Shown here in pieces: positions 1-64,000 of a stretch of DNA of 64,000 nt (the first letter of the stretch is position 1; each line of letters begins with the position of its first letter). Under the pieces are notes generated by a model that saw nothing but the letters and a program-made list of their open reading frames with translations, was not told the origin of the DNA and did not search any database. The position numbers were made by a program, and so were the translations under genes. Origin of the DNA: Calothrix sp. HK-06 (GTDB lineage: Bacteria > Cyanobacteriota > Cyanobacteriia > Cyanobacteriales > Nostocaceae); NCBI RefSeq assembly GCF_001904745.1, contig NZ_MRCD01000009.1, positions 62,001 through 126,000 on the forward strand, in the 5' to 3' direction.

Positions 1-740
1 GTGAATATATTGCATTTTTAGATGCTGATGATTTATGGGCACCGGAATATTTAGATAAACAAGTAAAATATTTAGATAAATATGTAAATGTAGGTGTAGT
101 TTACACTTGGACAAAATTAATAGATGAATTAGGAAATTCGATAAATCGTATTTTTGCATCTCATGCATCGGGAATGATATGGAAGGAATTATTAGGTAAG
201 GATGTTATATCAACTGGTAGTTCTGCAATGGTGCGGCGCCAATGTATAGAAAATGTAGGTAATTTTGAAATACAACTTGCCCATGCTGAAGATTTAGACT
301 TTTGGCTACGAATAGCTCAAAAGTATGAGTTCGGTGTTATAAAAGAACCTTTAGTCTACTATCGACAGCATCCATACAACGTTACTAAAAACCGTAATAA
401 AATGATGCATGGACTGCAAACAGTTTATGAAAGAGCATTTGCAACGGCGCCGTTAGATATGCTGCATTTAAGAAATCAAGCTTACGCAAGTTTATTTATC
501 GGGTTTGCGTGGTTGGCAATTGATGACAAAGATATAAAAACCGCAATTAAATATCGAAAACAAGCGTTTTTACATTATCCTTTTGTTTCTTTTAAGGAAA
601 TTTATTTGAGGCTAAATTTAGCCATTTTTATGATGCGTTTATTTGGTAATGATGGTTATAACGGAGTGCGAAATTTAACGCGCGATTTGAAACATATAAT
701 ATTAAGTTTGACAAAAAATATCGAGAAAGCGGGCTTCTAA
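1..740 (+). CDS. Glycosyltransferase family 2, 5' end outside window
   Basis: The reading frame is open from base 3 to the stop at 740, so the gene enters from the left. The first visible residues include FLDADDLW, the metal-binding DXD motif of GT-A fold (family 2) glycosyltransferases, followed by AEDLDFWLRIAQ, the acceptor/catalytic-base region of the same family. An internal ATG at 174 is not the start because homologous coding sequence continues upstream. The C-terminal part is helical and basic. It probably transfers a sugar during assembly of the exported polysaccharide encoded by the next genes. Donor and acceptor cannot be told from the sequence. The stop codon lies inside the left arm of the terminator at 730-778. 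Confidence 0.85.
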   Translation, partial: EYIAFLDADDLWAPEYLDKQVKYLDKYVNVGVVYTWTKLIDELGNSINRIFASHASGMIWKELLGKDVISTGSSAMVRRQCIENVGNFEIQLAHAEDLDFWLRIAQKYEFGVIKEPLVYYRQHPYNVTKNRNKMMHGLQTVYERAFATAPLDMLHLRNQAYASLFIGFAWLAIDDKDIKTAIKYRKQAFLHYPFVSFKEIYLRLNLAIFMMRLFGNDGYNGVRNLTRDLKHIILSLTKNIEKAGF

Positions 741-778
741 AAAGCTCTAATGTCTCATATAAAGAAGCCCGGTTTTTT
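730..778 (+). terminator. Rho-independent terminator after the first glycosyltransferase
   Basis: The arms CGGGCTTCT (730-738) and AGAAGCCCG (763-771) pair over nine bases, with a 24-base loop, and are followed by six T residues at 773-778. The left arm contains the stop codon of the upstream gene. It separates this gene from the glycosyltransferase at 798, although the long loop may make termination partial. Confidence 0.65.
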
Positions 779-797
779 ATAAAAGGGAAGTATTTTT

Positions 798-2072
798 ATG
801 TATATATTTGTTTTGGAAGAAAAACCAACTTCACAGCGGGGTGGACAAGAGTTAGTATTATTCGATATTTGTCGCGGTTTAGCTCAACGAGGGCATAAAA
901 TTGTGCTGCTCTACTCGGATGAAGAAAACTTGTTGGAACAATATCAAAAGTTTTGTATTCAAACTATAAAAGTAAAACAGTTTCGAGTTTATCGTCCTTC
1001 ACACATTATTAAATTTTTGACTAGTATTTTGCAAATCAAGCATCAAATTAGTAATACGGCGCCAGAATATACATCAGAAAGCAGTATTGTTTTGAGTAAC
1101 CAGTATCAAGATACCTTTATAGGTCGCATTCTCGCGTTTGCTCTGAATATTCCGCTTGTTTGCTATCTTCATCTGCCACCACCGCAATTAACCACATGGC
1201 GCCAAAAACTAAAATTAGATTTTAAAGAATTAAAGCACCATATTGCAATGCTTAATTTGAGTACTCAAATTAGAATTGGACTTCAAGGAGTTAAGCAATA
1301 TATAGCTGTTTCAAAACAAACCAAAGCCGATTGGGTACAAAAAGGCTATCAAGGCGATATAATTAACGTAGTTCATAACGGTATTAATTTAGATAAATAT
1401 AAACCAACTAACAATTTTGATCAAAGAAAACAATGGAATATTCCCCATGATTGCCGTGTAATTTCTTATGTCGGTAGACTCGACAAGGAAAAGGGATTAG
1501 AGATTTTATTAAATGCCTTTGCCTTATTACATAACCTTACCAAAACCAATCATAATGTCACTCAAATTAAACTTTTGATTGCGGGTAAACCTGTACTGTT
1601 AGGAGAGGAATATCAAACAAGCTTAGAAAAATTAAGTATTAATTTAGGAATTCAAGATTACGTAAGCTTTCTTGGTTATGTAAGTGATACAACAAGTCTA
1701 TATCAACTTAGTGATGTAACAGTTCTGCCGAGTCGATGGTCGGAACCATTCCCACGTTCGATTATAGAATCAATGGCATGTGGTACACCTGTAGTTGCAA
1801 GCCGTACCGGAGGAATACCTGAAAGTTTGACGGAAGAATTTCAGCGAGGACTTTTTGAACCAGGGAATGAAACCGACTTAGCCAATACTCTGAATAAAAT
1901 TATTAATTGGAGACAAGAAGACCCACAACTAGGCGCCCGTTGTCGTAACCACGCGGTTTCCAAATTTAGTATCAACAGAATGATAAACGACATCGAGAAA
2001 ATTTTAGAACAATTCAACCCTATCGTACTAATTTATGAAAACCAAGGAACAAGCCAAAGAACTTATAATTGA
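798..2072 (+). CDS. Glycosyltransferase family 4
   Basis: The 424-residue protein has the GT-B layout: an N-terminal acceptor domain beginning EEKPTSQRGGQELVLFDI, and a C-terminal donor-binding domain with SYVGRLDKEKGLEILL and the E-x7-E region EPFPRSIIESMACGTPVV. These are typical of GT4 retaining glycosyltransferases using nucleotide sugars. The ATG at 798 has a purine-rich ribosome site (AAGGGAAG) just upstream. The 3' end overlaps the ABC permease start at 2035 by 38 bases, suggesting translational coupling. It very likely adds a sugar to the glycan exported by the following ABC transporter; which sugar is unknown. Confidence 0.88.
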   Translation: MYIFVLEEKPTSQRGGQELVLFDICRGLAQRGHKIVLLYSDEENLLEQYQKFCIQTIKVKQFRVYRPSHIIKFLTSILQIKHQISNTAPEYTSESSIVLSNQYQDTFIGRILAFALNIPLVCYLHLPPPQLTTWRQKLKLDFKELKHHIAMLNLSTQIRIGLQGVKQYIAVSKQTKADWVQKGYQGDIINVVHNGINLDKYKPTNNFDQRKQWNIPHDCRVISYVGRLDKEKGLEILLNAFALLHNLTKTNHNVTQIKLLIAGKPVLLGEEYQTSLEKLSINLGIQDYVSFLGYVSDTTSLYQLSDVTVLPSRWSEPFPRSIIESMACGTPVVASRTGGIPESLTEEFQRGLFEPGNETDLANTLNKIINWRQEDPQLGARCRNHAVSKFSINRMINDIEKILEQFNPIVLIYENQGTSQRTYN

Positions 2073-2874
2073 AGCGGGTCGAACCGAAGGCCAATATTGG
2101 CGAGACTTATGGAAGTATAGAGAATTATTCTATTTTCTAGCATGGCGTGACATCTTAGTTCGCTATAAGCAGACTATTATTGGTATGGCATGGGCATTAG
2201 TACGTCCATTTCTAACAATGATAGTGTTTACCTTTGTATTTAGTAACATCGCAAAACTTCCTAGCGAAGGAACGACACCATATCCTATCATGGTTTTTGC
2301 GGGTTTACTACCGTGGCAGTTTTTTTCAGGCGCCTTAACTGAATGTAGTAATAGTTTGATTAATAATGCCAACTTGCTATCCAAAGTTTATTTTCCTAGA
2401 TTAATAGTTCCTACAAGTGCAGTTATTGTTAGCTTTGTAGATTTTATGATATCGGGAATTATTCTACTTGGTTTGATGGCATATTACAACTTTATTCCTG
2501 ACTGGCGAATTTTGACACTACCATTATTTATAGCTATTGCGTTTGCAGCATCAATGGGCGCCGGGTTATGGCTAGCAGCGTTAAATGTAGAGTATAGAGA
2601 TTTTCGGATTATTGTTCCGTTCATAGTACAGTTTGGTTTATATGTGTCTCCGGTTGGGTTTAGCAGTCAAGTTATTGATGAAAAATGGCGCCTGTTATAT
2701 TCACTCAACCCTATGGTAGGTGTAATTGACGGGTTTCGTTGGGCAATATTAGGAGGGGAATCTAATATCTATTTACCAGGATTCGCTTTGTCAACTGCAC
2801 TAGTAATGTTATTACTTGCAAGTGGTATTTGGTACTTCCGCCGTATGGAACGTACATTTGCTGATGTTATTTAA
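2035..2874 (+). CDS. ABC-2 type polysaccharide export permease (Wzm-like)
   Basis: This is a 279-residue integral membrane protein with about six hydrophobic segments and the N-terminal signature WRDILVRYKQTIIGMAWAL of Wzm/TagG permeases, followed by GLLPWQFFSGAL. It forms the membrane channel that exports lipid-linked polysaccharide, using ATP hydrolysed by the partner encoded directly downstream (2896). Length is normal for the family. The ATG at 2035 lies inside the end of the preceding glycosyltransferase. The neighbouring glycosyltransferases and UDP-galactopyranose mutase support a surface glycan or O-antigen-like substrate. Confidence 0.88.
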   Translation: MKTKEQAKELIIEAGRTEGQYWRDLWKYRELFYFLAWRDILVRYKQTIIGMAWALVRPFLTMIVFTFVFSNIAKLPSEGTTPYPIMVFAGLLPWQFFSGALTECSNSLINNANLLSKVYFPRLIVPTSAVIVSFVDFMISGIILLGLMAYYNFIPDWRILTLPLFIAIAFAASMGAGLWLAALNVEYRDFRIIVPFIVQFGLYVSPVGFSSQVIDEKWRLLYSLNPMVGVIDGFRWAILGGESNIYLPGFALSTALVMLLLASGIWYFRRMERTFADVI

Positions 2875-2895
2875 TTTAAATTTTAAATCAATCAT

Positions 2896-4242
2896 ATGTC
2901 TAAACCTGTAATAAAAGTTGACAATTTAAGTAAAAAATACGTTATTCAACACCAACAAGATAGTTATAAAACACTTCGCGGCGCCATTACAGATGCGGCA
3001 AAATCTATTGCTAGCTTAGTCAACCCAAATGTCAAAAAAGAAACGCAATCAGAACGGGAAGAATTTTGGGCACTTGAAAATGTATCGTTTGAAATTAATC
3101 AGGGAGATACAATTGGTGTTATTGGACGTAACGGTGCAGGAAAATCAACACTATTAAAAATATTAAGTCGAATTACTGAACCGACTAGCGGTTCTATTCG
3201 TATTAAAGGACGTGTTGCCAGCTTACTCGAAGTTGGGACAGGTTTTCACCCAGAATTAACAGGTCGAGAAAATATTTATCTCAATGGTGCAATTTTGGGA
3301 ATGAGCAGAGCTGAAATTCAGCGTAAGTTTGATGAAATTGTCGCATTTGCTGAAATTGAAAAGTTTCTCGATACCCCTGTTAAAAGATATTCTTCTGGTA
3401 TGTATGTACGTCTTGCTTTTGCAGTCGCAGCACATTTGGAACCAGAAATTTTAATAGTCGATGAAGTCTTAGCAGTGGGAGATGCTCAGTTTCAGAAAAA
3501 ATGTTTAGGCAAAATGGGTGATGTTGCTACCAAGGAGGGACGAACTGTACTGTTTGTTAGTCATAATATGGCAGCGGTGAGCAAACTTTGTAATAAAGGT
3601 TTGTTCATGAAACAAGGACGTATGCTTTATCAAGGAGACTGCGCTAAAGCAATACAAATGTATATGTCATCAGATTCTGTCAGCAGTCAAGAAAATAGTT
3701 TGGACTTTTCACGGCGCCGAGTTAAGCCAAAAGATGTAAAAATTGTGGATGCTTGGTTGTTGAGAAATGGCGAAAGAACTGAAGAGTTTTTGTTTGGAGA
3801 CCGAGACAGCGAACTTGTGATAGTTGTTGAGATATCAAAACAAGTGACTTTTAGTGTTGAGTTATTACTGCGTGATGCCCAAGATTTACCAATTGCATTT
3901 TCACCTAGTGGACTTAGCAAAGATTGGGAAATTGAAGGAGAAGCAGGTAGTCGAGTGACAATTCGGTGTAAGTTACCAGAAATGAACTTGGCACAAGGAA
4001 AGTATTCTATTGATTTAATCTTAGCAATTCCGGCAACCAAGCTTTTAGATTACGTTGAATCGGGACTCTTTTTTATAATTAGTAATAGCGCTATTGGTAA
4101 TCGCAATTGGAGTTTTGTACAATCTACTGGTCAAGGTTGTTTACTTTGGGATGTCAAATATGATTTAGAAGAATACAGTATCAATGATACTAATCATGTA
4201 AATCAATTTTCTTTTGAGGCTTTGCAAAATTCTAAACTTTAA
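2896..4242 (+). CDS. ABC polysaccharide exporter ATPase with carbohydrate-binding C-terminal domain (Wzt-like)
   Basis: The ATPase domain covers about residues 1-260: Walker A GRNGAGKST (77-85), ABC signature YSSGM (165-169), Walker B ILIVDE (185-190) and the H-loop histidine in VSHN (about 223). About residues 275-448 form an extra beta-rich domain like the Wzt C-terminal domain, which in characterised systems recognises the finished polysaccharide end. The protein therefore powers the permease at 2035 and may select the substrate. It lies 21 bases after the permease gene. The C-terminal domain is the least conserved part, so specificity cannot be inferred. Confidence 0.88.
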   Translation: MSKPVIKVDNLSKKYVIQHQQDSYKTLRGAITDAAKSIASLVNPNVKKETQSEREEFWALENVSFEINQGDTIGVIGRNGAGKSTLLKILSRITEPTSGSIRIKGRVASLLEVGTGFHPELTGRENIYLNGAILGMSRAEIQRKFDEIVAFAEIEKFLDTPVKRYSSGMYVRLAFAVAAHLEPEILIVDEVLAVGDAQFQKKCLGKMGDVATKEGRTVLFVSHNMAAVSKLCNKGLFMKQGRMLYQGDCAKAIQMYMSSDSVSSQENSLDFSRRRVKPKDVKIVDAWLLRNGERTEEFLFGDRDSELVIVVEISKQVTFSVELLLRDAQDLPIAFSPSGLSKDWEIEGEAGSRVTIRCKLPEMNLAQGKYSIDLILAIPATKLLDYVESGLFFIISNSAIGNRNWSFVQSTGQGCLLWDVKYDLEEYSINDTNHVNQFSFEALQNSKL

Positions 4243-4289
4243 AATTTCTGATTATTTTGTGATTCAACGAAATATAACTTTAGGAGAAG

Positions 4290-6125
4290 ATGAAAATGCA
4301 AGTAGTTAACAGATTACAATTACCCCAATCTATAGAAGTAGCCGATTTATACGTTAAATTAGGTGATAGTGCATCAATTGAGTTTGATGCAGAAGGCTCA
4401 ATAATTTCTTTACACCAAAATGGCATTATATCCTTCAATACTTACTTTAACTCTATATACGAGACTTTCTACACCAAGTATACAACTCTTAACGAACTAG
4501 TATATCAACTAAAACTGATAGGCTCCTTTGAAATTATAGCTTATAGAGAAGTTAAAGATAAAAAACAACTCATCAAAACTGAAAGAGTTGAAAATCAAGA
4601 TTTATCTAATTACGTTGAGTTTAGTTTGCCGCAGTTCAATTCGGTGCCGGACGCTGGTAGAATTTATTTAGAAATAACTTGTTTGAGCGAACAAGGTAGT
4701 TTTATAGAAGGGTCGTTAATAACTCAGCAAGAACAAATGCGCGATGTTTCACTAGCGATTATTACCTGTACCTTCAAAAAAGAAGCTTATGTCAAAAAGA
4801 CAGTAGATGCAATCACTAAAGATAGCTTATTGCAATCAGAAAAATTCAAAGTTTTTGTAATAGATAATGGTAAAACACTTAATCAAGAAGTGTTCGATGA
4901 TTCTAGAATCAAGCTAGTTACTAACCGTAATGTTGGTGGTAGTGGTGGTTTTACCAAAGGGTTAATCGAAGCGTTAGAAGAAGGCGTTTATACACATTTC
5001 TTATTCATGGATGATGACATTGAGTTAGATAGCGAAGCAATTTATAGACTCTTTGCTTTGTACAAGTACGGTAAACAAGATTTTGCAATAGCTGGTAGTA
5101 TGCTGGACTTGCATAAGAAATATTCGTTGTATGAAGCAGGCGCTCTTTATAATAAATGTAAGAGTGATGAAGGAGAAATTAAGGACACAAATTACGCAGT
5201 TGTTCCTCTCAAACATGAAGTTGATATACGCGACTCTTCAGTATTAAATTCGCTTTTGGTAGAAGAAGATGTTGATTATGGTGGTTTTTGGTTTTTTGCT
5301 TTTTCCAAAGAAATGGTTGATGAAATAGGACTCCCGCTACCATTCTTTATCAAAACAGATGATATGGAATACGGTTTACGGATTAAGCAATATTTGAAAC
5401 ATTCTATAGTCGCATTTCCTTCTATTGCTGTATGGCACGAACCTTTTTATGCAAAAAATCCTGGATGGGATGCATATTACTGTTTGCGTAATATGATGAT
5501 TACAGATGCTATATACGGGTATTCAAAATACTGGTCTGCTTTAAAAAATCTATCAGGAGCAGTTATTTACAATTTACTGATATTTAACTATAACACCGCA
5601 CAAATATACATCAAAGCGTTTAATGATTTTTTAGAAGGTCCCAATTTTATCAAGCAAAAAGATTCAGAAATTCTACACAGTGAAATTTGTGGATATAGCA
5701 AAAGTCATAAAACTCAAACGTCAGTACCTTCATCCGTTAATCTTGACAAAGATTATAAAATAACTAAAGTTAGCAAAGCTCGAAAGGTGCTAACCTTACT
5801 GACTCTGAATGGACATCTACTTCCAAACTTTATGATTCGCGATGAAAGTGCATTTATTAACTTTCCTAGAGTTGAAGAAGAACGAGACTCTATTTGCAAA
5901 GCATTTACTAAGAAACGAATTATATTTAAGGTAAATGATATGCCTGTTTTATATCAGAATGAGCTAGATAATCAAGCAGCGTTTAATATTTTATCAGCTT
6001 GGATAAAGTCTATAATTAGAAGTAGTTTGCGATGGTCGAATATCAATAAGCAATGGCACCAAGCAAAGGGTGAACTGACATCTCTAAAATTCTGGCAACA
6101 ATACCTTGAACCTCGTCAAAGCTAA
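4290..6125 (+). CDS. Galactofuranosyltransferase, GlfT2-like
   Basis: This 611-residue protein has an N-terminal beta-rich domain (about 1-150), a GT-A catalytic domain (about 150-400) and a helical C-terminal region, which is the GlfT2 architecture. Visible catalytic features are NVGGSGGFTKG, the DDDI metal motif (241-244), TDDMEY with the likely base (356-361) and the WHEPF motif (382-386). GlfT2 enzymes polymerise galactofuranose from UDP-galactofuranose. The next gene encodes the mutase that makes this donor, which strongly supports the assignment. The start ATG at 4290 follows a TAGGAGAAG ribosome site. No GGCGCC site was seen in this gene, unlike most of the window. Confidence 0.85.
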   Translation: MKMQVVNRLQLPQSIEVADLYVKLGDSASIEFDAEGSIISLHQNGIISFNTYFNSIYETFYTKYTTLNELVYQLKLIGSFEIIAYREVKDKKQLIKTERVENQDLSNYVEFSLPQFNSVPDAGRIYLEITCLSEQGSFIEGSLITQQEQMRDVSLAIITCTFKKEAYVKKTVDAITKDSLLQSEKFKVFVIDNGKTLNQEVFDDSRIKLVTNRNVGGSGGFTKGLIEALEEGVYTHFLFMDDDIELDSEAIYRLFALYKYGKQDFAIAGSMLDLHKKYSLYEAGALYNKCKSDEGEIKDTNYAVVPLKHEVDIRDSSVLNSLLVEEDVDYGGFWFFAFSKEMVDEIGLPLPFFIKTDDMEYGLRIKQYLKHSIVAFPSIAVWHEPFYAKNPGWDAYYCLRNMMITDAIYGYSKYWSALKNLSGAVIYNLLIFNYNTAQIYIKAFNDFLEGPNFIKQKDSEILHSEICGYSKSHKTQTSVPSSVNLDKDYKITKVSKARKVLTLLTLNGHLLPNFMIRDESAFINFPRVEEERDSICKAFTKKRIIFKVNDMPVLYQNELDNQAAFNILSAWIKSIIRSSLRWSNINKQWHQAKGELTSLKFWQQYLEPRQS

Positions 6126-6146
6126 ATTACTAGGAATAACGAAAGC

Positions 6147-7313
6147 ATGAAAGTAGACTGGTTAATAGTGGGAGCAGGTTTTTCTGGGTGCGTTCTCGCT
6201 GAACGTATTGCATCCCAACTTGGGCAGCGTGTCTTACTTATGGATAAGCGTGACCACATTGGTGGTAATGCTTATGATTACTACAATGAACATGGTATTT
6301 TAGTTCATAAGTACGGGCCGCATATCTTCCACACTAAATCAAAAAAAGTTTGGGACTACCTCTCTCAATTTACCGAATGGCGCCCATATTTTCACCATGT
6401 CCTGGGAGTCGTCGAAGGTAAAAAAGTACCAATACCTTTCAATTTAAATTCACTTTATGCACTATTTCCACCCAAGTACGCTGAAAAACTCGAAGAAAAA
6501 CTACTAGAGAATTTTGGGTTTGGTGTCAAAGTCCCCATTCTCAAACTACGTGAAAGCGCAAATGGTGAACTCGAATTTTTAGCAAACTACATTTACGATA
6601 ATGTCTTCGTTCGTTACACTATTAAACAGTGGGAACTAAAACCTGAAGAACTCGACCGAGCAGTAACCGGACGAGTCCCAGTATATATCAGTCGTGATGA
6701 CCGCTACTTCCAAGACCCATACCAAGCAATGCCAAAGTATGGTTATACAGAAATGTTTCGCAAAATGTTAGCGCACCCGAATATAAAAGTACTTCTCAAC
6801 GCTGACTATCGCGAAGTCATCAACGACATCAAATTTAACCGCATGGTATACACAGGCCCTATCGATACATTCTTTGACTACATGTATGAAGAACTGCCAT
6901 ATCGAAGTTTAAAGTTTTCTTTTGAAACCTTAGACCAAGAACATTATCAAGAAGTTGGCACAGTTAACTATCCTAACGAATACGATATCACTCGCATCAC
7001 CGAGCAAAAATATCTTTCAGGACAAACATCTCCTAAAACAACTTTAGTTAAAGAATATCCACAAGCATACGTTCCTGGTATTAACGACCCATATTATCCA
7101 GTTCCACGCGAAGAAAACCGCGCACGCTACGAACTTTATCTCAAAGAAGCGAGTAAACTCAATGGTTCAGTAATATTTGCTGGACGCTTGGCAGAGTACA
7201 AATATTATGATATGGATCAAGCAGTATTACGCGCGTTGAGTTTGTTTGAGAAAGAAGTGCAAGAAAAAACCCCAGATACAATAATTGGTACTATGCCGAT
7301 GATTATTGCTTAA
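6147..7313 (+). CDS. glf: UDP-galactopyranose mutase
   Basis: The 388-residue protein begins with an FAD-binding GAGFSGCVLAERIA motif, then the family hallmarks DHIGGNAYDY and YGPHIFHT, followed by WRPYFHHV and IPFNLNSLYALF. All are characteristic of bacterial Glf. The enzyme uses reduced FAD to convert UDP-galactopyranose into UDP-galactofuranose in the cytoplasm. Its position 21 bases after the GlfT2-like gene indicates a dedicated galactofuranose pathway feeding the exported polysaccharide. Length and motif order are normal, and no defects were seen. Confidence 0.95.
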   Translation: MKVDWLIVGAGFSGCVLAERIASQLGQRVLLMDKRDHIGGNAYDYYNEHGILVHKYGPHIFHTKSKKVWDYLSQFTEWRPYFHHVLGVVEGKKVPIPFNLNSLYALFPPKYAEKLEEKLLENFGFGVKVPILKLRESANGELEFLANYIYDNVFVRYTIKQWELKPEELDRAVTGRVPVYISRDDRYFQDPYQAMPKYGYTEMFRKMLAHPNIKVLLNADYREVINDIKFNRMVYTGPIDTFFDYMYEELPYRSLKFSFETLDQEHYQEVGTVNYPNEYDITRITEQKYLSGQTSPKTTLVKEYPQAYVPGINDPYYPVPREENRARYELYLKEASKLNGSVIFAGRLAEYKYYDMDQAVLRALSLFEKEVQEKTPDTIIGTMPMIIA

Positions 7314-7346
7314 TATCATAGGTGCCACCTTAATATTTTAAGTAAT

Positions 7347-7393
7347 GTAGAGACGCATTCACGAAGTGTACCGAAGGTAAATTTTGCGTCTCT
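7347..7393. repeat. Interspersed repeat: GTAGAGACGC palindrome with spacer
   Basis: Arms AGAGACGC (7349-7356) and GCGTCTCT (7386-7393) enclose a 29-base spacer containing CACGAAGTGTACCGAAGGTAA. A close copy with a similar spacer lies at 27792-27839, and spacer-less perfect palindromes of the same family are at 13819, 32635 and 62868. It may form a hairpin between the mutase gene and the next glycosyltransferase. Confidence 0.75.
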
Positions 7394-7486
7394 TTTGATA
7401 TGTTTACAAATAACGTAAAATCTTTTGGAGACCCAAGATCAAAAATCCTATGACTGCGGTTCGGGTTGACGAAAATAAAATAATTA

Positions 7487-8896
7487 ATGACAGCAATATC
7501 TATGAATAGTAAGAATAGTGTAAAAGTTCCATCAAAACAAGTTAAAATACAGTTTTTCAGCAGAAACTTTCCTGTTGCAAATGCTTTTGGTAACTCTACT
7601 TATGTATTGGATTTTTTGCAATATTTACGCCAAGTAGATTTTGATGTAGAATTTATACTGCTTAACGTATTACCGAATGGCAGAACTCCTTGGTATATTA
7701 TACCTTCAGAATTAGCGAAAATTGCTAAATTTTCAGTAAGAAATCATGTTCGTATAGGTCGTTTAATTGTTTCAATATCTATATTTAATTGGGTAATTGA
7801 ATTAGTAAGATATATATATAACCAATTGCCAGTAAGGCTAAAAAATATATATAGACGCTCGCGAGATGAGAAAAATATAACTCCGAGATATATAGTTCCA
7901 TATATACCGTGGGATATACCAGCAACACCTGAAGAAATTGAATATATTAACTCACGAATTCAGCATAATCAACCTGATGTAGTAATTACAAACTATGCTT
8001 ATTTAAGTAATGTACTAGCAGAATGCAATTTCGATAAAAATGTTTTAAAACTGATACTTACTCATGATATTAGACACCAGCGAGCATCTCTCTTTAAAAA
8101 GTTAAAAATAGATGCATTTGAAGAAGGATGGAGTAAAGAAAATGAGCAGATTGCCTTGCAAAAAGCAGATGTACTTTTAGCAATTCAAAAAGAAGAGGCA
8201 AAAATTCTTCATGAAATGGCACCGAAATGTAAAGTAATTTGTACACCCTTATCAGCAACATGTAAATCACATATAATATCGCAAGTACCAGGTCGCTGCT
8301 TATTCGTTGGTAGTCATGTAGACCATAACTATTATGGTTTGCAGTGGTTTTTAAAAAACGTATGGGCAAAAGTTTTACAGTTACATCCTGAAAGTAGTCT
8401 TCATATTTGTGGTAATGTAAATGACTTAATTAAAGAAAGTTTTCCAAACGTAGTTTTCTTAGGTAAAGTCGAAGACATAAAACCAGAATATAGCGCCGCA
8501 GAAGTTTGTTTAATTCCTTTACTTGCAGGAAGTGGACTTAAAATTAAGCTAGTAGAAGCAATGTCTTACGGACGAGCATGTGTTTCAACTAGTGTAGGAA
8601 TTCAAGGATTATCTGACATTGCCGGAAAAACAGTATTAGTTACCGATACTGCCGATAATTTTGCATCTTCAGTCGTTCAGTTATTAACTAATACCAATCA
8701 ACGTAAATACATGGAACATGAAGCATACAAGTATGTAAAAGAGAACTTCTCACCACACTCAGTTTATCAACCATTTATAGATTATATTTACCAGCATTAC
8801 ACAATAAAGACAGCTCTTGTAGAGCGGGCATCCCGAACCGCCTCCCACCTAACCAACAACAGGCAACCCAGCCAAAGCCATCCCAATCTCTTCTGA
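7487..8896 (+). CDS. Glycosyltransferase, GT-B fold (GT4-like)
   Basis: The 469-residue protein has an N-terminal domain with [11 protein letters not shown] and a C-terminal half with [26 protein letters not shown] and the donor-site segment [19 protein letters not shown], as in GT4-like enzymes that have a Glyco_trans_1_4 domain. It probably adds a sugar to the same surface glycan. The last 25 or so residues look foreign: they are encoded by an interspersed repeat (8814-8834) and then by the antisense strand of the convergent tryptophan synthase gene, with which it overlaps by 48 bases. The original C-terminus was probably shorter. No GGCGCC site was seen. Confidence 0.8.
8814..8834. repeat. 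Partial copy of the TTGT..GGGCATC repeat
   Basis: CTCTTGTAGAGCGGGCATCCC matches one half of a hairpin repeat also present at 19396, 35601, 53945 and about 61549, where the core is GGGCAnnnnTGCCC. Here only one arm is seen. It is translated as part of the glycosyltransferase C-terminus. Confidence 0.55.
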
Positions 8897-10210
8897 ACTA
8901 TATTCCAAATCAACCAACAGCCCAGCTTGATAATCCATATAAGCCTGCATATCAAAATGACCATGACCGCATAAATTAAACAAAATAGTCTTACTCACAC
9001 CTTCTTCCTTACAACGCAACGCCTCATCAATGGCGCCTTTCACAGCATGATTAGCTTCAGGAGCAGGCAAAATACCCTCCGCACGCGCAAAACTCAAACC
9101 AGCAGCAAAACAATCAAGCTGTCCATATGCTTTTGGCTCAACCAAACCCAACTCAACAATATGACTTAACAAAGGCGCCATCCCGTGATAACGTAATCCA
9201 CCCGCATGAATTCCTGTAGGTATGAAAGTGCTACCTAAAGTATGCATTTTTACCATAGGTGTTAGATGTGCCGTATCACCAAAATCATAAGCATACTTAC
9301 CTTTAGTTAAAGTCGGGCAAGCAGCAGGTTCTACTGCGACAAACTTAATATCTTGTTTTTCACCACGAAGCTTGGCGCCCATAAACGGAAAAGCAATACC
9401 AGCGAAATTACTACCACCACCAGTACAGCCAACAATAATATCAGGATAATCACCAGCCATTTCTAATTGAGCTAATGTCTCAATACCAATAACAGTTTGA
9501 TGCAGTAGCACATGATTTAGAACGCTACCCAAAGCATATTTAGTTTCGGCATCTTGCACCGCCATTTCCACCGCTTCGCTAATAGCAATGCCTAAACTAC
9601 CAGTACTATTAGGATATTCCTGAAGTATTTTGCGTCCAGACTCAGTTTCATTACTTGGACTAGCAATAACTCTGGCGCCGTAAGATTCCATAAATGCCCG
9701 ACGATAAGGCTTTTGATGGTAGCTAACCTTAACCATGTAAACTTCAACATCTAAACCAAAAAAGGCGCCAGCAACAGCAAGCGAAGAACCCCACTGTCCT
9801 GCTCCAGTTTCAGTTGTCAAACGTTTTGTACCCGCAATTTTGTTGTAATAAGCTTGAGGAATAGCCGTATTTGGTTTATGACTACCGGCAGGACTAGTAC
9901 CTTCATATTTATAATAAATGTTAGCTGGAGTATCTAACGCTTTTTCTAAACGTCGTGCGCGATAAAGAGGAGTTGGGCGCCATTGACGGTAGATAGATTG
10001 TACTTGCTCTGGAATTTCAATAAAACGCTCAGTACTAACTTCCTGCTCAATTAACTGCATTGGAAACAGTGGTTCCAAATCACTAGGAGTAATTAACTTA
10101 CCCGTACCAGGATGCAACACAGGTGGCATTGGCTCAGGTAAATCAGCCTGGATATTGTACCACGAATCAGGCATTTGATTTTCTGAAAGTAAGTATTTAA
10201 TAGTATCCAT
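8849..10210 (-). CDS. trpB: Tryptophan synthase beta chain, TrpB2 type
   Basis: This 453-residue PLP enzyme carries the lysine motif GSHKPNTA (Lys about 112), [13 protein letters not shown] and the phosphate-binding glycine run [10 protein letters not shown]. The long N-terminal segment with [13 protein letters not shown] is typical of the TrpB2 branch rather than TrpB1. It condenses indole with L-serine to give tryptophan. No trpA lies nearby, which fits TrpB2, often encoded away from the trp operon and possibly acting as an indole salvage enzyme. The 3' end overlaps the convergent glycosyltransferase by 48 bases. Confidence 0.9.
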
Positions 10211-10386
10211 ATAATTTTATTCAAAAGGCATCACTATATTTATTTCCATTATTTTACACCTAGCTTGCATAAATCTATTTACATATTTTTAGCACTTTCA
10301 ACTATATTAAAGTACTAACTTAATCTTCTTTCTTCGTGTACGAGCGTGTTCTTTGAACACAAAGGTCACAAAGCGTTTAAAACTTC

Positions 10387-10413
10387 ATCCGTTACATCCG
10401 CTATATCCGTTGC
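10387..10413. repeat. Short tandem repeat, 9-base unit (AACGGATNN family)
   Basis: Three tandem 9-base units read ATCCGTTAC, ATCCGCTAT and ATCCGTTGC on the plus strand. The same unit (complement AACGGATNN) occurs in tandem at 18250-18324 (two inverted blocks), 25323-25349, 31648-31667 and 58517-58545. Upstream, 10330-10380 holds AT-rich sequence with CACAAAGGTCACAAAG, another common dispersed motif. Confidence 0.8.
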
Positions 10414-10429
10414 CAATTTGCCCCCTATA

Positions 10430-10918
10430 CTACAAGACTTCACTCAAACCGTTATCAGCATAACCAGTAAGTTCCACATAACCCTTCGCCTCAACCTTTT
10501 CCCCTTTCATCTCACCATTAAAACCAACCGCACCTTCCCAATAAACAGTGGAAATATCTAATTCTTGATTAGCCATTAACGGTTTTCCTTCCAAAAATAA
10601 ATCTAACGATGGAATATTAATCCGCCATTTTGATGGATATTTGGCGCCATTATTTGGACTTTTCCAAGTATCTAAAACTTCTATTTGCCAATCTGTTGGC
10701 GCCAATTTTTGAACACTTCCATCAGCAGCAATAAAATTCCCACTAGAAAGTGGTTCAATTGTTCCATCTTCACGACGCAGCAAATACAGCATTAAAGCCG
10801 TATCGTTATTTAACTGTAGAGAAAACCAATCCCAACTAATATCACCTTTACTCAAGAAACTAGTAGAAAATTTTGCTTGATGAACTAGATTTGTACTGGG
10901 AGTCTCTTGGTTCAACAA
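10430..10918 (-). pseudogene. AttH/CrtC-like lipocalin-domain protein, only the C-terminal part left
   Basis: The readable 162 residues match the C-terminal half of AttH/CrtC-like (hydroxyneurosporene synthase) lipocalin proteins: WDWFSLQL, LMLYLLRREDGTIEP, YPSKWRINIP, VYWEGAVG and GYVELTGY. Full family members are about 350 residues, so the N-terminal half is missing. Homology stops near base 10885, exactly where a 5'-truncated Uma2 gene begins on the other strand. This suggests a deletion that removed both 5' ends of two divergent genes. The ATG at 10918 lies in the neighbour's sequence and is probably fortuitous. The product is unlikely to be functional. Confidence 0.7.
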
Positions 10919-11307
10919 CTTTTAAGCGAGAAGACATGACCGCTGGTATAGAACCAGATGATTGTTTTTATATTCAAAATTATAGGTTGATGATTGGTAG
11001 AGAGCGAATTGACTTAAACGTTGACCCCCCACCAGATTTGGCAATTGAAATTCATGTTACATCAAAAACACAAGTAAGTGCTTATCAAGCATTGAAAGTA
11101 CCAGAGATTTGGCGTTACATTCAGGGTCGGCTAGAAATAAGTTTACTTCAAGAGGATAAATACGTTAATTCGCAAACAAGTTTAGTTTTCCCAAATTTTA
11201 GAGTTATTGAAGAAATTCCTCGATTTGTGGAGATGGCAAGAACTACAGGAACCACGCTTGCACTAAGAGCATTTCGTAAGTATGTAAAGGAATACATTAC
11301 CAACTAA
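10873..11307 (+). pseudogene. Uma2 family (DUF820) endonuclease-like protein, 5' truncated
   Basis: The sequence contains the conserved Uma2 core: SLGSTTFKRED, GIEPDDCFYIQN, DPPPDLAIEI and LKVPEIWRY, a PD-(D/E)XK-like fold that expanded greatly in cyanobacteria. Normal proteins have about 60-80 more N-terminal residues. Here the frame is closed by a TAG at 10864, and the only start at the open end is a TTG at 10873; an ATG at 10936 is internal to the domain. The missing part coincides with the truncated AttH-like gene on the other strand. It is called a pseudogene because of this truncation, though the metal-site region EIHVTSK is present. Confidence 0.65.
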
Positions 11308-11384
11308 GAAAGGTTACAATAATTATCAATCTGAGTATTTTGATTTATAATTAAACCTATAAACATAACAACCTTGAAAACAAG

Positions 11385-12005
11385 ATGGCTTTTAGCGATT
11401 ACAGAATCATTGCCGAAGTACTTCAAGAATATCAAGTGACTTACACCGAAAATAATTTTATAGTCGAAACATCATTTAATATATCAAACTACTTTCGTGA
11501 AGATTTAGAATTAATGCTGCGCGATGCAGTTGTCGATTGCTCAGAGTATGCAATTTGTGAAAATCTGATTTACCCTGTTATAAAAGAAGTTTGGAAAGTT
11601 TACCGTAGCAAGTTTATTTTGTGGAGTCACCGTTCTTTGAATTTTGACAAAAAATTATCAGGATACCCTGAATATATTTTAGCAACAAAGTCTCCTCTAG
11701 GAAAAATCGTATTCGATAAACCCTATTTTATTTTAGTGGAAGCCAAACAAGATGACTTTGAAGGCGCCTGGGCACAGTGCCTAGCAGAAATGATTGCCGC
11801 TCAAAGACTAAATAATGAACTAAAAGTAACTATCTATGGTATTACTTCTAATGGTGACCGCTGGCAATTTGGCAAACTAGAAGAAAATATTTTTACTAGA
11901 AATATAAAATATTATACCATTCAACAATTAGACGAACTATTCGCGGCAGTTAATTATACTTTCCAGCAATGTAAAGCTCAACTAGAAAACTTAGTAGCTG
12001 CGTAG
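11385..12005 (+). CDS. Conserved hypothetical protein, putative PD-(D/E)XK nuclease fold
   Basis: This is a 206-residue soluble protein. The segment YILATKSPLGKIVFDKP is followed by FILVEAKQDDFEGAWAQC and LAEMIAAQRLN. The E-A-K after a beta strand, preceded by an aspartate and followed by a helix with glutamine, resembles the PD-(D/E)XK nuclease core. It looks like a widespread cyanobacterial family without a known role. The ATG at 11385 begins 77 bases after the Uma2 remnant, and the stop is 11 bases before the AraC regulator, so it may be co-transcribed with it. The nuclease idea is an inference from motif shape only. Confidence 0.7.
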   Translation: MAFSDYRIIAEVLQEYQVTYTENNFIVETSFNISNYFREDLELMLRDAVVDCSEYAICENLIYPVIKEVWKVYRSKFILWSHRSLNFDKKLSGYPEYILATKSPLGKIVFDKPYFILVEAKQDDFEGAWAQCLAEMIAAQRLNNELKVTIYGITSNGDRWQFGKLEENIFTRNIKYYTIQQLDELFAAVNYTFQQCKAQLENLVAA

Positions 12006-12016
12006 ACAGACCTGAT

Positions 12017-12931
12017 ATGAGAACACAAAGCCAAGAAATCAAGCTTATTGATTATCGTCAAGAGAATGCATCAGATACGTTTGTACCTAAACCAGCTATA
12101 CTCTCAAGCCATTGGGACAATATCCATTTTGAAGTTCATCAACAACCTTCATTTGATGTAGCTGAACATGAACACACAATGCATGTTCTTGTTCATGGAC
12201 TTGAGTCTTTACCGGGTGAGTCTTCATCAGGAGAACGTTGGTTAGATGGAAAACTCACAAGAGAGACACGCAATTTGGGAGATATTGCTGTGATTCCTGC
12301 GGGTATTCCCCATCGCTGCAATTGGAATACAGATGTCCAGTTTATGATTTTAGCAATAGAGCCTACACTTCTTACACAAGTTGGTCAAGATTTGGTTAAT
12401 CCCGACCGTATTGAACTCATGCCTCATTTTATGAATGAGCAAGATATATTAACTCAAGGTATTTTTTACGCTTTAAAAGAAGAATTAGAATTTAATAAAA
12501 TTGGTAGTAATTTCTTAATTGATAGTCTTAAAAATACATTAGCAATTCATTTACTCAGAAAATATTGTAACACACAACCTAAATTTTTAAACTATACAGA
12601 TGGGTTATCTAAATTAAAAGTAAAACAAGTGACGGATTATATAAATGAACATCTCCATCAAGATATAAAACTAATTGAGCTTGCAGCAATTGTTCAGATA
12701 AGCTTATATCACTTTTTGCGTTTATTTCATCAAAGCTTAGGTTTAACACCTCATCAATATATATTGCAACGTCGAATTGAGAAAGCTAAGTATTTATTAC
12801 AGCATAGTACACTCAGCATCGCAGAAGTTGCAGTCAGCGTAGGTTTTTGCGACCAAAGTCACTTGACTCGGTATTTTAAGCGTATTGTTGGCGTTACACC
12901 TAAAAAATACCTGCTTTTGTTACCGCAATAA
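12017..12931 (+). CDS. AraC family transcriptional regulator
   Basis: In this 304-residue protein, residues about 30-120 form a cupin-like sensor region (DVAEHEHTMHVLVHG, GDIAVIPAGIPHRCNW). The C-terminal 100 residues hold the double helix-turn-helix: DIKLIELAAIVQISLYHFLR and the signature SIAEVAVSVGFCDQSHLTRY, followed by FKRIVGVTPKKY. The HxH and late His in the cupin could bind a metal or small ligand. It is probably a local regulator; a target may be the dienelactone hydrolase 88 bases downstream on the same strand, but no operator was identified. Confidence 0.9.
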   Translation: MRTQSQEIKLIDYRQENASDTFVPKPAILSSHWDNIHFEVHQQPSFDVAEHEHTMHVLVHGLESLPGESSSGERWLDGKLTRETRNLGDIAVIPAGIPHRCNWNTDVQFMILAIEPTLLTQVGQDLVNPDRIELMPHFMNEQDILTQGIFYALKEELEFNKIGSNFLIDSLKNTLAIHLLRKYCNTQPKFLNYTDGLSKLKVKQVTDYINEHLHQDIKLIELAAIVQISLYHFLRLFHQSLGLTPHQYILQRRIEKAKYLLQHSTLSIAEVAVSVGFCDQSHLTRYFKRIVGVTPKKYLLLLPQ

Positions 12932-13019
12932 TTTACTAAAATCATCGCAATTTTTTTCTAGAGTCTGAAGTAGCGCTTTTTCTACAATAAAATGGCACGC
13001 ACGGTTTTACTGAAAAAAT

Positions 13020-13808
13020 ATGACAAACGTCGAAATTAACACTTCAATTGTTCAAATACCTAACAATGGCTTACAAATAGATGCTTATCTAGCTCAACCA
13101 GTATTGTCAGGAACGTTTGGCGCCGTTGTAGTTTTTCACGAAATTTTTGGAGTCAACAGTAATATTAGGGATATAACCGAACTAATTGCAAAACAAGGAT
13201 ACGTAGCAGTAGCGCCTGCAATGTATCAACGTATTGCTCCTGGTTTTGCTGCTGACTTTAGCGAAGAAGATATTGGATTTAGCCCAGAAGCTTATCGGCT
13301 TGGCTTACAATACTACCAACAGGTAAGATATCAAGAGATATTAAGTGATATTCAAGCTACAATTGCTTATTTAAAAACTTTGCCTAATGTAAAAACTTCG
13401 GATATTGGCGCCATTGGTTTCTGTTTCGGTGGTCACGTTGCTTATATGGCGGCAACTTTACCCGATATTAAAGCTACAGCTTCGTTTTATGGTGGTGGAA
13501 TTACCACTTCCAGTTATGGTGAAGAAATTCCAACGATTAATCGCACAAAAGAAATTAAAGGCGCCATTTATACATTTTTTGGCACAAGAGATATATTCGT
13601 TTCACAGTCAGAAAACGAACAAATTGAGGCAGAACTGAAGAAACATCAAATCAATCATCGTGTAATTAGATATGACGCAGAACATGGATTTTTCGCAGGA
13701 TTATTCGTAGACAAGTACCCATTCTTAAAGCAGCACCCCAGTTACAACCCTGATGCTGCTGCTGATGCTTGGAAATATGTTCTAGAACTTTTTCAAAACA
13801 ATCTGTAA
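13020..13808 (+). CDS. Dienelactone hydrolase family protein
   Basis: The 262-residue alpha/beta hydrolase has the cysteine nucleophile elbow GFCFGG (Cys about 135), the acid Asp about 191 (GTRDIF) and the His about 222 (AEHGFF), plus the family glutamate in FHEIFG. This is the C-D-H triad of carboxymethylenebutenolidases. The natural substrate is not known in cyanobacteria. The ATG at 13020 has no strong ribosome site. A perfect 28-base palindrome lies 11 bases after the stop and could end transcription or stabilise the mRNA. It follows the AraC regulator in the same direction. Confidence 0.88.
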   Translation: MTNVEINTSIVQIPNNGLQIDAYLAQPVLSGTFGAVVVFHEIFGVNSNIRDITELIAKQGYVAVAPAMYQRIAPGFAADFSEEDIGFSPEAYRLGLQYYQQVRYQEILSDIQATIAYLKTLPNVKTSDIGAIGFCFGGHVAYMAATLPDIKATASFYGGGITTSSYGEEIPTINRTKEIKGAIYTFFGTRDIFVSQSENEQIEAELKKHQINHRVIRYDAEHGFFAGLFVDKYPFLKQHPSYNPDAAADAWKYVLELFQNNL

Positions 13809-13818
13809 TAAAATCAAT

Positions 13819-13846
13819 GTAGAGACGTTACATGTAACGTCTCTAC
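13819..13846. repeat. Perfect 28-base palindrome of the GTAGAGACG family
   Basis: The element starts GTAGAGACGTTACA and is a perfect inverted repeat of itself over 28 bases. Homologous palindromes at 32635-32662 and 62868-62895 differ at paired positions, so the symmetry is preserved. It sits between convergent genes at 13808 and 13870. Confidence 0.85.
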
Positions 13847-13869
13847 TTGGGCAATACCCTGAAAATAAC

Positions 13870-14412
13870 TTAATCCCGATAATAAGGCTCATTTTCTAAT
13901 AAATATTTAACATCTGAGTCTAGTAAATCTGATTGCTGTGGTACAGAAATACGATACATTTTTACCTGGTAACAATGCCTACCAATCTTGTGTCGTTTAC
14001 TATAACCAAAAATGCCATCTCTTAAAAAAACTGTACCACCTTTCATTTTTATAACTGCTTTATTATTAAAAACTCTTAAATCTTCATCTCCTGACCAACT
14101 AACAGTAAGCTGGTTATCTTGATATCTTCCTTGGATATGAGGGTCCCAAGCTGTGTCTCGTTCTGGGTCAAACATAACTGGATGGTGAAGTCGTTTATTG
14201 CTAGGATAATTTTTTGTATCACGCTCTCTAGCTCTTTGTCTAACTCTTTTCATCCCAAAGCAAGCACCTGCAAAAACCACTATAAATATGCCTACAACCC
14301 CCGCAAATGATTCTGCACTAATTCCGCTATCATCCTGAAAAGCCGATGGATTGCGAATAAAGGGGTTATTGTCTGGGATAGATGTAAAATTATTCTTTGG
14401 ACCTCTTGCCAT
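13870..14412 (-). CDS. Hypothetical protein with one membrane segment
   Basis: This is a 180-residue protein of unknown family. An N-terminal polar stretch is followed by one hydrophobic segment (FAGVVGIFIVVFAGACFG, about residues 36-53) and a basic stop-transfer sequence (KRVRQRARERD). The rest is soluble and beta-rich with several aromatic residues (VKMYRISVP), probably facing the cytoplasm by the positive-inside rule. The 340 bases upstream contain no other gene. No function can be given. Confidence 0.65.
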   Translation of the reverse strand: MARGPKNNFTSIPDNNPFIRNPSAFQDDSGISAESFAGVVGIFIVVFAGACFGMKRVRQRARERDTKNYPSNKRLHHPVMFDPERDTAWDPHIQGRYQDNQLTVSWSGDEDLRVFNNKAVIKMKGGTVFLRDGIFGYSKRHKIGRHCYQVKMYRISVPQQSDLLDSDVKYLLENEPYYRD

Positions 14413-14753
14413 TGCCGCGCGTCTCCTAAAAAGTATCCAACTGATAACCGGAATATATTTACGTACTTTAATATTTATATTTTTACTCTAATTTACATTC
14501 AATGTAACCGTTCAAGGGCACCAATAGCAGTATGCGTTTTTGATTATCATTATCATAAAATAATGCTAAGTATATAAAATATTTTATAAATACTCATTTT
14601 GGCTTAAATCCTGGGTATCCTAAGCTCAAGAAATATTTCTACTTGAGAGGTTGGTTAAAATGTCTAAAAATATACATTTAACCCCTCTCTAAACCTCTCC
14701 CCGACGCGGGGAGAGGCTTTAAAAACTTTATTTTCTATGTGAGGTGACCAATA
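14413..14753. other. Intergenic stretch with a CCTCTCCCC hairpin repeat
   Basis: No gene was recognised. The segment is AT-rich and includes TGATTATCATTATCAT near 14540. At 14694-14716 the arms CCTCTCCCC and GGGGAGAGG pair around GACGC, within a longer repeat beginning ACCCCTCTCTAAA, a type common between cyanobacterial genes. The hairpin lies 37 bases before the histidine kinase start. Confidence 0.6.
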
Positions 14754-15989
14754 ATGTTGGATGTATTGCTAATTGCTGCAAATAGTTTTATTTCGATTTG
14801 TTACTTTATAATTGCTTTTTTAATTTTGCTGCCATTTTTACAAGGGCAACAAAAGAATTCTCTTGTGCTAGCTACTATAAGCGTGTTTTTTAGTTGCGGT
14901 TTAGGACATGGCGGACATGTTTTGATGATGGTATCCTCAAGTAATCAGCATTCCTTATTACTAAAATTTCAAATAGGGGTAGATTTAATAACCGCAGGCA
15001 TTGCTATTACATACATTGCACTTCGACGCTATTATTCTTTTTTGGTGGATGCTCCACTTTTATTAAACCAAACGCAAGAGAAACTAGAATTCGCAAATAA
15101 TGAACTAAAAAATATTAATGCAAAGTTAGAGTTTAAAGCATCACAGCTAGAGGCAACGCTACACGAACTTAGATACACCCAAGCGCAGCTGATACAAAGC
15201 GAAAAAATGTCTGCTTTGGGACAATTGGTGGCAGGTATTGCCCATGAAATTAATAATCCTGTAAATTTTATTTATGGTAATCTCACATACCTAACCCAAT
15301 ATATTCAAGGATTAATGGATTTACTCATATGTTATCAACATGAGTATCCTAGTCCTACTTTGCTTTTAAAAAATAACGTAGAGCCAATGGATATTGAATT
15401 TATAATAACTGATTTACCTAAATTGTTGTCTTCAATGAAAGTTGGGACACAACGCATTCAAGATATTGTTCTTTCACTCCGTACTTTCTCTCGATTAGAC
15501 GAAGCGTCAATGAAAGCGGTTAACTTGCACGAGGGGATTGAATCAACGCTTCTAATTTTGCAAAGTCGGCTAAAAACCAAAGCGGGTGTAGAAATTCAGG
15601 TTATTAAAAATTATTCTGAGTTGCCAAAGGTAGAATGCTATCCAGGACAACTTAATCAAGTATTCATGAATATCTTATGTAATGCAATTGATGCTTTAGA
15701 AATAACAAGTGACAAATCAAAACCAATGATTCAAATTCGGACTGAGCTTAATGAACAAAAGCGAGTTGTTATTGCCATTGCAGATAATGGACAAGGAATA
15801 CCTGAATCAATAAGTCAGCGAATATTCGACCCGTTTTTTACAACAAAACCAGTTGGACAAGGTACAGGGTTAGGGTTATCAACTAGCTATCAAATAGTTG
15901 TTGATAAACACAGGGGTAATATTAAATTTACGTCTGTAACTGGAGAAGGAACAAAATTTTTAATTGAAATTCCACTAAATCAAAGCTAA
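14754..15989 (+). CDS. Membrane sensor histidine kinase with CxxxH membrane domain
   Basis: Residues about 5-92 contain three hydrophobic segments. The second contains SCGLGHGGH (Cys48, His52), which has the Cys-x3-His spacing of copper-binding ethylene-receptor domains, and the first has a Tyr (17) near the equivalent distance. Next come a coiled coil (about 103-150), the H-box SALGQLVAGIAHEINNPVNF (His164), an N-box QVFMNILCNAIDAL, IADNGQGIPE and GTGLGLSTSYQIV. It is thus an autophosphorylating kinase of the HATPase_c type, signalling from the membrane. No response regulator lies beside it. The ethylene-receptor relation is inferred, and the aspartate important in plant receptors is Asn here. 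Confidence 0.85.
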   Translation: MLDVLLIAANSFISICYFIIAFLILLPFLQGQQKNSLVLATISVFFSCGLGHGGHVLMMVSSSNQHSLLLKFQIGVDLITAGIAITYIALRRYYSFLVDAPLLLNQTQEKLEFANNELKNINAKLEFKASQLEATLHELRYTQAQLIQSEKMSALGQLVAGIAHEINNPVNFIYGNLTYLTQYIQGLMDLLICYQHEYPSPTLLLKNNVEPMDIEFIITDLPKLLSSMKVGTQRIQDIVLSLRTFSRLDEASMKAVNLHEGIESTLLILQSRLKTKAGVEIQVIKNYSELPKVECYPGQLNQVFMNILCNAIDALEITSDKSKPMIQIRTELNEQKRVVIAIADNGQGIPESISQRIFDPFFTTKPVGQGTGLGLSTSYQIVVDKHRGNIKFTSVTGEGTKFLIEIPLNQS

Positions 15990-16048
15990 CGCGACTGTGG
16001 ACACGCTACGATGTTCGTGGAGTTGGTCGCGCGCAAGGTATTGATGAA

Positions 16049-17260
16049 ATGAAGTGGTTATCTGTAGTTGGAATAGGTGAAGATGGGTTTTTGGGGTTAG
16101 GAAAAATCGCACAGTCTTTGGTTAACCAAGCATCTATCTTAGTTGGTGGACGGCGCCATTTAGCGATGCTCAGTAATAATGATAATCGAGAAAAACTTGT
16201 TTGGGGTTCACCAATACAGCATACTGTGGAAGAAATTATCAGAAGGCGCCCAAAGTCTGTTTGTGTTCTTGCTAGTGGTGACCCGATGTGTTTTGGGATT
16301 GGGGTTACTCTTACACGTTTTATCGATATATCAGAAATGACTATTATTCCCGCTCCTTCTGCTTTTAGTCTTGCTTGCGCGCGTTTAGGATGGTCTTTAA
16401 CTGATGTGGAAACTTTTAGTTTGTGTGGGCGCCCTGTTGAATTAGCTAATTCATATTTTTACCCTGGCGCCAAATTACTTATTTTAAGCGCTGATAAACA
16501 TACACCTGGTATTATTGCTGATAACTTGACAAAATCAGGATTTTGTGAAAGCAAAATTACGATTTTAGAACGAATGGGTGGTGTTGATGAGCGCATTGTT
16601 ACAGGTATTGCTTCACAGAGTGGCGCCAATTTTACAGATATAGCGGATTTAAATACTATTGCCGTTGAGTGTATTGCGGATGTTGGAGTTACTGGCTTAT
16701 CAAGATTAGCAGGTTTACCTGATAATGCTTATCACCATGATGGACAGTTAACCAAGCGCGAAGTCAGAGCTGTAACTCTAGCTGCACTGGCGCCAAAACC
16801 AGGAGAATTGTTATGGGATGTAGGTGCAGGTTGTGGTTCAATATCTATAGAGTGGATGCGAAGTCATCAAAAGTGCCGTGCAATTGCGATTGAACAAAGC
16901 ACATCAAGATTACAGTATATATCTGATAATGCAGCTACTCTTGGGACTCCATATATAGACATAATTCAAGGTAAAGCACCCGATGCTCTACAAAATTTAT
17001 CTACACCCAATGTCATATTTATAGGTGGTGGTGTAACATCCGAAGGCGTATTAGAAACTTGCTGGCAAGCATTACCTCAAAATGGGCGCCTGGTTGCGAA
17101 TGTCGTCACCATAGAAGGAGAGCAAAAACTATTTGAATGGTATCAAAAAGTTGGAGGAGAATTATCTCGCATCGCAATTCAAAGAGCAGAATCTATAGGT
17201 AAATTTATGGGATGGAAAGCAATGGCGCCTGTCACACAATGGTCTGTTGTCAAACCCTAA
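16049..17260 (+). CDS. cobL: Precorrin-6Y C5,15-methyltransferase (decarboxylating), CbiE-CbiT fusion
   Basis: This is a 403-residue two-domain protein. Residues 1 to about 200 are the CbiE methylase (MKWLSVVGIGEDGFLGLG, LASGDPMCFGIG). About 215-400 are the CbiT methylase/decarboxylase (DVGAGCGSISIEW for SAM binding). It methylates C5 and C15 of precorrin-6 and removes the C12 acetate carboxyl on the way to adenosylcobalamin. The cobK and cbiD genes are just downstream on the opposite strand, making a small cobalamin cluster. The gene holds eight GGCGCC sites, among the densest in the window. Confidence 0.95.
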   Translation: MKWLSVVGIGEDGFLGLGKIAQSLVNQASILVGGRRHLAMLSNNDNREKLVWGSPIQHTVEEIIRRRPKSVCVLASGDPMCFGIGVTLTRFIDISEMTIIPAPSAFSLACARLGWSLTDVETFSLCGRPVELANSYFYPGAKLLILSADKHTPGIIADNLTKSGFCESKITILERMGGVDERIVTGIASQSGANFTDIADLNTIAVECIADVGVTGLSRLAGLPDNAYHHDGQLTKREVRAVTLAALAPKPGELLWDVGAGCGSISIEWMRSHQKCRAIAIEQSTSRLQYISDNAATLGTPYIDIIQGKAPDALQNLSTPNVIFIGGGVTSEGVLETCWQALPQNGRLVANVVTIEGEQKLFEWYQKVGGELSRIAIQRAESIGKFMGWKAMAPVTQWSVVKP

Positions 17261-17466
17261 TGTTTACGGAAGAAATCCCTAACTTCAGCTTCTTTTTTAT
17301 TGTGTAAGTAAAATGTAATATCTAACATTAGCTGGCGCCACCCTATTTTTACAGCTACCTTAAAGGTAAAAATCTCACTTGTCCTTCCCACTCATCTTCT
17401 AAACTGCACTCTGCGAAATGTTTTTAGTTTACTTATTTAGTATAAAGTAAGTAATGCATGAAATTG

Positions 17467-18222
17467 TTAATATATACTTAGCTTATCAACCAACCACGTT
17501 ATCGCACCGTCAACAGAAGCGGTATTTTCGGCTTCGGGCATTGCTGAACGCTGTACCATTACGACTTTTATTCCTAATTCCCGTGCTGCGATAATTTTTG
17601 CATAAGTGGCGCCACCACCGCTATTTTTACTGACAATAGTATCTATCTCATACTCAAGCAAAAGTTTCTTTTCGTCTTCAAGGGAAAAAGGACCACGTGC
17701 GAGCAATAATTTGCCCTGCGGTAAAGGTGTGTTGGGTGAAGGAGGGTCTATCGCGCGCATCAAAAACCAGATATTATCAAGATTGGCGAAAGGCGCCAGT
17801 TGTTGTCTACCAATGGTGAGAAATACTCGTTTTGCTAAACTAGGGAGAATATTTGCTGCTGTTTCGACACTTTCTACTTCTATCCAGTTATCATTTTTGT
17901 CTTTTTCCCATGCGGGACGAACAAGCATTAAGCTAGGTATTTTAACTTCCTTGACTGCTGCTGCTGCATTCCATGATATTTGGGAAGCAAATGGGTGAGT
18001 TGTGTCGATAAGTAAATCTATTTGTTCTGTTTGTAAATATGTTACTAAGCCATCAATACCACCGAAACCACCTATTCTAACAATTCCAGATACTTCACCC
18101 GGTTGGCTGGTGCGACCTGCAAGTGACACTCTTACCTCCAAACCAGGTATGTTAGAAGCCATTGCCGCAAGTTCGGAAGCATCACCAGTTCCACCCAATA
18201 TTAACAATCGTTTCAACATCAT
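17467..18222 (-). CDS. cobK: Precorrin-6A reductase
   Basis: The 251-residue protein begins KRLLILGGTGDASELA, a Rossmann-type NADPH site, followed by the CbiJ/CobK signatures SLAGRTSQPGEVSG, IGGFGG and IDTTHPFA, then SKNSGGGATYAKI. It reduces precorrin-6A (or the cobalt form) at the C18-C19 bond using NADPH, the step before CobL in corrin synthesis. It is convergent with cobL and lies downstream of cbiD on the same strand, separated from it by an inverted pair of 9-base tandem repeats. Length is normal. Confidence 0.93.
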   Translation of the reverse strand: MMLKRLLILGGTGDASELAAMASNIPGLEVRVSLAGRTSQPGEVSGIVRIGGFGGIDGLVTYLQTEQIDLLIDTTHPFASQISWNAAAAVKEVKIPSLMLVRPAWEKDKNDNWIEVESVETAANILPSLAKRVFLTIGRQQLAPFANLDNIWFLMRAIDPPSPNTPLPQGKLLLARGPFSLEDEKKLLLEYEIDTIVSKNSGGGATYAKIIAARELGIKVVMVQRSAMPEAENTASVDGAITWLVDKLSIY

Positions 18223-18249
18223 ATACGTATGTAAATAGACCCAACTAGC

Positions 18250-18324
18250 AACGGATAGAGCGGATGTAACGGATAATTAGTTGGTCATGAAAAACCATCC
18301 GTTACATCCGTTGTATCCGTTGCC
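18250..18324. repeat. Inverted pair of 9-base tandem repeats
   Basis: Three AACGGATNN-type units at 18250-18276 are followed, after about 20 bases, by three units in the opposite orientation at 18298-18324. Together they could form a long hairpin between cobK and cbiD. The right block overlaps the 3' end of cbiD and encodes its last residues. Confidence 0.8.
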
Positions 18325-19358
18325 AGAATTACCCCCTTACGGTCAAATAAAATAACTTTCACTCTTAAACAAACATCAGCATATTTTTTCACATAACTCT
18401 CCGCTTTCTGGCTAATTTTCTGTGCCAAATATCCAAATACTTTATTTGCTAACCCTAATTCAATTAAAATTTTATGTGCTGCGTCTGCTGTCTTCGCTTC
18501 TAATACTGCTTTTACAGCTTGAATATCTCCTCCTATTTCTACAACGGCAGCAGCAATAATTTCTAATTTGGCATCAGCTAAATGACTCGATGTATTAAAA
18601 ATACCGCCGGCTAATTTAATTAGCTTTCCTTGATATCCTAATAATAATACTGAATTCGCTTTATACAAACCTGCTTCCACAAGCAAGGCGCCTATCCAGT
18701 TTCCAGTTTGTACAATAACATCTGCTGGTATAGATAAACGTTGTGCGACAGAAAAACCATTGCTACCTATACAAAATACTAAATTCGGATTATTTTTAAC
18801 TTTGTCTTGTAAATTAGTACGGAATTCTTCTAAGTGTTCTTCAGCACTTAGTGGTTTTGAAATACCGCTGGTACCTAGTAAAGCTAAACCTTCTAATATA
18901 CCGAAAGCTTCATTTGATGTACGTTGTGCGAGCAGGCGCCCTTCTGGAAAAATAATTCGTACTGTAGCAGTTTTATCTTCGGGTATTATAGATAATAAAT
19001 TTGTCTCAAATAATCGACGAGCAAAGCTGTAAATAGCTGCTTCACCCATTTGGTTTTTGCCTAACCCTTCACCCGCTTCAAGTACTAATACTTGCTCTTG
19101 TCGTGGTGATAATTTTAATAATGCCCAAATTGGAGTATTTTTTGTTAAATCTAAATTGTCTCCTGGGTCGCTTTTAGTAATAGCCAAAGCTGTATGTGTT
19201 TCTAAAGCAGCAACTTGCTGTATCTCTATTATTGCTGTATCGTCAAGCAAATCAAGAGTAACAGTACATATAGATTCTGTAGTATTTTGTAAATGCAGTA
19301 GTGCAGCCTTTGCCGCAGCAACTGCGAAAACTGGTAGAGTATAACCTGTACGTGCCAT
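18285..19358 (-). CDS. cbiD: Cobalt-precorrin-5B C1-methyltransferase
   Basis: The sequence from ARTGYTLPVFAVAAAKAALL through AGEGLGKNQMGEAAI, LLGTSGISKPLS and CIGSNGFSVAQRL is typical of CbiD, which methylates C1 of cobalt-precorrin-5B in corrin ring synthesis. I chose the ATG at 19358 because family members start just before GYTLPVFA. A longer frame from 19418 adds about 20 residues encoded by a hairpin repeat (19396-19413) and is unlikely. The C-terminal tail (TDTTDVTDGFS) comes from a 9-base tandem repeat and probably replaces the original end. Confidence 0.9.
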   Translation of the reverse strand: MARTGYTLPVFAVAAAKAALLHLQNTTESICTVTLDLLDDTAIIEIQQVAALETHTALAITKSDPGDNLDLTKNTPIWALLKLSPRQEQVLVLEAGEGLGKNQMGEAAIYSFARRLFETNLLSIIPEDKTATVRIIFPEGRLLAQRTSNEAFGILEGLALLGTSGISKPLSAEEHLEEFRTNLQDKVKNNPNLVFCIGSNGFSVAQRLSIPADVIVQTGNWIGALLVEAGLYKANSVLLLGYQGKLIKLAGGIFNTSSHLADAKLEIIAAAVVEIGGDIQAVKAVLEAKTADAAHKILIELGLANKVFGYLAQKISQKAESYVKKYADVCLRVKVILFDRKGVILATDTTDVTDGFS

Positions 19359-19395
19359 TAGCATCCCTGCCTGTGCCAAAAGTTTAATATAAAAG

Positions 19396-19413
19396 GCGGG
19401 CAAGGATGCCCGC
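19396..19413. repeat. GCGGGCA/TGCCCGC hairpin repeat
   Basis: Arms GCGGGCA (19396-19402) and TGCCCGC (19407-19413) with a four-base loop, followed by TCCACAAGAG. Relatives occur at 8814, 35601, 53945 and about 61549. It lies between cbiD and the small heat-shock protein gene. Confidence 0.7.
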
Positions 19414-19433
19414 TCCACAAGAGATATAGATAA

Positions 19434-19949
19434 TTATGCCTTCTGAACTGGCACATCTAAAATTTTCGGTGCCTCCCAAGGTACATCTGAACCAGGTAGC
19501 GCGCGGTTGTCGTCAGCGAAGTTGATTTTCACGACTTTAGATTTAGTATCTTGGTCTTTAGGAAGTATCAAAGTTAAGATACCATTTTTGAATTCAGCAT
19601 TTACCTGTTCGTTTTTCACAGGTATTGGTAAGTTAATAACTCGTTGAAATTTACCATACTGAAATTCTGTATGATAAAAGCCCTCTTCATTTGAGTTATT
19701 ATGGTAACGTATTTCACCCTTGATTAATACTGCTTGTCGTGCAACATGAACCTCTAAGTCTTTACCATCAATACCAGCTATTTCAGCGCGTAAAATCAAG
19801 CTGTCGTTTGTATCTCTTAATTCGATATTTGGTTTTTGTAGTGCTGGTAAGTTATAGCTACTACCTCCAAATATCTCTTCAAAAATTCTATCCATTTGAC
19901 GGTGTAAAACTTGAATTTCTTGAAAGGGGCGCCAGCGTATTAGTACCAT
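19434..19949 (-). CDS. Hsp20/alpha-crystallin small heat shock protein
   Basis: In this 171-residue protein, residues about 40-145 form the alpha-crystallin domain, with RAEIAGIDGKDLEVHV, the conserved GEIRY strand and the A-x-x-x-N-G-I/V-L signature EFKNGILTLILPK. The N-terminus LIRWRPFQEIQVLHRQMDRI is typical of class A bacterial Hsp20. It forms oligomers that hold unfolding proteins, in cyanobacteria often near thylakoids. The gene is divergent from the alpha/beta hydrolase at 20005. No CIRCE-type inverted repeat was noticed in the 55-base gap. Confidence 0.93.
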   Translation of the reverse strand: MVLIRWRPFQEIQVLHRQMDRIFEEIFGGSSYNLPALQKPNIELRDTNDSLILRAEIAGIDGKDLEVHVARQAVLIKGEIRYHNNSNEEGFYHTEFQYGKFQRVINLPIPVKNEQVNAEFKNGILTLILPKDQDTKSKVVKINFADDNRALPGSDVPWEAPKILDVPVQKA

Positions 19950-20004
19950 ACTTATAATTCACCTGAATGCCTTTTATTTGAATATAGCGAGAATTTGAAA
20001 AATT

Positions 20005-20856
20005 ATGCCTGTACGTTATACTTATAAGAAACCTGATATCGAGCTATCATACCTCGAATGGAATCAAGGAAGCGAACCACTGCTGTTGTTGCACGGTATG
20101 GCAGATAATGCCTTGGTTTGGCTGAGTACAGGTGAGTATTTAGCACATAATTATCATATTGTGGCACCAGATATGCGCGGTCATGGTGAAAGCGGCAAAC
20201 CTGAAAAAGACTGTTATACTTTTGATCTAGCAATAAATGACCTCGAAGCACTAATGGATAAACTCGGTTGGTCATCTGCTCATGTAGTCGCGCATTCTTG
20301 GTCGGGAAAACTTGCGGCAATTTGGGCACACAAAAATAGGGGGCGCCTGCGGAGTATGATATTGGTAGACCCAATTTTTATTTGGAAAATACCTACGGTT
20401 TTTAAGTTAACTTTCCCATTTTTATACAAAGTATTACCTTTTCTGCAAGGAATGGGGCCTTTCTCTAGTTATGAAGCTGCTATAGAAAGAGCTAGACAAA
20501 TGAACCAGTATAAAGATTGGACACCTTTGCAGCAAGAAGTATTTCAAGCCTGCATTCAGCAAAAATTAGATGGAACTTGGAGTAGCAAATTTACTATAGC
20601 AGCACGCGATGGCATTTTTGAGGAAGTTATGCGCGCTCCTGGTTTTACAACACCCATTGATATACCGTCTTTGTTTATTCAGCCAGAAAAAGGTGTAAAT
20701 CGTCAAGAATGGCAACTCAAACCCTATAAAACTTACCTAAAAAATTTACAGGTGACTAGGGTACCCGGTAATCATTGGGCATTTTTGACTAAACCGGAAG
20801 AGTTTAATCGAACAATTGAAAAGTTTTTGGGAGAGCAAAAAGACTTATTGACCTAG
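20005..20856 (+). CDS. Alpha/beta hydrolase
   Basis: The 283-residue protein has the fold's oxyanion motif LLLHGMADN, the segment APDMRGHGESGKP, the nucleophile elbow AHSWSG (Ser at the centre, an uncommon variant of G-x-S-x-G with Ala first) and a C-terminal GNHWAFL that supplies the histidine. The acid is probably in the segment before VDPIFIWK or later. The substrate is unknown; haloalkane-dehalogenase/epoxide-hydrolase-like enzymes share this pattern. The ATG at 20005 is preceded by a weak purine run. A small membrane protein gene on the other strand overlaps the 3' end by 12 bases. Confidence 0.85.
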   Translation: MPVRYTYKKPDIELSYLEWNQGSEPLLLLHGMADNALVWLSTGEYLAHNYHIVAPDMRGHGESGKPEKDCYTFDLAINDLEALMDKLGWSSAHVVAHSWSGKLAAIWAHKNRGRLRSMILVDPIFIWKIPTVFKLTFPFLYKVLPFLQGMGPFSSYEAAIERARQMNQYKDWTPLQQEVFQACIQQKLDGTWSSKFTIAARDGIFEEVMRAPGFTTPIDIPSLFIQPEKGVNRQEWQLKPYKTYLKNLQVTRVPGNHWAFLTKPEEFNRTIEKFLGEQKDLLT

Positions 20857-20955
20857 AAAACCTGTCAGTAAAAGTGGCGCCAGAATTAGTACAGCTAAGA
20901 TAACCACCACAGTTACAGGGTCGATGTTGATAATGTTCTTGTCAGGTTTCGGCAT
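20845..20955 (-). CDS. Small single-pass membrane protein, 36 residues
   Basis: The frame encodes 36 residues beginning MPKPDKNIINIDP, then a continuous hydrophobic segment (TVVVILAVLILAPLLLTGFL) ending in GQ. The layout (short polar N-terminus, one membrane helix) is like many small cyanobacterial photosystem or NDH subunits, but I do not recognise it as one of them. No clear ribosome site lies upstream. The end overlaps the convergent hydrolase by 12 bases. It is called on its protein-like composition, the GGCGCC site falling in frame as Ala-Pro, and the otherwise empty region. Confidence 0.5.
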   Translation of the reverse strand: MPKPDKNIINIDPVTVVVILAVLILAPLLLTGFLGQ

Positions 20956-21014
20956 ACTGCACCATGTATTAACTTCATAGCTAATTTTACATAAAAATAT
21001 CGTTTTGCTTCTAG

Positions 21015-21122
21015 ATGGCTCGCAAAGAAACCCGAAATTTTACGGTTGGTGGCAGGCGCCTGTCTGGTGGAATATATAAATATAGGTATACTTACTGGAT
21101 ATTTCAGGGCTGTTTAAAATAG
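21015..21122 (+). CDS. Possible small basic protein, 35 residues
   Basis: An ATG at 21015 opens a 35-residue frame, MARKETRNFTVGG followed by RRLSGGIYKYRYTYW. The composition is protein-like (basic and aromatic) but there is no good ribosome site and I recognise no family. It lies in the 358-base gap before phoH. The remainder of the gap (21123-21313) is AT-rich with no gene seen. Confidence 0.22.
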   Translation: MARKETRNFTVGGRRLSGGIYKYRYTYWIFQGCLK

Positions 21123-21313
21123 CTTTATTTTCGATTGAATATCTTTTGGTATAAACTATATAACACTTGACAGTGTAAATTTGTCTTGTAAATAAATACA
21201 AATAAGTTTTAAATTTTAAGTTGAAATTTTGAGAAACTTGATATTGAATCTCAAACTCAACATTTACAATCTAAAATTTATTTGGCTTTGGGTGCCAACA
21301 TAAAATAATTACT

Positions 21314-22633
21314 ATGAAAAAAACCTTTGTCCTTGATACCAACGTTTTGCTACATGACCCGACCGCAATATTACGGTTTAAGGACAATGATGTGGTGTTG
21401 CCTATTACAGTGATAGAGGAACTTGACCGCTTTAAGAAGCAAGCGGAAATGACGGGACGTAACGCACGTCAAGTATCGCGTTCTTTAGATGCTTTACGTG
21501 AGCAAGGTAATTTAATTGATGGAGTCATAATTAATAACAGCGGTACCGTCAAAGTAGCTCTTTGTCGCAGAGAAATACTCAACTCGCTTCCGGTTGAACT
21601 CGCACACGGCAATGGAGATAACGCAATTCTTGCAGTTGCCCTAGAAATAAAACGGACAGGAGCATCGCACGTAGTCCTGGTAAGTAAAGATACAAACCTA
21701 CGTATTAAAGCTGACGCAGTTGGATTAGAAGCAGAAGACTACGAAACCGATAAAGTTGATATCGATGAACTGTATACAGGTACAGCAGAAGCACTTGTTG
21801 ATACATCAGAGGTAGAAGACTTATATAAATTGGGCTGTGTGATGCTTGATACTAAATTTTTCCCAAATCAAGCTGTAACTCTTGTCGATAAATCAAACCC
21901 TTCACACACAGGTTTGGGAGTAGTCAGCCACGGTAGAATTATTCCTCTAGCTAAAATTTCTAACGGTACTGTTTCACGCATTCAACCCCGTAACCGTGAA
22001 CAAAAATTTGCTCTTGATTTATTATTGAACGATTCTATACCTTTGGTAACGCTAGTTGGCAAAGCAGGTACCGGAAAAACACTGCTTGCCATTGCCGCAG
22101 GACTACAAAAAGTTGCTGACGAACGTATTTACACTCGGTTACTTATATCTCGTCCTGTCGTCCCAATGGGAAGAGACATTGGTTTTTTACCAGGGGACAT
22201 CGAAGATAAACTCACCCCTTGGATGCAACCCTTGTATGACAACTTTGATTTAATCTTTGGTACACAAGACCCTTCTGGAAAACCCGCACACTGGCGCCGG
22301 GGACACGAAGAACTCATCGAGCGTGGTATGCTGCAAATCGAACCATTAACTTATATTCGTGGTAGAACCATACCCAAACAGTTCTTGGTTGTTGATGAAG
22401 CGCAAAATTTAACACCCCACGAGGTAAAAACTATCCTCACACGCGCAGGGGAAGGCACAAAAATAATATTAACAGGAGACCCAGACCAAATAGATAATCC
22501 ATATGTTGATGCAGCAAGTAACGGTCTAACCTACGTAGTAGAACGTTTCAAAGAAGAACCCCTAGCAGGCCACATCACTCTAGGCAAAGGAGAACGTTCC
22601 AACCTAGCAGAACGAGCAGCATTATTGCTTTAA
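21314..22633 (+). CDS. phoH: PIN domain-PhoH family ATPase (YlaK/PhoH2 type)
   Basis: In the 439-residue protein, residues 1 to about 140 form a PIN nuclease domain (KTFVLDTNVLLHDP with the first catalytic Asp; later VIEELDRFKK and NGDNAILAVAL). The C-terminal half is the PhoH helicase-like ATPase with VGKAGTGKTLLAIAAG (Walker A), SRPVVPMGRDIGFLPG and FLVVDEAQNLTPHE (Walker B). PhoH2 proteins act as ATP-dependent RNA helicases with RNase activity. Start ATG at 21314; the gene stands alone. Length and motifs are complete. Confidence 0.93.
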   Translation: MKKTFVLDTNVLLHDPTAILRFKDNDVVLPITVIEELDRFKKQAEMTGRNARQVSRSLDALREQGNLIDGVIINNSGTVKVALCRREILNSLPVELAHGNGDNAILAVALEIKRTGASHVVLVSKDTNLRIKADAVGLEAEDYETDKVDIDELYTGTAEALVDTSEVEDLYKLGCVMLDTKFFPNQAVTLVDKSNPSHTGLGVVSHGRIIPLAKISNGTVSRIQPRNREQKFALDLLLNDSIPLVTLVGKAGTGKTLLAIAAGLQKVADERIYTRLLISRPVVPMGRDIGFLPGDIEDKLTPWMQPLYDNFDLIFGTQDPSGKPAHWRRGHEELIERGMLQIEPLTYIRGRTIPKQFLVVDEAQNLTPHEVKTILTRAGEGTKIILTGDPDQIDNPYVDAASNGLTYVVERFKEEPLAGHITLGKGERSNLAERAALLL

Positions 22634-22725
22634 GAGTGTAAAGTGAGTCGTGAGTCGTGCGAAACTCATGACAATAAGCTTGCAAATGTAAGATGCTCCC
22701 ATTTTTCAATAATCTAAAATCTAAA

Positions 22726-23082
22726 ATGAGTATAGAAGTTTACGGTATTCCTAATTGTGGCACCTGCAAAAAAGCTTTGCAGTGGTTACAAACTAATGAG
22801 ATAGAGTACGAATTTATTAATACGAAAGAAAGCCCTCCTGCACGGCAATTAATTGAATCTTGGGTAAAGAGTTTAGGCTCGCTTCCAATGCGGAATACTT
22901 CCGGTCAATCTTACCGTGCATTAGGTGAAGAAAGAAAAACTTGGAGCGATGAACAATGGATTGAAGCTTTTGCTCAAGACACCATGCTACTGAAGCGTCC
23001 TTTATTTGTAAAACAGGAAACAGCAGTTATGGTGGGGTTTAAAGGTACAAATGAAGAAATACGCGGAAAATTGGGGATTTAG
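22726..23082 (+). CDS. ArsC/Spx/MgsR family protein
   Basis: The 118-residue thioredoxin-fold protein begins MSIEVYGIPNCGTCKKALQW with a Cys-x2-Cys pair (CGTC), then FINTKESPPARQLIESW, and ends with KRPLFVKQ, the arsenate-reductase-family Arg-Pro motif. It belongs to the ArsC-related YffB/Spx group. I chose the ATG at 22726, since the ATG at 22693 would add residues coded by a TCTAAAA-rich repeat. Whether it reduces arsenate or acts as a regulator cannot be told; no arsenic genes are nearby. Confidence 0.85.
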   Translation: MSIEVYGIPNCGTCKKALQWLQTNEIEYEFINTKESPPARQLIESWVKSLGSLPMRNTSGQSYRALGEERKTWSDEQWIEAFAQDTMLLKRPLFVKQETAVMVGFKGTNEEIRGKLGI

Positions 23083-23162
23083 ATACTGAGTATACTAAAT
23101 ACATGTATACTACAGCCGAGATGTGACAGAATCACTATAGTGTTGTAATTCATCCAGATTCG

Positions 23163-23576
23163 ATGTCTTCAAGTAATCAAACCCTCGATTTTGCAATCCA
23201 ACGCTTGCGGGAAGTACGTCGCTTACTGCTGCGTCTGCACAAAGCGCTTTTAGATTCGGAACGTACCTTATATGAGCAAATATACGGTCATATTCAGTCG
23301 AGTAATGAGTTCCTTGGGTTAGTTATAAACCATGAGTGGTTTAACTGGTTACATGGAATTTCGCAGCTAATCGTCCGAATGGACGAAGTGTTGTTTTCAA
23401 AACAGCCTGTAGCAATAGAACAGCCTAATGAGTTATTGGAGCAAGCTCGAACGTTGCTCCAACCTAATAATGAAGGTACACCTTTAGAACAGCGATACTT
23501 TCACGCAATTCAACGCGACCCTAATATTGCTTTGATGCACGCTGAATTGGCACAGATGCTTAGTGTTGAGCGTTAA
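23163..23576 (+). CDS. Conserved hypothetical protein, helical
   Basis: The 137-residue, all-helical, soluble protein contains FAIQRLREVRRLLLRLHKAL, then LVINHEWFNWLHGISQLIV and YFHAIQRDPNIALMHAELAQ. It has no signal peptide, cysteine or membrane segment. It appears to belong to a bacterial family of unknown function. The ATG at 23163 follows an 80-base gap containing GTATAC palindromes. It is convergent with the NAGPA-domain gene. Confidence 0.7.
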   Translation: MSSSNQTLDFAIQRLREVRRLLLRLHKALLDSERTLYEQIYGHIQSSNEFLGLVINHEWFNWLHGISQLIVRMDEVLFSKQPVAIEQPNELLEQARTLLQPNNEGTPLEQRYFHAIQRDPNIALMHAELAQMLSVER

Positions 23577-23600
23577 TATTGGTTGGAAGTGCGTGGGTGG

Positions 23601-24509
23601 TTATTTTTGGGTGGGGTTGGCATAAAATCCCAGGTGGTTGGCAACTGGACGAGCTACCATTGGCAGTTTTGTATGAATTGGTGCGTTAAGAAGTTTGGCG
23701 CCATTGGGGGTAGATATTGCCAAGGTTGCTGAACCTCCTCCGTCAAGGTTTAGTGCTGTATAGGCGCCAAATTCTGTTATAAATTTAGTCAATTCGGTTT
23801 TAGTTAGTCCTTCACTATATAAAGGTTGCTTACCATCTACTAAAACTAGCCATAACTTTTTACCTTCTTTGTCAACTGCTGCGGCAACACGTGGGTAAGG
23901 TTTATCTTTATTGTCAATTTTACTCTGGGTTTTGCCGCGTTGTATCAAAATTTCGGCGCCTGCTATTCCATGAACTGTACCGACAGGGCATTTTTCACCA
24001 CCTGGAATTTGAACTTGGTTATTTGCTGCGAAACACAATACATTCCACTTTGATTCTACTGGCGAATAGGTCTTACTATTTGAGATAAGTTCTCCTAATA
24101 CATTTGTAGTATCATTTGTATGCGGATAGTAATCCCACGGTGTAACTTCCCGAAAAGGATGAAAGTAACTGCCATTAATCGCTAGCTGTAATTTAAACTC
24201 GTTAATGAATTCAGGTATCGTTTTGGCTATAGTTTCTGTATCTGTTTTTGGAATATTAGTACCTGAAGTGACAAATGGCTTGACTCCAGGCACCGTTAAG
24301 TCAATGCTGATGATGTGTATCAAAACAGGACGTGGTGTAACACGCGCTATACGTTGATAAATAATGCCTTGAAACAATTCACGCTGCTCTGCTGTGCGAA
24401 GTGGGCGTATAAAATGTAACCATCCATATAGTATTAATGGAAAACCCAGTATAATCGTTCCTATTATCAAGGCAATATTTTGCTTACGAATTTTGACTTG
24501 ATGCTGCAT
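23601..24509 (-). CDS. Phosphodiester glycosidase (NAGPA domain) protein, membrane-anchored or secreted
   Basis: The 302-residue protein has an N-terminal hydrophobic segment (NIALIIGTIILGFPLILYG), followed by an NAGPA (DUF2233) domain: LAINGSYFHPF, KLWLVLVDGKQ and the hallmark ALNLDGGGSATLA. Family members cleave phosphodiester-linked sugars in the mammalian uncovering enzyme and may act on cell-wall glycans in bacteria. The protein would lie outside the cytoplasm. It is divergent from the pentapeptide gene with 27 bases between them, so the promoters must overlap. Confidence 0.88.
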   Translation of the reverse strand: MQHQVKIRKQNIALIIGTIILGFPLILYGWLHFIRPLRTAEQRELFQGIIYQRIARVTPRPVLIHIISIDLTVPGVKPFVTSGTNIPKTDTETIAKTIPEFINEFKLQLAINGSYFHPFREVTPWDYYPHTNDTTNVLGELISNSKTYSPVESKWNVLCFAANNQVQIPGGEKCPVGTVHGIAGAEILIQRGKTQSKIDNKDKPYPRVAAAVDKEGKKLWLVLVDGKQPLYSEGLTKTELTKFITEFGAYTALNLDGGGSATLAISTPNGAKLLNAPIHTKLPMVARPVANHLGFYANPTQK

Positions 24510-24536
24510 CGCTGGTTTTAGTTCCGAAAATCAAAT

Positions 24537-25349
24537 ATGGATTCTTCCCACCTTAACTTTACAAATCAAAATTTGCAAAATCGCTCGTTTAAAGGACTCA
24601 ATTTGAATGGCGCCAACTTTAATGGTGCGGATATTAGAGGATGTAATTTTAGTAACGCACAGTTAAAAGATGCTAATTTGACAGGAGCTAAGATTGGTCA
24701 ATCGCCAAGAGTTTTTGTTTTTGTGCTAACGATTGCGTGTGTAGTAGCTATTATTACGTTTGAAGCAGTCAGTGAAATGTCGTTTGGTATACTTGGACGC
24801 ACTCCTGAAGAGTCAGCGTGGTCTTATAGTGTGGCTTTGTTTGTTAGTTTGGGGATAGCAGGGTTGTGTGCTAGTTTTAACGGTATTACTAAGCAAAATT
24901 CTATTTTCCAACGTTTGACTACAATTATATCCGGCGCAGCTTCTGGAGCTTTACTTGGATTTTACTATGGTGGTAGTACTCAGGATAATAATCCTCAAAT
25001 TGCTGTGATATCGGCAGTTGTAGCGTCGTTGGTTATGGCATTTGTATGCTTTAAGTTTAAAACTGGGTTTATTTCCGTTGTGGTTGCAGTAGCTGGTTGT
25101 ATTGCAAGTTATGGGTTTGCTTTTTTACTGAGTAGTTTGGCGTTTGCCTTTCTAGGTATTCCAAATATTTTATTAGGAAGTATTTTGATATGTCTGACTT
25201 TAATTGCTACTGTATTAACTATGCTTTGTTTACAACAGGCATTTAAAGAAATTACTAGTGTTGGTGTTACATCATTTAAAGGTGCCGATTTATCTAATGC
25301 TAAATTTGATGGGTCGGTTTGCAACGGATACAACGGATGTAACGGATGA
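24537..25349 (+). CDS. Pentapeptide-repeat membrane protein, C-terminus altered by a repeat
   Basis: The 270-residue protein has an N-terminal run of pentapeptide A(D/N)Lxx units (LNLNGANFNGADIRG, NAQLKDANLTGAK; about residues 1-52), then about five hydrophobic segments (about 57-235), then a restart of pentapeptides (FKGADLSNAKFDG). The frame then runs into three 9-base tandem repeats, giving CNGYNGCNG and a stop. Related proteins usually carry many more C-terminal pentapeptides, so truncation by the repeat is likely. Function is unknown; pentapeptide proteins form right-handed beta helices. It precedes the RNA leader at about 25400. Confidence 0.75.
   Translation: MDSSHLNFTNQNLQNRSFKGLNLNGANFNGADIRGCNFSNAQLKDANLTGAKIGQSPRVFVFVLTIACVVAIITFEAVSEMSFGILGRTPEESAWSYSVALFVSLGIAGLCASFNGITKQNSIFQRLTTIISGAASGALLGFYYGGSTQDNNPQIAVISAVVASLVMAFVCFKFKTGFISVVVAVAGCIASYGFAFLLSSLAFAFLGIPNILLGSILICLTLIATVLTMLCLQQAFKEITSVGVTSFKGADLSNAKFDGSVCNGYNGCNG
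25323..25349. repeat. 9-base tandem repeat (three AACGGATNN units)
   Basis: Three exact-length units starting AACGGAT at 25323, 25332 and 25341. They form the 3' end of the pentapeptide gene, including its stop codon, and lie just upstream of the structured RNA. Confidence 0.85.
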
Positions 25350-25394
25350 GTTATTTGTCACGTTGCAATGTTTTTAGATTTTATGTAGTATGGT

Positions 25395-25635
25395 TGTAAC
25401 TCATGGAAGAGGAAAGACCCCTTGGAGAGGTTTACTCGAACGGGAAATGTTAATTAAGGTGATTAGCATTGGCGGTTAGTAGGGTAAAACGTATGTGCAA
25501 CGATACTGCAACAAAGTGTCATGTTCATGGTGTGCTGACTTGAAGTTAACAGTGCGCGGAATGTGGAAGCTGGATGGTACCGCCGTTAATACGGTTCCAG
25601 CGAGTAAAACTTAACCCATACAAGGGTTTTTTGTC
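25395..25635 (+). ncRNA. Structured RNA leader, HEARO/omega-RNA-like or T-box-like
   Basis: About 240 bases directly upstream of the aspartyl-tRNA synthetase are GC-richer than other gaps and highly structured. At 25569-25601, GCTGGA and TCCAGC pair, then an unpaired TGGTACC, then GCCGT and ACGGT around TAAT: this is the exact shape of a T-box antiterminator. A second hairpin AACCC/GGGTT with six T (25613-25632) ends four bases before the ATG and covers the AAGGG ribosome site. No convincing T-box stem I or specifier was found. Blocks such as GGTTTACTCGAACGGGAAATG and GGAATGTGGAAGCTGGATGG resemble, from memory, HEARO/omega RNAs found next to IscB-type genes in cyanobacteria. No IscB gene is present. 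Confidence 0.5.
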
Positions 25636-26931
25636 ATGGTACTTTGCTCAAAAACATTTATTGCAACGCTAGTCGCATCGTTAATTGAAGAAGTTGTGAT
25701 TTGTGGATGGATACTCCATCTGCGAGAACTTGCTCGTACTACATTTATTGTCGTCAAGGACTGTAGTGGTCAAGTGCAATGTGTTGTAGCTTCTGAGTTG
25801 GTGCGAGAATTGAAGCTCAAACTCGATGAACCTGTGGAAATAAGAGGTAAAATCAAGCCCGATAAACGAGCTAAACTTGGTTTTGAGGTAGAAGTTATTG
25901 AGATTAATGTTCTTAATCAAGTATCTGTACTCCCTTTTAATTCCAGTTCAGATATTTCTGATATTGGGATCGAAACTATCTTGGCTTACCGTCCTTTGTC
26001 GCTGCGTCATAGTGAGATAGGCGATATTTTTCGGATACAAGCTGCTATTTTGCAATACTTTCGCCAATTCTTAGGCGCCAGATATTTTACTGAAATAGTC
26101 ACATCGAAGATAGTATCTAGTGGAACTGAGGGTGGAACTAATTTGTTTGAAATCAAATATTTTGAACGTCTAGCATACCTTGCTCAAAGTCCGCAGTTTT
26201 ACAAAGAGTACGGTGTTTCAGGTTTAGAGCGAGTGTTTGAGAGTGGTTACGTTTATCGTGCAGAACCTCACGCAAGTAGTAGACATTTGACTGAATATTA
26301 CTCTTTAGATTTGGAAATGGGGTTTATTAACAGTGCTGAAGAAGTAATTGAGTTAGAACGAGAGCTACTAACGTTTATTTTTGAGCAGTTGAACCAAAAC
26401 TTCGCAGACCAACTTAAACATTACAGAGCGAAATTACTTCCCTCAATGTTGAATGTACCCACTTGGGAATTTACAGAATGTTTAAAACTACTCAATCATC
26501 ACTTTGGTCGTAACGACCTTATTGACGACCTAGACCCAGAAGCAGAACGTCAACTTTGTCAGTTAGCAGAAGCAGAAACAGGAATACCAGCGCTGTTTGT
26601 AATTGGTTTTCCTTTATCTGCAAGACCTTTTTATACACACCCACGCGGTAATGAAGGCGCCTCACAAAGTTTTGACTTATTATTTGAAGGCATTGAAATT
26701 ACAACAGGTGGGCAAAGATTGCACAAACGCGAAGATTTAAAACAATCCTTAACAAATCGTAATTTTAACCCCGCCTCATTTGAAAATCATTTACAAATGT
26801 TTGAACTAGGAATGCCACCACATGGAGGACTAGCAATTGGTTTAGAACGTTTAACTTCCCGAATTTTAAATTTACCCAACGTCCGACAAGCATCGCTTTA
26901 CCCACGCGACAGGTACCGAATCACGCCATAA
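25636..26931 (+). CDS. aspS: Aspartyl-tRNA synthetase, compact archaeal-type (AspS2)
   Basis: The 431-residue class II synthetase is much shorter than the roughly 600-residue bacterial AspRS, lacking the GAD insertion. Visible features are an OB-fold anticodon-binding domain (about 1-100; GWILHLRELARTTFIVVKD), RPLSLRH, SSGTEGGTNLFEIKYFERLA, AQSPQFYKE, motif 2 VYRAEPHASSRHLTEYYSLD and motif 3 GLAIGLERLTSRIL. It charges tRNA with aspartate; such enzymes may be non-discriminating and also charge tRNA-Asn. The ATG at 25636 is used because the ribosome-site-like AAGGG lies in the preceding hairpin. It is likely a second, horizontally acquired AspRS, preceded by the structured RNA above. Confidence 0.88.
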   Translation: MVLCSKTFIATLVASLIEEVVICGWILHLRELARTTFIVVKDCSGQVQCVVASELVRELKLKLDEPVEIRGKIKPDKRAKLGFEVEVIEINVLNQVSVLPFNSSSDISDIGIETILAYRPLSLRHSEIGDIFRIQAAILQYFRQFLGARYFTEIVTSKIVSSGTEGGTNLFEIKYFERLAYLAQSPQFYKEYGVSGLERVFESGYVYRAEPHASSRHLTEYYSLDLEMGFINSAEEVIELERELLTFIFEQLNQNFADQLKHYRAKLLPSMLNVPTWEFTECLKLLNHHFGRNDLIDDLDPEAERQLCQLAEAETGIPALFVIGFPLSARPFYTHPRGNEGASQSFDLLFEGIEITTGGQRLHKREDLKQSLTNRNFNPASFENHLQMFELGMPPHGGLAIGLERLTSRILNLPNVRQASLYPRDRYRITP

Positions 26932-26936
26932 AGTAG

Positions 26937-26995
26937 GGTGCGTGACGCTACCAACAACCTTCAAACGAAGCAGCTATCTAGTAGCGTCACGCACC
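26937..26995. repeat. Inverted repeat GGTGCGTGACGCTAC between convergent genes
   Basis: Arms of 15 bases at 26937-26951 and 26981-26995 pair perfectly around a 29-base loop. A shorter relative, GGTGCGTGACGCACC, lies at 54003-54017. It is placed between the convergent synthetase and muramidase-like genes and could end transcription from both sides. Confidence 0.75.
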
Positions 26996-27010
26996 TTACA
27001 AGTTGTTCAG

Positions 27011-27718
27011 TTATTGAATATTCTTTAATGTTGTATCGTAACCGCTGAACAAATATAAATAATCTAAAATTGAAGTACCAAATTCATCGCGCGAAACTTT
27101 ACCCTGTAGAAGTAAATTTACCATGTTATCTGGACCGCGTAAGTGCGTAGCGGCGAGAAGACCCGAAAGTGTGATGGTGATACTTTTTGATTTATTACCA
27201 TCCTTAAACTTGATGGGTTTATTAAGATACTGATTGATTGATTTGCCTCGCTGTTTGAGTAGAGAGTTTACATCTTGCCAGTACACAGCAAAAGCTTCTT
27301 TGATTGCTGCTTCTTGTACTTTCGGGGAATTTAAAAATTTGCTTTTACTATCAATACCACGTTTGTTAGTCCATGTTCCACGCCAGTAATTCTTATCGGC
27401 GCCATTCCCATAGTAAACTTGAGCCTTGTAATAACCCAAACGTCTTAATAAAACTTCTGCGAACTGATACTTACTGAGGAAATATAATTGAGGATTAACA
27501 AATGTATACGCAGCGGCGCCAGTTCTGCCTGTTTCACGTTCTCCAAGCGCATTTAACATGTCTTGAAAGCTACCTTTACTTTTTGTGGCTTGATTTTGTT
27601 TTGTATTAAGTATTTCAGCCTGTGTACATAGATAAGGGTATTTAACATTCACAGTGTTATTCGTATCAGCAATTGGACTAGTTAATAATTGCGAGATTAA
27701 AAGTAGTGTATAATACAT
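27011..27718 (-). CDS. Secreted protein, possibly muramidase/peptidoglycan hydrolase
   Basis: The 235-residue protein has an N-terminal hydrophobic signal (YYTLLLISQLLTSPIA). The core ALGERETGRTGAAAYTFVNP then LYFLSKYQFAEVLLRRLGYY resembles lysozyme-like folds, where a Glu after a glycine (G-E-R-E-T-G) and the later G/S-x-YQF segment line the active site; HLRGPDNMVNLL follows near the end. By this likeness it may cut peptidoglycan outside the cytoplasm. It is convergent with the synthetase gene and downstream, on the same strand, of the kinase-WD40 gene. The enzymatic assignment is inference from motif layout. Confidence 0.6.
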   Translation of the reverse strand: MYYTLLLISQLLTSPIADTNNTVNVKYPYLCTQAEILNTKQNQATKSKGSFQDMLNALGERETGRTGAAAYTFVNPQLYFLSKYQFAEVLLRRLGYYKAQVYYGNGADKNYWRGTWTNKRGIDSKSKFLNSPKVQEAAIKEAFAVYWQDVNSLLKQRGKSINQYLNKPIKFKDGNKSKSITITLSGLLAATHLRGPDNMVNLLLQGKVSRDEFGTSILDYLYLFSGYDTTLKNIQ

Positions 27719-27791
27719 GTAGTTGCTTAGGTAAATTCGAGATCATTTTAAACCCAAGCTATTTTTATACACATAGAATTTATTTTTATAT

Positions 27792-27839
27792 GTAGAGACG
27801 CGTTCACGGAGTGTCCCGAAGGGAATATATCGCGTCTCC
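27792..27839. repeat. Interspersed repeat, GTAGAGACG palindrome with spacer
   Basis: Left arm AGAGACGCG (27794-27802) and right arm CGCGTCTCC (27831-27839) flank a spacer containing TTCACGGAGTGTCCCGAAGG, close to the copy at 7347-7393. It sits between the muramidase-like gene and the kinase gene. Confidence 0.75.
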
Positions 27840-27851
27840 ATCTATCGCTGT

Positions 27852-29978
27852 TCAAGGAGTAATTCTCCAAATTTTAATAGTGCCATCTTCACTACCACTG
27901 ACAAGTGTTTTGCCGTCTGTAGTAAAAGCAATAGACCAAACGCGGCTATTATGACCTTGCAGGGTGCGAATTTCTTCACCACTGAAAGGATTCCATAATT
28001 TAATCATTGTGTCACTACTGGCACTAGCTAACATTGTAGAGTCGAAACTAAAGGCAACAGACCAAACAGTATCGGTGTGACCTTGAAGCATTCGGTACTC
28101 TTGACCGTTGGATACATTCCAGATTTTGATGCTTCTGTCGCTACTTCCACTGGCAATTTGATTACCGTCTGGACTAAAGGCAATTTGCGTCACAGTATCT
28201 TTATGACCTTTTAAGGTACGAAACTCTTCTCCAGTGGAAACGTTCCATAACTTAATAGTTTTATCGTTACTTCCTGCTGCAATTACTTTACCGTCAGGAC
28301 TAAATGCAACTGATGTAACTCTACTTATGTGACCTCTAAGGGTACGAATTTCTTCTCCTGTGGCAATATTCCAAAGTTTTATTGTTTTATCAGAGCTACT
28401 TGTAGCAAGTGTTTTTCTGTCTGGACTAAAAGCTAAATCGCTAATAGCATCACCATGACCTACAAACGTGCGGATTTCTTGCCCTGTTTCAACGTTCCAC
28501 AGTTTTGCTGTTTTATCGGTGCTACCACTGGCAAGACTTTTACCATCAGGACTAAAGGCAACTTTCATTACACTTTGATTGTGACCTCTCAACATACGAA
28601 TTTCTTCACCGTCCAGACTCCACAGTTTGATAGTTTTGTCAGTGCTACCACTAGCTAAAGTTTTTCTGTCTGGACTAATTGCAACAGACATCACGTAACC
28701 TGAATGCGCTGAAATTGTTTGTTGTAAGAAAGTACTGCTGGGTAGACTACTAATTAAAAAGGTTGGCGCCGTTGGAAATATTTTGTACCGCATGTAACCG
28801 TATATTTGCGTACCAGTTAAGCTAACCAATAATACGGCGCTACTTATTAATAAAGATTTTGCTATTTTGGTATTTGCAAGGGACGTTGAACGTATAGATG
28901 CAAATTTAGCTAGGAATTGTCCTAGGGGTGAGGGTTTAGATAATCGTTGTGATGAGAACCGACGCTGATTGTTTGTTGATAAGGAAGGCAAGGGAATTTG
29001 TCCATTGGAGGTTGATGAAGTGGCGCCTATATCTAAATCTCTTTGTACTTCTTCAGCAGACTGATAGCGCTGGTTGATATCTTTTTTAAGCAGTTTATCA
29101 AGAACTTCTCCTAATTCATCAGATACTTGATGTCGAAGATGATGGCGCCATGAATTCACCCAGCTGTATCCGTATTCCGTCCATAGTTGGAATGGTGAAA
29201 CACCAGTCATTAGATGAAAACACGTGGCGCCTAGACTAAATAAATCACTAGCCGGATACGCTTCACCACCGTTAATTTGTTCAATTGGGCTGTATCCAAA
29301 CGAACCAATTGTTGTGCCTGGTTTAGTTTGGACTGTCGCAGTTAACTGCTTTGAGGCACCGAAGTCAATCAAAACGATATCACCACCACGTTTGTGTATT
29401 CCTGATGTTGATGTATGTGGTGTCGAGCGAAAAGTAGTGTATTGAAGCGAACGACGCATAATATTTTGAGGCTTGATATCACGGTGAATAACTCCGTGTT
29501 CGTGAATAAAACTTAGTACAGGTAACACGTACATAAATAATTCACGAATTTGAGCCTCATTAAAACTTGTTCGCTGTTGCAGTTCTCTAAATAAATTCTG
29601 ACCCTCAATAAATTCTTGGACGAGATACAAATAATTATCTTGTTCAAAGTAGGCAAGCAACGTTGGAATTTGCGAATGTCTCCCAAGCTCTTGTAAACGT
29701 TTGGCTTCTTCCTTAAAAAGCTCAATTGCCTTATTTAAAGCCCACGTACCTTGAACTTTGGGTGCTAATTGCTTGACAACACAACGTTCATTAAGCTTAT
29801 CAACATCTTCTGCCAAATAAGTTCTGCCAAAACCTCCCTCATCGGAAAGTACTTTAGTAACACGATAATGACCTCGAAGTAATATGGTCAGAGGTGCGCT
29901 GCAACTCTGGCAATACTGATTAGTATCAGGATTGATAGGACTGGGGCAATCTGGGTTCAGGCAGCAGAGCATCTTCAC
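27852..29978 (-). CDS. Ser/Thr protein kinase with C-terminal WD40 propeller
   Basis: This 708-residue protein starts with a zinc-ribbon-like CCLNPDCPSP and YCQSC (Cys 5/6, 11, 23, 26). The kinase domain spans about 36-315, with glycine loop LSDEGGFGRTYLAED, VVKQLAP, catalytic VIHRDIKPQN and DFGASKQL. After a Ser/Pro-rich linker there is one membrane segment (SLLISSAVLLVSLTGTQIYG, about 375-395), then seven WD40 repeats (about 420-708) such as FSPDRKTLASGSTDKTIKLW. The propeller would lie outside the cytoplasm and the kinase inside, giving a transmembrane sensor kinase. A second WD40 protein lies directly upstream. Confidence 0.93.
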   Translation of the reverse strand: MKMLCCLNPDCPSPINPDTNQYCQSCSAPLTILLRGHYRVTKVLSDEGGFGRTYLAEDVDKLNERCVVKQLAPKVQGTWALNKAIELFKEEAKRLQELGRHSQIPTLLAYFEQDNYLYLVQEFIEGQNLFRELQQRTSFNEAQIRELFMYVLPVLSFIHEHGVIHRDIKPQNIMRRSLQYTTFRSTPHTSTSGIHKRGGDIVLIDFGASKQLTATVQTKPGTTIGSFGYSPIEQINGGEAYPASDLFSLGATCFHLMTGVSPFQLWTEYGYSWVNSWRHHLRHQVSDELGEVLDKLLKKDINQRYQSAEEVQRDLDIGATSSTSNGQIPLPSLSTNNQRRFSSQRLSKPSPLGQFLAKFASIRSTSLANTKIAKSLLISSAVLLVSLTGTQIYGYMRYKIFPTAPTFLISSLPSSTFLQQTISAHSGYVMSVAISPDRKTLASGSTDKTIKLWSLDGEEIRMLRGHNQSVMKVAFSPDGKSLASGSTDKTAKLWNVETGQEIRTFVGHGDAISDLAFSPDRKTLATSSSDKTIKLWNIATGEEIRTLRGHISRVTSVAFSPDGKVIAAGSNDKTIKLWNVSTGEEFRTLKGHKDTVTQIAFSPDGNQIASGSSDRSIKIWNVSNGQEYRMLQGHTDTVWSVAFSFDSTMLASASSDTMIKLWNPFSGEEIRTLQGHNSRVWSIAFTTDGKTLVSGSEDGTIKIWRITP

Positions 29979-30074
29979 AGCAACTTTGTTCCAGTATAGA
30001 TGTTAATGATAGCGCTAGCTAATAAATATCTCTGCTAATTTGCCTAATTTTTAATTATTTAATCTATTTAAATT

Positions 30075-30142
30075 AAGAAACCAGGTTTCTGATTAAAAAT
30101 TGTCGTTTTCATTACAAGTTGTAAAAAAGAAACCTGGTTTCT
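30075..30142. repeat. Inverted pair of AGAAACC-GGTTTCT repeats
   Basis: AGAAACCAGGTTTCT (30076-30090) and AGAAACCTGGTTTCT (30128-30142) are each near-palindromes and are reverse complements of each other. A third copy, AGAAACCGGGTTTCT, is at 58889-58903. The right copy contains the stop codon of the WD40 gene. Confidence 0.75.
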
Positions 30143-31253
30143 ACAATTCGAGGCGCCAGACCTTGATAGTATTATCGAAACTGCTACTAGCTAGATTTTT
30201 GCTGTTTGGGCTAAAAGCAACTGACCAAATACGGTTACTATGTCCGATGAATGTATTAATTGCTTTACCTGTTTGTACATTCCAAAGTTTAATAGTTTTA
30301 TCCCAACTTCCACTAGCAAGAGTTTTACCATCTGGACTAAATGCAACAGACCAAACATGGTCAGTATGTCCTTTTAAAGTACGTATTTCTTCATTATTTT
30401 CAAGGTTCCAAAGTCTAACAGTTTTATCCCACCCTGAAGAAGCAAGAGTTTTACCATCAGGGCTAATAGCCAATGCTGTAACAGCACTATCATCATGTCC
30501 AGCCAGAGTTTGTACTCTTTGCCCCGTTTTTAAATCCCAAATTTTGATTTTACTGTCGAATTGAGTGGCTGTAGCAATTATGGCTTCATGACCTCGTTTA
30601 CTCAAACTAAATTCTTTCGGTAGCACTGTAATCGCAAGACTATTAATAACATCACAATTTCCCTTAATCGTCCTGATTAATATTCGTTTCGTCACATCCC
30701 ATACTTTAACAGTTTGATCCCAACCACCGCTAGCCAAAATGGCGCCGTCTGGACTAAAAGCAACAGACTGTACAGATGCAACGTGTCCATTAAAAGTGTG
30801 AACTTGTTTCCCTGTACTGGCATCCCATAACTTTACAGTTCCATCCAAGCTGCCACTTGCGAGTATTTTACCGTTGGGACTGAACGCAATAGTATTGATT
30901 TCCTGAGTATGCCCTACAAGTGTGTCGCGTAATTTTCCTGTAATTGTATCCCACAGCTTGATTGTTTTATCGCTACTTGCACTAGCAATTGTCATACCAT
31001 CAGGACTATAAGCTATCGCCGACACCGTTCCTAAATGTCCAGTCAGCGTTAAAGCTTGTGTTACCCCAGTGGCCTGTGCCAACGGACTTATCCGAGATAT
31101 ATTTGTTAATGGTTGCCAGTACCAGGCGCCTCCAAATCCTAAAAAAGCTATACTCCACATTAAAAACTTATTGGAAGTAATACGCTTTATAGGTTGTATA
31201 AAAGTTGTAAGTTTTATAACATTGATTTGGGGTAGGAACTTTTTGGCGCTCAT
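30141..31253 (-). CDS. WD40 repeat protein with N-terminal membrane anchor
   Basis: The 370-residue protein has one N-terminal hydrophobic segment (about 32-50; FLMWSIAFLGFGGAWYW) followed by about seven WD40 repeats such as AYSPDGMTIASASSDKTIKL and SPDGKTLASSGWDKTVRLWN. One blade (about 190-235) is irregular, with ITVLPKEFSLSKRGHE. It would present a seven-bladed propeller on the outer side of a membrane, as a protein-interaction platform. It lies upstream of, and in the same direction as, the kinase-WD40 gene, whose propeller is similar. No catalytic domain is present. Confidence 0.9.
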   Translation of the reverse strand: MSAKKFLPQINVIKLTTFIQPIKRITSNKFLMWSIAFLGFGGAWYWQPLTNISRISPLAQATGVTQALTLTGHLGTVSAIAYSPDGMTIASASSDKTIKLWDTITGKLRDTLVGHTQEINTIAFSPNGKILASGSLDGTVKLWDASTGKQVHTFNGHVASVQSVAFSPDGAILASGGWDQTVKVWDVTKRILIRTIKGNCDVINSLAITVLPKEFSLSKRGHEAIIATATQFDSKIKIWDLKTGQRVQTLAGHDDSAVTALAISPDGKTLASSGWDKTVRLWNLENNEEIRTLKGHTDHVWSVAFSPDGKTLASGSWDKTIKLWNVQTGKAINTFIGHSNRIWSVAFSPNSKNLASSSFDNTIKVWRLEL

Positions 31254-32101
31254 AGTACATTTACTGTAGGTCGGATTTTACCAGTATTTACACTAAGTCC
31301 ATTTGGTAAACTTAGTATTATACTTACGTATAATTAGGTGTACTCAACTGTTGGAAACACAAAATATATGAAAGCTTCAAGGGTACTTTATGTATTTTCC
31401 TATGTTAGATATAAATTCATCAATTATGAGAAGTTTGTTTAATTACATCCCTATTCTGCGTGTATAAATGCACCTATAATACTGATTTGCTCTAATGCTT
31501 CTATTGACTACAGTCTATAGACATAATTAGTTCATAAGTATTGCTAAAATTAAATATTTAATTCATACAATCTTTATAAATCAACATACAATTTGCCTAA
31601 ATCTTTAAGAAAAATTCGTGTTGCATTGTTCAGAGAGGAAAATTGGCAACGGAATGTAACGGATAGACGATTTTACACCAAAAGCAGATTCAAACTGTCA
31701 TTAGTCACACAGCGTAAACGGAGTTTTCCCGTTATCCGCAGGATATCCCGTAAACGGAGTTTTCTCGAAGGGTAGGGTAGAATCTGAGTTCTGGCCTGGA
31801 TATCATAATAAAACTCTAGATTTTACCGATTTGCTGTATAAATAACGATAATTTGCAATAATCGGCTTTTAATAGTACTACTGGTTCACGTCAAGCAACT
31901 ACTTTAAATCTTGCAATTACTTCAAATCCCTATTTTTGGTACTACTGGTTGAGCTAACCAGTAGTACGATTGGCGCCCGTTTGTTTTCATGCTGGTGCTC
32001 ATCAACTACTAAATAACTCGGCAAGAATAAACCAAAATTTGTTAAAAAACGTAAAGTCTACAGAGGATGAGGTAACATAGCGTTGGTTATTTTGACTAGT
32101 T
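31254..32101. other. Repeat-rich intergenic region with a GTACTACTGGTT hairpin
   Basis: No intact gene was recognised over about 850 bases. Contents seen: AT-rich sequence to 31600; a short AACGGATNN repeat (31648-31667); a CGGAGTTTTCC/GGATATCCCG repeat (about 31718-31780) similar to one at 34537-34590; a copy of GTACTACTGGTT (31875-31886) and a 12-base hairpin GTACTACTGGTT/AACCAGTAGTAC with a five-base loop (31939-31967). This looks like an accumulation site for small repeats. Confidence 0.7.
31939..31967. repeat. 12-base-pair hairpin GTACTACTGGTT
   Basis: Arms 31939-31950 and 31956-31967 pair perfectly around GAGCT. A single left arm copy lies at 31875-31886. No other copy was noticed in the window. 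Confidence 0.7.
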
Positions 32102-32260
32102 ATGACTCAAGATTTTCAGTTCTTAAAACGTCTGTACAATGCTTTCGACCCGTTTCGTCCTTTGCCCGCAGGGGACCCAGCATACGTAAACTGTAATAGT
32201 GTGCGGGGAGATGGTGATATTTTGGTGGGAGTCAGTAGAGAAATTTTAATGTCCAAATGA
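32102..32260 (+). pseudogene. Remnant of the 5' end of a P-loop ATPase gene
   Basis: The ATG at 32102 opens 52 residues containing FLKRLYNAFDPFRPLPAGDP and YVNCNSVRGDGDILVGVSRE. This is the N-terminus I associate with large cyanobacterial P-loop ATP-binding proteins, in which the Walker A motif follows soon after. Here the frame stops after SREILMSK and no ATPase domain follows, so only the 5' end remains. It lies just before an orphan PemK-like toxin. Family identity rests on memory of the N-terminal signature. Confidence 0.5.
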
Positions 32261-32295
32261 GGGTACTTATATTTTAAAGGGCAGGATTTGAGTTT

Positions 32296-32634
32296 GTGAA
32301 GGGTAAAGTTGTTTTAGTAAGTTTTCCGTTGGATGATTTATCTTCTATTAAGGCACGTCCGGCAGTTTGCTTGACTAACCCTGTAGGAGCAAATCAACAC
32401 ATCACTCTTGCTTTAATTACTAGTATGATTCCTTGCGAGTTACTGGAGACTGATATTGTTATTAATACGAGTCATCCTGATTTTCCTACCAGCGGTTTAC
32501 ACAAGGCTTCAACTATTAGATTAGACCATTTAATCACGCTGCGTCAGTCGCTTGTTCTGCGTGAGCTAGGGGAATTTTCTCTAGAAACGCAACAACAAAT
32601 TTTAGATAAATTACTCCATTTTTTACGTGCCTAG
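32296..32634 (+). CDS. PemK/MazF-family toxin-like protein
   Basis: The 112-residue protein uses a GTG start at 32296 after a GCAGGA-type ribosome site. It begins KGKVVLVSFPLDDLSSIKAR, then PAVCLTNP, ALITSMIP and HPDFPTSGLHKASTIRLDHL, with the order of strands and the R-P-A-V pattern of MazF/PemK ribonucleases. Such toxins cut mRNA and normally need an antitoxin gene just upstream. Here the upstream sequence is a P-loop gene remnant and no antitoxin frame was seen, so it is orphan or inactive. A 28-base palindrome follows its stop by one base. Confidence 0.8.
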   Translation: MKGKVVLVSFPLDDLSSIKARPAVCLTNPVGANQHITLALITSMIPCELLETDIVINTSHPDFPTSGLHKASTIRLDHLITLRQSLVLRELGEFSLETQQQILDKLLHFLRA

Positions 32635-32662
32635 GTATAGACGTTACATGTAACGTCTATAC
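32635..32662. repeat. Perfect 28-base palindrome of the GTAGAGACG family
   Basis: Starts GTATAGACGTTACA and is fully self-complementary. Compared with the copy at 13819, the fourth base and its partner have both changed (G/C to T/A), keeping the symmetry. The rest of the gap to 32981 is AT-rich with no gene seen. Confidence 0.85.
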
Positions 32663-32981
32663 ATTTATTTTATAAACTAAATATATTTCATTAATTGCAG
32701 CTAAAAATAATTATTTTTGATTTAAATTTTTGTTATTAAGCTAAATATTGATTAGTATTTCTATGTTAATTTTACTTATGCAATAACTATTTTCTTGAAC
32801 CATGCTGTTGAGACAACCAACGCTGTTATCGCTTGCGCTACCTAGCGATACTGTTACCGTGCCAAGATTTGTGTGTCATAAATTTTACGCTCCCTAACTT
32901 ATTTTTATAGAAAGATGTAACAATATAAGTAGATATGTTAAAAAATCTAAAAGTTAGAGTAAAAATGCCAAGGTAAATGTT

Positions 32982-34487
32982 ATGGGTAAAAAACCTCGCG
33001 TGGTTGTCATCGGCGCCGGAATTGGTGGACTAACTGCTGGTACGTTATTAGGGCATCGCGGATACGACGTTTTAATTCTTGACCAAGCGTTAGTACCGGG
33101 TGGTTGCGCTTCGACGTTTAAGCGCAAGGGATTTACCTTTGATGTTGGCGCCACTCAAGTTGCGGGGTTGGAAGCAGGAGGAATTCATCATCGAATTTTC
33201 TCAGAGTTAAATATTGATATACCAGAAGCTACACATTGCGACCCTGCTTGTGCTGTGTTTTTACCTGGGGAAAGCACTCCTATTAATGTTTGGCGTGACC
33301 CAGAAAAATGGCATGAAGAACGTATTCGTCAATTTCCTGGTAGCGAACCATTTTGGGGATTATTAGCTGAGTTATTTAAAGCTAGTTGGCAATTTCAAGC
33401 ACGCGACCCTGTACTGCCACCACGTAATGTTTGGGATTTGTGGCAGTTGACTCAAGCTGTGCGCCCAAGTACTTTTATTACTGTACCATACACATTATTT
33501 ACTGTTGGTGATGCACTGCGCGCGTATAAGCTAGCTCATGACCAACGCTTACGAACATTCTTAGATTTGCAACTCAAGCTATATTCTCAGGTGAGCGCCG
33601 AAGAAACTGCGTTACTTTATGCTGCCACGGCATTATCTGTATCACAGGCGCCGCAAGGTTTATTTCATCTCAAAGGCAGTATGCAAGTTCTTAGTGACTG
33701 TTTAGTTAGTGCTTTAGAACGTGATGGTGGAAAGCTTTTGATGCGGCATAGTGTAGAAAATATTATTGTTAAGAAAGGTAAAGCTGTTAGCGTCATAGTT
33801 AAAAATCAGAAAACTGGGGAGATATGGGAACAACCCGCAGACCATATAGTTGCTAACGTTACAGTGCAAAATTTAGTGCAGTTATTGGGAGATAAGGCAC
33901 CACGAGGTTATAAAAAGCGCGTAGAAAAACTTCCTTCACCATCAGGCGCCTTTGTAATATATCTTGGTGTAGACGCAAGTGCTGTTCCTCCCGGATGTCC
34001 ACCCCACCTACAATTTTTGTATAATCCCAATGGTCCAGTTGGAGAAAACAACTCGCTATTTGTTTCTGTCAGCCATGAAGGTGACGGACGGGCGCCTGCT
34101 GGTAAAGCCACAATAATAGCCTCGTCGTTTGTCGATGTGGAACGATGGTGGAAGGCTGAAGATTATGAAGCTTTAAAACAAAGGTTTACTTCGGAAGCGG
34201 TATCGCACCTAAATAAATATTTTTATTTAAAACCTGAAACTATTGTTCATGTTGAAGCCGCAACACCCCGCACTTTTTACCGCTATACTGCACGCTCTGA
34301 AGGTATAGTAGGAGGAATTGGGCAACGCATTCCAACTTTTGGCCCCTTTGGTTTTGCTAACCGTACACCTATACCAGGTTTGTGGCTAGTCGGTGACTCC
34401 ACGCATCCAGGTGAAGGAACCGCTGGTGTTAGCTATTCTGCGCTAACGGTAGTCAGACAAATTGAAGCAGGACTTCAGATAAGTTAA
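32982..34487 (+). CDS. crtD: FAD-dependent carotenoid desaturase, CrtD-like
   Basis: The 501-residue phytoene-desaturase-family protein has an N-terminal dinucleotide motif VVVIGAGIGGLTAGTLLGHR, then LDQALVPGGCASTFKRKGFT and a C-terminal GLWLVGDSTHPGEGTAGVSY, which closes the FAD site. It most resembles the cyanobacterial C-3',4' desaturase CrtD, used for myxol-type carotenoid glycosides, rather than CrtH or CrtP. The ATG at 32982 gives the expected N-terminus. Neighbours do not include other carotenoid genes, but a carotenoid oxygenase lies 11 kb away. CrtO-type ketolase is the main alternative. Confidence 0.75.
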   Translation: MGKKPRVVVIGAGIGGLTAGTLLGHRGYDVLILDQALVPGGCASTFKRKGFTFDVGATQVAGLEAGGIHHRIFSELNIDIPEATHCDPACAVFLPGESTPINVWRDPEKWHEERIRQFPGSEPFWGLLAELFKASWQFQARDPVLPPRNVWDLWQLTQAVRPSTFITVPYTLFTVGDALRAYKLAHDQRLRTFLDLQLKLYSQVSAEETALLYAATALSVSQAPQGLFHLKGSMQVLSDCLVSALERDGGKLLMRHSVENIIVKKGKAVSVIVKNQKTGEIWEQPADHIVANVTVQNLVQLLGDKAPRGYKKRVEKLPSPSGAFVIYLGVDASAVPPGCPPHLQFLYNPNGPVGENNSLFVSVSHEGDGRAPAGKATIIASSFVDVERWWKAEDYEALKQRFTSEAVSHLNKYFYLKPETIVHVEAATPRTFYRYTARSEGIVGGIGQRIPTFGPFGFANRTPIPGLWLVGDSTHPGEGTAGVSYSALTVVRQIEAGLQIS

Positions 34488-34536
34488 TATAGCAGCAGTC
34501 GTGAGTTAATTAAGGCGTTTAACTGAAGAAACATCT

Positions 34537-34592
34537 AAACCGGAGGTTTTACCGTTATCCAGAGGATATCCCGAAGGGTAGGATAAAACGTG
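34537..34592. repeat. GGATATCCCGAAGGGTAGG-type interspersed repeat
   Basis: Contains CCGGAGGTTTTACCGTTATC followed by GGATATCCCGAAGGGTAGGA; a similar arrangement occurs at about 31718-31780, and a related ACTCCGTTTACGCTACGCTC at about 55917. It lies upstream of the kelch-like gene. Confidence 0.6.
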
Positions 34593-34618
34593 ATTAAGGA
34601 ATAATTCTGGATTGCTGT

Positions 34619-35326
34619 ATGGTATATGCGACGGTAAGTTACGAAACGTTTCAGCGTCAAAAGTATCCAAAATTTGGGCATGATAATCCTCACCCAATGA
34701 ATTTTGAGTTTTGGCTATATATGGTCGAAACAGGTTATTCTGCTTGGGAAGCACGCGAAGAATTTGGATGTACAAATAAATTACGCGAAGGTCCTATTTG
34801 GTGCTTTCAAAGACATGGGATGTCAAGTACAGTACTACCAGATGGACGTGTTGTATATATAGGTGGTGAGCATGAAGAGTATTTTGACCCTGATTATTGT
34901 ATATATAATGATGTCGTCGTAAAACATCCTAATGGAGAAATTAACATTTACGGCTATCCAATGAATTTTTTTCAGCCTTCACATTACCATTCGGCAACAC
35001 TCGTTGATAACAATATATACATAATTGGAAGTTTGGGATATCAGCAAGACCGAGTTCTTGGTGAAACGCGCGTGTTTTTACTCGATTGTGATACCTTTGA
35101 AATGAAAAAGCTAAATACCAAAGGTGAAAATCCTGGTTGGATTTATGAACACAGCAGTGAATATATTCAAGAAAAGAACTGTTTAAGAATCGAAAAGGGT
35201 AAAATTATTACTTTCGATACAGATATCGAAGGAAATTCCGAAAATGACAAAAATGTCTATGAAGAAAATCAAGAAGTCTTTTTGTTAAACTTAACTACTA
35301 AGCAGTGGTTTGCTGTTAAAAAGTAA
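34619..35326 (+). CDS. Kelch-like beta-propeller protein of unknown function
   Basis: In this 235-residue soluble protein, the middle contains WCFQRHGMSSTVLPDGRVVY, IGGEHEEYFDPDYCIYNDV and HSATLVDNNIYIIGSLGY. The glycine pairs after hydrophobic strands (IGG, IIGSLGY) and spaced aromatic residues are typical of kelch repeats, probably three or four. There is no signal peptide. I know similar bacterial proteins only as uncharacterised. The ATG at 34619 is close to the upstream repeat and no clear ribosome site is visible. Confidence 0.65.
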   Translation: MVYATVSYETFQRQKYPKFGHDNPHPMNFEFWLYMVETGYSAWEAREEFGCTNKLREGPIWCFQRHGMSSTVLPDGRVVYIGGEHEEYFDPDYCIYNDVVVKHPNGEINIYGYPMNFFQPSHYHSATLVDNNIYIIGSLGYQQDRVLGETRVFLLDCDTFEMKKLNTKGENPGWIYEHSSEYIQEKNCLRIEKGKIITFDTDIEGNSENDKNVYEENQEVFLLNLTTKQWFAVKK

Positions 35327-35367
35327 ATATTATACATCAGAGATACACATAACTACACATAAAACTT

Positions 35368-35589
35368 ATGTCACTATCAAAAACTGAAGCAAAGAAATTA
35401 CTCGAACGTCTTATCTTTGATACCGACCGTCCTCATGAGTGGATAGAAGATATTTGGAGCTTAAGTCCAACTTTGGGAGAAGATGCTGCAAAGCTCGTTG
35501 AAGTGTTTGAAGCTTTAATTGAATGTTGTCCACAAGAAAAGTTGGAAAATTTAGTACAATTCTATTGCCGAGAAGTTCTAGAATCATAA
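35368..35589 (+). CDS. Small hypothetical protein, 73 residues, acidic and helical
   Basis: The sequence begins SLSKTEAKKLLERLIFDTDR and continues HEWIEDIWSLSPTLGEDAAK, with no membrane or metal motif. It follows the kelch-like gene by 41 bases in the same direction and may be co-transcribed. No family was recognised. An interspersed GGGCATC repeat (35601-35645) begins just after the stop. Confidence 0.6.
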   Translation: MSLSKTEAKKLLERLIFDTDRPHEWIEDIWSLSPTLGEDAAKLVEVFEALIECCPQEKLENLVQFYCREVLES

Positions 35590-35600
35590 ATAAATATAAA

Positions 35601-35645
35601 TCTTGTAGGATGGGCATCTTGTGGGATGGGCATCCCTGCCCGTCC
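35601..35645. repeat. GGATGGGCA/TGCCCGTCC hairpin repeat
   Basis: Two tandem TCTTGTrGGATGGGCAT starts are followed by the closing arm TGCCCGTCC. It is a member of the GGGCA family at 8814, 19396, 53945 and about 61549. It lies between convergent genes and could act as a terminator. Confidence 0.7.
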
Positions 35646-35650
35646 AAATA

Positions 35651-36268
35651 CTAAGAATTGCTAAGTGGAGTTTTTAATTTTAATTTAACGTTGGTTCCCC
35701 TTTTAAGAACTACTTCTCCTCCTGGACTTGATAGCACATACGCTGTTGCTGCGGCGCCTCCTGCTAGTCCTCCGTGTTTAAAGTTAGCTTTGTTACCAAG
35801 AAAACGACCTGCTGCGGCGCCTCCTAAGATTATTCCAGCGTTTTGTAAGAATTTACCTTTGGTTTTTGTTTCGATTTGAGTGTTGACTAAGCTTACGTCT
35901 ATGGGTAATTTGGTGCCATTTTTTAATACAATACCGTCGAACACTAGGTTCAACTGGGCTTTTTTACCTTTGGCTGCTTTGTTGACGTTCTCAATATGTC
36001 CTTCAATTATTCCATCTTTAAGAACTGGATTACTACTTTTAACTTTTAATTGGAATGTGTCGTTTTCGCGGTTTTTCCCAGTTGTTATTTCTTGTTGAAG
36101 ATTTGTATCGAATGTTGTACCAGCCGCAACAATTGGTTGAGCTTTATTATTGGAAGCAAGTTTGGTATTTGCTGTGCTGTCGCTGATGGTTGTATCTTTA
36201 GGAGAACTACAACCAACTGTGTTTATTACTAGAGTCGCACCCAAAATGAACGGTATTAACTTTTTCAT
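35651..36268 (-). CDS. Lipoprotein of unknown function with glycine-rich core
   Basis: The 205-residue protein has a lipoprotein signal peptide KKLIPFILGATLVINTVGCS, with cysteine at about 20, followed by a polar linker. The middle contains VKSSNPVLKDGIIEGHIENV and TKLPIDVSLVNTQIETKTKG, and the end has GIILGGAAAGRFLGNK and GGLAGGAAATAYVLSSPGGE, a glycine-zipper-like pair. It would be anchored to a membrane outside the cytoplasm. Related glycine-zipper lipoproteins occur in many cyanobacteria with no known job. It is convergent with the 73-residue gene. Confidence 0.8.
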   Translation of the reverse strand: MKKLIPFILGATLVINTVGCSSPKDTTISDSTANTKLASNNKAQPIVAAGTTFDTNLQQEITTGKNRENDTFQLKVKSSNPVLKDGIIEGHIENVNKAAKGKKAQLNLVFDGIVLKNGTKLPIDVSLVNTQIETKTKGKFLQNAGIILGGAAAGRFLGNKANFKHGGLAGGAAATAYVLSSPGGEVVLKRGTNVKLKLKTPLSNS

Positions 36269-36448
36269 AGTTTTGAGGAAAAAGTAGGTTAATGAAAGTA
36301 TAGGTTAGGGGATGCGGAGTTATTTGGATTAAAAGTATACTAAAGATTTAATAATCTTAGGCGCCAAAATGATTAGTACTATATTTTATTAACATTTAAG
36401 ATTAGGGAGCGTTGCTTCAAATTTTTCTAGTGCCTGAAGACTTCCAAC

Positions 36449-36750
36449 TTACCAATTTTTTTCTAAAAGTTGAGGAATAAGCTCTGTTATGGGTATTTGA
36501 GGAAAGGTTGGACTCGTTTCAGACTTTGTATATTTTTTACCTTGCAGCAGCAAATAAATGGTTAGTTCCCCGCTATCATATATCCATATTTCTGGAACTC
36601 CAACTGACTCATAAGCCTCAATCGTTGTTTTTGAAGTAACATCACTTTCTATTACTAAATCTGGTGGAGGGTCACTTGGTTCTTTGGTGCCTACGACCAA
36701 TCATGGTTTGATAGTTTTGGATGTAAAAACAGGCATCTGGTTCTACACAT
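36449..36750 (-). pseudogene. Uma2 (DUF820) gene remnant, truncated and frameshifted
   Basis: Reading leftwards from about 36743, one frame gives VEPDACFYIQNYQTMIGR, matching the Uma2 core EPDxCFYIQN. After a frameshift near 36695 the next frame gives SDPPPDLVIESDVTSKT, GVPEIWIYDSGELTIYL and a C-terminal IPITELIPQLL. The N-terminal part is absent: upstream there is only a hairpin AAAGGGCA/TGCCCTTT (36751-36779). It is therefore a second decayed Uma2 copy, like the one at 10873. Confidence 0.75.
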
Positions 36751-36810
36751 AAAGGGCACTGCGAAATGCCATGCCCTTTAGCTTATTAAAAAAAGATTAA
36801 AAAGAAAGTT

Positions 36811-38919
36811 TTATAATCCGTTTGTAGTGGTATTTTCTGGTTGTTCGGTTTGTTGCGGTTCGGGTTGTGGTGCTGGTTCTGGGTTGAGATATTCACGCCA
36901 TGTACGTATTTGGTCGCGTGCAGAGCTATGTGCTGCTGTTCCACGTGGAATTAGGCGTGCTGTTTCTATGGCACGTCCTAGGTCAGATTCGCTCTGGGTA
37001 CGGGCAATATCTAATATTTGCTGACTCCATTGGTCAATTGCTGGGTTGACGTCGTTACGTAATAAGCTACTTTCTGGCACTCTCTTCGCTAAACGAATTG
37101 CTTGAGCGAGTGCTTCTGGTGTTCCTTGTAACGCGACTTCCCTTGCTTGCTTCCAGTCTTGACGTGCATTTACTTGTGCTTGCCAGTCACCTATTGCTGC
37201 TTCGGCTTCATTTGATAATGCCCTATTTCCTGTTATTTGGCTCGCTGTTTGAATTGCTGCCGATAAATCGCCGCTACTTGCCAATTCACGCGCACGGTCT
37301 AAATAAGGCTGGTCTTGAGCGCGTTGTATTATTGCTGTCCATTCATAAATTCGTTTGCGTGCTTCTGGATATAATGCCCGTCCACGACGAATTTGACTTG
37401 CTTCGGTTATTGCTGCTTGTAGTGAACCTGCATCTTGCACCAGCGCTAACTGTTCGGCACGGTCTAAAAATGGACGGTCTTCAATTGTTTGAATTTGCCC
37501 TACCCAACGATTTATTTCTCTACGAGCTTCTCTCGCACGAGGATTACTTGCTGGTACTAATTGTGCCTCAGCTATTGCCGCTGTCAAATCAGTTACCGTT
37601 CCTTGTGTAGCAAGTGTACGTGCTTTGTCTAAACGTGTTACGTCCTGTATTTCTAACTGCCAGCGAGCTATTAATCCCTGTGCTTTTTGATATACTGCAC
37701 GGTTTGGACTGATTTGTTGTGCCTGAGCAATGGCTGCCTCTAAGCCAGACGTAGTACCAATCCAAGCATTACGCTGTGCTTCGGCAATGGCGATAAAATC
37801 TTCAGTTTCTGTTTGTAAGTTAGCGTTAGTCGGTATTTGTTGAGCAATCGAAATCGCCTCATCAGCATCTTGACTATCAAGCCTTTTCTGGGCAATATCG
37901 AGCATTTGGCGCCCAAACAGCGGAATTGCTTCCTGCGCTTTTTGGTACATGTAGCTATCAGCAGTTACCGACTCTGCTAACTTGATAGCTTTTTTCAAAT
38001 TATCAATATTACCGTTTTTAGCTAAATCTTCAGCTTTGGCTAACTTCTCACCATCTTCACGAGACTTAGCAATTAGGTTATTTAATTGCTGATACTTGGT
38101 AGTTTGCCAAAACTTATTGTTTACGCGCAGTAAGCGAGAAGCATCCATAAACGCTTGTTGCCAGCGCGCGTTACGCATTCCCTCTTCGGCTTGTTTATAG
38201 ATTTCTTCGCCTTTTGACCAAATCGAACGCCATTGCTCGATTTTGTCTTTAACGATTTTGGACGCTGCCATGTCAGAGGGGATACGGTTAGCAGTGACAA
38301 TAGCTTCATCCAATTTGCCTTCCTGAAAGCTAGTGTCCGCTAATCGTAAAACATCCCGCGACCATTCTTCAAGATAGCGGTCTACCTCAGCACGTAAGGG
38401 ATGGTTGGATGGCAATTGTTTAACAAGGTTAATAGCTTGCAGCAAATCTTCTACATTGTTTTTAGAAGCTGCCACTTGAGCGCAGTGTAACCGTACCGAA
38501 GCACTTGCGAGGGGCCAAAAAATTGATGGACAGTTGGGCGCAGCAGGCAGTTTTAACAGTATTGCCATAGACATAAAAGCTATAGTACCTGGTACAAAAG
38601 CCAACAAACCAGTCCATAGCACCCAACTTTTTGTCCAACGCGGCAATTTCCACTCTTTAGATGATGATGTCTCATCTTGCAACTGACCGTCAGTTTCGAG
38701 GCGGGAATTTTCCCCGCGTTTTGGTTGACGTGATGGCATCACTTGTTTGGATTTACTCGCTTGTTGCTGCTTCACAGACTTTGAGTTTGAATTTGTATCT
38801 GGGACATTTGACGCTTTTTGGTCAGAGGGTTGCCGTTGCCGGGATAGTTGGGTCGTGTTTTCAGACTCGTTTCCTGTGGTACGCGACCAACTTTCTGGAA
38901 TATCCCGTTCTGTCGTCAT
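36811..38919 (-). CDS. Large membrane protein with degenerate helical repeats
   Basis: In this 702-residue protein, residues 1 to about 110 are polar and low-complexity (KQQQASKSKQV). One membrane segment (about 117-137; WVLWTGLLAFVPGTIAFMSM) is followed by 540 residues of helical repeats, each ending in a pattern like A..I..W (RREINRWVGQI, RKRIYEWTAII, EAAIGDWQAQV). At least eight units of 60-65 residues are visible. The C-terminus is Pro/Gln-rich. It likely exposes an alpha-solenoid on one side of a membrane. The family occurs in cyanobacteria as an uncharacterised protein. Confidence 0.8.
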   Translation of the reverse strand: MTTERDIPESWSRTTGNESENTTQLSRQRQPSDQKASNVPDTNSNSKSVKQQQASKSKQVMPSRQPKRGENSRLETDGQLQDETSSSKEWKLPRWTKSWVLWTGLLAFVPGTIAFMSMAILLKLPAAPNCPSIFWPLASASVRLHCAQVAASKNNVEDLLQAINLVKQLPSNHPLRAEVDRYLEEWSRDVLRLADTSFQEGKLDEAIVTANRIPSDMAASKIVKDKIEQWRSIWSKGEEIYKQAEEGMRNARWQQAFMDASRLLRVNNKFWQTTKYQQLNNLIAKSREDGEKLAKAEDLAKNGNIDNLKKAIKLAESVTADSYMYQKAQEAIPLFGRQMLDIAQKRLDSQDADEAISIAQQIPTNANLQTETEDFIAIAEAQRNAWIGTTSGLEAAIAQAQQISPNRAVYQKAQGLIARWQLEIQDVTRLDKARTLATQGTVTDLTAAIAEAQLVPASNPRAREARREINRWVGQIQTIEDRPFLDRAEQLALVQDAGSLQAAITEASQIRRGRALYPEARKRIYEWTAIIQRAQDQPYLDRARELASSGDLSAAIQTASQITGNRALSNEAEAAIGDWQAQVNARQDWKQAREVALQGTPEALAQAIRLAKRVPESSLLRNDVNPAIDQWSQQILDIARTQSESDLGRAIETARLIPRGTAAHSSARDQIRTWREYLNPEPAPQPEPQQTEQPENTTTNGL

Positions 38920-39075
38920 TGCTCACACCATAGTAATTTTACAGCGATTCGTTTTAATAACGAAACTTGCGTTGTTGCCATAGTAACTTCCCCGTTGAGA
39001 AAAAGCTAGCTTCTGCACCATCTTTTATCCACAGATATCATGAAGATATATTTTTTACAGTCCCATTTTATACCT

Positions 39076-39978
39076 TTACGAAACAGATGATTCGGCTTGC
39101 AATTCATTGATTACACTTGCCAAGTCGTCAATACTTGCTTGGTACACTGTGCCGCAAAACTCACACGTAACCTCGGCACCATTGTCTTTAACAATCATGT
39201 CCTCCAATTCGGTTTCCCCTAACAATTTTAAGGCGCCAAGCACCCTTTCAAACGAGCAACCGCAGTGAAAGCGAAGCATTTGAGTTTCAGGGAAAATAAA
39301 GAGTCCCATATCTCCCAGCAAATCTTGAAAAATTTCTGGTAAAGTTTTACCTGCTTGCAGCAATGGCGTAAACTCTCTAAGCGCCATCATTCGCGACTCT
39401 AAAGTTTCTACCAGTGCTTCATCGCGCGCAGCTTTCGGCAAAACCTGTACAAGCAATCCTCCTGATGCTGTAACTCCACTCGAATTTACAAACACACCTA
39501 CCATTAATCCGGAAGGGGTTTGCTCGGAAGTTACCAAATAATGAGCAACATCTTCGCCTATTTCTCCAGACACTAGTTCTACTGTACTGGAGTAAGGATA
39601 CCCGAACCCAATATCGCGCACAACATAAAGAAAACCTTTACCAACGGCGCCACCCACATCCAATTTTCCTCTAGGGTTGGGAGGTAATTCCACGTGCGGA
39701 TTATTTACATACCCACGCACAGTACCATCTAAACCAGCATCAACTAACAAACCACCCAAAGGCCCATCACCTCTAATTCTCAAATTTACGCGCGACCCAG
39801 GTCGTTTCATACTCGAAGCCATTAGCAACCCCGCAGTCATCGACCGACCCAATGCTGCCGTTGCTTCTGGTGATAATTTGTGGCGCCTGCGCGCTTCATC
39901 GGTTAAACGTGTAGTAATAGCACCAACTGCTCTAATTCCCCCATCTGCCGCTGTCGCGCGAATTAATTGGTCTGCCAT
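39076..39978 (-). CDS. hslO: Hsp33 redox-regulated chaperone
   Basis: The 300-residue protein begins ADQLIRATAADGGIRAVGAI, then LGRSMTAGLLMASSMKRPGS, as in Hsp33. The C-terminal zinc site is complete: CGC (HCGCSFERV) and CEFC (VTCEFCGTVY). Under oxidative stress the four cysteines release zinc and form disulfides, activating the holdase. It is cytoplasmic. The gene stands alone with an ATG at 39978. The next genes to the right are separated by 219 bases of AT-rich sequence with nothing recognised. Confidence 0.95.
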   Translation of the reverse strand: MADQLIRATAADGGIRAVGAITTRLTDEARRRHKLSPEATAALGRSMTAGLLMASSMKRPGSRVNLRIRGDGPLGGLLVDAGLDGTVRGYVNNPHVELPPNPRGKLDVGGAVGKGFLYVVRDIGFGYPYSSTVELVSGEIGEDVAHYLVTSEQTPSGLMVGVFVNSSGVTASGGLLVQVLPKAARDEALVETLESRMMALREFTPLLQAGKTLPEIFQDLLGDMGLFIFPETQMLRFHCGCSFERVLGALKLLGETELEDMIVKDNGAEVTCEFCGTVYQASIDDLASVINELQAESSVS

Positions 39979-40197
39979 GAAGAGCCTCTTATCATTTCTT
40001 AATACACACTGTAACTAATTGTAAAGTCTTAACGGTCAATAGTAGGTGTGGTTTACCGTTCAACACAAATAATAATTACTTAAAAACTAAAAACAATGAT
40101 TACAAAATATTCAAATGTACGCGATGCTATTGATAAAAAAACATTTTTAAAGTAAATAATATTTAATTGACTTATAATTCTTGAGTGGTTAATTTAT

Positions 40198-40383
40198 ATG
40201 AACGAATACCATTATCAACTTGACGGTAGTTTAGACCGCGATGCACCAAGTTACGTGATACGTCAGGCAGATCAAGAAATTTACGAAACTTTGAAAGCTG
40301 GAAAATTCTGCTACGTCCTTAACTGTCGTCAAATGGGCAAGTCTTCGATACTAGTGCGTACTAGTTATCGGTTGCAACTGTAA
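40198..40383 (+). pseudogene. AAA_35-type gene, 5' fragment only
   Basis: The 61-residue frame MNEYHYQLDGSLDRDAPSYV, IRQADQEIYETLKAGKFCYV, LNCRQMGKSSILVRTSYRLQ is the N-terminus of AAA-like (AAA_35) proteins, including their P-loop variant R-Q-M-G-K-S-S. Full proteins continue for at least 300 residues. Here a stop follows at once and no further coding was seen in the gap to 40460. It is most likely a truncated relic of the same family as the next gene, though production of a short P-loop peptide cannot be excluded. Confidence 0.65.
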
Positions 40384-40459
40384 AATATACTATTCAATTG
40401 TAATATTTGTCATCGATAAGTTTTATATAAACCAAATTTTAATACAAACAATACTAACA

Positions 40460-42133
40460 ATGAGCTTAGAGACACCTTGGGAACCTGTACCGCTAAATTC
40501 GCCTTTTGGCATTAGACATAATCATCTAGAAGAATTGATATATCAAGAACTTCACAAAGATGGAAGTCTCATCCGTATCAAGTCACCACAGAAAACAGGA
40601 AAAACTTCTTTGGTACTTCGTTTGTTAGCTTATGCTAAAACAATTCCTTACCATACAGTTAATTTAGACTTTCAATTAGCTGAAGAGGGTATTTTTGCTT
40701 CTCTTAATAAGCTTTTATTATGGTTTGGCGCCAATGTTAGTCAGCAGTTGCATATACCTTCGATGATAAAAGAATACTATGATGAGTTTATTGGGGAAAA
40801 AGTAAATTGTACTATATATTTTCAAGAGTATTTGCTAAAGCAAGTAAATAAACCAGTCGTTTTAGTTTTTAATGAACTTAACCGTTTGTTTGAATATCCT
40901 GCTGTTGCTCAAGATTTTTTAGCTTTACTGCGGTCTTGGTATGAAGAAGCGAAGCATAACAATGGTTTTAAGCAACTTCGCTTTATATTGGTATATTCAA
41001 CGGAAATTTATATAAATTTGAACATTAACCAATCTCCTTTCAATGTAGGATTACCTGTCAACTTACCAGAATTTACAGTTGAGCAGATACAGCATCTAGC
41101 GAACGTGCATGATTTGAACTGGGAAGGTAAGGTTGGAAAGAGTAATGCTTTTGAACTACATGCTTTGGTAGGGGGACATCCTTATTTAATTAGACTTGCG
41201 CTTTATGATTTAGCTATGCATTCAGATAATGCTTTAAATTATCTTTTAGAACAGGCGCCGACGATTAACGGTATTTATAGTACATATCTACGTGGGTTAT
41301 TAGCTCAAGTTATAAAAAATCCCGAACTAGCAGCTGCACTTCAACAGTTGATTAATAACGGTGGTAAAGCTAGATTAAATCATCTTTTAGCTTATAAATT
41401 ACAAAGTTTAGGATTAGTAAATATAAATAATTTAGATTGTACGTTTTCCTGCGAGCTATATAGAAAATATTTTTCTTGTCAGAATTTAGCAGAACTAAAT
41501 GTCTGGCAGTACATGAAAAATTTACAACAAGATAATCAATATTTAACACAACTATCTAATTCAGATTATATCACGACCCTTGGTAACGAGCGCTATTTTG
41601 AAACTAGTTTAAATCAGGTATGGTCGATAGTGGCTGAAGAAGAGGCGCCTTTATCTCTGATATTATTAGATATTGACCATCTCAAAATTTATAATAAATA
41701 CAAAGGTTGGGAATCAGGAAACTCATCGATTCAAAAAGTAGCTAATGTTATTCATGATGTCACTATTAGCTTTTATACAGTCGGTACATTTACAATTAGA
41801 ACTGCACGTTTTGGAGGTGGAGAGTTTGGTATAATCCTTCCTGGAAGAACTCCAGAAATCGCTTTTGACATTGCCGAAAGTATCCGTAAGCAAGTTATGA
41901 ATTTAGCAATTGCACACGATAATTTAGTCATGTCTGGTCTATCTGCTTCGATGTTGACTGTAAGTTTAGGAATTGCATCAACTTTTATTGATGATGATAT
42001 CTCACCTAATACATTAATCCAAGCAACACGTAATGCACTTTATCAATCAAAGCGAAACGGGCGTAATAGTATTTCGGTTAGTACCATTTATAACTGTGGT
42101 TTCAATATACCATCAAGTCAAACCCAATATTAA
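40460..42133 (+). CDS. AAA_35-like ATPase domain fused to a GGDEF domain with altered signature
   Basis: In this 557-residue protein, residues about 1-360 form the AAA_35 module: FGIRHNHLEELIYQEL, P-loop PQKTGKTSLVLRLL, VLVFNELNRLF (Walker B-like) and GGHPYLIRLALYDLA, then NGIYSTYLRGLLAQV. About 375-545 form a diguanylate-cyclase-like domain: ERYFETSLNQVW, LSLILLDIDHLKIYNKYKG and TARFGGGEFGIILPG. The GG(D/E)EF signature reads GGGEF, missing the third acidic residue, so cyclase activity is doubtful and nucleotide sensing more likely. Neighbouring gene fragments show that this family has duplicated and decayed here. Confidence 0.85.
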   Translation: MSLETPWEPVPLNSPFGIRHNHLEELIYQELHKDGSLIRIKSPQKTGKTSLVLRLLAYAKTIPYHTVNLDFQLAEEGIFASLNKLLLWFGANVSQQLHIPSMIKEYYDEFIGEKVNCTIYFQEYLLKQVNKPVVLVFNELNRLFEYPAVAQDFLALLRSWYEEAKHNNGFKQLRFILVYSTEIYINLNINQSPFNVGLPVNLPEFTVEQIQHLANVHDLNWEGKVGKSNAFELHALVGGHPYLIRLALYDLAMHSDNALNYLLEQAPTINGIYSTYLRGLLAQVIKNPELAAALQQLINNGGKARLNHLLAYKLQSLGLVNINNLDCTFSCELYRKYFSCQNLAELNVWQYMKNLQQDNQYLTQLSNSDYITTLGNERYFETSLNQVWSIVAEEEAPLSLILLDIDHLKIYNKYKGWESGNSSIQKVANVIHDVTISFYTVGTFTIRTARFGGGEFGIILPGRTPEIAFDIAESIRKQVMNLAIAHDNLVMSGLSASMLTVSLGIASTFIDDDISPNTLIQATRNALYQSKRNGRNSISVSTIYNCGFNIPSSQTQY

Positions 42134-42242
42134 AGAATAATTAAGATAAATTGCCGACATTCTACTGATATACTATAAATTTGCTTAAAAAATCAGTGGA
42201 TTGACATTAACTTCTTAGTACATTTGTTACTGTATATCAAGT

Positions 42243-42709
42243 GAACCAGTATCTCTAAGTTCAATATACTATATCCGGCGCCAGGTAGAAAAAATCATTT
42301 ACCAGCGAGTATGTAAAGAAGGAAGTCTTATCTGGATTAAAGTGTCTCAGCAAATGGATAAGTCTTTCTTAATACTGTAGATTATAATAAACAAAATGTA
42401 TTAGTTGCACGCTACCAAGATGATGCTTTTGCAATGATTTTACCGAATAAAAGTGCAATTAAAGTTTTTAAAATAGCAGATAATATTCGAGAACAAGTTA
42501 AAATTTTAGCTATTAGACATGTTATCACTCCAAATGGAACGTTAGAGTTTCCTATTGTTACTATTAGTGTCGGAGTCGCTAGTGTAATTCCAGATATGGA
42601 TGTATCTCCTAATGCTTTGATTGATGCAGCTGTGAAAGCATTAAATGAGTCGAAAAAATTTCAAGATGATTATACTTTGATTAGTAGTAGTTTGAGGTAT
42701 GGTTTTTAG
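42243..42709 (+). pseudogene. Decayed copy of the AAA_35-GGDEF gene with internal deletion
   Basis: From 42243 the frame gives EPVSLSSIYYIRRQVEKIIY then CKEGSLIWIKVSQQMDKSFL and a stop. This aligns with residues about 7-52 of the 40460 product (EPVPLNSPFGIRHNHLEELI...), with the P-loop lost. Shortly after, VARYQDDAFAMILPNKSA and VTISVGVASVIPDMDVSPNA match the end of a GGDEF domain, whose signature is degraded to YQDDAF. The region in between is deleted. An ATG at 42434 could in principle make a 91-residue product, but function is unlikely. Confidence 0.75.
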
Positions 42710-42718
42710 TGACATTGT

Positions 42719-43498
42719 TTAATTATTTTTTAATGGGAGTAAGATTAATTTTAGTATATTCAGGTCATGGGTGTGTTGAGGTAAACCTAGCTTGATTTTT
42801 TCTGGATACTTTGGATATGAGTAAGATTTAAAGATTTTATCCCAAAATGAGAAAAAACTTGCATAGTTAGATTGGCTGTCTTCAAATACCTGTGAGTGGT
42901 GTAATCGATGAAAGTTTGGTGTTACAATGATATTACTTAGTAATTTATCGATTTTTTTAGGTATTGCCCAATTACTATGGTGAAAAACTAATTCGATAGC
43001 TAGTGTCAATTCATATATCAGTAAATGTACTGGTTGAATGCCGAATAAGCATACTAATAAAAGTTTAGGTATATTAGATGATATTACTTCGACTGTGTGA
43101 AAGCGGTATGCTGTCGATGTATTCATCGAAATTTCTGTGTGGTGAACTTTGTGAAATCTCCACGCAAATGAAAAGCTGTGCATCATGCGATGCCATACAT
43201 ATAAATATAAATCAAGCAATACAAAAGATATACAAATTGACAACCAAGGTAGTTTGACATAATGCAAAAAGCCATACCACATTTTCTGGCGCCATATCCA
43301 ATGTAAAACCGCAGCTATTGTCAAACTATTTACTGTAACATTAAGAATACCCAAAATAATATTAGGGTAAGTTCTTTCGTTAAAGGTAGATTGGAAATGA
43401 AAAAAGGGAAAGATATTCTCTAGAAATCCAAATAATAAAACACTACTAACAATAGTCAGCGATTGCCAATCCATTTTTAAATTACCAACTCCTATCAT
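42719..43498 (-). CDS. Sterol desaturase/fatty acid hydroxylase family protein
   Basis: The 259-residue membrane protein has about four hydrophobic segments and the di-iron histidine boxes HRMMH, HKVHH and, near the C-terminus, HHSNW and HRLHH. This is the fatty acid hydroxylase superfamily, whose members use a non-heme di-iron site and oxygen to hydroxylate or desaturate lipids or carotenoids. The substrate is unknown; in cyanobacteria some members act on carotenoids. It stands alone, convergent with the decayed GGDEF copy. Confidence 0.9.
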   Translation of the reverse strand: MIGVGNLKMDWQSLTIVSSVLLFGFLENIFPFFHFQSTFNERTYPNIILGILNVTVNSLTIAAVLHWIWRQKMWYGFLHYVKLPWLSICISFVLLDLYLYVWHRMMHSFSFAWRFHKVHHTEISMNTSTAYRFHTVEVISSNIPKLLLVCLFGIQPVHLLIYELTLAIELVFHHSNWAIPKKIDKLLSNIIVTPNFHRLHHSQVFEDSQSNYASFFSFWDKIFKSYSYPKYPEKIKLGLPQHTHDLNILKLILLPLKNN

Positions 43499-43636
43499 GG
43501 TATCAACATGTAAATTTTGCTACTAGCCTTTTATTCTTCCTTCCTCCGTTATAACTTTTATTTTGGTCATGTAGTTGCATATTGGATGTGAAAAATATAT
43601 TCTCTGAATCAGAGGTTATTATATTCACTTTGTTAT

Positions 43637-45259
43637 ATGGCAGCATCAGCAGCAACATCAATGTGGAGTCCACTCAAACAGCAGGTATTCCGCGCGCTCT
43701 GGATAGCTTCAGCAATATCAAGCGTTGGAACTTGGATGCACGATGTTGGCGCCGCATGGTTAATGACAACTCTGGCGCCTAATTCTCCAATACTCGTTGC
43801 GTTATTACAAGCTGCATCTAGCTTACCGTTTTTCTTACTGGCTTTACCTGCTGGCGCCATCGCTGATGTTGTTGACCGTCGTCAGGTGCTGCTGTACACC
43901 CAATCTTGGATGCTGTTAGTTGCTACTTCGTTAGGTTTATTAACCGTAACAGGAATAGTGGCGCCGTCGAATCCCGCTTCACCGTGGATATTACTAGGTT
44001 TAACTTTTGCGATGAGCATTGGCAGCTCAATGAATATGCCAGTGTGGCAAGCTGTAACACCTGAACTTGTCACAAAAGAAGAACTACCGCAAGCAGTGAC
44101 GTTAAGCGGAATAGTTGTTAACCTTTCGCGTTCAATTGGCCCAGCACTAGCAGGTATAATTATTGCTTCAGCGGGAACAGGTGTAGTATTTTTACTCAAC
44201 GCAGCATCATTTCTAAGTGTAATTTGGGTAATTTACACTTGGAAACGTGTACATCAGCAAAGTGCTTTACCTACTGAACGTGTCGTAGGCGCCATCCAAG
44301 CAGGTGTTCGCTACGTTCGTAATGCACCAGTATTTCAATCAGTTATATTTAGGACAATTGGTTATATTTTCTTTGCCAGCGCGTTGTTTGCTTTATTACC
44401 TTTAATTGCGCGTGCAGAGTTAAAACTTGACGCTTTAGGTTATGGTACTATTTTGGGCTTTTGGGGAATTGGCGGATTAGTCGGAGCGTTTGTATTACCA
44501 AAGCTGCGACAGAAGTTTTCCATCGACAGAATAGTTGCTGGTTGTTCAGCAGTCATGGGTTTAATGATGCTGATAATTGCTTCGCAGCATAACTTTTATA
44601 TAATTTGTGCGGTGATGTTACTAGTGGGAATTTCTTCGCTAGGAGTAATGGTAAGTTTGAATGTAGCTGCTCAAAGTGCGGTACCAAACTGGGTAAAAGC
44701 GCGCGCTCTTTCTGTACAGCTATTAGTATTTCAAGGTGGTATGAGTTTAGGGAGTTTACTGTGGGGTACTTTAGCTCAACAGACTTCTTTATCAACATCT
44801 CTCGCAGCAGCAGGTATTGGTTTGTTAGTAGCCATCTTTATTACTGCGCGTTTTCGGCTCAAATGTTCAGAACTCTTAGATTTACGAGCATCGCTACATT
44901 GGGACCAACCGACACATGCTTTTGAACCTTGTCCAAACGATGGGCCAGTTTTAATAACGCTTGAATATTACATTGATCCTAATAAAGCCGAAGAATTTAC
45001 TTTAGCCATGCAAGCACTCGCACAAATTCGGCGCCGTGACGGTGCGATTCAATGGGGATTATATCAAGATGTATCTAACCTAAGTCGATTTGTAGAAACA
45101 GCACTCGTCGAATCTTGGGCAGAACATCGGCGCCAGTTTGAACGAGTAACAGTCAGTGATAAGGTAATCGAAGACCGAGTGCTTGCGTATCATATTGGCT
45201 CGGAGGCGCCGAAAGTTTCAGAAATGCTCTACTCGAAAGATGGTAGGCGCCCGTGTTAG
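43637..45259 (+). CDS. MFS exporter (EntS/DUF894 type) with C-terminal ABM-like domain
   Basis: In the 540-residue protein, residues about 10-415 carry 10-12 hydrophobic segments with the start WSPLKQQVFRALWIASAISS and the MFS loop GAIADVVDRRQVLLYT, as in EntS-like multidrug/siderophore exporters. About residues 430-535 form a soluble tail: VLITLEYYIDPNKAEEFTLA, RRRDGAIQWGLYQDVSNLSR and LVESWAEHRRQFERV, resembling antibiotic-biosynthesis-monooxygenase (ABM/EthD-like) domains. Such exporter-ABM fusions are known in bacteria. The substrate is unknown. The gene holds about nine GGCGCC sites. Confidence 0.85.
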   Translation: MAASAATSMWSPLKQQVFRALWIASAISSVGTWMHDVGAAWLMTTLAPNSPILVALLQAASSLPFFLLALPAGAIADVVDRRQVLLYTQSWMLLVATSLGLLTVTGIVAPSNPASPWILLGLTFAMSIGSSMNMPVWQAVTPELVTKEELPQAVTLSGIVVNLSRSIGPALAGIIIASAGTGVVFLLNAASFLSVIWVIYTWKRVHQQSALPTERVVGAIQAGVRYVRNAPVFQSVIFRTIGYIFFASALFALLPLIARAELKLDALGYGTILGFWGIGGLVGAFVLPKLRQKFSIDRIVAGCSAVMGLMMLIIASQHNFYIICAVMLLVGISSLGVMVSLNVAAQSAVPNWVKARALSVQLLVFQGGMSLGSLLWGTLAQQTSLSTSLAAAGIGLLVAIFITARFRLKCSELLDLRASLHWDQPTHAFEPCPNDGPVLITLEYYIDPNKAEEFTLAMQALAQIRRRDGAIQWGLYQDVSNLSRFVETALVESWAEHRRQFERVTVSDKVIEDRVLAYHIGSEAPKVSEMLYSKDGRRPC

Positions 45260-45541
45260 CTTATTATTTAACAGCAATCAAATTAGGGTCGCCTTTTAAG
45301 CTGTTGATGTAAAGACGATTGCAACACCATATTTAAACATGCTTGAAAGCATTGCGTTTCGCCACAATTTGCTATCAATAGAGCATTTTTCACACAATTT
45401 TTTAATTCTAAATTAGTAGTTGATAATTGTTTTTTAGCATCAATTGACAAATTGTAGAGTCTATGAATTGTAGAGTGTATGTAAATACAAAAGTAAGGTA
45501 GGCAGTGCTCTACCCTACTCATTAAGGAGGATTTAGAAGGT
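45260..45541. other. Intergenic sequence with a GTAGG-type repeat
   Basis: No convincing gene. The segment contains GTAAGGTAGGCAGTGC and CTACCCTACT (about 45494-45520), a short inverted repeat, and TTAAGGAGG. On the minus strand there is a protein-like stretch (YNLSIDAKKQLSTTNLELKN), but it has no start of its own. Confidence 0.4.
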
Positions 45542-46912
45542 TTAAAATGAAACCCAGGCGCCATGAAAACCGTAAGGTACTCGTTGAGGAATGAGTACAC
45601 GCGCGACTGGTTCACTGGTGATATCTTGGGCGTTGATAATTACAAGTTCTGATGTTTCGGTGTTGCTATCAAATACGAAGGTGATCAACCAACCTTGGTC
45701 TTCGTATGTGTTTTTGTTAGAGGGTGCAAATACTGCTTCACCACCGTAACAACCTTTGCCAAAGTTATGAATTTGCGATGTTGATTTTTCCAAATCGTAT
45801 TTAATTACACCGTCAAATAATGGTACAGTAGTCGGCGCCACTTTTCCACTATAACCGTAACGAGTTTTTCGTCCTTGTAGGTTTTCGTTGATGCGCGGAA
45901 ATTCTGATGGTGTGTCGTCGAGCATTTCTTCGCACACGCTTCCGGTTTTTAAGTTAAATTTCCAGCGATATAAGCGAGGAATACCTCCATCTTCTTGTGT
46001 ATTTTCTGACATTAAAACATTAGTGTAACTCATGCGACATGCAATAAGTACTACTTCGTCTCCTTCTTCGTAAGCGTTGAGGGTATGGAAAATATAACAA
46101 GCAGGAGTTTCAAACCAACGAATATTACTATTATTTCCATGACGTGGCAGAATACCAAAACGACTGGGTTTGTTACGTTCAAACATTAGTCCTGGTAGCC
46201 CTTGTTTCATTCGTTGGATACTAAAAGTTAAGGGCAAGTCCATAAATATTGTATAGTTTTCGGTAATTGCAAAATCATGCATCATTACCGCCATTGGTAT
46301 ATCAATGGGTACTGTTCTCAATAATTGGCCTGTTGCTGATACTACACTGTATTTTACGTAAGGTAGTGCAAAGCCATAACCGAAGAACATCATTTCACCT
46401 GTTACTGGGTCTACTTTTGGATGTGCTGTAAAGGCTGATGTTAGCTTGCCGTTATAAGTATATTCCCCGATTGTATCTAACTCTGGTGTTTTGATAGCGT
46501 GCGGCGCCCCACCTTCCCATGTTGCTAATAGTTGACCTGCGTGCCATACGAGTGCGGTGTTCGCTGTGTTTTTTCCTGGCCCGTGTGGATTGTTTTGTTG
46601 TGGAGGTTCTAATAGTCCGCTCCATACAGCTTTGCCAACTTGATTTTCTATGTGAAAACCCCGTGTTCTAATATAGCGGTTGCGGTATGTGGCTTTACCG
46701 TTATTAATATGAACACCGTGCAGCATTCCATCTCCGTCAAACCAATGATATTGCCCAATAGGCGCCCATTGAGGGTTTGGACCATTACGGAGAAATATTC
46801 CTGATAGTTCAGGGGGTATTGTACCAATAACCTTTAAAGCGTCACTAGTAATTTCATCCTTGACTGGGGCGAAATTACCTTCCAAATAAGGATTGGCTGT
46901 TGTTACTGTCAT
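45542..46912 (-). CDS. Carotenoid cleavage oxygenase
   Basis: The 456-residue protein of the RPE65/carotenoid oxygenase family has FLRNGPNPQWAPIGQYHWFD, GDGMLHGVHI, FTAHPKVDPVTGEMMFFGY, MMHDFAITENYTIFMDLPL, HTLNAYEEGDEVV and the C-terminal PYGFHGAWV. The four iron-binding histidines lie in TAHP, MHDF, HTLNA and FHG. It splits a carotenoid double bond with molecular oxygen, giving apocarotenals or retinal. The substrate cannot be read from the sequence. The ATG at 46912 lies 158 bases from the divergent secreted protein gene. Confidence 0.95.
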   Translation of the reverse strand: MTVTTANPYLEGNFAPVKDEITSDALKVIGTIPPELSGIFLRNGPNPQWAPIGQYHWFDGDGMLHGVHINNGKATYRNRYIRTRGFHIENQVGKAVWSGLLEPPQQNNPHGPGKNTANTALVWHAGQLLATWEGGAPHAIKTPELDTIGEYTYNGKLTSAFTAHPKVDPVTGEMMFFGYGFALPYVKYSVVSATGQLLRTVPIDIPMAVMMHDFAITENYTIFMDLPLTFSIQRMKQGLPGLMFERNKPSRFGILPRHGNNSNIRWFETPACYIFHTLNAYEEGDEVVLIACRMSYTNVLMSENTQEDGGIPRLYRWKFNLKTGSVCEEMLDDTPSEFPRINENLQGRKTRYGYSGKVAPTTVPLFDGVIKYDLEKSTSQIHNFGKGCYGGEAVFAPSNKNTYEDQGWLITFVFDSNTETSELVIINAQDITSEPVARVLIPQRVPYGFHGAWVSF

Positions 46913-47069
46913 GTTTGTGTGTGAGTTCGATATGTAATCTCCTGTATTATTCTGACGTGAAAATATTGAGTTGGCGAGGTAAAGATATGAAAACTGTGCT
47001 TCAAGTCACTTGACGCTGGCAAATATAACTGAAATACTTTTTCTTCATTCTAGTTCGGCAACAAGTATT

Positions 47070-47639
47070 ATGTTTAACAAAAACACCAGTGTGTTTCTAC
47101 TGGCTTGCATAGGAGTGCCAGTATGTTTTGCTTTGACTTGTATTGTGGGTTTTGCAGCACCAAAACCAGTTAAAAAACTAGTTTCTACCAGTAAGTTAGA
47201 ACCTTTATCTCAAACAGCATGTATCGGTATTAGAGATTATGTTGTAGGTAGCCTTGGTCAAAAAGCTTCGTCCGTCAAGTTAGAATCACAGATATCATTT
47301 GAGGACACAATTAATAAGGTTAAAGGAACTGCGTGTCAGATAACAACGCAAAGCACTGCTAAAAACTTTAAATCTCTTGCCGATGTTGCAAAGCCTTTAG
47401 AAGCAATACTTATTAAGCAAGAATGGAAAGAACAGAAAAGCGGCGCCGCTGATGGTTCTGAAGGTAAAATAATGAGGTTTAATAAGGGTAATAATTTGGT
47501 CGTTGTCAATATTGAATCAAGTTTGGCTAAAGATGTGAAATGTGCGGCTAATGTACCAATTGATACTTGTTACAAAAATGCAAAGCCTGAACAAATTAAA
47601 TATAAAATTGTCTTAACCGGAACACGCACCAACAAGTAA
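47070..47639 (+). CDS. Secreted or membrane-anchored hypothetical protein
   Basis: The protein has 189 residues from the ATG at 47070. I chose this start because the only upstream option is a TTG at 47010 that adds a non-signal stretch. Residues 6-28 are a signal peptide or anchor (VFLLACIGVPVCFALTCIVG). The mature part begins APKPVKKLVSTSKLEPLSQT and contains five cysteines (ACIGIRDY, ACQITTQS, CAANVPIDTC) that may form disulfides. No family recognised. It precedes a heptad-like direct repeat (TAACTCC units, 47650-47703) and the phosphatase gene. Confidence 0.65.
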   Translation: MFNKNTSVFLLACIGVPVCFALTCIVGFAAPKPVKKLVSTSKLEPLSQTACIGIRDYVVGSLGQKASSVKLESQISFEDTINKVKGTACQITTQSTAKNFKSLADVAKPLEAILIKQEWKEQKSGAADGSEGKIMRFNKGNNLVVVNIESSLAKDVKCAANVPIDTCYKNAKPEQIKYKIVLTGTRTNK

Positions 47640-47649
47640 GAGAATAAGG

Positions 47650-47703
47650 TCAGGAGTTAGAAACTTTTAACTCTTAACTCCTAACTTCTAACTCATAACT
47701 TTT
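47650..47703. repeat. Short degenerate tandem repeat (TAACTCN units)
   Basis: At least five units like TTAACTC, TTAACTCC, TAACTTC, TAACTCA run between the secreted protein and the phosphatase. The last unit overlaps the run-up to the ATG at 47706, so the usual ribosome site is replaced by repeat sequence. Confidence 0.65.
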
Positions 47704-47705
47704 AA

Positions 47706-48344
47706 ATGACTTTAACGCTTTATTTTCTTCGTCACGGGCAAACTGAATGTAGTCGCAGTAACTCTTACTGTGGTTCTATAGACCCTGAACTTACTCCAGA
47801 TGGAATGGAAATGGCACAGGTTTTTGCTGATGCTTATGGTTCTACACATTGGAAGGCTATTTTTTCTAGTCCAATGCGACGCACGATTGCTACGGCTAAA
47901 CCTTTGTGCGATATCGTTAAGCTACAGCCTGAACTTCGCGATGGTTTAAAAGAAATTAATTATGGTCAGTGGGAAGGTAAAACTCCTGAAACTGTAAGTG
48001 TTGATTTTCATGATGATTATATTCGCTGGCTTGCTGACCCTGCTTGGTATGGACCCACTGGTGGAGAAATGGCTATAGCTATTGCTTCGCGTGCTATGCA
48101 AGTTATTGAGGAAATTAAACAACGTTATACTGATGGTAATGTATTAGTTGTTTCCCACAAAGCTACTATTCGCATCATGTTATGTAGTCTTATGGGTATT
48201 GATGTTGGTCGTTTTCGCTATCGTTTAGGCTGTCCAGTTGGTTCTGTTAGTGTAGTCGAATTTACCTCACATGGACCTCTTTTAAAAGCGTTAGCTGACC
48301 GTACTCATCAAAGTACACGTTTACGAAATTTACCAGGAACTTAA
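47706..48344 (+). CDS. Histidine phosphatase (phosphoglycerate-mutase-like)
   Basis: The 212-residue protein starts TLYFLRHGQTECSRSNSYCG with the catalytic RHG motif, then FSSPMRRTIATAKPLC with the second Arg, a central EINYGQWEGK with the acid, and VVSHKATIRIM with the second His. This is the 2-histidine phosphatase fold. It may act on phosphosugars, phosphoglycerate or alpha-ribazole phosphate. The CobC possibility is attractive since cobalamin genes lie at 16-19 kb, but they are 29 kb away and nothing else supports it. Confidence 0.9.
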   Translation: MTLTLYFLRHGQTECSRSNSYCGSIDPELTPDGMEMAQVFADAYGSTHWKAIFSSPMRRTIATAKPLCDIVKLQPELRDGLKEINYGQWEGKTPETVSVDFHDDYIRWLADPAWYGPTGGEMAIAIASRAMQVIEEIKQRYTDGNVLVVSHKATIRIMLCSLMGIDVGRFRYRLGCPVGSVSVVEFTSHGPLLKALADRTHQSTRLRNLPGT

Positions 48345-48517
48345 GTAAACCTGCTCTTAAAGAATGTATTAGTAATTATTAATACATTTTTTTTATGCAA
48401 CAACTACTATAACAGCTTGGATAACAAGAGATGTATAGTGATGTCGAGTGCTGTATGTGTTTAACGACACCATACTTTGCATGTGAAACAATCAGTAATG
48501 GATTATGGTTTACATCT

Positions 48518-48859
48518 ATGAATCTACTTGATTGCACAACTTTGATTAAAAAGCTAGTGTTGTTAACAACATTAACTATGGCTACTAGTGTGAGTTTATC
48601 ATTTGATATTTCCGCAGAAGCACAGTTAAATCCTCGCCCTAGTATTTTTAAAGAGTACCCTTACAGACGCGCTCAAGGGCGTAAAGTGAAACGTAGCTCA
48701 ACTTCAAGATCCAAAACTAAACCACCTAATATTAAACCGAAAAAACAAGGCACCGTTGCAAATAACCGCAGAAGACCTTTTACGAAAGTGGAGAAAAAAT
48801 CACCATTACAACCGTTAACAATAGAATTTCACGCTCCTAGATATCCTGGTTCCCGTTGA
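48518..48859 (+). CDS. Secreted basic, proline-rich hypothetical protein
   Basis: From the ATG at 48518 the protein is 113 residues with a signal peptide (KKLVLLTTLTMATSVSLSFD, ending near EAQL) and a mature part rich in Arg, Lys and Pro (RRAQGRKVKRSSTSRSK, KPPNIKPKKQGT). An ATG at 48431 would add 29 residues with several cysteines and no signal feature. No family recognised. The stop TGA overlaps the ATG of the next gene (TGATG at 48857-48861), suggesting translational coupling. Confidence 0.55.
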   Translation: MNLLDCTTLIKKLVLLTTLTMATSVSLSFDISAEAQLNPRPSIFKEYPYRRAQGRKVKRSSTSRSKTKPPNIKPKKQGTVANNRRRPFTKVEKKSPLQPLTIEFHAPRYPGSR

Positions 48860-49978
48860 TGCAGCCTATTATTGAAATTATTCCTCTGCGACACATGGCT
48901 TCTGGCGATGTTTTGTCACTACAAGTTTATCGGCGCCCAATCTGGCAAAAAAGTTTATATCCAATCAAACTTACATGGTGCCGAAATTTCCGGTAATGCT
49001 GTAATACATCAGCTTATTGAATTTTTGTTAAGTATCGATGCCACTCATTTAGTCGGGGAAATCTGGCTGGTTCCCGTTTGTAACCCAATGGGAACAAATG
49101 AACGCGCACAACACTTTTCTCCAGGACGCTATTGTAGCTACGAAGCGAAAGACTGGAATCGAATTTTTTGGGACTACGAAAAAGAAGCTGATGATTTAGC
49201 AGCTTTTGCTAAATCTCAACTTCTGCTGGAAATAGAGGTCGTCAGACACAACTATCTAACCATTATCAAGCAGAAATTCGCTCAACTTTTAGAAAAAATT
49301 AATTCTTCGAGCAGCGTCCCCTTTACTCAAAAGTTTCGCTACAAGCTACAGTCACTTAGTTTAGATGCTGACTATTTGATTGATTTACATAGTTCAACCA
49401 ATCAAGGATTGAATTATCTCTATTATTTTCAAAACCGTGAACAGAGTTCTAAATATTTCTTACTTGATTTCGGAATTTTACTAGATGAGTATGATGGTGA
49501 TGCGTTTGATGAAGCTTTTATTAAACCTTGGCTAGCTTTGGAACAGCATTTTCAATCTCTAGGTAGAGAAATTAAGTTTGATGTCGATGCTTGGACTTTT
49601 GAGCTTGGTACAGGAATGCAAATTAATTTAGATTCTGTGACACGAGGTGTTGAGGGGATTAAAAATTATTTGATTCAAAAATGCGTTCTTATTAATACTG
49701 TTCCGTCTGAAAATGCTAAATTAAATAATCAAATGATGTTTATTAGACGCGCTGATATCATCAAATATTTTGCTCCGATTGGCGGAATGATTCAAGATAG
49801 AGTCAATTTAGGTCACTATGTGAAAGCTGGAGAAATTATTTATAAAATATTAAGTTTTAATAAGCAGGGTGAGTTACCTCAAGTAATAGATATACACGCG
49901 CAAGCTAAGGGGTTAGTTTATGATATTTCAACTAATCAAGCGGTGAATGAAGGCGAATTTGTTATGGGAGTGGGTTAA
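48859..49978 (+). CDS. Succinylglutamate desuccinylase/aspartoacylase family protein, frameshifted near the 5' end
   Basis: The ATG at 48859 gives MQPIIEIIPLRHMASGDVLS then LQVY, the expected N-terminus, and then leaves the frame. The other frame continues KFIGAQSGKKVYIQSNLHGA with zinc ligands H and E (NLHGAE), NPMGTNERAQHFSPGRY and the second His in DLHSS. Loss of one copy of a tandem 8-base AAGTTTAT at about 48925 would explain the shift exactly. The remaining frame could start at a TTG at 48872, giving a 368-residue product without the normal N-terminus. Family members are zinc deacylases; the substrate is unknown. The C-terminal half is a biotinyl-like beta domain (GHYVKAGEIIYKI). Confidence 0.8.
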
Positions 49979-50053
49979 TAGATTAAACTTGGATGGTAGC
50001 ATTTACCAGAAATCAAGTAAGGTTAGAATCATAATTTAAGGGTGGAGTTATAA

Positions 50054-51010
50054 GTGAGCAGTATTGAAAATGACATGTATTCATTTTCAGAAGAGGTGAT
50101 GATTCCCCAGGCGCCTCCTGAGTTCAAGTCGGGATTTATCGGTATTATTGGTCGTCCCAATGTCGGTAAATCTACTTTGATGAATCAATTAGTAGGTCAA
50201 AAAATTGCCATAACTTCACCCGTGGCGCAAACAACGCGGAACCGTTTGCGTGGAATTTTGACGACACCAAAAGCTCAGTTAATATTCGTCGATACTCCAG
50301 GAATTCATAAACCCCATCACCAATTGGGTGAAGTTTTAGTACAAAATGCCAAAATAGCGATTGAATCAGTTGATGTTGTATTGTTTGTTGTTGATGCTTC
50401 TGTGAGTTGTGGTACTGGTGATTTGTACATTGCTGATTTAGTTAGTCGTAGTCAAACTCCTATAGTTCTAGGATTAAACAAAATTGACCAACAACCACAG
50501 AATGCCGATGCAATTGATGCCAGCTATATGCAGATGGCTGAGTTACACAAATGGCAGACAATTAAGTTTTCTGCCCAAAACGGTCAGGGATTGCCACAGC
50601 TTGAAGATAAATTAATTGAACGATTAGAAACGGGACCTTATTATTATCCACCCGATTTAGTTACCGACCAACCCGAACGCTTTATTATGGGTGAACTTAT
50701 CCGCGAACAAATACTTTTGCTAACGCGCGAAGAAGTTCCTCACTCCGTTGCTGTTGCTATCGACAAGGTTGAGGAAACACCCACTATTACTCGTGTTATC
50801 GCTACGATTAACGTTGAGCGCGATTCCCAAAAAGGAATTTTAATTGGGAAAGGTGGAACTATGCTCAAATCTATTGGTAGTGCCGCACGTGAGCAGATTC
50901 AAAAATTGATTGCAGGTAAAGTATATCTCGAATTGTTCGTGAAAGTACAGCCTAAATGGCGCCAGTCACGAATTCGACTCGCTGAACTTGGCTATCGAGT
51001 TGAGGAATAA
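50054..51010 (+). CDS. era: GTPase Era
   Basis: The 318-residue protein has G1 GRPNVGKST (33-41), G2 region TTRNRLRGI, G3 DTPG, G4 NKID and a C-terminal KH domain with VERDSQKGILIGKGG and IQKLIAGKVYLELFVKV. Era binds the 3' end of 16S rRNA and helps 30S subunit maturation. The start is a GTG at 50054 with GGTGGAG ahead of it; an ATG seven codons later (in MYSFSEE) is the alternative. The first 25 residues are an acidic extension often seen in cyanobacteria. Confidence 0.96.
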   Translation: MSSIENDMYSFSEEVMIPQAPPEFKSGFIGIIGRPNVGKSTLMNQLVGQKIAITSPVAQTTRNRLRGILTTPKAQLIFVDTPGIHKPHHQLGEVLVQNAKIAIESVDVVLFVVDASVSCGTGDLYIADLVSRSQTPIVLGLNKIDQQPQNADAIDASYMQMAELHKWQTIKFSAQNGQGLPQLEDKLIERLETGPYYYPPDLVTDQPERFIMGELIREQILLLTREEVPHSVAVAIDKVEETPTITRVIATINVERDSQKGILIGKGGTMLKSIGSAAREQIQKLIAGKVYLELFVKVQPKWRQSRIRLAELGYRVEE

Positions 51011-51128
51011 GGTAATAACACGGCTAATTTTATACATGTTGATACTTTTTTAGTATAAGTGGGAATAATAATTAAGGAAGTTAGTAGTTAATTATTTATT
51101 CAACTTATAATTACTTTCATTTAAGACG

Positions 51129-51368
51129 ATGGAGCCAAACCAGCAAGAACAGCGACTCGCTGCCAACCAAGATTTCCTTAAATCCCTCAATGAACTAGAG
51201 GATATTCTCCAAGAAAATCTTCTAGAAGACTTGGCGCCACTACCTGAAGAGCAAATTCCAACTCAGTCACCTGACGAACTAAACATAGACCTGGCAGCTT
51301 GGGAGGATGCAGTCGCTGACATCGAACAATATTTTGAAAGTAAGCACAAAAAAGACCTGTCGTCGTAA
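51129..51368 (+). CDS. Small acidic hypothetical protein, 79 residues
   Basis: The protein is very acidic and helical: QQEQRLAANQDFLKSLNELE, DILQENLLEDLAPLPEEQIP and LAAWEDAVADIEQYFES. It looks like a conserved cyanobacterial protein without known function. It follows era by 118 AT-rich bases and is convergent with the methyltransferase gene at 51403. The downstream gap contains an inverted repeat around TAATTACTTTAGTAATTA, possibly a bidirectional terminator. Confidence 0.65.
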   Translation: MEPNQQEQRLAANQDFLKSLNELEDILQENLLEDLAPLPEEQIPTQSPDELNIDLAAWEDAVADIEQYFESKHKKDLSS

Positions 51369-51402
51369 TAATTACTTTAGTAATTAATCATTAAAACGAT
51401 TA

Positions 51403-52185
51403 TTACGACGAATGCTTCTGTCGCATTGCTTCATATAACAGCAGTGCTGAGGCAATCGCAACGTTTAATGACTCAACGTTTGCGCTAAGGGGTATATTCA
51501 CTTGTATATCCGCCATTGCCACCAATTCTTCTGATAACCCCGCACCCTCATTACCTAACAAAATTAAACTTGGTTTTTGCCAGTCTACTTCCCAGTAAGT
51601 TTTTGCGGCGCCTGGTAATGTTGCCACTATTTGCATTCCAGCGTTTTTAGCTAAACTAACTGTATTTTTTAAATCTTCGCTTAAAGACATTGGGACTCTA
51701 AACCATTGCCCTGCGCTGGCTCTCATTACTTTAGGGTTGTCTAAATCAACACTCCCTTTACTCAGCCATAGTCCAGATACACCCGCACCAGCAGCCGTGC
51801 GAACAATTGTACCTAAATTACCTGGGTCTTGAATTGTCTCTAAAGCAAGTAATAACCCAGAAAATGGTATTTTTTTAACTTGATAATTCCGTTTGGCCGT
51901 AGTAACAACTCCATCTGGTTGTACTGTCGTTGCTAATGCACTTAATACTTCTTCACTCACTACTTCTGCACGCACACATTTTTGGGAAGCTTTCTCCCAC
52001 AGTTCAAAATGCGTTGTTTGCCATTTTTCTGTGCAACATAAAGTCATCAAAGGATAATCAACAGCATAAGCTTCTTCGAGCAAATGCGTTCCTTCGAGTA
52101 ATAGCAAATCCTGACTATGACGCTCTTTAGAAGAGTGCAGCTTGCGAATTTGCTTTATTAGAGGATTTTGTAAACTTGTTAACAT
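51403..52185 (-). CDS. RNA 2'-O-methyltransferase, SpoU/TrmH family
   Basis: In the 260-residue protein, residues 1-100 form the RNA-binding N-terminal domain (LTSLQNPLIKQIRKLHSSKE, LLLEGTHLLEEA). About 105-255 form the knotted SPOUT domain with the three family motifs: LETIQDPGNLGTIVRTAAGA, ILLGNEGAGLSEE and IPLSANVESLNVAIASALLL. It methylates a ribose in rRNA or tRNA with SAM. The exact target (23S rRNA Gm2251 as RlmB, or other) cannot be decided. The upstream gap has a CTGAGTGCTGA-type hairpin repeat (52198-52247). Confidence 0.92.
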   Translation of the reverse strand: MLTSLQNPLIKQIRKLHSSKERHSQDLLLLEGTHLLEEAYAVDYPLMTLCCTEKWQTTHFELWEKASQKCVRAEVVSEEVLSALATTVQPDGVVTTAKRNYQVKKIPFSGLLLALETIQDPGNLGTIVRTAAGAGVSGLWLSKGSVDLDNPKVMRASAGQWFRVPMSLSEDLKNTVSLAKNAGMQIVATLPGAAKTYWEVDWQKPSLILLGNEGAGLSEELVAMADIQVNIPLSANVESLNVAIASALLLYEAMRQKHSS

Positions 52186-52197
52186 AAATAGTATACA

Positions 52198-52247
52198 GTG
52201 CTGAGTGCTGAACGCTGAGTTTTTACTTTTTACTCAACACTTAGCAC
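52198..52247. repeat. GTGCTGAGTG/CACTTAGCAC hairpin repeat
   Basis: Arms 52198-52207 and 52238-52247 pair with one mismatch around a loop rich in TTTTTAC. It lies between the methyltransferase gene and tRNA-Leu, downstream of the tRNA on the minus strand. Confidence 0.65.
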
Positions 52248-52263
52248 TTTTTACTTATTCAAA

Positions 52264-52345
52264 TGCGGAACTCGGGACTTGAACCCGAAAGCCTTGCGGC
52301 ACATGAACCTGAATCATGCGCGTCTGCCAATTCCGCCAGTTCCGC
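52264..52345 (-). tRNA. tRNA-Leu (CAG)
   Basis: On the minus strand the acceptor arms GCGGAAC and GTTCCGC pair, the discriminator is A, and the T arm contains GGGTTCAAGTCCC. The anticodon stem CATGA/TCATG encloses TTCAGGT, giving anticodon CAG, which reads CUG. A long variable arm (GCCGCAAGGC) confirms a class II leucine tRNA. The 3' CCA is not encoded. Confidence 0.95.
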
Positions 52346-52537
52346 TGGCTTGTTTTAACTAATAGTCTATAATTGTGACTTACTTATCTTTTCTTGTCAA
52401 TACCGTACTTTTGACTCTTGATGTAATTATTTTATTGTTTATGTAGTCTAAAAATGTAGACAAATTAATTCTTTACTGTAGAATCTTAACCAACTTCCAA
52501 CGTATAAATTTAATTCTTGTTTCTGGAGGGTAGGCTT

Positions 52538-53902
52538 ATCAGTCCACTTAGCGGCTTATCAGATGCCAAGTCGTCACCCGAAGCAGACTCCTCAGTCTTG
52601 CAAATATGGGGAGGGCATCCTTTACAGGGCCATGTCAAAATCAGCGGAGCCAAAAATTCGGCGCTGGTGTTAATGGCTGGTGCAATACTATGTTCTGAAG
52701 ATTGCCGCATTCGCAACGTGCCAATGCTGGCTGATGTGGAGCGCATGAGTCAAGTTTTATTAGCTTTGGGTGTTGGTGTTAAGCGCGATGGCGAAATATT
52801 AGATATCAACGCCAAAGACTTTGCTACTTCTAAAGCTCCTTATGAACTTGTCACCCAGCTGCGAGCAAGCTTTTTTGCAATTGGTTCGATTTTAGCCCGA
52901 TTGGGTGTAGCCCAAATGCCTTTGCCTGGTGGTTGTGCGATTGGCGCCAGACCTGTAGACTTACATGTTCGTGGTCTACAAGCGATGGGAGCAGAAGTAC
53001 AAATTGAACACGGCATTTGTAACGCTTACGTTCCTGGTAGTAACCGTAGGCTCAAAGGCGCCAAAATTTATCTTGACTCTCCTAGTGTAGGCGCCACCGA
53101 AACCTTAATGATGGCGGCAACATTAGCAGACGGTGAAACTCTGATTGAAAATGCTGCTCGTGAACCAGAAGTAGTTGATTTAGCCAACTTCTGTAAGTCG
53201 ATGGGCGCCAAAATTCAGGGTGCTGGCACAAGCACAATTACAATTGTTGGTGTAGAAAAATTACATTCAACTGATTACACAGTAATTCCTGACCGTATAG
53301 AAGCAGGCACGTTTTTAACAGCGGGCGCAATTACACGTTCAGATTTATTATTATCACCAGTAGTACCCGAACATCTTTTGCCAGTTATTGCCAAACTGCG
53401 GGAAATGGGGGTTCCCATTATTGAGGAAGGAACTAATAGTCTACGTATCAAGCCAGCAGATGCTCTTAAAGCTGCTGACATTGAAACGTTGCCACATCCA
53501 GGTTTTCCTACCGATATGCAAGCTCCATTTATGTCGTTGATGGCTGTAGCAGATGGCGATAGCTTAATAAACGAAACTGTATTTGAAAATCGCCTGCGTC
53601 ACGCTTCAGAACTAAATCGTTTAGGAGCTGATATTCGCGTTAAAGGCAATATTGCTTTTATTCGAGGAGTGCCTGTACTATCTGGGGCGCCTGTGATTGG
53701 TAGTGATTTACGTGCTGCTGCTGCTTTAGTTGTAGCTGGTTTAGCCGCTAGCGGTCTAACAACCATCAAAGGATTACAGTTTTTAGACCGAGGTTACGAC
53801 CGTCTTGATTTGAAATTGCTTTCAGTAGGAGCAAAAATCAAGCGCGTCTCCGAAGCAGAAACTGAAGCAGATGCAACCGCACCTTATTTGGCGCCTTTGT
53901 AA
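52538..53902 (+). CDS. murA: UDP-N-acetylglucosamine 1-carboxyvinyltransferase
   Basis: The sequence [45 protein letters not shown] (with the catalytic Cys) and [13 protein letters not shown] is clear MurA. It transfers enolpyruvate from PEP to UDP-GlcNAc, the first step of peptidoglycan synthesis, in the cytoplasm. Length is normal. The start is unusual: a strong ribosome site GGAGGG at 52525-52530 is followed, seven bases later, by the in-frame codon ATC at 52538 and no ATG, GTG or TTG at a suitable distance. A TTG at 52517 lies upstream of the ribosome site and is less likely. Confidence 0.9.
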
Positions 53903-53944
53903 AACCAATATCAAATTTTTGATTTGATTATAATCAACTCTTGT

Positions 53945-53968
53945 GGGTTGGGCATCTTTGCCCGACCC
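53945..53968 (+). terminator. GGGTTGGGCA/TGCCCGACCC hairpin after murA
   Basis: Arms at 53945-53954 and 53959-53968 pair with one G-T, followed by TTTATATTAT. It belongs to the interspersed GGGCA repeat family and is placed 43 bases after the murA stop, where it could act as a terminator. Confidence 0.55.
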
Positions 53969-54002
53969 TTTATATTATCTCGTTATAATATCTATAGAAA
54001 TT

Positions 54003-54017
54003 GGTGCGTGACGCACC
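54003..54017. repeat. GGTGCGTGACGCACC palindrome
   Basis: A 15-base near-perfect palindrome 15 bases before the M48 protease start. It shares its core with the inverted repeat at 26937-26995. Confidence 0.65.
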
Positions 54018-54032
54018 CCACTACACTTAATT

Positions 54033-54911
54033 ATGTCTATATTAAAAAATCAATTAATTGGTTTGAAAGCTGACTCATTTCGCCATCCTCTTGACCTAGA
54101 AGCGACTAAAGCGCTGAAGCAAATACCAGGACTGGATATGATGGTGCGTAACCTTTTAGGACCTCTCGCAGAACAGGTTTTTTACGTCGAAAATATTGCT
54201 TCCAGTGTTTTAGTTGGACAAAACCAACTCCCAGAACTTCACAATTTGCTCCTCGAAGCTTGTAAAATGCTCGATATTGAGCCACCACAACTTTACATTC
54301 GACAACATCCGGCACCAAATGCCTATACTTTCGCAATGCGTGGTAAACAACCATTTATCGTGGTTCACACTTCGCTTGTCGATATGCTAACTCCTCAAGA
54401 AATTCAAGCAGTCATCGCACACGAGTTAGGACATCTTAAATGTGACCATAGCGTTTATTTAACTCCTGTTAATTTACTAATTCTAGCCGCTACCGCTGTC
54501 CCTACAGTCGGCGCCTTTCTTGCCCAAGCCATACAAGCACAGCTTTTAGAGTGGGTACGATGTGCTGAGTTTACCTGCGACCGTGCTGCATTACTCGCAA
54601 CTGGTGACCCCAAGGTTGTAATGTCAGTACTCATGAAACTTGCTGGTGGTTCCCCAAAGATAGCGCCGCAACTCAACCTTGATGCATTTATCGCTCAAGC
54701 ACGCGACTACGATGATATTAGTAAGACCGAAATTGGCGAAACCTTTAAAGCTGCACGTACCGCTCAACTTACCCACCCAGTCCCTGTATTACGCGCTCGC
54801 GAAATTGACCGCTGGTCTTCGAGCAAAGAATATCAAAAACTATTGCAAAATCATACGAAGGTAGATTATAATAATGAGGTTGCACCCAAGGGCGGGTGGC
54901 GAAACTGGTAG
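54033..54911 (+). CDS. M48 family zinc metalloprotease
   Basis: The 292-residue protein has the zinc motif HELGHLKCDH (HExxH), a preceding VVHTSLVDMLTPQEIQAVIA, and a downstream glutamate in CAEFTCDRAALLA, the third zinc ligand. Two hydrophobic segments follow the active site (VNLLILAATAVPTVGAFLAQ). It is an HtpX-like/Ste24-like peptidase, probably membrane-associated. Oddly, its last seven codons run into the tRNA-Leu gene beginning at 54890, so the stop codon (TAG at 54909-54911) is inside the tRNA. The C-terminal VAPKGGWRNW is thus encoded partly by tRNA sequence. Confidence 0.88.
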   Translation: MSILKNQLIGLKADSFRHPLDLEATKALKQIPGLDMMVRNLLGPLAEQVFYVENIASSVLVGQNQLPELHNLLLEACKMLDIEPPQLYIRQHPAPNAYTFAMRGKQPFIVVHTSLVDMLTPQEIQAVIAHELGHLKCDHSVYLTPVNLLILAATAVPTVGAFLAQAIQAQLLEWVRCAEFTCDRAALLATGDPKVVMSVLMKLAGGSPKIAPQLNLDAFIAQARDYDDISKTEIGETFKAARTAQLTHPVPVLRAREIDRWSSSKEYQKLLQNHTKVDYNNEVAPKGGWRNW

Positions 54912-54974
54912 ACGCAGCAGACTCAAAATCTGCCGCCCTATAAAGGCGTGAGAGTTCGATTCTCTCCTCGCCCA
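54890..54974 (+). tRNA. tRNA-Leu (CAA)
   Basis: Acceptor arms GGGCGGG and CTCGCCC pair (one G-U), with discriminator A at 54974. The anticodon stem GCAGA/TCTGC encloses CTCAAAA, anticodon CAA, which reads UUG. A long variable arm (GCCGCCCTATAAAGGCG region) marks a class II tRNA, and the T arm has GAGAGTTCGATTCTCTC. The 3' CCA is not encoded. The 5' 22 bases overlap the M48 protease coding sequence. Confidence 0.95.
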
Positions 54975-55016
54975 TATTTTTGACTAAGAGAAAATTTTAA
55001 ATCAGAAGTTCTGGAT

Positions 55017-55049
55017 AAAAAAGATGTATTAAATTACATCTTTTTTTTT
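55017..55049 (+). terminator. Rho-independent terminator after tRNA-Leu
   Basis: AAGATGTA (55021-55028) pairs with TACATCTT (55035-55042) around a six-base loop, followed by nine or more T. It is a strong terminator for the tRNA transcript and preceding protease gene. Confidence 0.85.
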
Positions 55050-55205
55050 GTTCAAGTAATAATCGCTACAGATAAGTATAATTTAATAGGTTTTGATATA
55101 TAAATATGAATTTTTGATTGATTTTTAGTTGAAAGTGCGTACTTTTCCGGACTCAGATACTTTTTAATGTCAATGGAAATGTGAGCGGTAGTAAAACGAT
55201 ATACA

Positions 55206-55760
55206 ATGAGCGATATTGGGCTGCTGATGACGAGCATATTGGTTATGGGGCAAAAAGTTTCTGACAATTTGCCTCAACTGCTTTTGGTTCAGCATGAAAA
55301 CAATTTACTTAATAGAAATTCAACACATTTACCGAATTCAACTGCAACGCTTCAAGTTACACCACCTGAGTTTACTCAGCTTGGTGATACTTCTCCTGCT
55401 GTCGTATTTTCATCTAATTATAAACTAAAACGAATACTAAGTAATATTTTAGCTAAAGTTGTTTCTGAAAAAGAGTTATTGAGACAAGGAAAAATAGTTG
55501 CAGATAAAGACAATAATTCTGTGATAGCAGCAATTAACCGTAGAAGAACTACGAGCAGTCTTCCAAGGGTAGAATTTGGTGATTCAGGTACTTCAGTACG
55601 AGTTATACAAAAGTTATTAGTATCCAGTGGTTATAGTATAGAAGTAGATGGTTTTTTTGGCGCCTTGACTGAAACCGCTGTCAAAGCTTTTCAATATCAA
55701 CGTAATATAGGGGTCGATGGAATCGTTGGACAAAATACTTGGCTAGAATTAACAAGATGA
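55206..55760 (+). CDS. Peptidoglycan-binding domain protein
   Basis: In this 184-residue protein, the C-terminal residues about 120-184 are a PG_binding_1 domain: VEFGDSGTSVRVIQKLLVSS, EVDGFFGALTETAVKAFQYQ and VGQNTWLEL. The N-terminus is weakly hydrophobic without a clear signal peptide, and the middle is basic and low in structure. It probably binds the cell wall; no catalytic domain is present. The ATG at 55206 is used because the preceding bases are non-coding; a later ATG (about 55248) is possible. Confidence 0.75.
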   Translation: MSDIGLLMTSILVMGQKVSDNLPQLLLVQHENNLLNRNSTHLPNSTATLQVTPPEFTQLGDTSPAVVFSSNYKLKRILSNILAKVVSEKELLRQGKIVADKDNNSVIAAINRRRTTSSLPRVEFGDSGTSVRVIQKLLVSSGYSIEVDGFFGALTETAVKAFQYQRNIGVDGIVGQNTWLELTR

Positions 55761-56008
55761 GAAGTTATTTTAAATACTATTAGTTTATGTGGTTAAATTT
55801 GGCGCCAACGAAAGCAAAATTAATAACATAGACCACTATGTCATGCTGAACGTAGTGTAATCCGAAGGATAGCATCTGTTAAGTATTGAAAGCTTAAAGA
55901 TTTTACCCTGCGAGAAAACTCCGTTTACGCTACGCTCAGAATGACAATTTGTATCGAAACGTTAAAGTTTTACTCTTCGGGGCTAATGACAAGTTGTATG
56001 CTACTCTT
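55761..56008. other. Intergenic interspersed repeats before susA 3' end
   Basis: Contains TCATGCTGAACGTAGTG then TCCGAAGGATAGCATC (about 55840-55877) and CTCCGTTTACGCTACGCTCA (about 55918), both of repeat families seen in other cyanobacteria and at 31718/34537 here. No gene seen. Confidence 0.6.
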
Positions 56009-58426
56009 CTACCGATGTTTATGCTGTTCTAACAATTGCTGTGCGCGAGGTTTATAGATGAGGTAAAACAATGCCTCAATATAACGTAACAAGTCTTCAC
56101 GGTTTTCTTTGGATATAAAATTCCAAAAACCGTATGTACGTGCAAGAGATAAAAGTTTAGTGGTATGAATTTTCCAGGTGTAAGCAGTGTAAACTCTTTC
56201 AATACCGCGCTTTGAAATTTCATCCCAGTAAGCAGGGTTACTATCGCATTTAGTCACAAAATCGTAAAGTTTGCTGGCAGTGTCTTCTAAATTCGTGGGG
56301 TTAATATAAAAACCGTTAACTTTATCTTGAATGATTTCTAGCGGTCCACCAAACTGAGTTGCAAAAGTTGGCATTCCTGTAATCATGGCTTCTAATATAG
56401 TCAAACCAAAAGCTTCAAATAATGCAGGTTGAACAAAAATACCCTTATGGTCGGCAATAACACGGTAAATTTCCCCAGAGTCTGTCTTAGAAAGACGCAC
56501 ACCTAACCAACGAATTTTACCATGTAGGTTATATTCGTCGATAATTTGATACAGTTTAATAATTTCATCTCGTTCCTCATTATCACCCGACTCTTCAACT
56601 CGTAACTTACCTGCAACTAAAATTAAATTGCAATGTTCTTGCAATTCCTGACTTTTACCAAAACATTCAGCTAAACCTGTTAAATTTTTAATACGGTCAA
56701 GACGTGCCATTGAGAAAATAGGACGTTTACTTGGGTCATCTAGTTTTCCATATATTAGTGCAGGGTCATCAAGAGTAAACAACATTTCTTCGAGTCGTTT
56801 TCTGTCAGTTTCAACTCGCTCTTCGTTACGGGTGTAGGGAAAATAGTAGCTTTCGCTTACTCCTGGTGGAACTACGTTAAATTTTGGACTAAATAATTCA
56901 ATCCCATTTACAACGTGGTAAAGTTCGGGCATTGTAAAACATTTGTACGATTCGTATTGCCCAACACTATCTGGGGTACCAACAATTTCTTGATAGGTAC
57001 TACTAATTACAAAGTTGGCAGCATTCATTGCCAACAAGTCAGCGGTGAACTGCATGGAAAAATGATACTTTTCTTCTAAATCTTGCCAGTAAAGGTTACT
57101 AAATAAGTATTTTGATTTTTCTAAAGCGTGAGCGATATTGCACTGAGTCACTTTCATTCGACGTGCAAGTAAAAACGCTACCAAGTTACCATCCGAATAA
57201 TTACCGACGATTAAATCAGGTCTACCTTGAAATTCCCCTATTAATTCTCGTTCAGCATCAATAGCATAAGTTTCTAAATACGGCCAAATCTCAAATCTGG
57301 ATATCCAGTTTTGTGTCATATTTGGGTTAAACTCGCGGAATGGTACACGTAAAATCCAAGCATTTGTAGTACCGTAGACTTTTTCTAAACGCTGGTTGCA
57401 AAGTGTACCGTCGTTATTGGGTATCAGACGTGACAGAATTATTACTTTTGGTTGTACATTTAGTGTACCTAACCCAGCTAAAACCGCATCTTCTTCGAGT
57501 TGCGTCTCTAAATTTTTAGCTTGGTCGAGTACATAAACGACTTGACCCCCGGTATCTGGTCTTCCTAATACTCCTTCTTGCCCAAACCATCCATGAGGTG
57601 ATACCAATACGATATTGAATATCATTGGGATGCGTGATATAAAAGTTTCTAGAGTTTGAGGCGCCGGAGAGTCGATTAAATCATCTAGAATATTAAGAGT
57701 TTCGAGGACTCGTGCGGCAGTGTTTCCCCAACCTGGTTCAAACCCCATTGTTTGTAAGTCCAAACGAAACGTTTCTAACGGTTCATCTTCTGCAAGGTTG
57801 CTTATAAGTGCAATAGCTGCTTTAATTTTTTCAGAAAGATGCTGCTGTGATTGAATGCGTCCATTAATTAGTAGTTGGATACCACGATATTGATGCAAAC
57901 GCAAGAAATTAAATAAACTTTCCTGCCATTGTTTCGGGTCAGCAAAAAGTTTACTCGAAAGGTAACGGTTGAGGAACTGCACACCTTTACCAATATTTTT
58001 CGGGTCGCGAATTATGGGTGAATAATCGTAAAATGGACCAAAATCAATTTCTAATAAGTTACCTTCGTTCGGATAATAGCGGTTAACCAAACGGTCACGC
58101 ATATCCAAAAGTTCTTGCACAGTCATCGCTTCAATACTCAAATCAGAAGTTAGCAAGTAAACTTCTTGACTCGCTATTTTAGAACGAATAATAAAACAAA
58201 GATTAGAGTCTTCTTGAATTATCTCTTGAGTATAATAAATTAGCTTGCTTAGATGTGAACTTTGCTGATAAGCATTTTTTTGATGTTTTGTACAAAAATC
58301 TTCATATAAATTTAAAATGTCGTTCCGCAATAAATAACGCTTTTCACACAAACGTAATTCACTCATCAATGAACGTAAATCATTTTTTTCATCACTACCT
58401 AGGACTGCTTGCAATAATTCAGACAT
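56009..58426 (-). CDS. susA: Sucrose synthase
   Basis: The 805-residue protein is the normal length for plant-type sucrose synthase. It has the N-terminal regulatory region (SELLQAVLGSDEKNDLRSLM), VLVSPHGWFGQEGVLGRPDT, GGQVVYVLDQAKNLE, the donor site IFSMARLDRIKNLTGLAECF and EAFGLTILEAMITGMPTFAT with the E-x7-E motif. It reversibly makes or splits sucrose using UDP or ADP. In filamentous nitrogen-fixing cyanobacteria it mainly cleaves sucrose. The gene stands alone. Upstream is an AT-rich gap with one 9-base tandem repeat (58517-58545). Confidence 0.97.
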   Translation of the reverse strand: MSELLQAVLGSDEKNDLRSLMSELRLCEKRYLLRNDILNLYEDFCTKHQKNAYQQSSHLSKLIYYTQEIIQEDSNLCFIIRSKIASQEVYLLTSDLSIEAMTVQELLDMRDRLVNRYYPNEGNLLEIDFGPFYDYSPIIRDPKNIGKGVQFLNRYLSSKLFADPKQWQESLFNFLRLHQYRGIQLLINGRIQSQQHLSEKIKAAIALISNLAEDEPLETFRLDLQTMGFEPGWGNTAARVLETLNILDDLIDSPAPQTLETFISRIPMIFNIVLVSPHGWFGQEGVLGRPDTGGQVVYVLDQAKNLETQLEEDAVLAGLGTLNVQPKVIILSRLIPNNDGTLCNQRLEKVYGTTNAWILRVPFREFNPNMTQNWISRFEIWPYLETYAIDAERELIGEFQGRPDLIVGNYSDGNLVAFLLARRMKVTQCNIAHALEKSKYLFSNLYWQDLEEKYHFSMQFTADLLAMNAANFVISSTYQEIVGTPDSVGQYESYKCFTMPELYHVVNGIELFSPKFNVVPPGVSESYYFPYTRNEERVETDRKRLEEMLFTLDDPALIYGKLDDPSKRPIFSMARLDRIKNLTGLAECFGKSQELQEHCNLILVAGKLRVEESGDNEERDEIIKLYQIIDEYNLHGKIRWLGVRLSKTDSGEIYRVIADHKGIFVQPALFEAFGLTILEAMITGMPTFATQFGGPLEIIQDKVNGFYINPTNLEDTASKLYDFVTKCDSNPAYWDEISKRGIERVYTAYTWKIHTTKLLSLARTYGFWNFISKENREDLLRYIEALFYLIYKPRAQQLLEQHKHR

Positions 58427-58516
58427 ACTATACCTTGTTTTTATTTTTCTTCGTCCAAAGTCATACCTACACTAACTACAAGTCCTTTGCACTCTAACTA
58501 AAGAGATAATCCTGGC

Positions 58517-58545
58517 AACGGATGAGGAACGGATGTAACGGATGG
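58517..58545. repeat. 9-base tandem repeat (AACGGATNN family)
   Basis: Units start AACGGAT at 58517, 58528 and 58537; the first is longer by two bases. It lies in the susA upstream region. The remainder of 58427-58729 is AT-rich and shows no gene. Confidence 0.75.
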
Positions 58546-58729
58546 TTGATTCTTAACAAAAGTTTATTTTGCGAGTTTTTTATTTCAGCTAATTTTAATA
58601 TTAGTAAAGTTAAATCAAGTTTTGAATAGGTCGATATTATAACTAAGCCAATGCGTCTATAATTGCAGTACAAAATCCAGAAATAAATCCATTTTGGGTT
58701 TCAGTGATTAAATATCACAGGAGATTGGT

Positions 58730-58846
58730 ATGACTAATAACACGCAAAAAGCAATCATTGAAGACAATAGTGCCCCTAGCATATTTATGATACTGTTGGC
58801 TATCTTTTGCGGTATCACGGTTATTTTCCTTCTAGGCATTTTCTAA
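58730..58846 (+). CDS. Small single-pass membrane protein, 38 residues
   Basis: ATG at 58730 preceded by a good ribosome site (ACAGGAGATTGGT). The 38 residues begin MTNNTQKAIIEDNSAPSIF and end with a membrane segment MILLAIFCGITVIFLLGIF. The ribosome site and the codon use make it a likely real gene. It looks like other tiny cyanobacterial membrane proteins, but I do not recognise it as a named photosystem subunit. It is followed by an AGAAACC-type repeat (58889-58903). Confidence 0.65.
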   Translation: MTNNTQKAIIEDNSAPSIFMILLAIFCGITVIFLLGIF

Positions 58847-58888
58847 ATACTAATCGTAATTACATTGACCCAATTAGCAAAGGAACCG

Positions 58889-58903
58889 AGAAACCGGGTT
58901 TCT
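58889..58903. repeat. AGAAACCGGGTTTCT repeat
   Basis: A 15-base near-palindrome, third copy of the family seen twice at 30076-30142, differing only in the centre base. Confidence 0.75.
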
Positions 58904-58985
58904 GCCGTATAACTATAAAACTGTAGAGATATTTAACTTTGTAATTCTCTACAGTTTTTTATTATTTATTTGCTTGTATAATTAA

Positions 58986-59060
58986 GGGCGAACGATGGGA
59001 CTTGAACCCACGAATGGTGGTACCACAAACCACTGCCTTAACCACTTGGCGACGCTCGCC
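58986..59060 (-). tRNA. tRNA-His (GTG)
   Basis: On the minus strand acceptor GGCGAGC pairs with GTTCGCC (one G-U), with C at the discriminator position as expected for histidine. The anticodon stem GTGGT/ACCAC encloses TTGTGGT, giving anticodon GTG. The T arm contains GGGTTCAAGTCCC. The base before the acceptor is T, so the extra G-1 needed for tRNA-His is not encoded and must be added after transcription. CCA is not encoded. Confidence 0.95.
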
Positions 59061-59174
59061 ACGTCACTAAAACATAATAGCACACAAAAAATAAAATAGG
59101 CAAGAGAAGTTCAAAAGGAACGGATTGATTTTTTTTCAAGTCTGATAATTATAGCTAATAACCAATTTAAGAGC

Positions 59175-59552
59175 ATGAAATCAGCGATTATTACAGGTGT
59201 GGGAGTTTTAGGACTATCTTTGTTGGCTATCGCTATGGTAAAAAGTAATCCTAGCGAGGCTTCCTATCAACAGTATGCTGTTAAAGAACTGTCTAGTTAC
59301 GTAAAATCCAACGTGTGTAAGAAAAGTCTTGGTATATTAGATAAACTTATTAACAATCAATGTGACAAATTTGTCGATACTGCTAGTCCACAAATACGCG
59401 ATATTATTGCTGCTAGCACCGAAAGACACGATTTTATGGTTTTCAGCGTTTACAGTACTGAATTGAAAATCAGTGATTGGGTTCCTTCTTACAAATTCCA
59501 GACTATAGGCGCCTTCGATAAATTCTACACTTACAGCGCACAGCAAAACTAA
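59175..59552 (+). CDS. DUF4359 domain protein
   Basis: The 125-residue protein has an N-terminal membrane segment or signal (KSAIITGVGVLGLSLLAIAM), NPSEASYQQYAVKELSSYVK, a Cys-containing region KSNVCKKSLG and the end HDFMVFSVYSTELKISDWVP, YKFQTIGAFDKFYTY. This layout matches the cyanobacterial DUF4359 family, which has no known function. The protein is probably periplasmic or anchored in a membrane. It is divergent from tRNA-His. Confidence 0.8.
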   Translation: MKSAIITGVGVLGLSLLAIAMVKSNPSEASYQQYAVKELSSYVKSNVCKKSLGILDKLINNQCDKFVDTASPQIRDIIAASTERHDFMVFSVYSTELKISDWVPSYKFQTIGAFDKFYTYSAQQN

Positions 59553-59605
59553 GGAACGTTTATTAAAACTTTCCCTATTCTTAATTTTGCCTGGATATAA
59601 TAAAA

Positions 59606-59638
59606 GCGCCAGTGAATACGGTGCAAAAACTGGCGCCA
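59606..59638. repeat. GGCGCC-containing inverted repeat after the DUF4359 gene
   Basis: AAAGCGCCAGT and ACTGGCGCC flank a short AT-rich loop (GAATACGGTGCAAAA). It could act as a weak terminator for the DUF4359 gene. Confidence 0.45.
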
Positions 59639-59729
59639 AGTGTTATCAGGTTATAAGCAAGCACTATTCTATGTTGACTCTACAGGATACACCACGGGGT
59701 CACACACCTGTAGGGTATGACCCCATATT

Positions 59730-60164
59730 TTAAAGCGTAGAGAGAATATTTTGAGTGCGTTTAATAGCTTCGCTATCATTACGCTGGGTATATATTTTGA
59801 GAGCTTGTTCAATAGCGAGTTTTGCTTCGGGTTTTCGTTTCAAAGCGAGTAGGGAGTTGGCTTGATTTTCGTATGCAAGTGCGTGGTTAGGGTCACGTTG
59901 AAGTACTCGCACGCAGTCTTTGAGTGCATCTTCGTAGCGTTTGCGGGCAAATCTGGCTAAACTACGTTGGTAGTAAGCGTCTATATAATTGTTATCTATA
60001 TCTATGGTTCGGTCGAAGTCTTTTGTTGCATCTCTATATTCACCGATAGCATAACGTGCTATTCCTCGGTTTAAGAAAACTTCTGCCCAGTCGCTAGAGT
60101 TATCGATGGCTTTGTTATAGTCTTGGATTGCTGCTTGGTAGTTTTTATTGGCAAAGTGTGCCAC
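59730..60164 (-). CDS. TPR-repeat protein, probably the 3' part of the pentapeptide-TPR gene
   Basis: The 144-residue frame holds about three and a half tetratricopeptide repeats: FANKNYQAAIQDYNKAI, FLNRGIARYAIGEYRDATKD, YYQRSLARFARKRYEDALKD and YENQANSLLALKRKPEAK. The same frame is open further upstream to base 60243, giving NYSAAINEASIAIRLNPKLA, one more TPR, but without a start codon. It is therefore the 3' part of the gene ending prematurely at 60188, separated by a frameshift in a seven-A tract. Confidence 0.75.
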   Translation of the reverse strand: MAHFANKNYQAAIQDYNKAIDNSSDWAEVFLNRGIARYAIGEYRDATKDFDRTIDIDNNYIDAYYQRSLARFARKRYEDALKDCVRVLQRDPNHALAYENQANSLLALKRKPEAKLAIEQALKIYTQRNDSEAIKRTQNILSTL

Positions 60165-60187
60165 ACCACGTGCGTGATAAGCTGATG

Positions 60188-61438
60188 CTAGTTTAGGATT
60201 GAGACGTATTGCAATAGATGCTTCGTTGATGGCAGCAGAATAATTTTTTTGAAGTCTATATATATATTAGCTTTGCCGCTGTATGCTTCTGCATAGCTAG
60301 CATCAATGCTAATTGCTTTATCAAAATCAGCTAAGGCACCTATATAATCTTGAGTGAGAGTGCGGGTTTGACCTCGGTTGTTATAAGCAAGAGCAAAGTT
60401 AGTGTCAATTTCTATGGCTTTGTTGTAATCAGCAATGGCGCCTTGGTAATCTTTCAACTGGCTTTTAGCTAAACCGCGATTAGCATAAGCTTCAACGTTA
60501 CGAGAGTCTGTACTTATGGCTCTATTGTAATATGAAACGGCGCCTTGGTAGTCACGTTTTCTAAAACGATTATCTCCCCAGCGGTTAAAGTCAGATGCAT
60601 CTGCTTTAAATGTATCATTGCTCAGTGTGGCTGCATTCATGTTGGCACCGCGTAAGTCAGCACCTCGTAAACTCACACCATTTAAATTCGCGTCACGTAA
60701 ATCAGCATTCCGTAAATCAGCATCATCTAAATTGGCATTAGTTAAATTGGTACTGCGTAACTTAGCGTTATTTAAATTAGCATTTCGCAAACTAGCATAA
60801 CTGAGATTGGCGTTGCTTAACTCTGCTGCGCGTAAATCATACCCGTTTAAATCCGCATTGCTGAGATTAACACCGTTGAGATTTACATCATTGAGGTTGA
60901 GACTGCGTAAATCAACGCCACTCAAATCAACCCCACTTAAGTTTACCCCGCGTAGGTTCACACGGTCGAGCCTAGCGCCGCGTAACTTGGCATTGCTAAG
61001 GGAAACACCATATAAATTTACATTTCTTAAATCAGTATCTGTTAAATCGGCGCCATTCAAATTCGCGTTACTCAAATCAGCATCACTCAAATCGGCGCCA
61101 CTTAAATCAGCATAACTAAGATTAGCACTTTGTAAATCAGACCTTTGTAAATCAGCATCGCTCAAATCAGCACTGCTTAAATTGGCATTTCTGAGATTAG
61201 CACGATTTAAATCGGCTCTACGTAAGTTCGCGTCGTTTAAATCCGCATCTCTAAGGTTTTGCCGACTCAGAGAAGCTCCTTGTAAGTCACATTTGCGACA
61301 CTTCTTTGTTTCAAGTAGCTGTTTTAGATGTTCAGGTTTTTCTGCATTTGCGGGTATGTAGGGTAGTAAAGGTATGGATAAAGCAATAACAGCAAAACAC
61401 TTATTTAGTATAGATTTACGTCTGGTTGAATAATTCAT
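60188..61438 (-). CDS. Pentapeptide-repeat and TPR protein, frameshifted
   Basis: The 416-residue frame has a signal peptide (SILNKCFAVIALSIPLLPYI), then CRKCDLQGASLSRQNLR and about 45 pentapeptide units A(D/N)LxN (about 55-275), then three TPR units (AYANRGLAKSQLKDYQGAIA, AYNNRGQTRTLTQDYIGALA). The last residues, FKKIILLPSTKHLLQYV, are not TPR-like: a one-base shift in the run of seven A (60244-60250 on the plus strand as T) restores NYSAAINEASIAIRLNP and joins the downstream TPR frame. The full product would be about 570 residues, secreted. Function unknown. Confidence 0.8.
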   Translation of the reverse strand: MNYSTRRKSILNKCFAVIALSIPLLPYIPANAEKPEHLKQLLETKKCRKCDLQGASLSRQNLRDADLNDANLRRADLNRANLRNANLSSADLSDADLQRSDLQSANLSYADLSGADLSDADLSNANLNGADLTDTDLRNVNLYGVSLSNAKLRGARLDRVNLRGVNLSGVDLSGVDLRSLNLNDVNLNGVNLSNADLNGYDLRAAELSNANLSYASLRNANLNNAKLRSTNLTNANLDDADLRNADLRDANLNGVSLRGADLRGANMNAATLSNDTFKADASDFNRWGDNRFRKRDYQGAVSYYNRAISTDSRNVEAYANRGLAKSQLKDYQGAIADYNKAIEIDTNFALAYNNRGQTRTLTQDYIGALADFDKAISIDASYAEAYSGKANIYIDFKKIILLPSTKHLLQYVSILN

Positions 61439-61837
61439 ATTTGTCTATTATTGAATAGGGTAATTAATTTAATCAGCATCCAGTATTGCTGACATATACA
61501 TTGTATAATTTGTTTCTTTAATAATATAAGTATTTTAAATTAACGTTGTGACACAGGCATCCCTGTCTGTGTTATGCTGTTATAATGTTTACCAAAGAGA
61601 CACAGAGAACGCAGAGGAAAAGAAAGAAGAAAGAGAATATATGTGTTCGGTATCTTGGTGAGGAAATCCGTCTTTGGTTCGCTGTTATCAGCCAGTAAAA
61701 GACGATAAATTATAAAAGTACGGACAGGTAAGTTAACTTGTTCTTTTTTCGGCGCCTAGTACTAGCAAGCGCAACACTCCTACTCAGGTTGGAAGAATAT
61801 AACCAAAAACGAATTAACAAAAACTCAGGATTGTGTT
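61439..61837. other. Intergenic region with interspersed repeats
   Basis: No gene recognised. Contains ACACAGGCATCCCTGTCTGTGT (about 61550-61571), a member of the GGCATCCC hairpin family, followed by a purine-rich ACACAGAGAACGCAGAGG repeat (about 61602-61640), a type common in cyanobacteria. The last 60 bases are the upstream region of the DUF1517 gene. Confidence 0.55.
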
Positions 61838-62836
61838 ATGCGTAAAAAATTACAGCAAACTATTAAACCGCTTTTAAAACCGTTACTACTGCTATGTCTT
61901 GTATTTGGCTTGGCATTTAGTAATGTAGATAATGCTTATGCAGCAGGCAGTGGTGGTAGAATCGGCGGTGGTTCTTTTAGAATGCCAAGCAGCAGTCGTC
62001 CTTATAGTGGCCCTCGTACTTATGCACCTCCCGGTGGTGGATACGGTGGTGGATACTATCCAGGTGGTGGTGGGTTTGGTTTTCCCTTCCTATTACCATT
62101 TTGGGGAATTGGTGGAGGATTTGGTTCTATCTTCGGTATTTTAATATTCTTTGCCATTGCTAACTTTATCTTGCAAGCCTTCCGTCGTGTTGGTAGTGGT
62201 GGTGACTCATCATCATATGAAGAAGCATATACACCTAACCCAACGGTATCGGTAACAAAATTACAAGTAGGATTACTCGCTTCAGCACGTGGGTTACAAG
62301 AAGAACTTAACCGAATAGCAGAAACAGCAGATACTAATACAGATGCTGGACGTGCAGAAGTATTACAAGAAGCAAGTTTGGCATTACTTCGTCACCCTGA
62401 ATATTGGGTATATGCGGGTGGTAGCACACAACAAGCACGTTTAAACTCCGCAGAAGCAGAATTTAACCGTTTGGCATTAGGGGAACGCAGTAAGTTTACT
62501 GAAGAAACTTTATCGAACGTCAATAATCAACTCAAGGGAAACATCGCGCATCAAGACGCTTTACCATCTTCTGGTGAAATCGATAACCCCACAGATTTAA
62601 TTACCTCTGGGCCAGGAGAATATATAATAGTTACACTCTTGGCAGCTACACTTGGTAAATATGAAATGCCAGCAATAAATGGCGCCGATGAGTTACGTCA
62701 AGCACTGCGTCAAATTGGTAGCATACCTAGCGATAAGCTTTTAGCCATCGAAGTACTGTGGACTCCACAGGCGCCTGGTGATACTTTAACATCAGATGAC
62801 TTACTGGCAGAATACGCTGATTTGAAATTGGTGTAA
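61838..62836 (+). CDS. DUF1517 family membrane protein
   Basis: In the 332-residue protein, residues about 10-35 are a signal or transmembrane segment (PLLLLCLVFGLAFSNVDNAY). About 36-80 are Gly/Tyr/Pro-rich (GGGYGGGYYPGGGGFGFPF), followed by a hydrophobic segment (FGSIFGILIFFAIANFILQA) and a soluble domain with VTKLQVGLLASARGLQEELN and YIIVTLLAATLGKYEMPAIN. This is the cyanobacterial/plastid DUF1517 family, probably in the thylakoid or plasma membrane. Length and layout are normal. Confidence 0.9.
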   Translation: MRKKLQQTIKPLLKPLLLLCLVFGLAFSNVDNAYAAGSGGRIGGGSFRMPSSSRPYSGPRTYAPPGGGYGGGYYPGGGGFGFPFLLPFWGIGGGFGSIFGILIFFAIANFILQAFRRVGSGGDSSSYEEAYTPNPTVSVTKLQVGLLASARGLQEELNRIAETADTNTDAGRAEVLQEASLALLRHPEYWVYAGGSTQQARLNSAEAEFNRLALGERSKFTEETLSNVNNQLKGNIAHQDALPSSGEIDNPTDLITSGPGEYIIVTLLAATLGKYEMPAINGADELRQALRQIGSIPSDKLLAIEVLWTPQAPGDTLTSDDLLAEYADLKLV

Positions 62837-62867
62837 TACCAATTCTTGTGAAAATTTCATAACCTGT

Positions 62868-62895
62868 GTAGAGACGCGACATGTCGCGTCTCTAC
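62868..62895. repeat. Perfect 28-base palindrome of the GTAGAGACG family
   Basis: Starts GTAGAGACGCGACA and is fully self-complementary. It is a third spacer-less member of the family; bases in the inner arm differ from the other copies in matched pairs. It lies 32 bases after the DUF1517 stop. Confidence 0.85.
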
Positions 62896-62969
62896 ATTTT
62901 TGTGCGTTTTGATCTGGCTGGGAAATATACTTGAAGCTATGGATACGTAATATTTAAAGAGGAACGACA

Positions 62970-64000
62970 GTGAGGAGCAAGCGTAAACTAAGTAAACTAA
63001 TAATACTTTGCTGTGCAACGGTTATTATTCTAAACTTTACTCAATTACAAGGATTAGCAAGCAAAAATGCCCCTGCTACACTAGATACTACCCAACAAAT
63101 AACAGGTAGATTTGCCAACCCGCAATTACTATATACTCTTAGGGCACACTCAGGAACAGTTAAATCTCTGGCATTTAGTCCCGAAGGTCGAGTTTTAGCA
63201 AGTGGTGGTGGTGATAATGATGGTTATATATATCTGTGGGACGTTGTGAAAGGCAGAAAAAAGGGTATAGTTAACCGCGCACACAAAACAGCAGTAGAAT
63301 CATTATTAATTTCACCCGATGGACAAAATCTAATTAGCTGTAGCAATGACAACAGCATTAATATATGGAATTTAAGAAACAACGAATTTTTAAGGTCTTT
63401 CGTTGCTCATACGACCAACGTCATGTCCCTAGCAGTTACACCTGATAGTAAAGTACTAGTTAGCGGCGCCATAGATGGTATTCGCGTTTGGGACTTATTA
63501 CAACGGCGCCCGTTAGCAACTTTGGTAAAATACGATAACTTAATTCATTCTGTGGCAATAAGTCCTGACGGTCAAACTTTGGCAAGTGGTGATAGCAAAG
63601 GTGTTATCAAACTGTGGAATTTGAGTACAGGTAAAGTCATTCGTGGTTATGTTGCACATTCAGATGCAGTTAGTAGCTTGATATTTAGTCAAAATGGACA
63701 AACATTAATTAGCGCAAGTCGTGACCGAACTATTAGACTGTGGAATTTGAATGCAGCAAAACTTGAGCGAACATTAACAGGACATAACGACTGGGTAAAC
63801 GCAATAGCACTACATCCTAACGGGGAAATTTTAGCAAGTGCTGGACGTGATGGTGCCAAAATTTGGAATTTAACTACAGGTGAATTAATAACAAGTTTAT
63901 ACGCTCATACAGACTGGGTAAGCGCAGTCGCATTTAGTCCCGACGGCCAAACCTTAGCAACAGGTGGTTTTGATAAGCGAGTATATTTGTGGAAGAGTGA
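62970..64000 (+). CDS. WD40 repeat protein, 3' end outside window
   Basis: A GTG at 62970 preceded by AAAGAGGA opens a frame that continues to the window end (343 codons visible). It starts with a basic stretch and signal segment (LIILCCATVIILNFTQLQGL), then about seven WD40 units such as LAFSPEGRVLASGGGDNDGY, AISPDGQTLASGDSKGVIKL and FSPDGQTLATGGFDKRVYLW. It is probably exported or membrane-anchored, with a propeller outside the cytoplasm, like the WD40 proteins at 27852 and 30141. Whether a further domain follows cannot be seen. Confidence 0.9.
   Translation, partial: MRSKRKLSKLIILCCATVIILNFTQLQGLASKNAPATLDTTQQITGRFANPQLLYTLRAHSGTVKSLAFSPEGRVLASGGGDNDGYIYLWDVVKGRKKGIVNRAHKTAVESLLISPDGQNLISCSNDNSINIWNLRNNEFLRSFVAHTTNVMSLAVTPDSKVLVSGAIDGIRVWDLLQRRPLATLVKYDNLIHSVAISPDGQTLASGDSKGVIKLWNLSTGKVIRGYVAHSDAVSSLIFSQNGQTLISASRDRTIRLWNLNAAKLERTLTGHNDWVNAIALHPNGEILASAGRDGAKIWNLTTGELITSLYAHTDWVSAVAFSPDGQTLATGGFDKRVYLWKS

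Follow-up and report, generated by a model that had tools for sequence, protein, structure and literature searches.

The window, that is, the whole 64,000-nucleotide stretch of Calothrix sp. HK-06 DNA analyzed here (contig NZ_MRCD01000009.1, positions 62,001 to 126,000), carries on its plus strand a gene for an archaeal-type aspartyl-tRNA synthetase (AspRS) of 431 amino acids, aspS2 (25636 to 26931). An archaeal-type AspRS gene had been proposed at this place by the initial annotation, and this was borne out by a match to NF003483 at 471.1 bits (cut-off, 353) and by the best match in the PDB, aspartyl-tRNA synthetase 2 (1n9w/3kfu). The aspS2 product also matched three other places in its own genome, lying in open frames 475, 595, and 509 amino acids long; from their lengths and the part matched, these were taken for AsnRS, bacterial AspRS, and LysRS, respectively. 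By aspS2, the nearest named relatives were Calothrix and Dulcicalothrix. The residues that are said to tell tRNA-Asp use apart from tRNA-Asn use in this type of AspRS gave no uniform answer, and no evidential weight is attached to them. A tRNA-Asp was found with one pattern, applied to this genome only; it has the anticodon GUC and ends in CCCCG, with G as the discriminator. Directly after aspS2 (26935 to 27000), an inverted repeat was seen by eye that contains GGGTGCGTGACGCTA, a 15-mer with 16 copies in the genome, 8 per strand (reversed control, 0), and hence likely a small dispersed repeat. In two Calothrix relatives (L013, 4294 to 4374; L016, 4303 to 4361), repeat arrays of the TGAGTGC type form inverted repeats just 3' of aspS2; these arrays showed as miRNA-family matches, surely by chance.

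The DNA in front of aspS2 (25398 to 25632, plus strand) encodes what is very probably a T-box riboswitch whose stem I is ultrashort and which governs this second, archaeal-type AspRS gene. When 901 nt (25000 to 25900) were compared with 4227 Rfam families, the T-box family RF00230 was the sole significant match and covered 25395 to 25602 over its full length (model positions 1 to 219; E value = 2.9e-8; 44 bits), while two further matches (E values of 0.97 and 8.5) resembled chance. In a search of the entire genome with RF00230 (9.99 Mb), the leader was found at an E value of 7.6e-8 and the runner-up at 1.08. The 44 bits lie below the gathering cut-off of 93 bits, which is a scoring cut-off and no anatomical feature. 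The leader folded with a z-score of -2.21, and 5 of 200 shuffles folded equally well. At the level of sequence, the class of the leader, its parts, its specifier, its conservation, and the position of a -10-like box are all apparent, and each anatomical T-box feature that was tested for could be recognized.

Stem I (25398 to 25429) had been reported as not found, because it is ultrashort. It comprises 32 nt in total, namely, a C-stem (CUC/GAG, 25400 to 25402 with 25427 to 25429), a K-turn recognized from sequence rather than geometry (GA at 25406 to 25407 and GA at 25425 to 25426), a 4-bp upper helix (GAGG/CCUU, 25409 to 25412 with 25420 to 25423), and a 7-nt apical loop, AAAGACC (25413 to 25419). 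The K-turn and both helices fall within the RF00230 match, and double changes were found in both helices. The loop holds the specifier GAC (Asp, 25416 to 25418), which fits both the AspRS gene and the GUC anticodon of the genome's own tRNA-Asp. Another GAC, at 25537, was rejected as a specifier, as it sits in a variable insert of stem III. Stem II (25431 to 25488) is closed by a lower helix (25431 to 25437 with 25482 to 25488) with both-side changes in all 7 pairs, next to which GAA (25438 to 25440) and AGUA (25478 to 25481) resemble an S-turn by sequence likeness. Stem IIA/B (25490 to 25510) combines a hairpin (25490 to 25492 with 25500 to 25502) and a pseudoknot (25496 to 25499 with 25507 to 25510), with double changes in 1 of 3 and 2 of 4 pairs, respectively, every lettered cell being paired. 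There follow an RRRNG motif read by eye (25514 to 25518), stem III (25519 to 25526 with 25559 to 25566; both-side changes in 6 of 8 pairs), and AA (25567 to 25568). The antiterminator or antisequestrator (25569 to 25601) also lies within the RF00230 match. Its helix-bulge-helix is as first described, with GCUGGA (25569 to 25574) pairing with UCCAGC (25596 to 25601), GCCGU (25582 to 25586) pairing with ACGGU (25591 to 25595), and UGGUACC (25575 to 25581) left unpaired; the UGGU of this bulge (25575 to 25578) is the T-box sequence and can meet G73 of the genome's own tRNA-Asp as a G-U pair. The expression platform (25613 to 25632), which emerged from a scan for terminator-like sites, consists of a 5-bp hairpin over AAGGG followed by UUUU. 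This second hairpin (AACCC-AUACAA-GGGUU, 25613 to 25628) was also confirmed, with the correction that AAGGG (25622 to 25626) ends 9 bases, and not four, before the ATG at 25636.

To place the leader among its relatives, 84,980 species genomes were scanned with six exact peptide patterns, an approach that reaches close relatives only. Ten aspS2 loci were obtained (five Calothrix-type, Brasilonema, Oscillatoria CS-180, Pleurocapsales LEGE 06147, an Oligoflexia metagenome-assembled genome [MAG], and a Chlorobiota MAG), and the upstream stretches of every one of these and of L038 to L043 were read. L040 repeats L017, and L033 to L037, whose contig positions answer to L013 to L016 and L020, were left out. 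With the window included, 16 distinct leaders share the ultrashort stem I, all upstream of the same archaeal-type AspRS gene; 14 of the hosts are cyanobacterial, one is a Bdellovibrionota MAG, and one is the Chlorobiota MAG. When 11 sequences were aligned freely, 98.8% of 424 cells paired, and both-side changes occurred in 15 of 40 pairs (shuffles, 3.1; slid controls, 2 to 5). Across all 16 sequences, in an alignment fitted to a covariance model and hence biased toward it, 98.2% of 567 cells paired, with both-side changes in 20 of 36 pairs (shuffles, 6.2; slid controls, 2 to 4); the shuffles keep relatedness in, and six of the sequences are near-copies. A covariance model built from 11 leaders (R1) matched all 16, including the five that had not been used in building it (L038, L039, L041, L042, and L043; 165.8 to 173.5 bits; E values of at most 1.1e-47).

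Among the leaders, GAC is invariant in all 16; the apical loop has 7 nt and reads ANAGACC throughout, with C as the base after the specifier in every case. The upper helix of stem I reads GACG/CGUC in L041 and L043 and AAGG/CCUU in L042, and the C-stem reads CCC/GGG in L022, with GAC kept each time. The K-turn GA/GA was invariant in 11 leaders, the S-turn-like AGUA is replaced by AUUA in L021, and the pseudoknot occurs, as read by eye, as UGCA/UGCA, UGCC/GGCA, UGCG/CGCA, and CGCA/UGUG. The antiterminator is present in 16 of 16 leaders, with UGGU in the bulge of 11 and UGGC in that of 5, and the 7-nt bulge UGGNACC between the two helices is intact in 15. The exception is L019 (Pleurocapsales LEGE 06147; leader, 2743 to 2947), in which the bulge lacks two bases. 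The L019 aspS2 gene, which begins at 3001, carries an in-frame TAG, and the gene appears to be decaying along with its switch. In sum, the T-box reading is supported by the full-length RF00230 match, the fitting Asp specifier, the K-turn, the IIA/B pseudoknot, the stem III motif, the antiterminator, and covariation.

The ten relatives' leaders given to Rfam's RF00230 model came from twelve loci (L011 repeats L019, L012 has no leader, and L038 to L043 were left out), and, with an E-value limit of 0.5 or 1, only three of the ten (L016, L020, and L021) were reported. Together with the window's, 11 distinct leaders were put to the model, none of which reached the cut-off (best, L021 at 64.3 bits), and annotation by gathering score would therefore miss such leaders. 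An RF00230 search of 291 genomes drawn from the order, at E values of up to 0.01 with strict filters, matched the window's own genome alone; the same search matched 5 of 14 control genomes. Within the window's family, 12 of 217 genomes had an aspS2 homologue (E values of up to 1e-80), as did 3 of the 291 genomes from the order, one of which is L012, a 41% homologue. Of 386 genomes drawn from the cyanobacteria, R1 matched in 1 (strict filters), and the leader thus appears to be rare. The stem I string also occurs in two viral contigs (L023 and L024), where about 500 nt of each were inspected by eye and no further T-box parts were seen; it was taken as chance.

The start of the transcript bears on whether stem I is truly short. 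All 16 leaders have the motif TANNNT exactly 6 nt before the AACYC of stem I (TAGTAT in the window, 25386 to 25391), a count read by eye with no chance level behind it, a script having chosen another hexamer in six Calothrix-type rows. A mechanical sigma-70 scan of 25200 to 25720 gave no promoter. The fixed position of TANNNT 6 nt upstream in all leaders means that no longer stem I seems to be hidden, and if TANNNT is the -10 element, the RNA would start at the base of stem I, the distal part of which would be truly absent.

By analogy with known T-boxes, the leader most likely reads uncharged tRNA-Asp with the codon displayed by its very small hairpin, raising expression of the gene. The specifier GAC would read the anticodon of tRNA-Asp, and the K-turn would fold stem I against the S-turn of stem II, an arrangement that would take the place of the elbow-binding end present in a long stem I. 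The GCCA end of uncharged tRNA, being free, would then pair with UGGU in the bulge and stabilize the antiterminator, so that the gene goes on, while charged tRNA-Asp would be unable to dock. On the same analogy, the aspS2 enzyme would be raised when the main AspRS leaves tRNA-Asp uncharged, and AspRS2 may be a backup, for example, under inhibition of the main AspRS.

How binding is turned into output may differ among members. Translational control, in which the hairpin would hide AAGGG until tRNA binding opens it, has about an even chance of being the mode of the window. Six relatives (L017, L038, L039, L041, L042, and L043) have an antiterminator whose 3' arm is able to pair with the stretch immediately ahead of the start codon (10 to 13 pairs as drawn); 8, 0, 22, 85, 0, and 1 of 200 shuffles, respectively, did as well, so that for four of the six (L017, L038, L042, and L043) no more than 8 of 200 shuffles were as good. 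Moreover, forcing the antiterminator opened the start region in all six. The window behaves differently, in that its start-region pairing is at chance level (179 of 200 shuffles as good), as are those of L018, L019, L021, and L022 (69 to 145 of 200), among which only L021 opens, by 0.02, and the other three close when the antiterminator is forced. Under the same forcing, the start region of the six Calothrix-type leaders opened slightly in 4 and closed slightly in 2 (window, 0.50 versus 0.45), and over all ten leaders beyond the six relatives named above, it opened in 5 and closed in 5. Sequestrator pairing in the window, L013, L015, and L016 was no better than chance; in L014 and L020, 24 and 14 of 200 shuffles were as good, but the partner stretch lies inside the coding region.

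Transcriptional attenuation, with 25613 to 25632 as an intrinsic terminator blocked by the antiterminator, is somewhat less probable but deserves serious consideration. The window hairpin is terminator-like, with its UUUU, and is the one plus-strand site among 3 terminator-like sites in 25200 to 25720 (shuffles, 0.4). However, this 5-bp hairpin and the antiterminator form together in the minimum-energy fold, with no overlap between them. L019 has a strong terminator-like hairpin (-12.1 kcal/mol) that takes CAGC of the antiterminator into its 5' arm, and a like hairpin appears in the fold of L018, yet it is absent from the scan list. Terminator candidates were listed in just 5 of 12 leaders (window, L019, L039, L041, and L042) by a scan that had no shuffle control; those of L039 and L042 have poor U tails, and that of L041 reuses no antiterminator part. 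Judged by these folding models, output looks translational in the six relatives and terminator-like in L019 (in L018 by fold only), whereas neither the translational nor the termination logic is clean, as modeled, for the window or for the five leaders closest to it.

That unclear platform in the Calothrix group could also mean a relic T-box that no longer switches, and L019, with its damaged bulge and in-frame stop, demonstrates that decay does occur. A relic is nevertheless improbable, given the double changes counted in each helix, the invariant GAC and UGG, the fixed spacing of the -10-like box, and the AspRS proteins of the five closest relatives, which stay 93 to 96% identical to that of the window. 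Still less probable is autoregulation, in which AspRS itself would bind the leader as a tRNA mimic. There is precedent in E. coli thrS, and 7 nt is also the length of an anticodon loop, but the loop carries the codon GAC rather than the anticodon GUC, and the UGGN bulge and the IIA/B pseudoknot are T-box parts.

The other class suggested by the initial annotation, a HEARO/omega RNA captured as a leader without its IscB nuclease, can be dismissed as extremely unlikely: although this structured RNA (RF02033) and RRXRR genes have matches in the same genome, RF02033 matched nothing in 25000 to 25900 at E values of up to 10, and the conserved blocks are T-box parts. The three HEARO matches elsewhere scored 71, 50.1, and 31.3 bits (E values of 9.8e-14, 1.2e-8, and 4.4e-4), all under the gathering score of 83, and are located at C24:28359-28609, C68:14253-15013, and C34:3513-4297; RRXRR genes adjoin those on C68 and C34. 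The C24 contig, with the best match, has no RRXRR match, and that element is possibly a solo HEARO. A tandem repeat that had been proposed as the guide end (25320 to 25348) is the 3' end of an upstream pentapeptide-repeat-like ORF (24537 to 25349) and was not found in about 500 nt upstream of L016 to L019, L021, and L022; for both reasons, it is not considered part of the RNA.

With the T-box reading thus preferred, its history can be approached through the AspRS proteins. In a tree of 26 AspRS-family rows, L019 being a 241-residue piece, the 16 AspRS with the leader formed one side of a branch with a support of 100/100; relations outside this clade were mostly weakly supported, and several rows were long. 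A cyanobacterium of the same order (L012, genome G200) has an AspRS of 41% identity that lies outside the clade and has no T-box match, and this suggests more than one arrival of archaeal-type AspRS genes. R1 gave no match at E values of up to 0.1 in eight more distant homologues (L012 and L025 to L031). Among 7 tested of the 11 plasmid records with a homologue, three carry T-boxes. The aspS T-boxes of Paraclostridium and Acetoanaerobium score above the gathering score (118.3 and 107.4 bits), that of Nonomuraea (L027) is under the cut-off at 63.5 bits, and all three have a long stem I with GAC at the equivalent place; RF00230 had no match in L012, nor in L028 to L031 at E values of up to 0.1. 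Since the T-boxes that precede these more distant AspRS genes are long and carry GAC in the equivalent position, an independent truncation to a class III-like form is suggested, and the simplest reading of the sequences is that a long Asp leader was truncated to the ultrashort form. We tentatively extend this to a separate T-box class, which would have arisen through shortening of a long-stem-I Asp leader, separately from the ileS class III of actinobacteria, and would then have moved with the AspRS gene between Cyanobacteria, Bdellovibrionota, and Chlorobiota and come to drive termination in some hosts; this full scenario is possible rather than probable. If true, termination would occur with an ultrashort stem I, contrary to the view that transcriptional T-boxes generally need a long, elbow-binding stem I. 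The tetranucleotide composition of both MAG contigs resembled that of two other contigs of their own bins (Oligoflexia MAG, r = 0.95 and 0.95, with a G+C content of 0.345 versus 0.384 to 0.388; Chlorobiota MAG, r = 0.95 and 0.97, with 0.611 versus 0.567 to 0.625), and this likeness makes stray cyanobacterial contigs less likely. The leader DNA had no match in plasmids. AspRS occurred in nine phage records, all at less than 60% identity, and two uncultured phage records (LR745206.1 and LR756502.1; 635 and 642 kb) encode an AspRS-like protein 37% identical to the aspS2 product.

A study cited in PMC4206432 deals, by its title, with T-box control in relation to the redundant pathways for asparagine and asparaginyl-tRNA. 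No report of a cyanobacterial T-box was found in the open-licence literature, as judged by titles and the starts of abstracts. Table 3 of one survey has no T-box in 13 cyanobacterial genomes (PMC2494555), and in its account of 255 genomes, 14 of them cyanobacterial, a later survey limits T-boxes to Firmicutes, Actinobacteria, Chloroflexi, and Thermus/Deinococcus while noting a Geobacter T-box from earlier work (PMC3766115). The leader of aspS2 would thus place T-box control in Cyanobacteria, where these two surveys, in the parts cited, found none. The closest architectural likeness is to class III, which is described in the relevant portions of PMC10482949 as mostly translational, with the Nocardia farcinica ileS leader as the example, a short stem I without the IDTM, an apical loop of 5 or 6 nt that holds the specifier, and a required stem II. 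The aspS2 leader shares the short stem I without the elbow-binding motif (with a -10-like box lying 6 nt upstream, there is no space for it), the apical-loop specifier, the K-turn, stem II with an S-turn, the IIA/B pseudoknot, stem III, and the antisequestrator (PMC10482949 and PMC7583486, as far as these descriptions go). It differs in serving Asp and aspS2 rather than Ile and ileS, in its loop of 7 rather than 5 or 6 nt, in having C after the specifier where known T-boxes, as PMC7583486 describes them, have a purine, in its occurrence in Cyanobacteria and in Bdellovibrionota and Chlorobiota MAGs, and in the terminator-like platform of some members. It appears to belong to class III by architecture only, with a loop outside the class III size. 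Gene kinship points toward the long-stem-I aspS T-boxes (Clostridia, L025 and L026; Nonomuraea, L027); these share the downstream gene family, the place of GAC, and the domain order but have a long stem I with a distal part. Set beside class III, the aspS2 leader would be a second case in which the specifier sits in an apical loop, here for a different amino acid and gene and with a loop of different size. The smallest unit that reads tRNA could then be compared between what may be two origins, and the members of the aspS2 group may pair one reader with two output modes.
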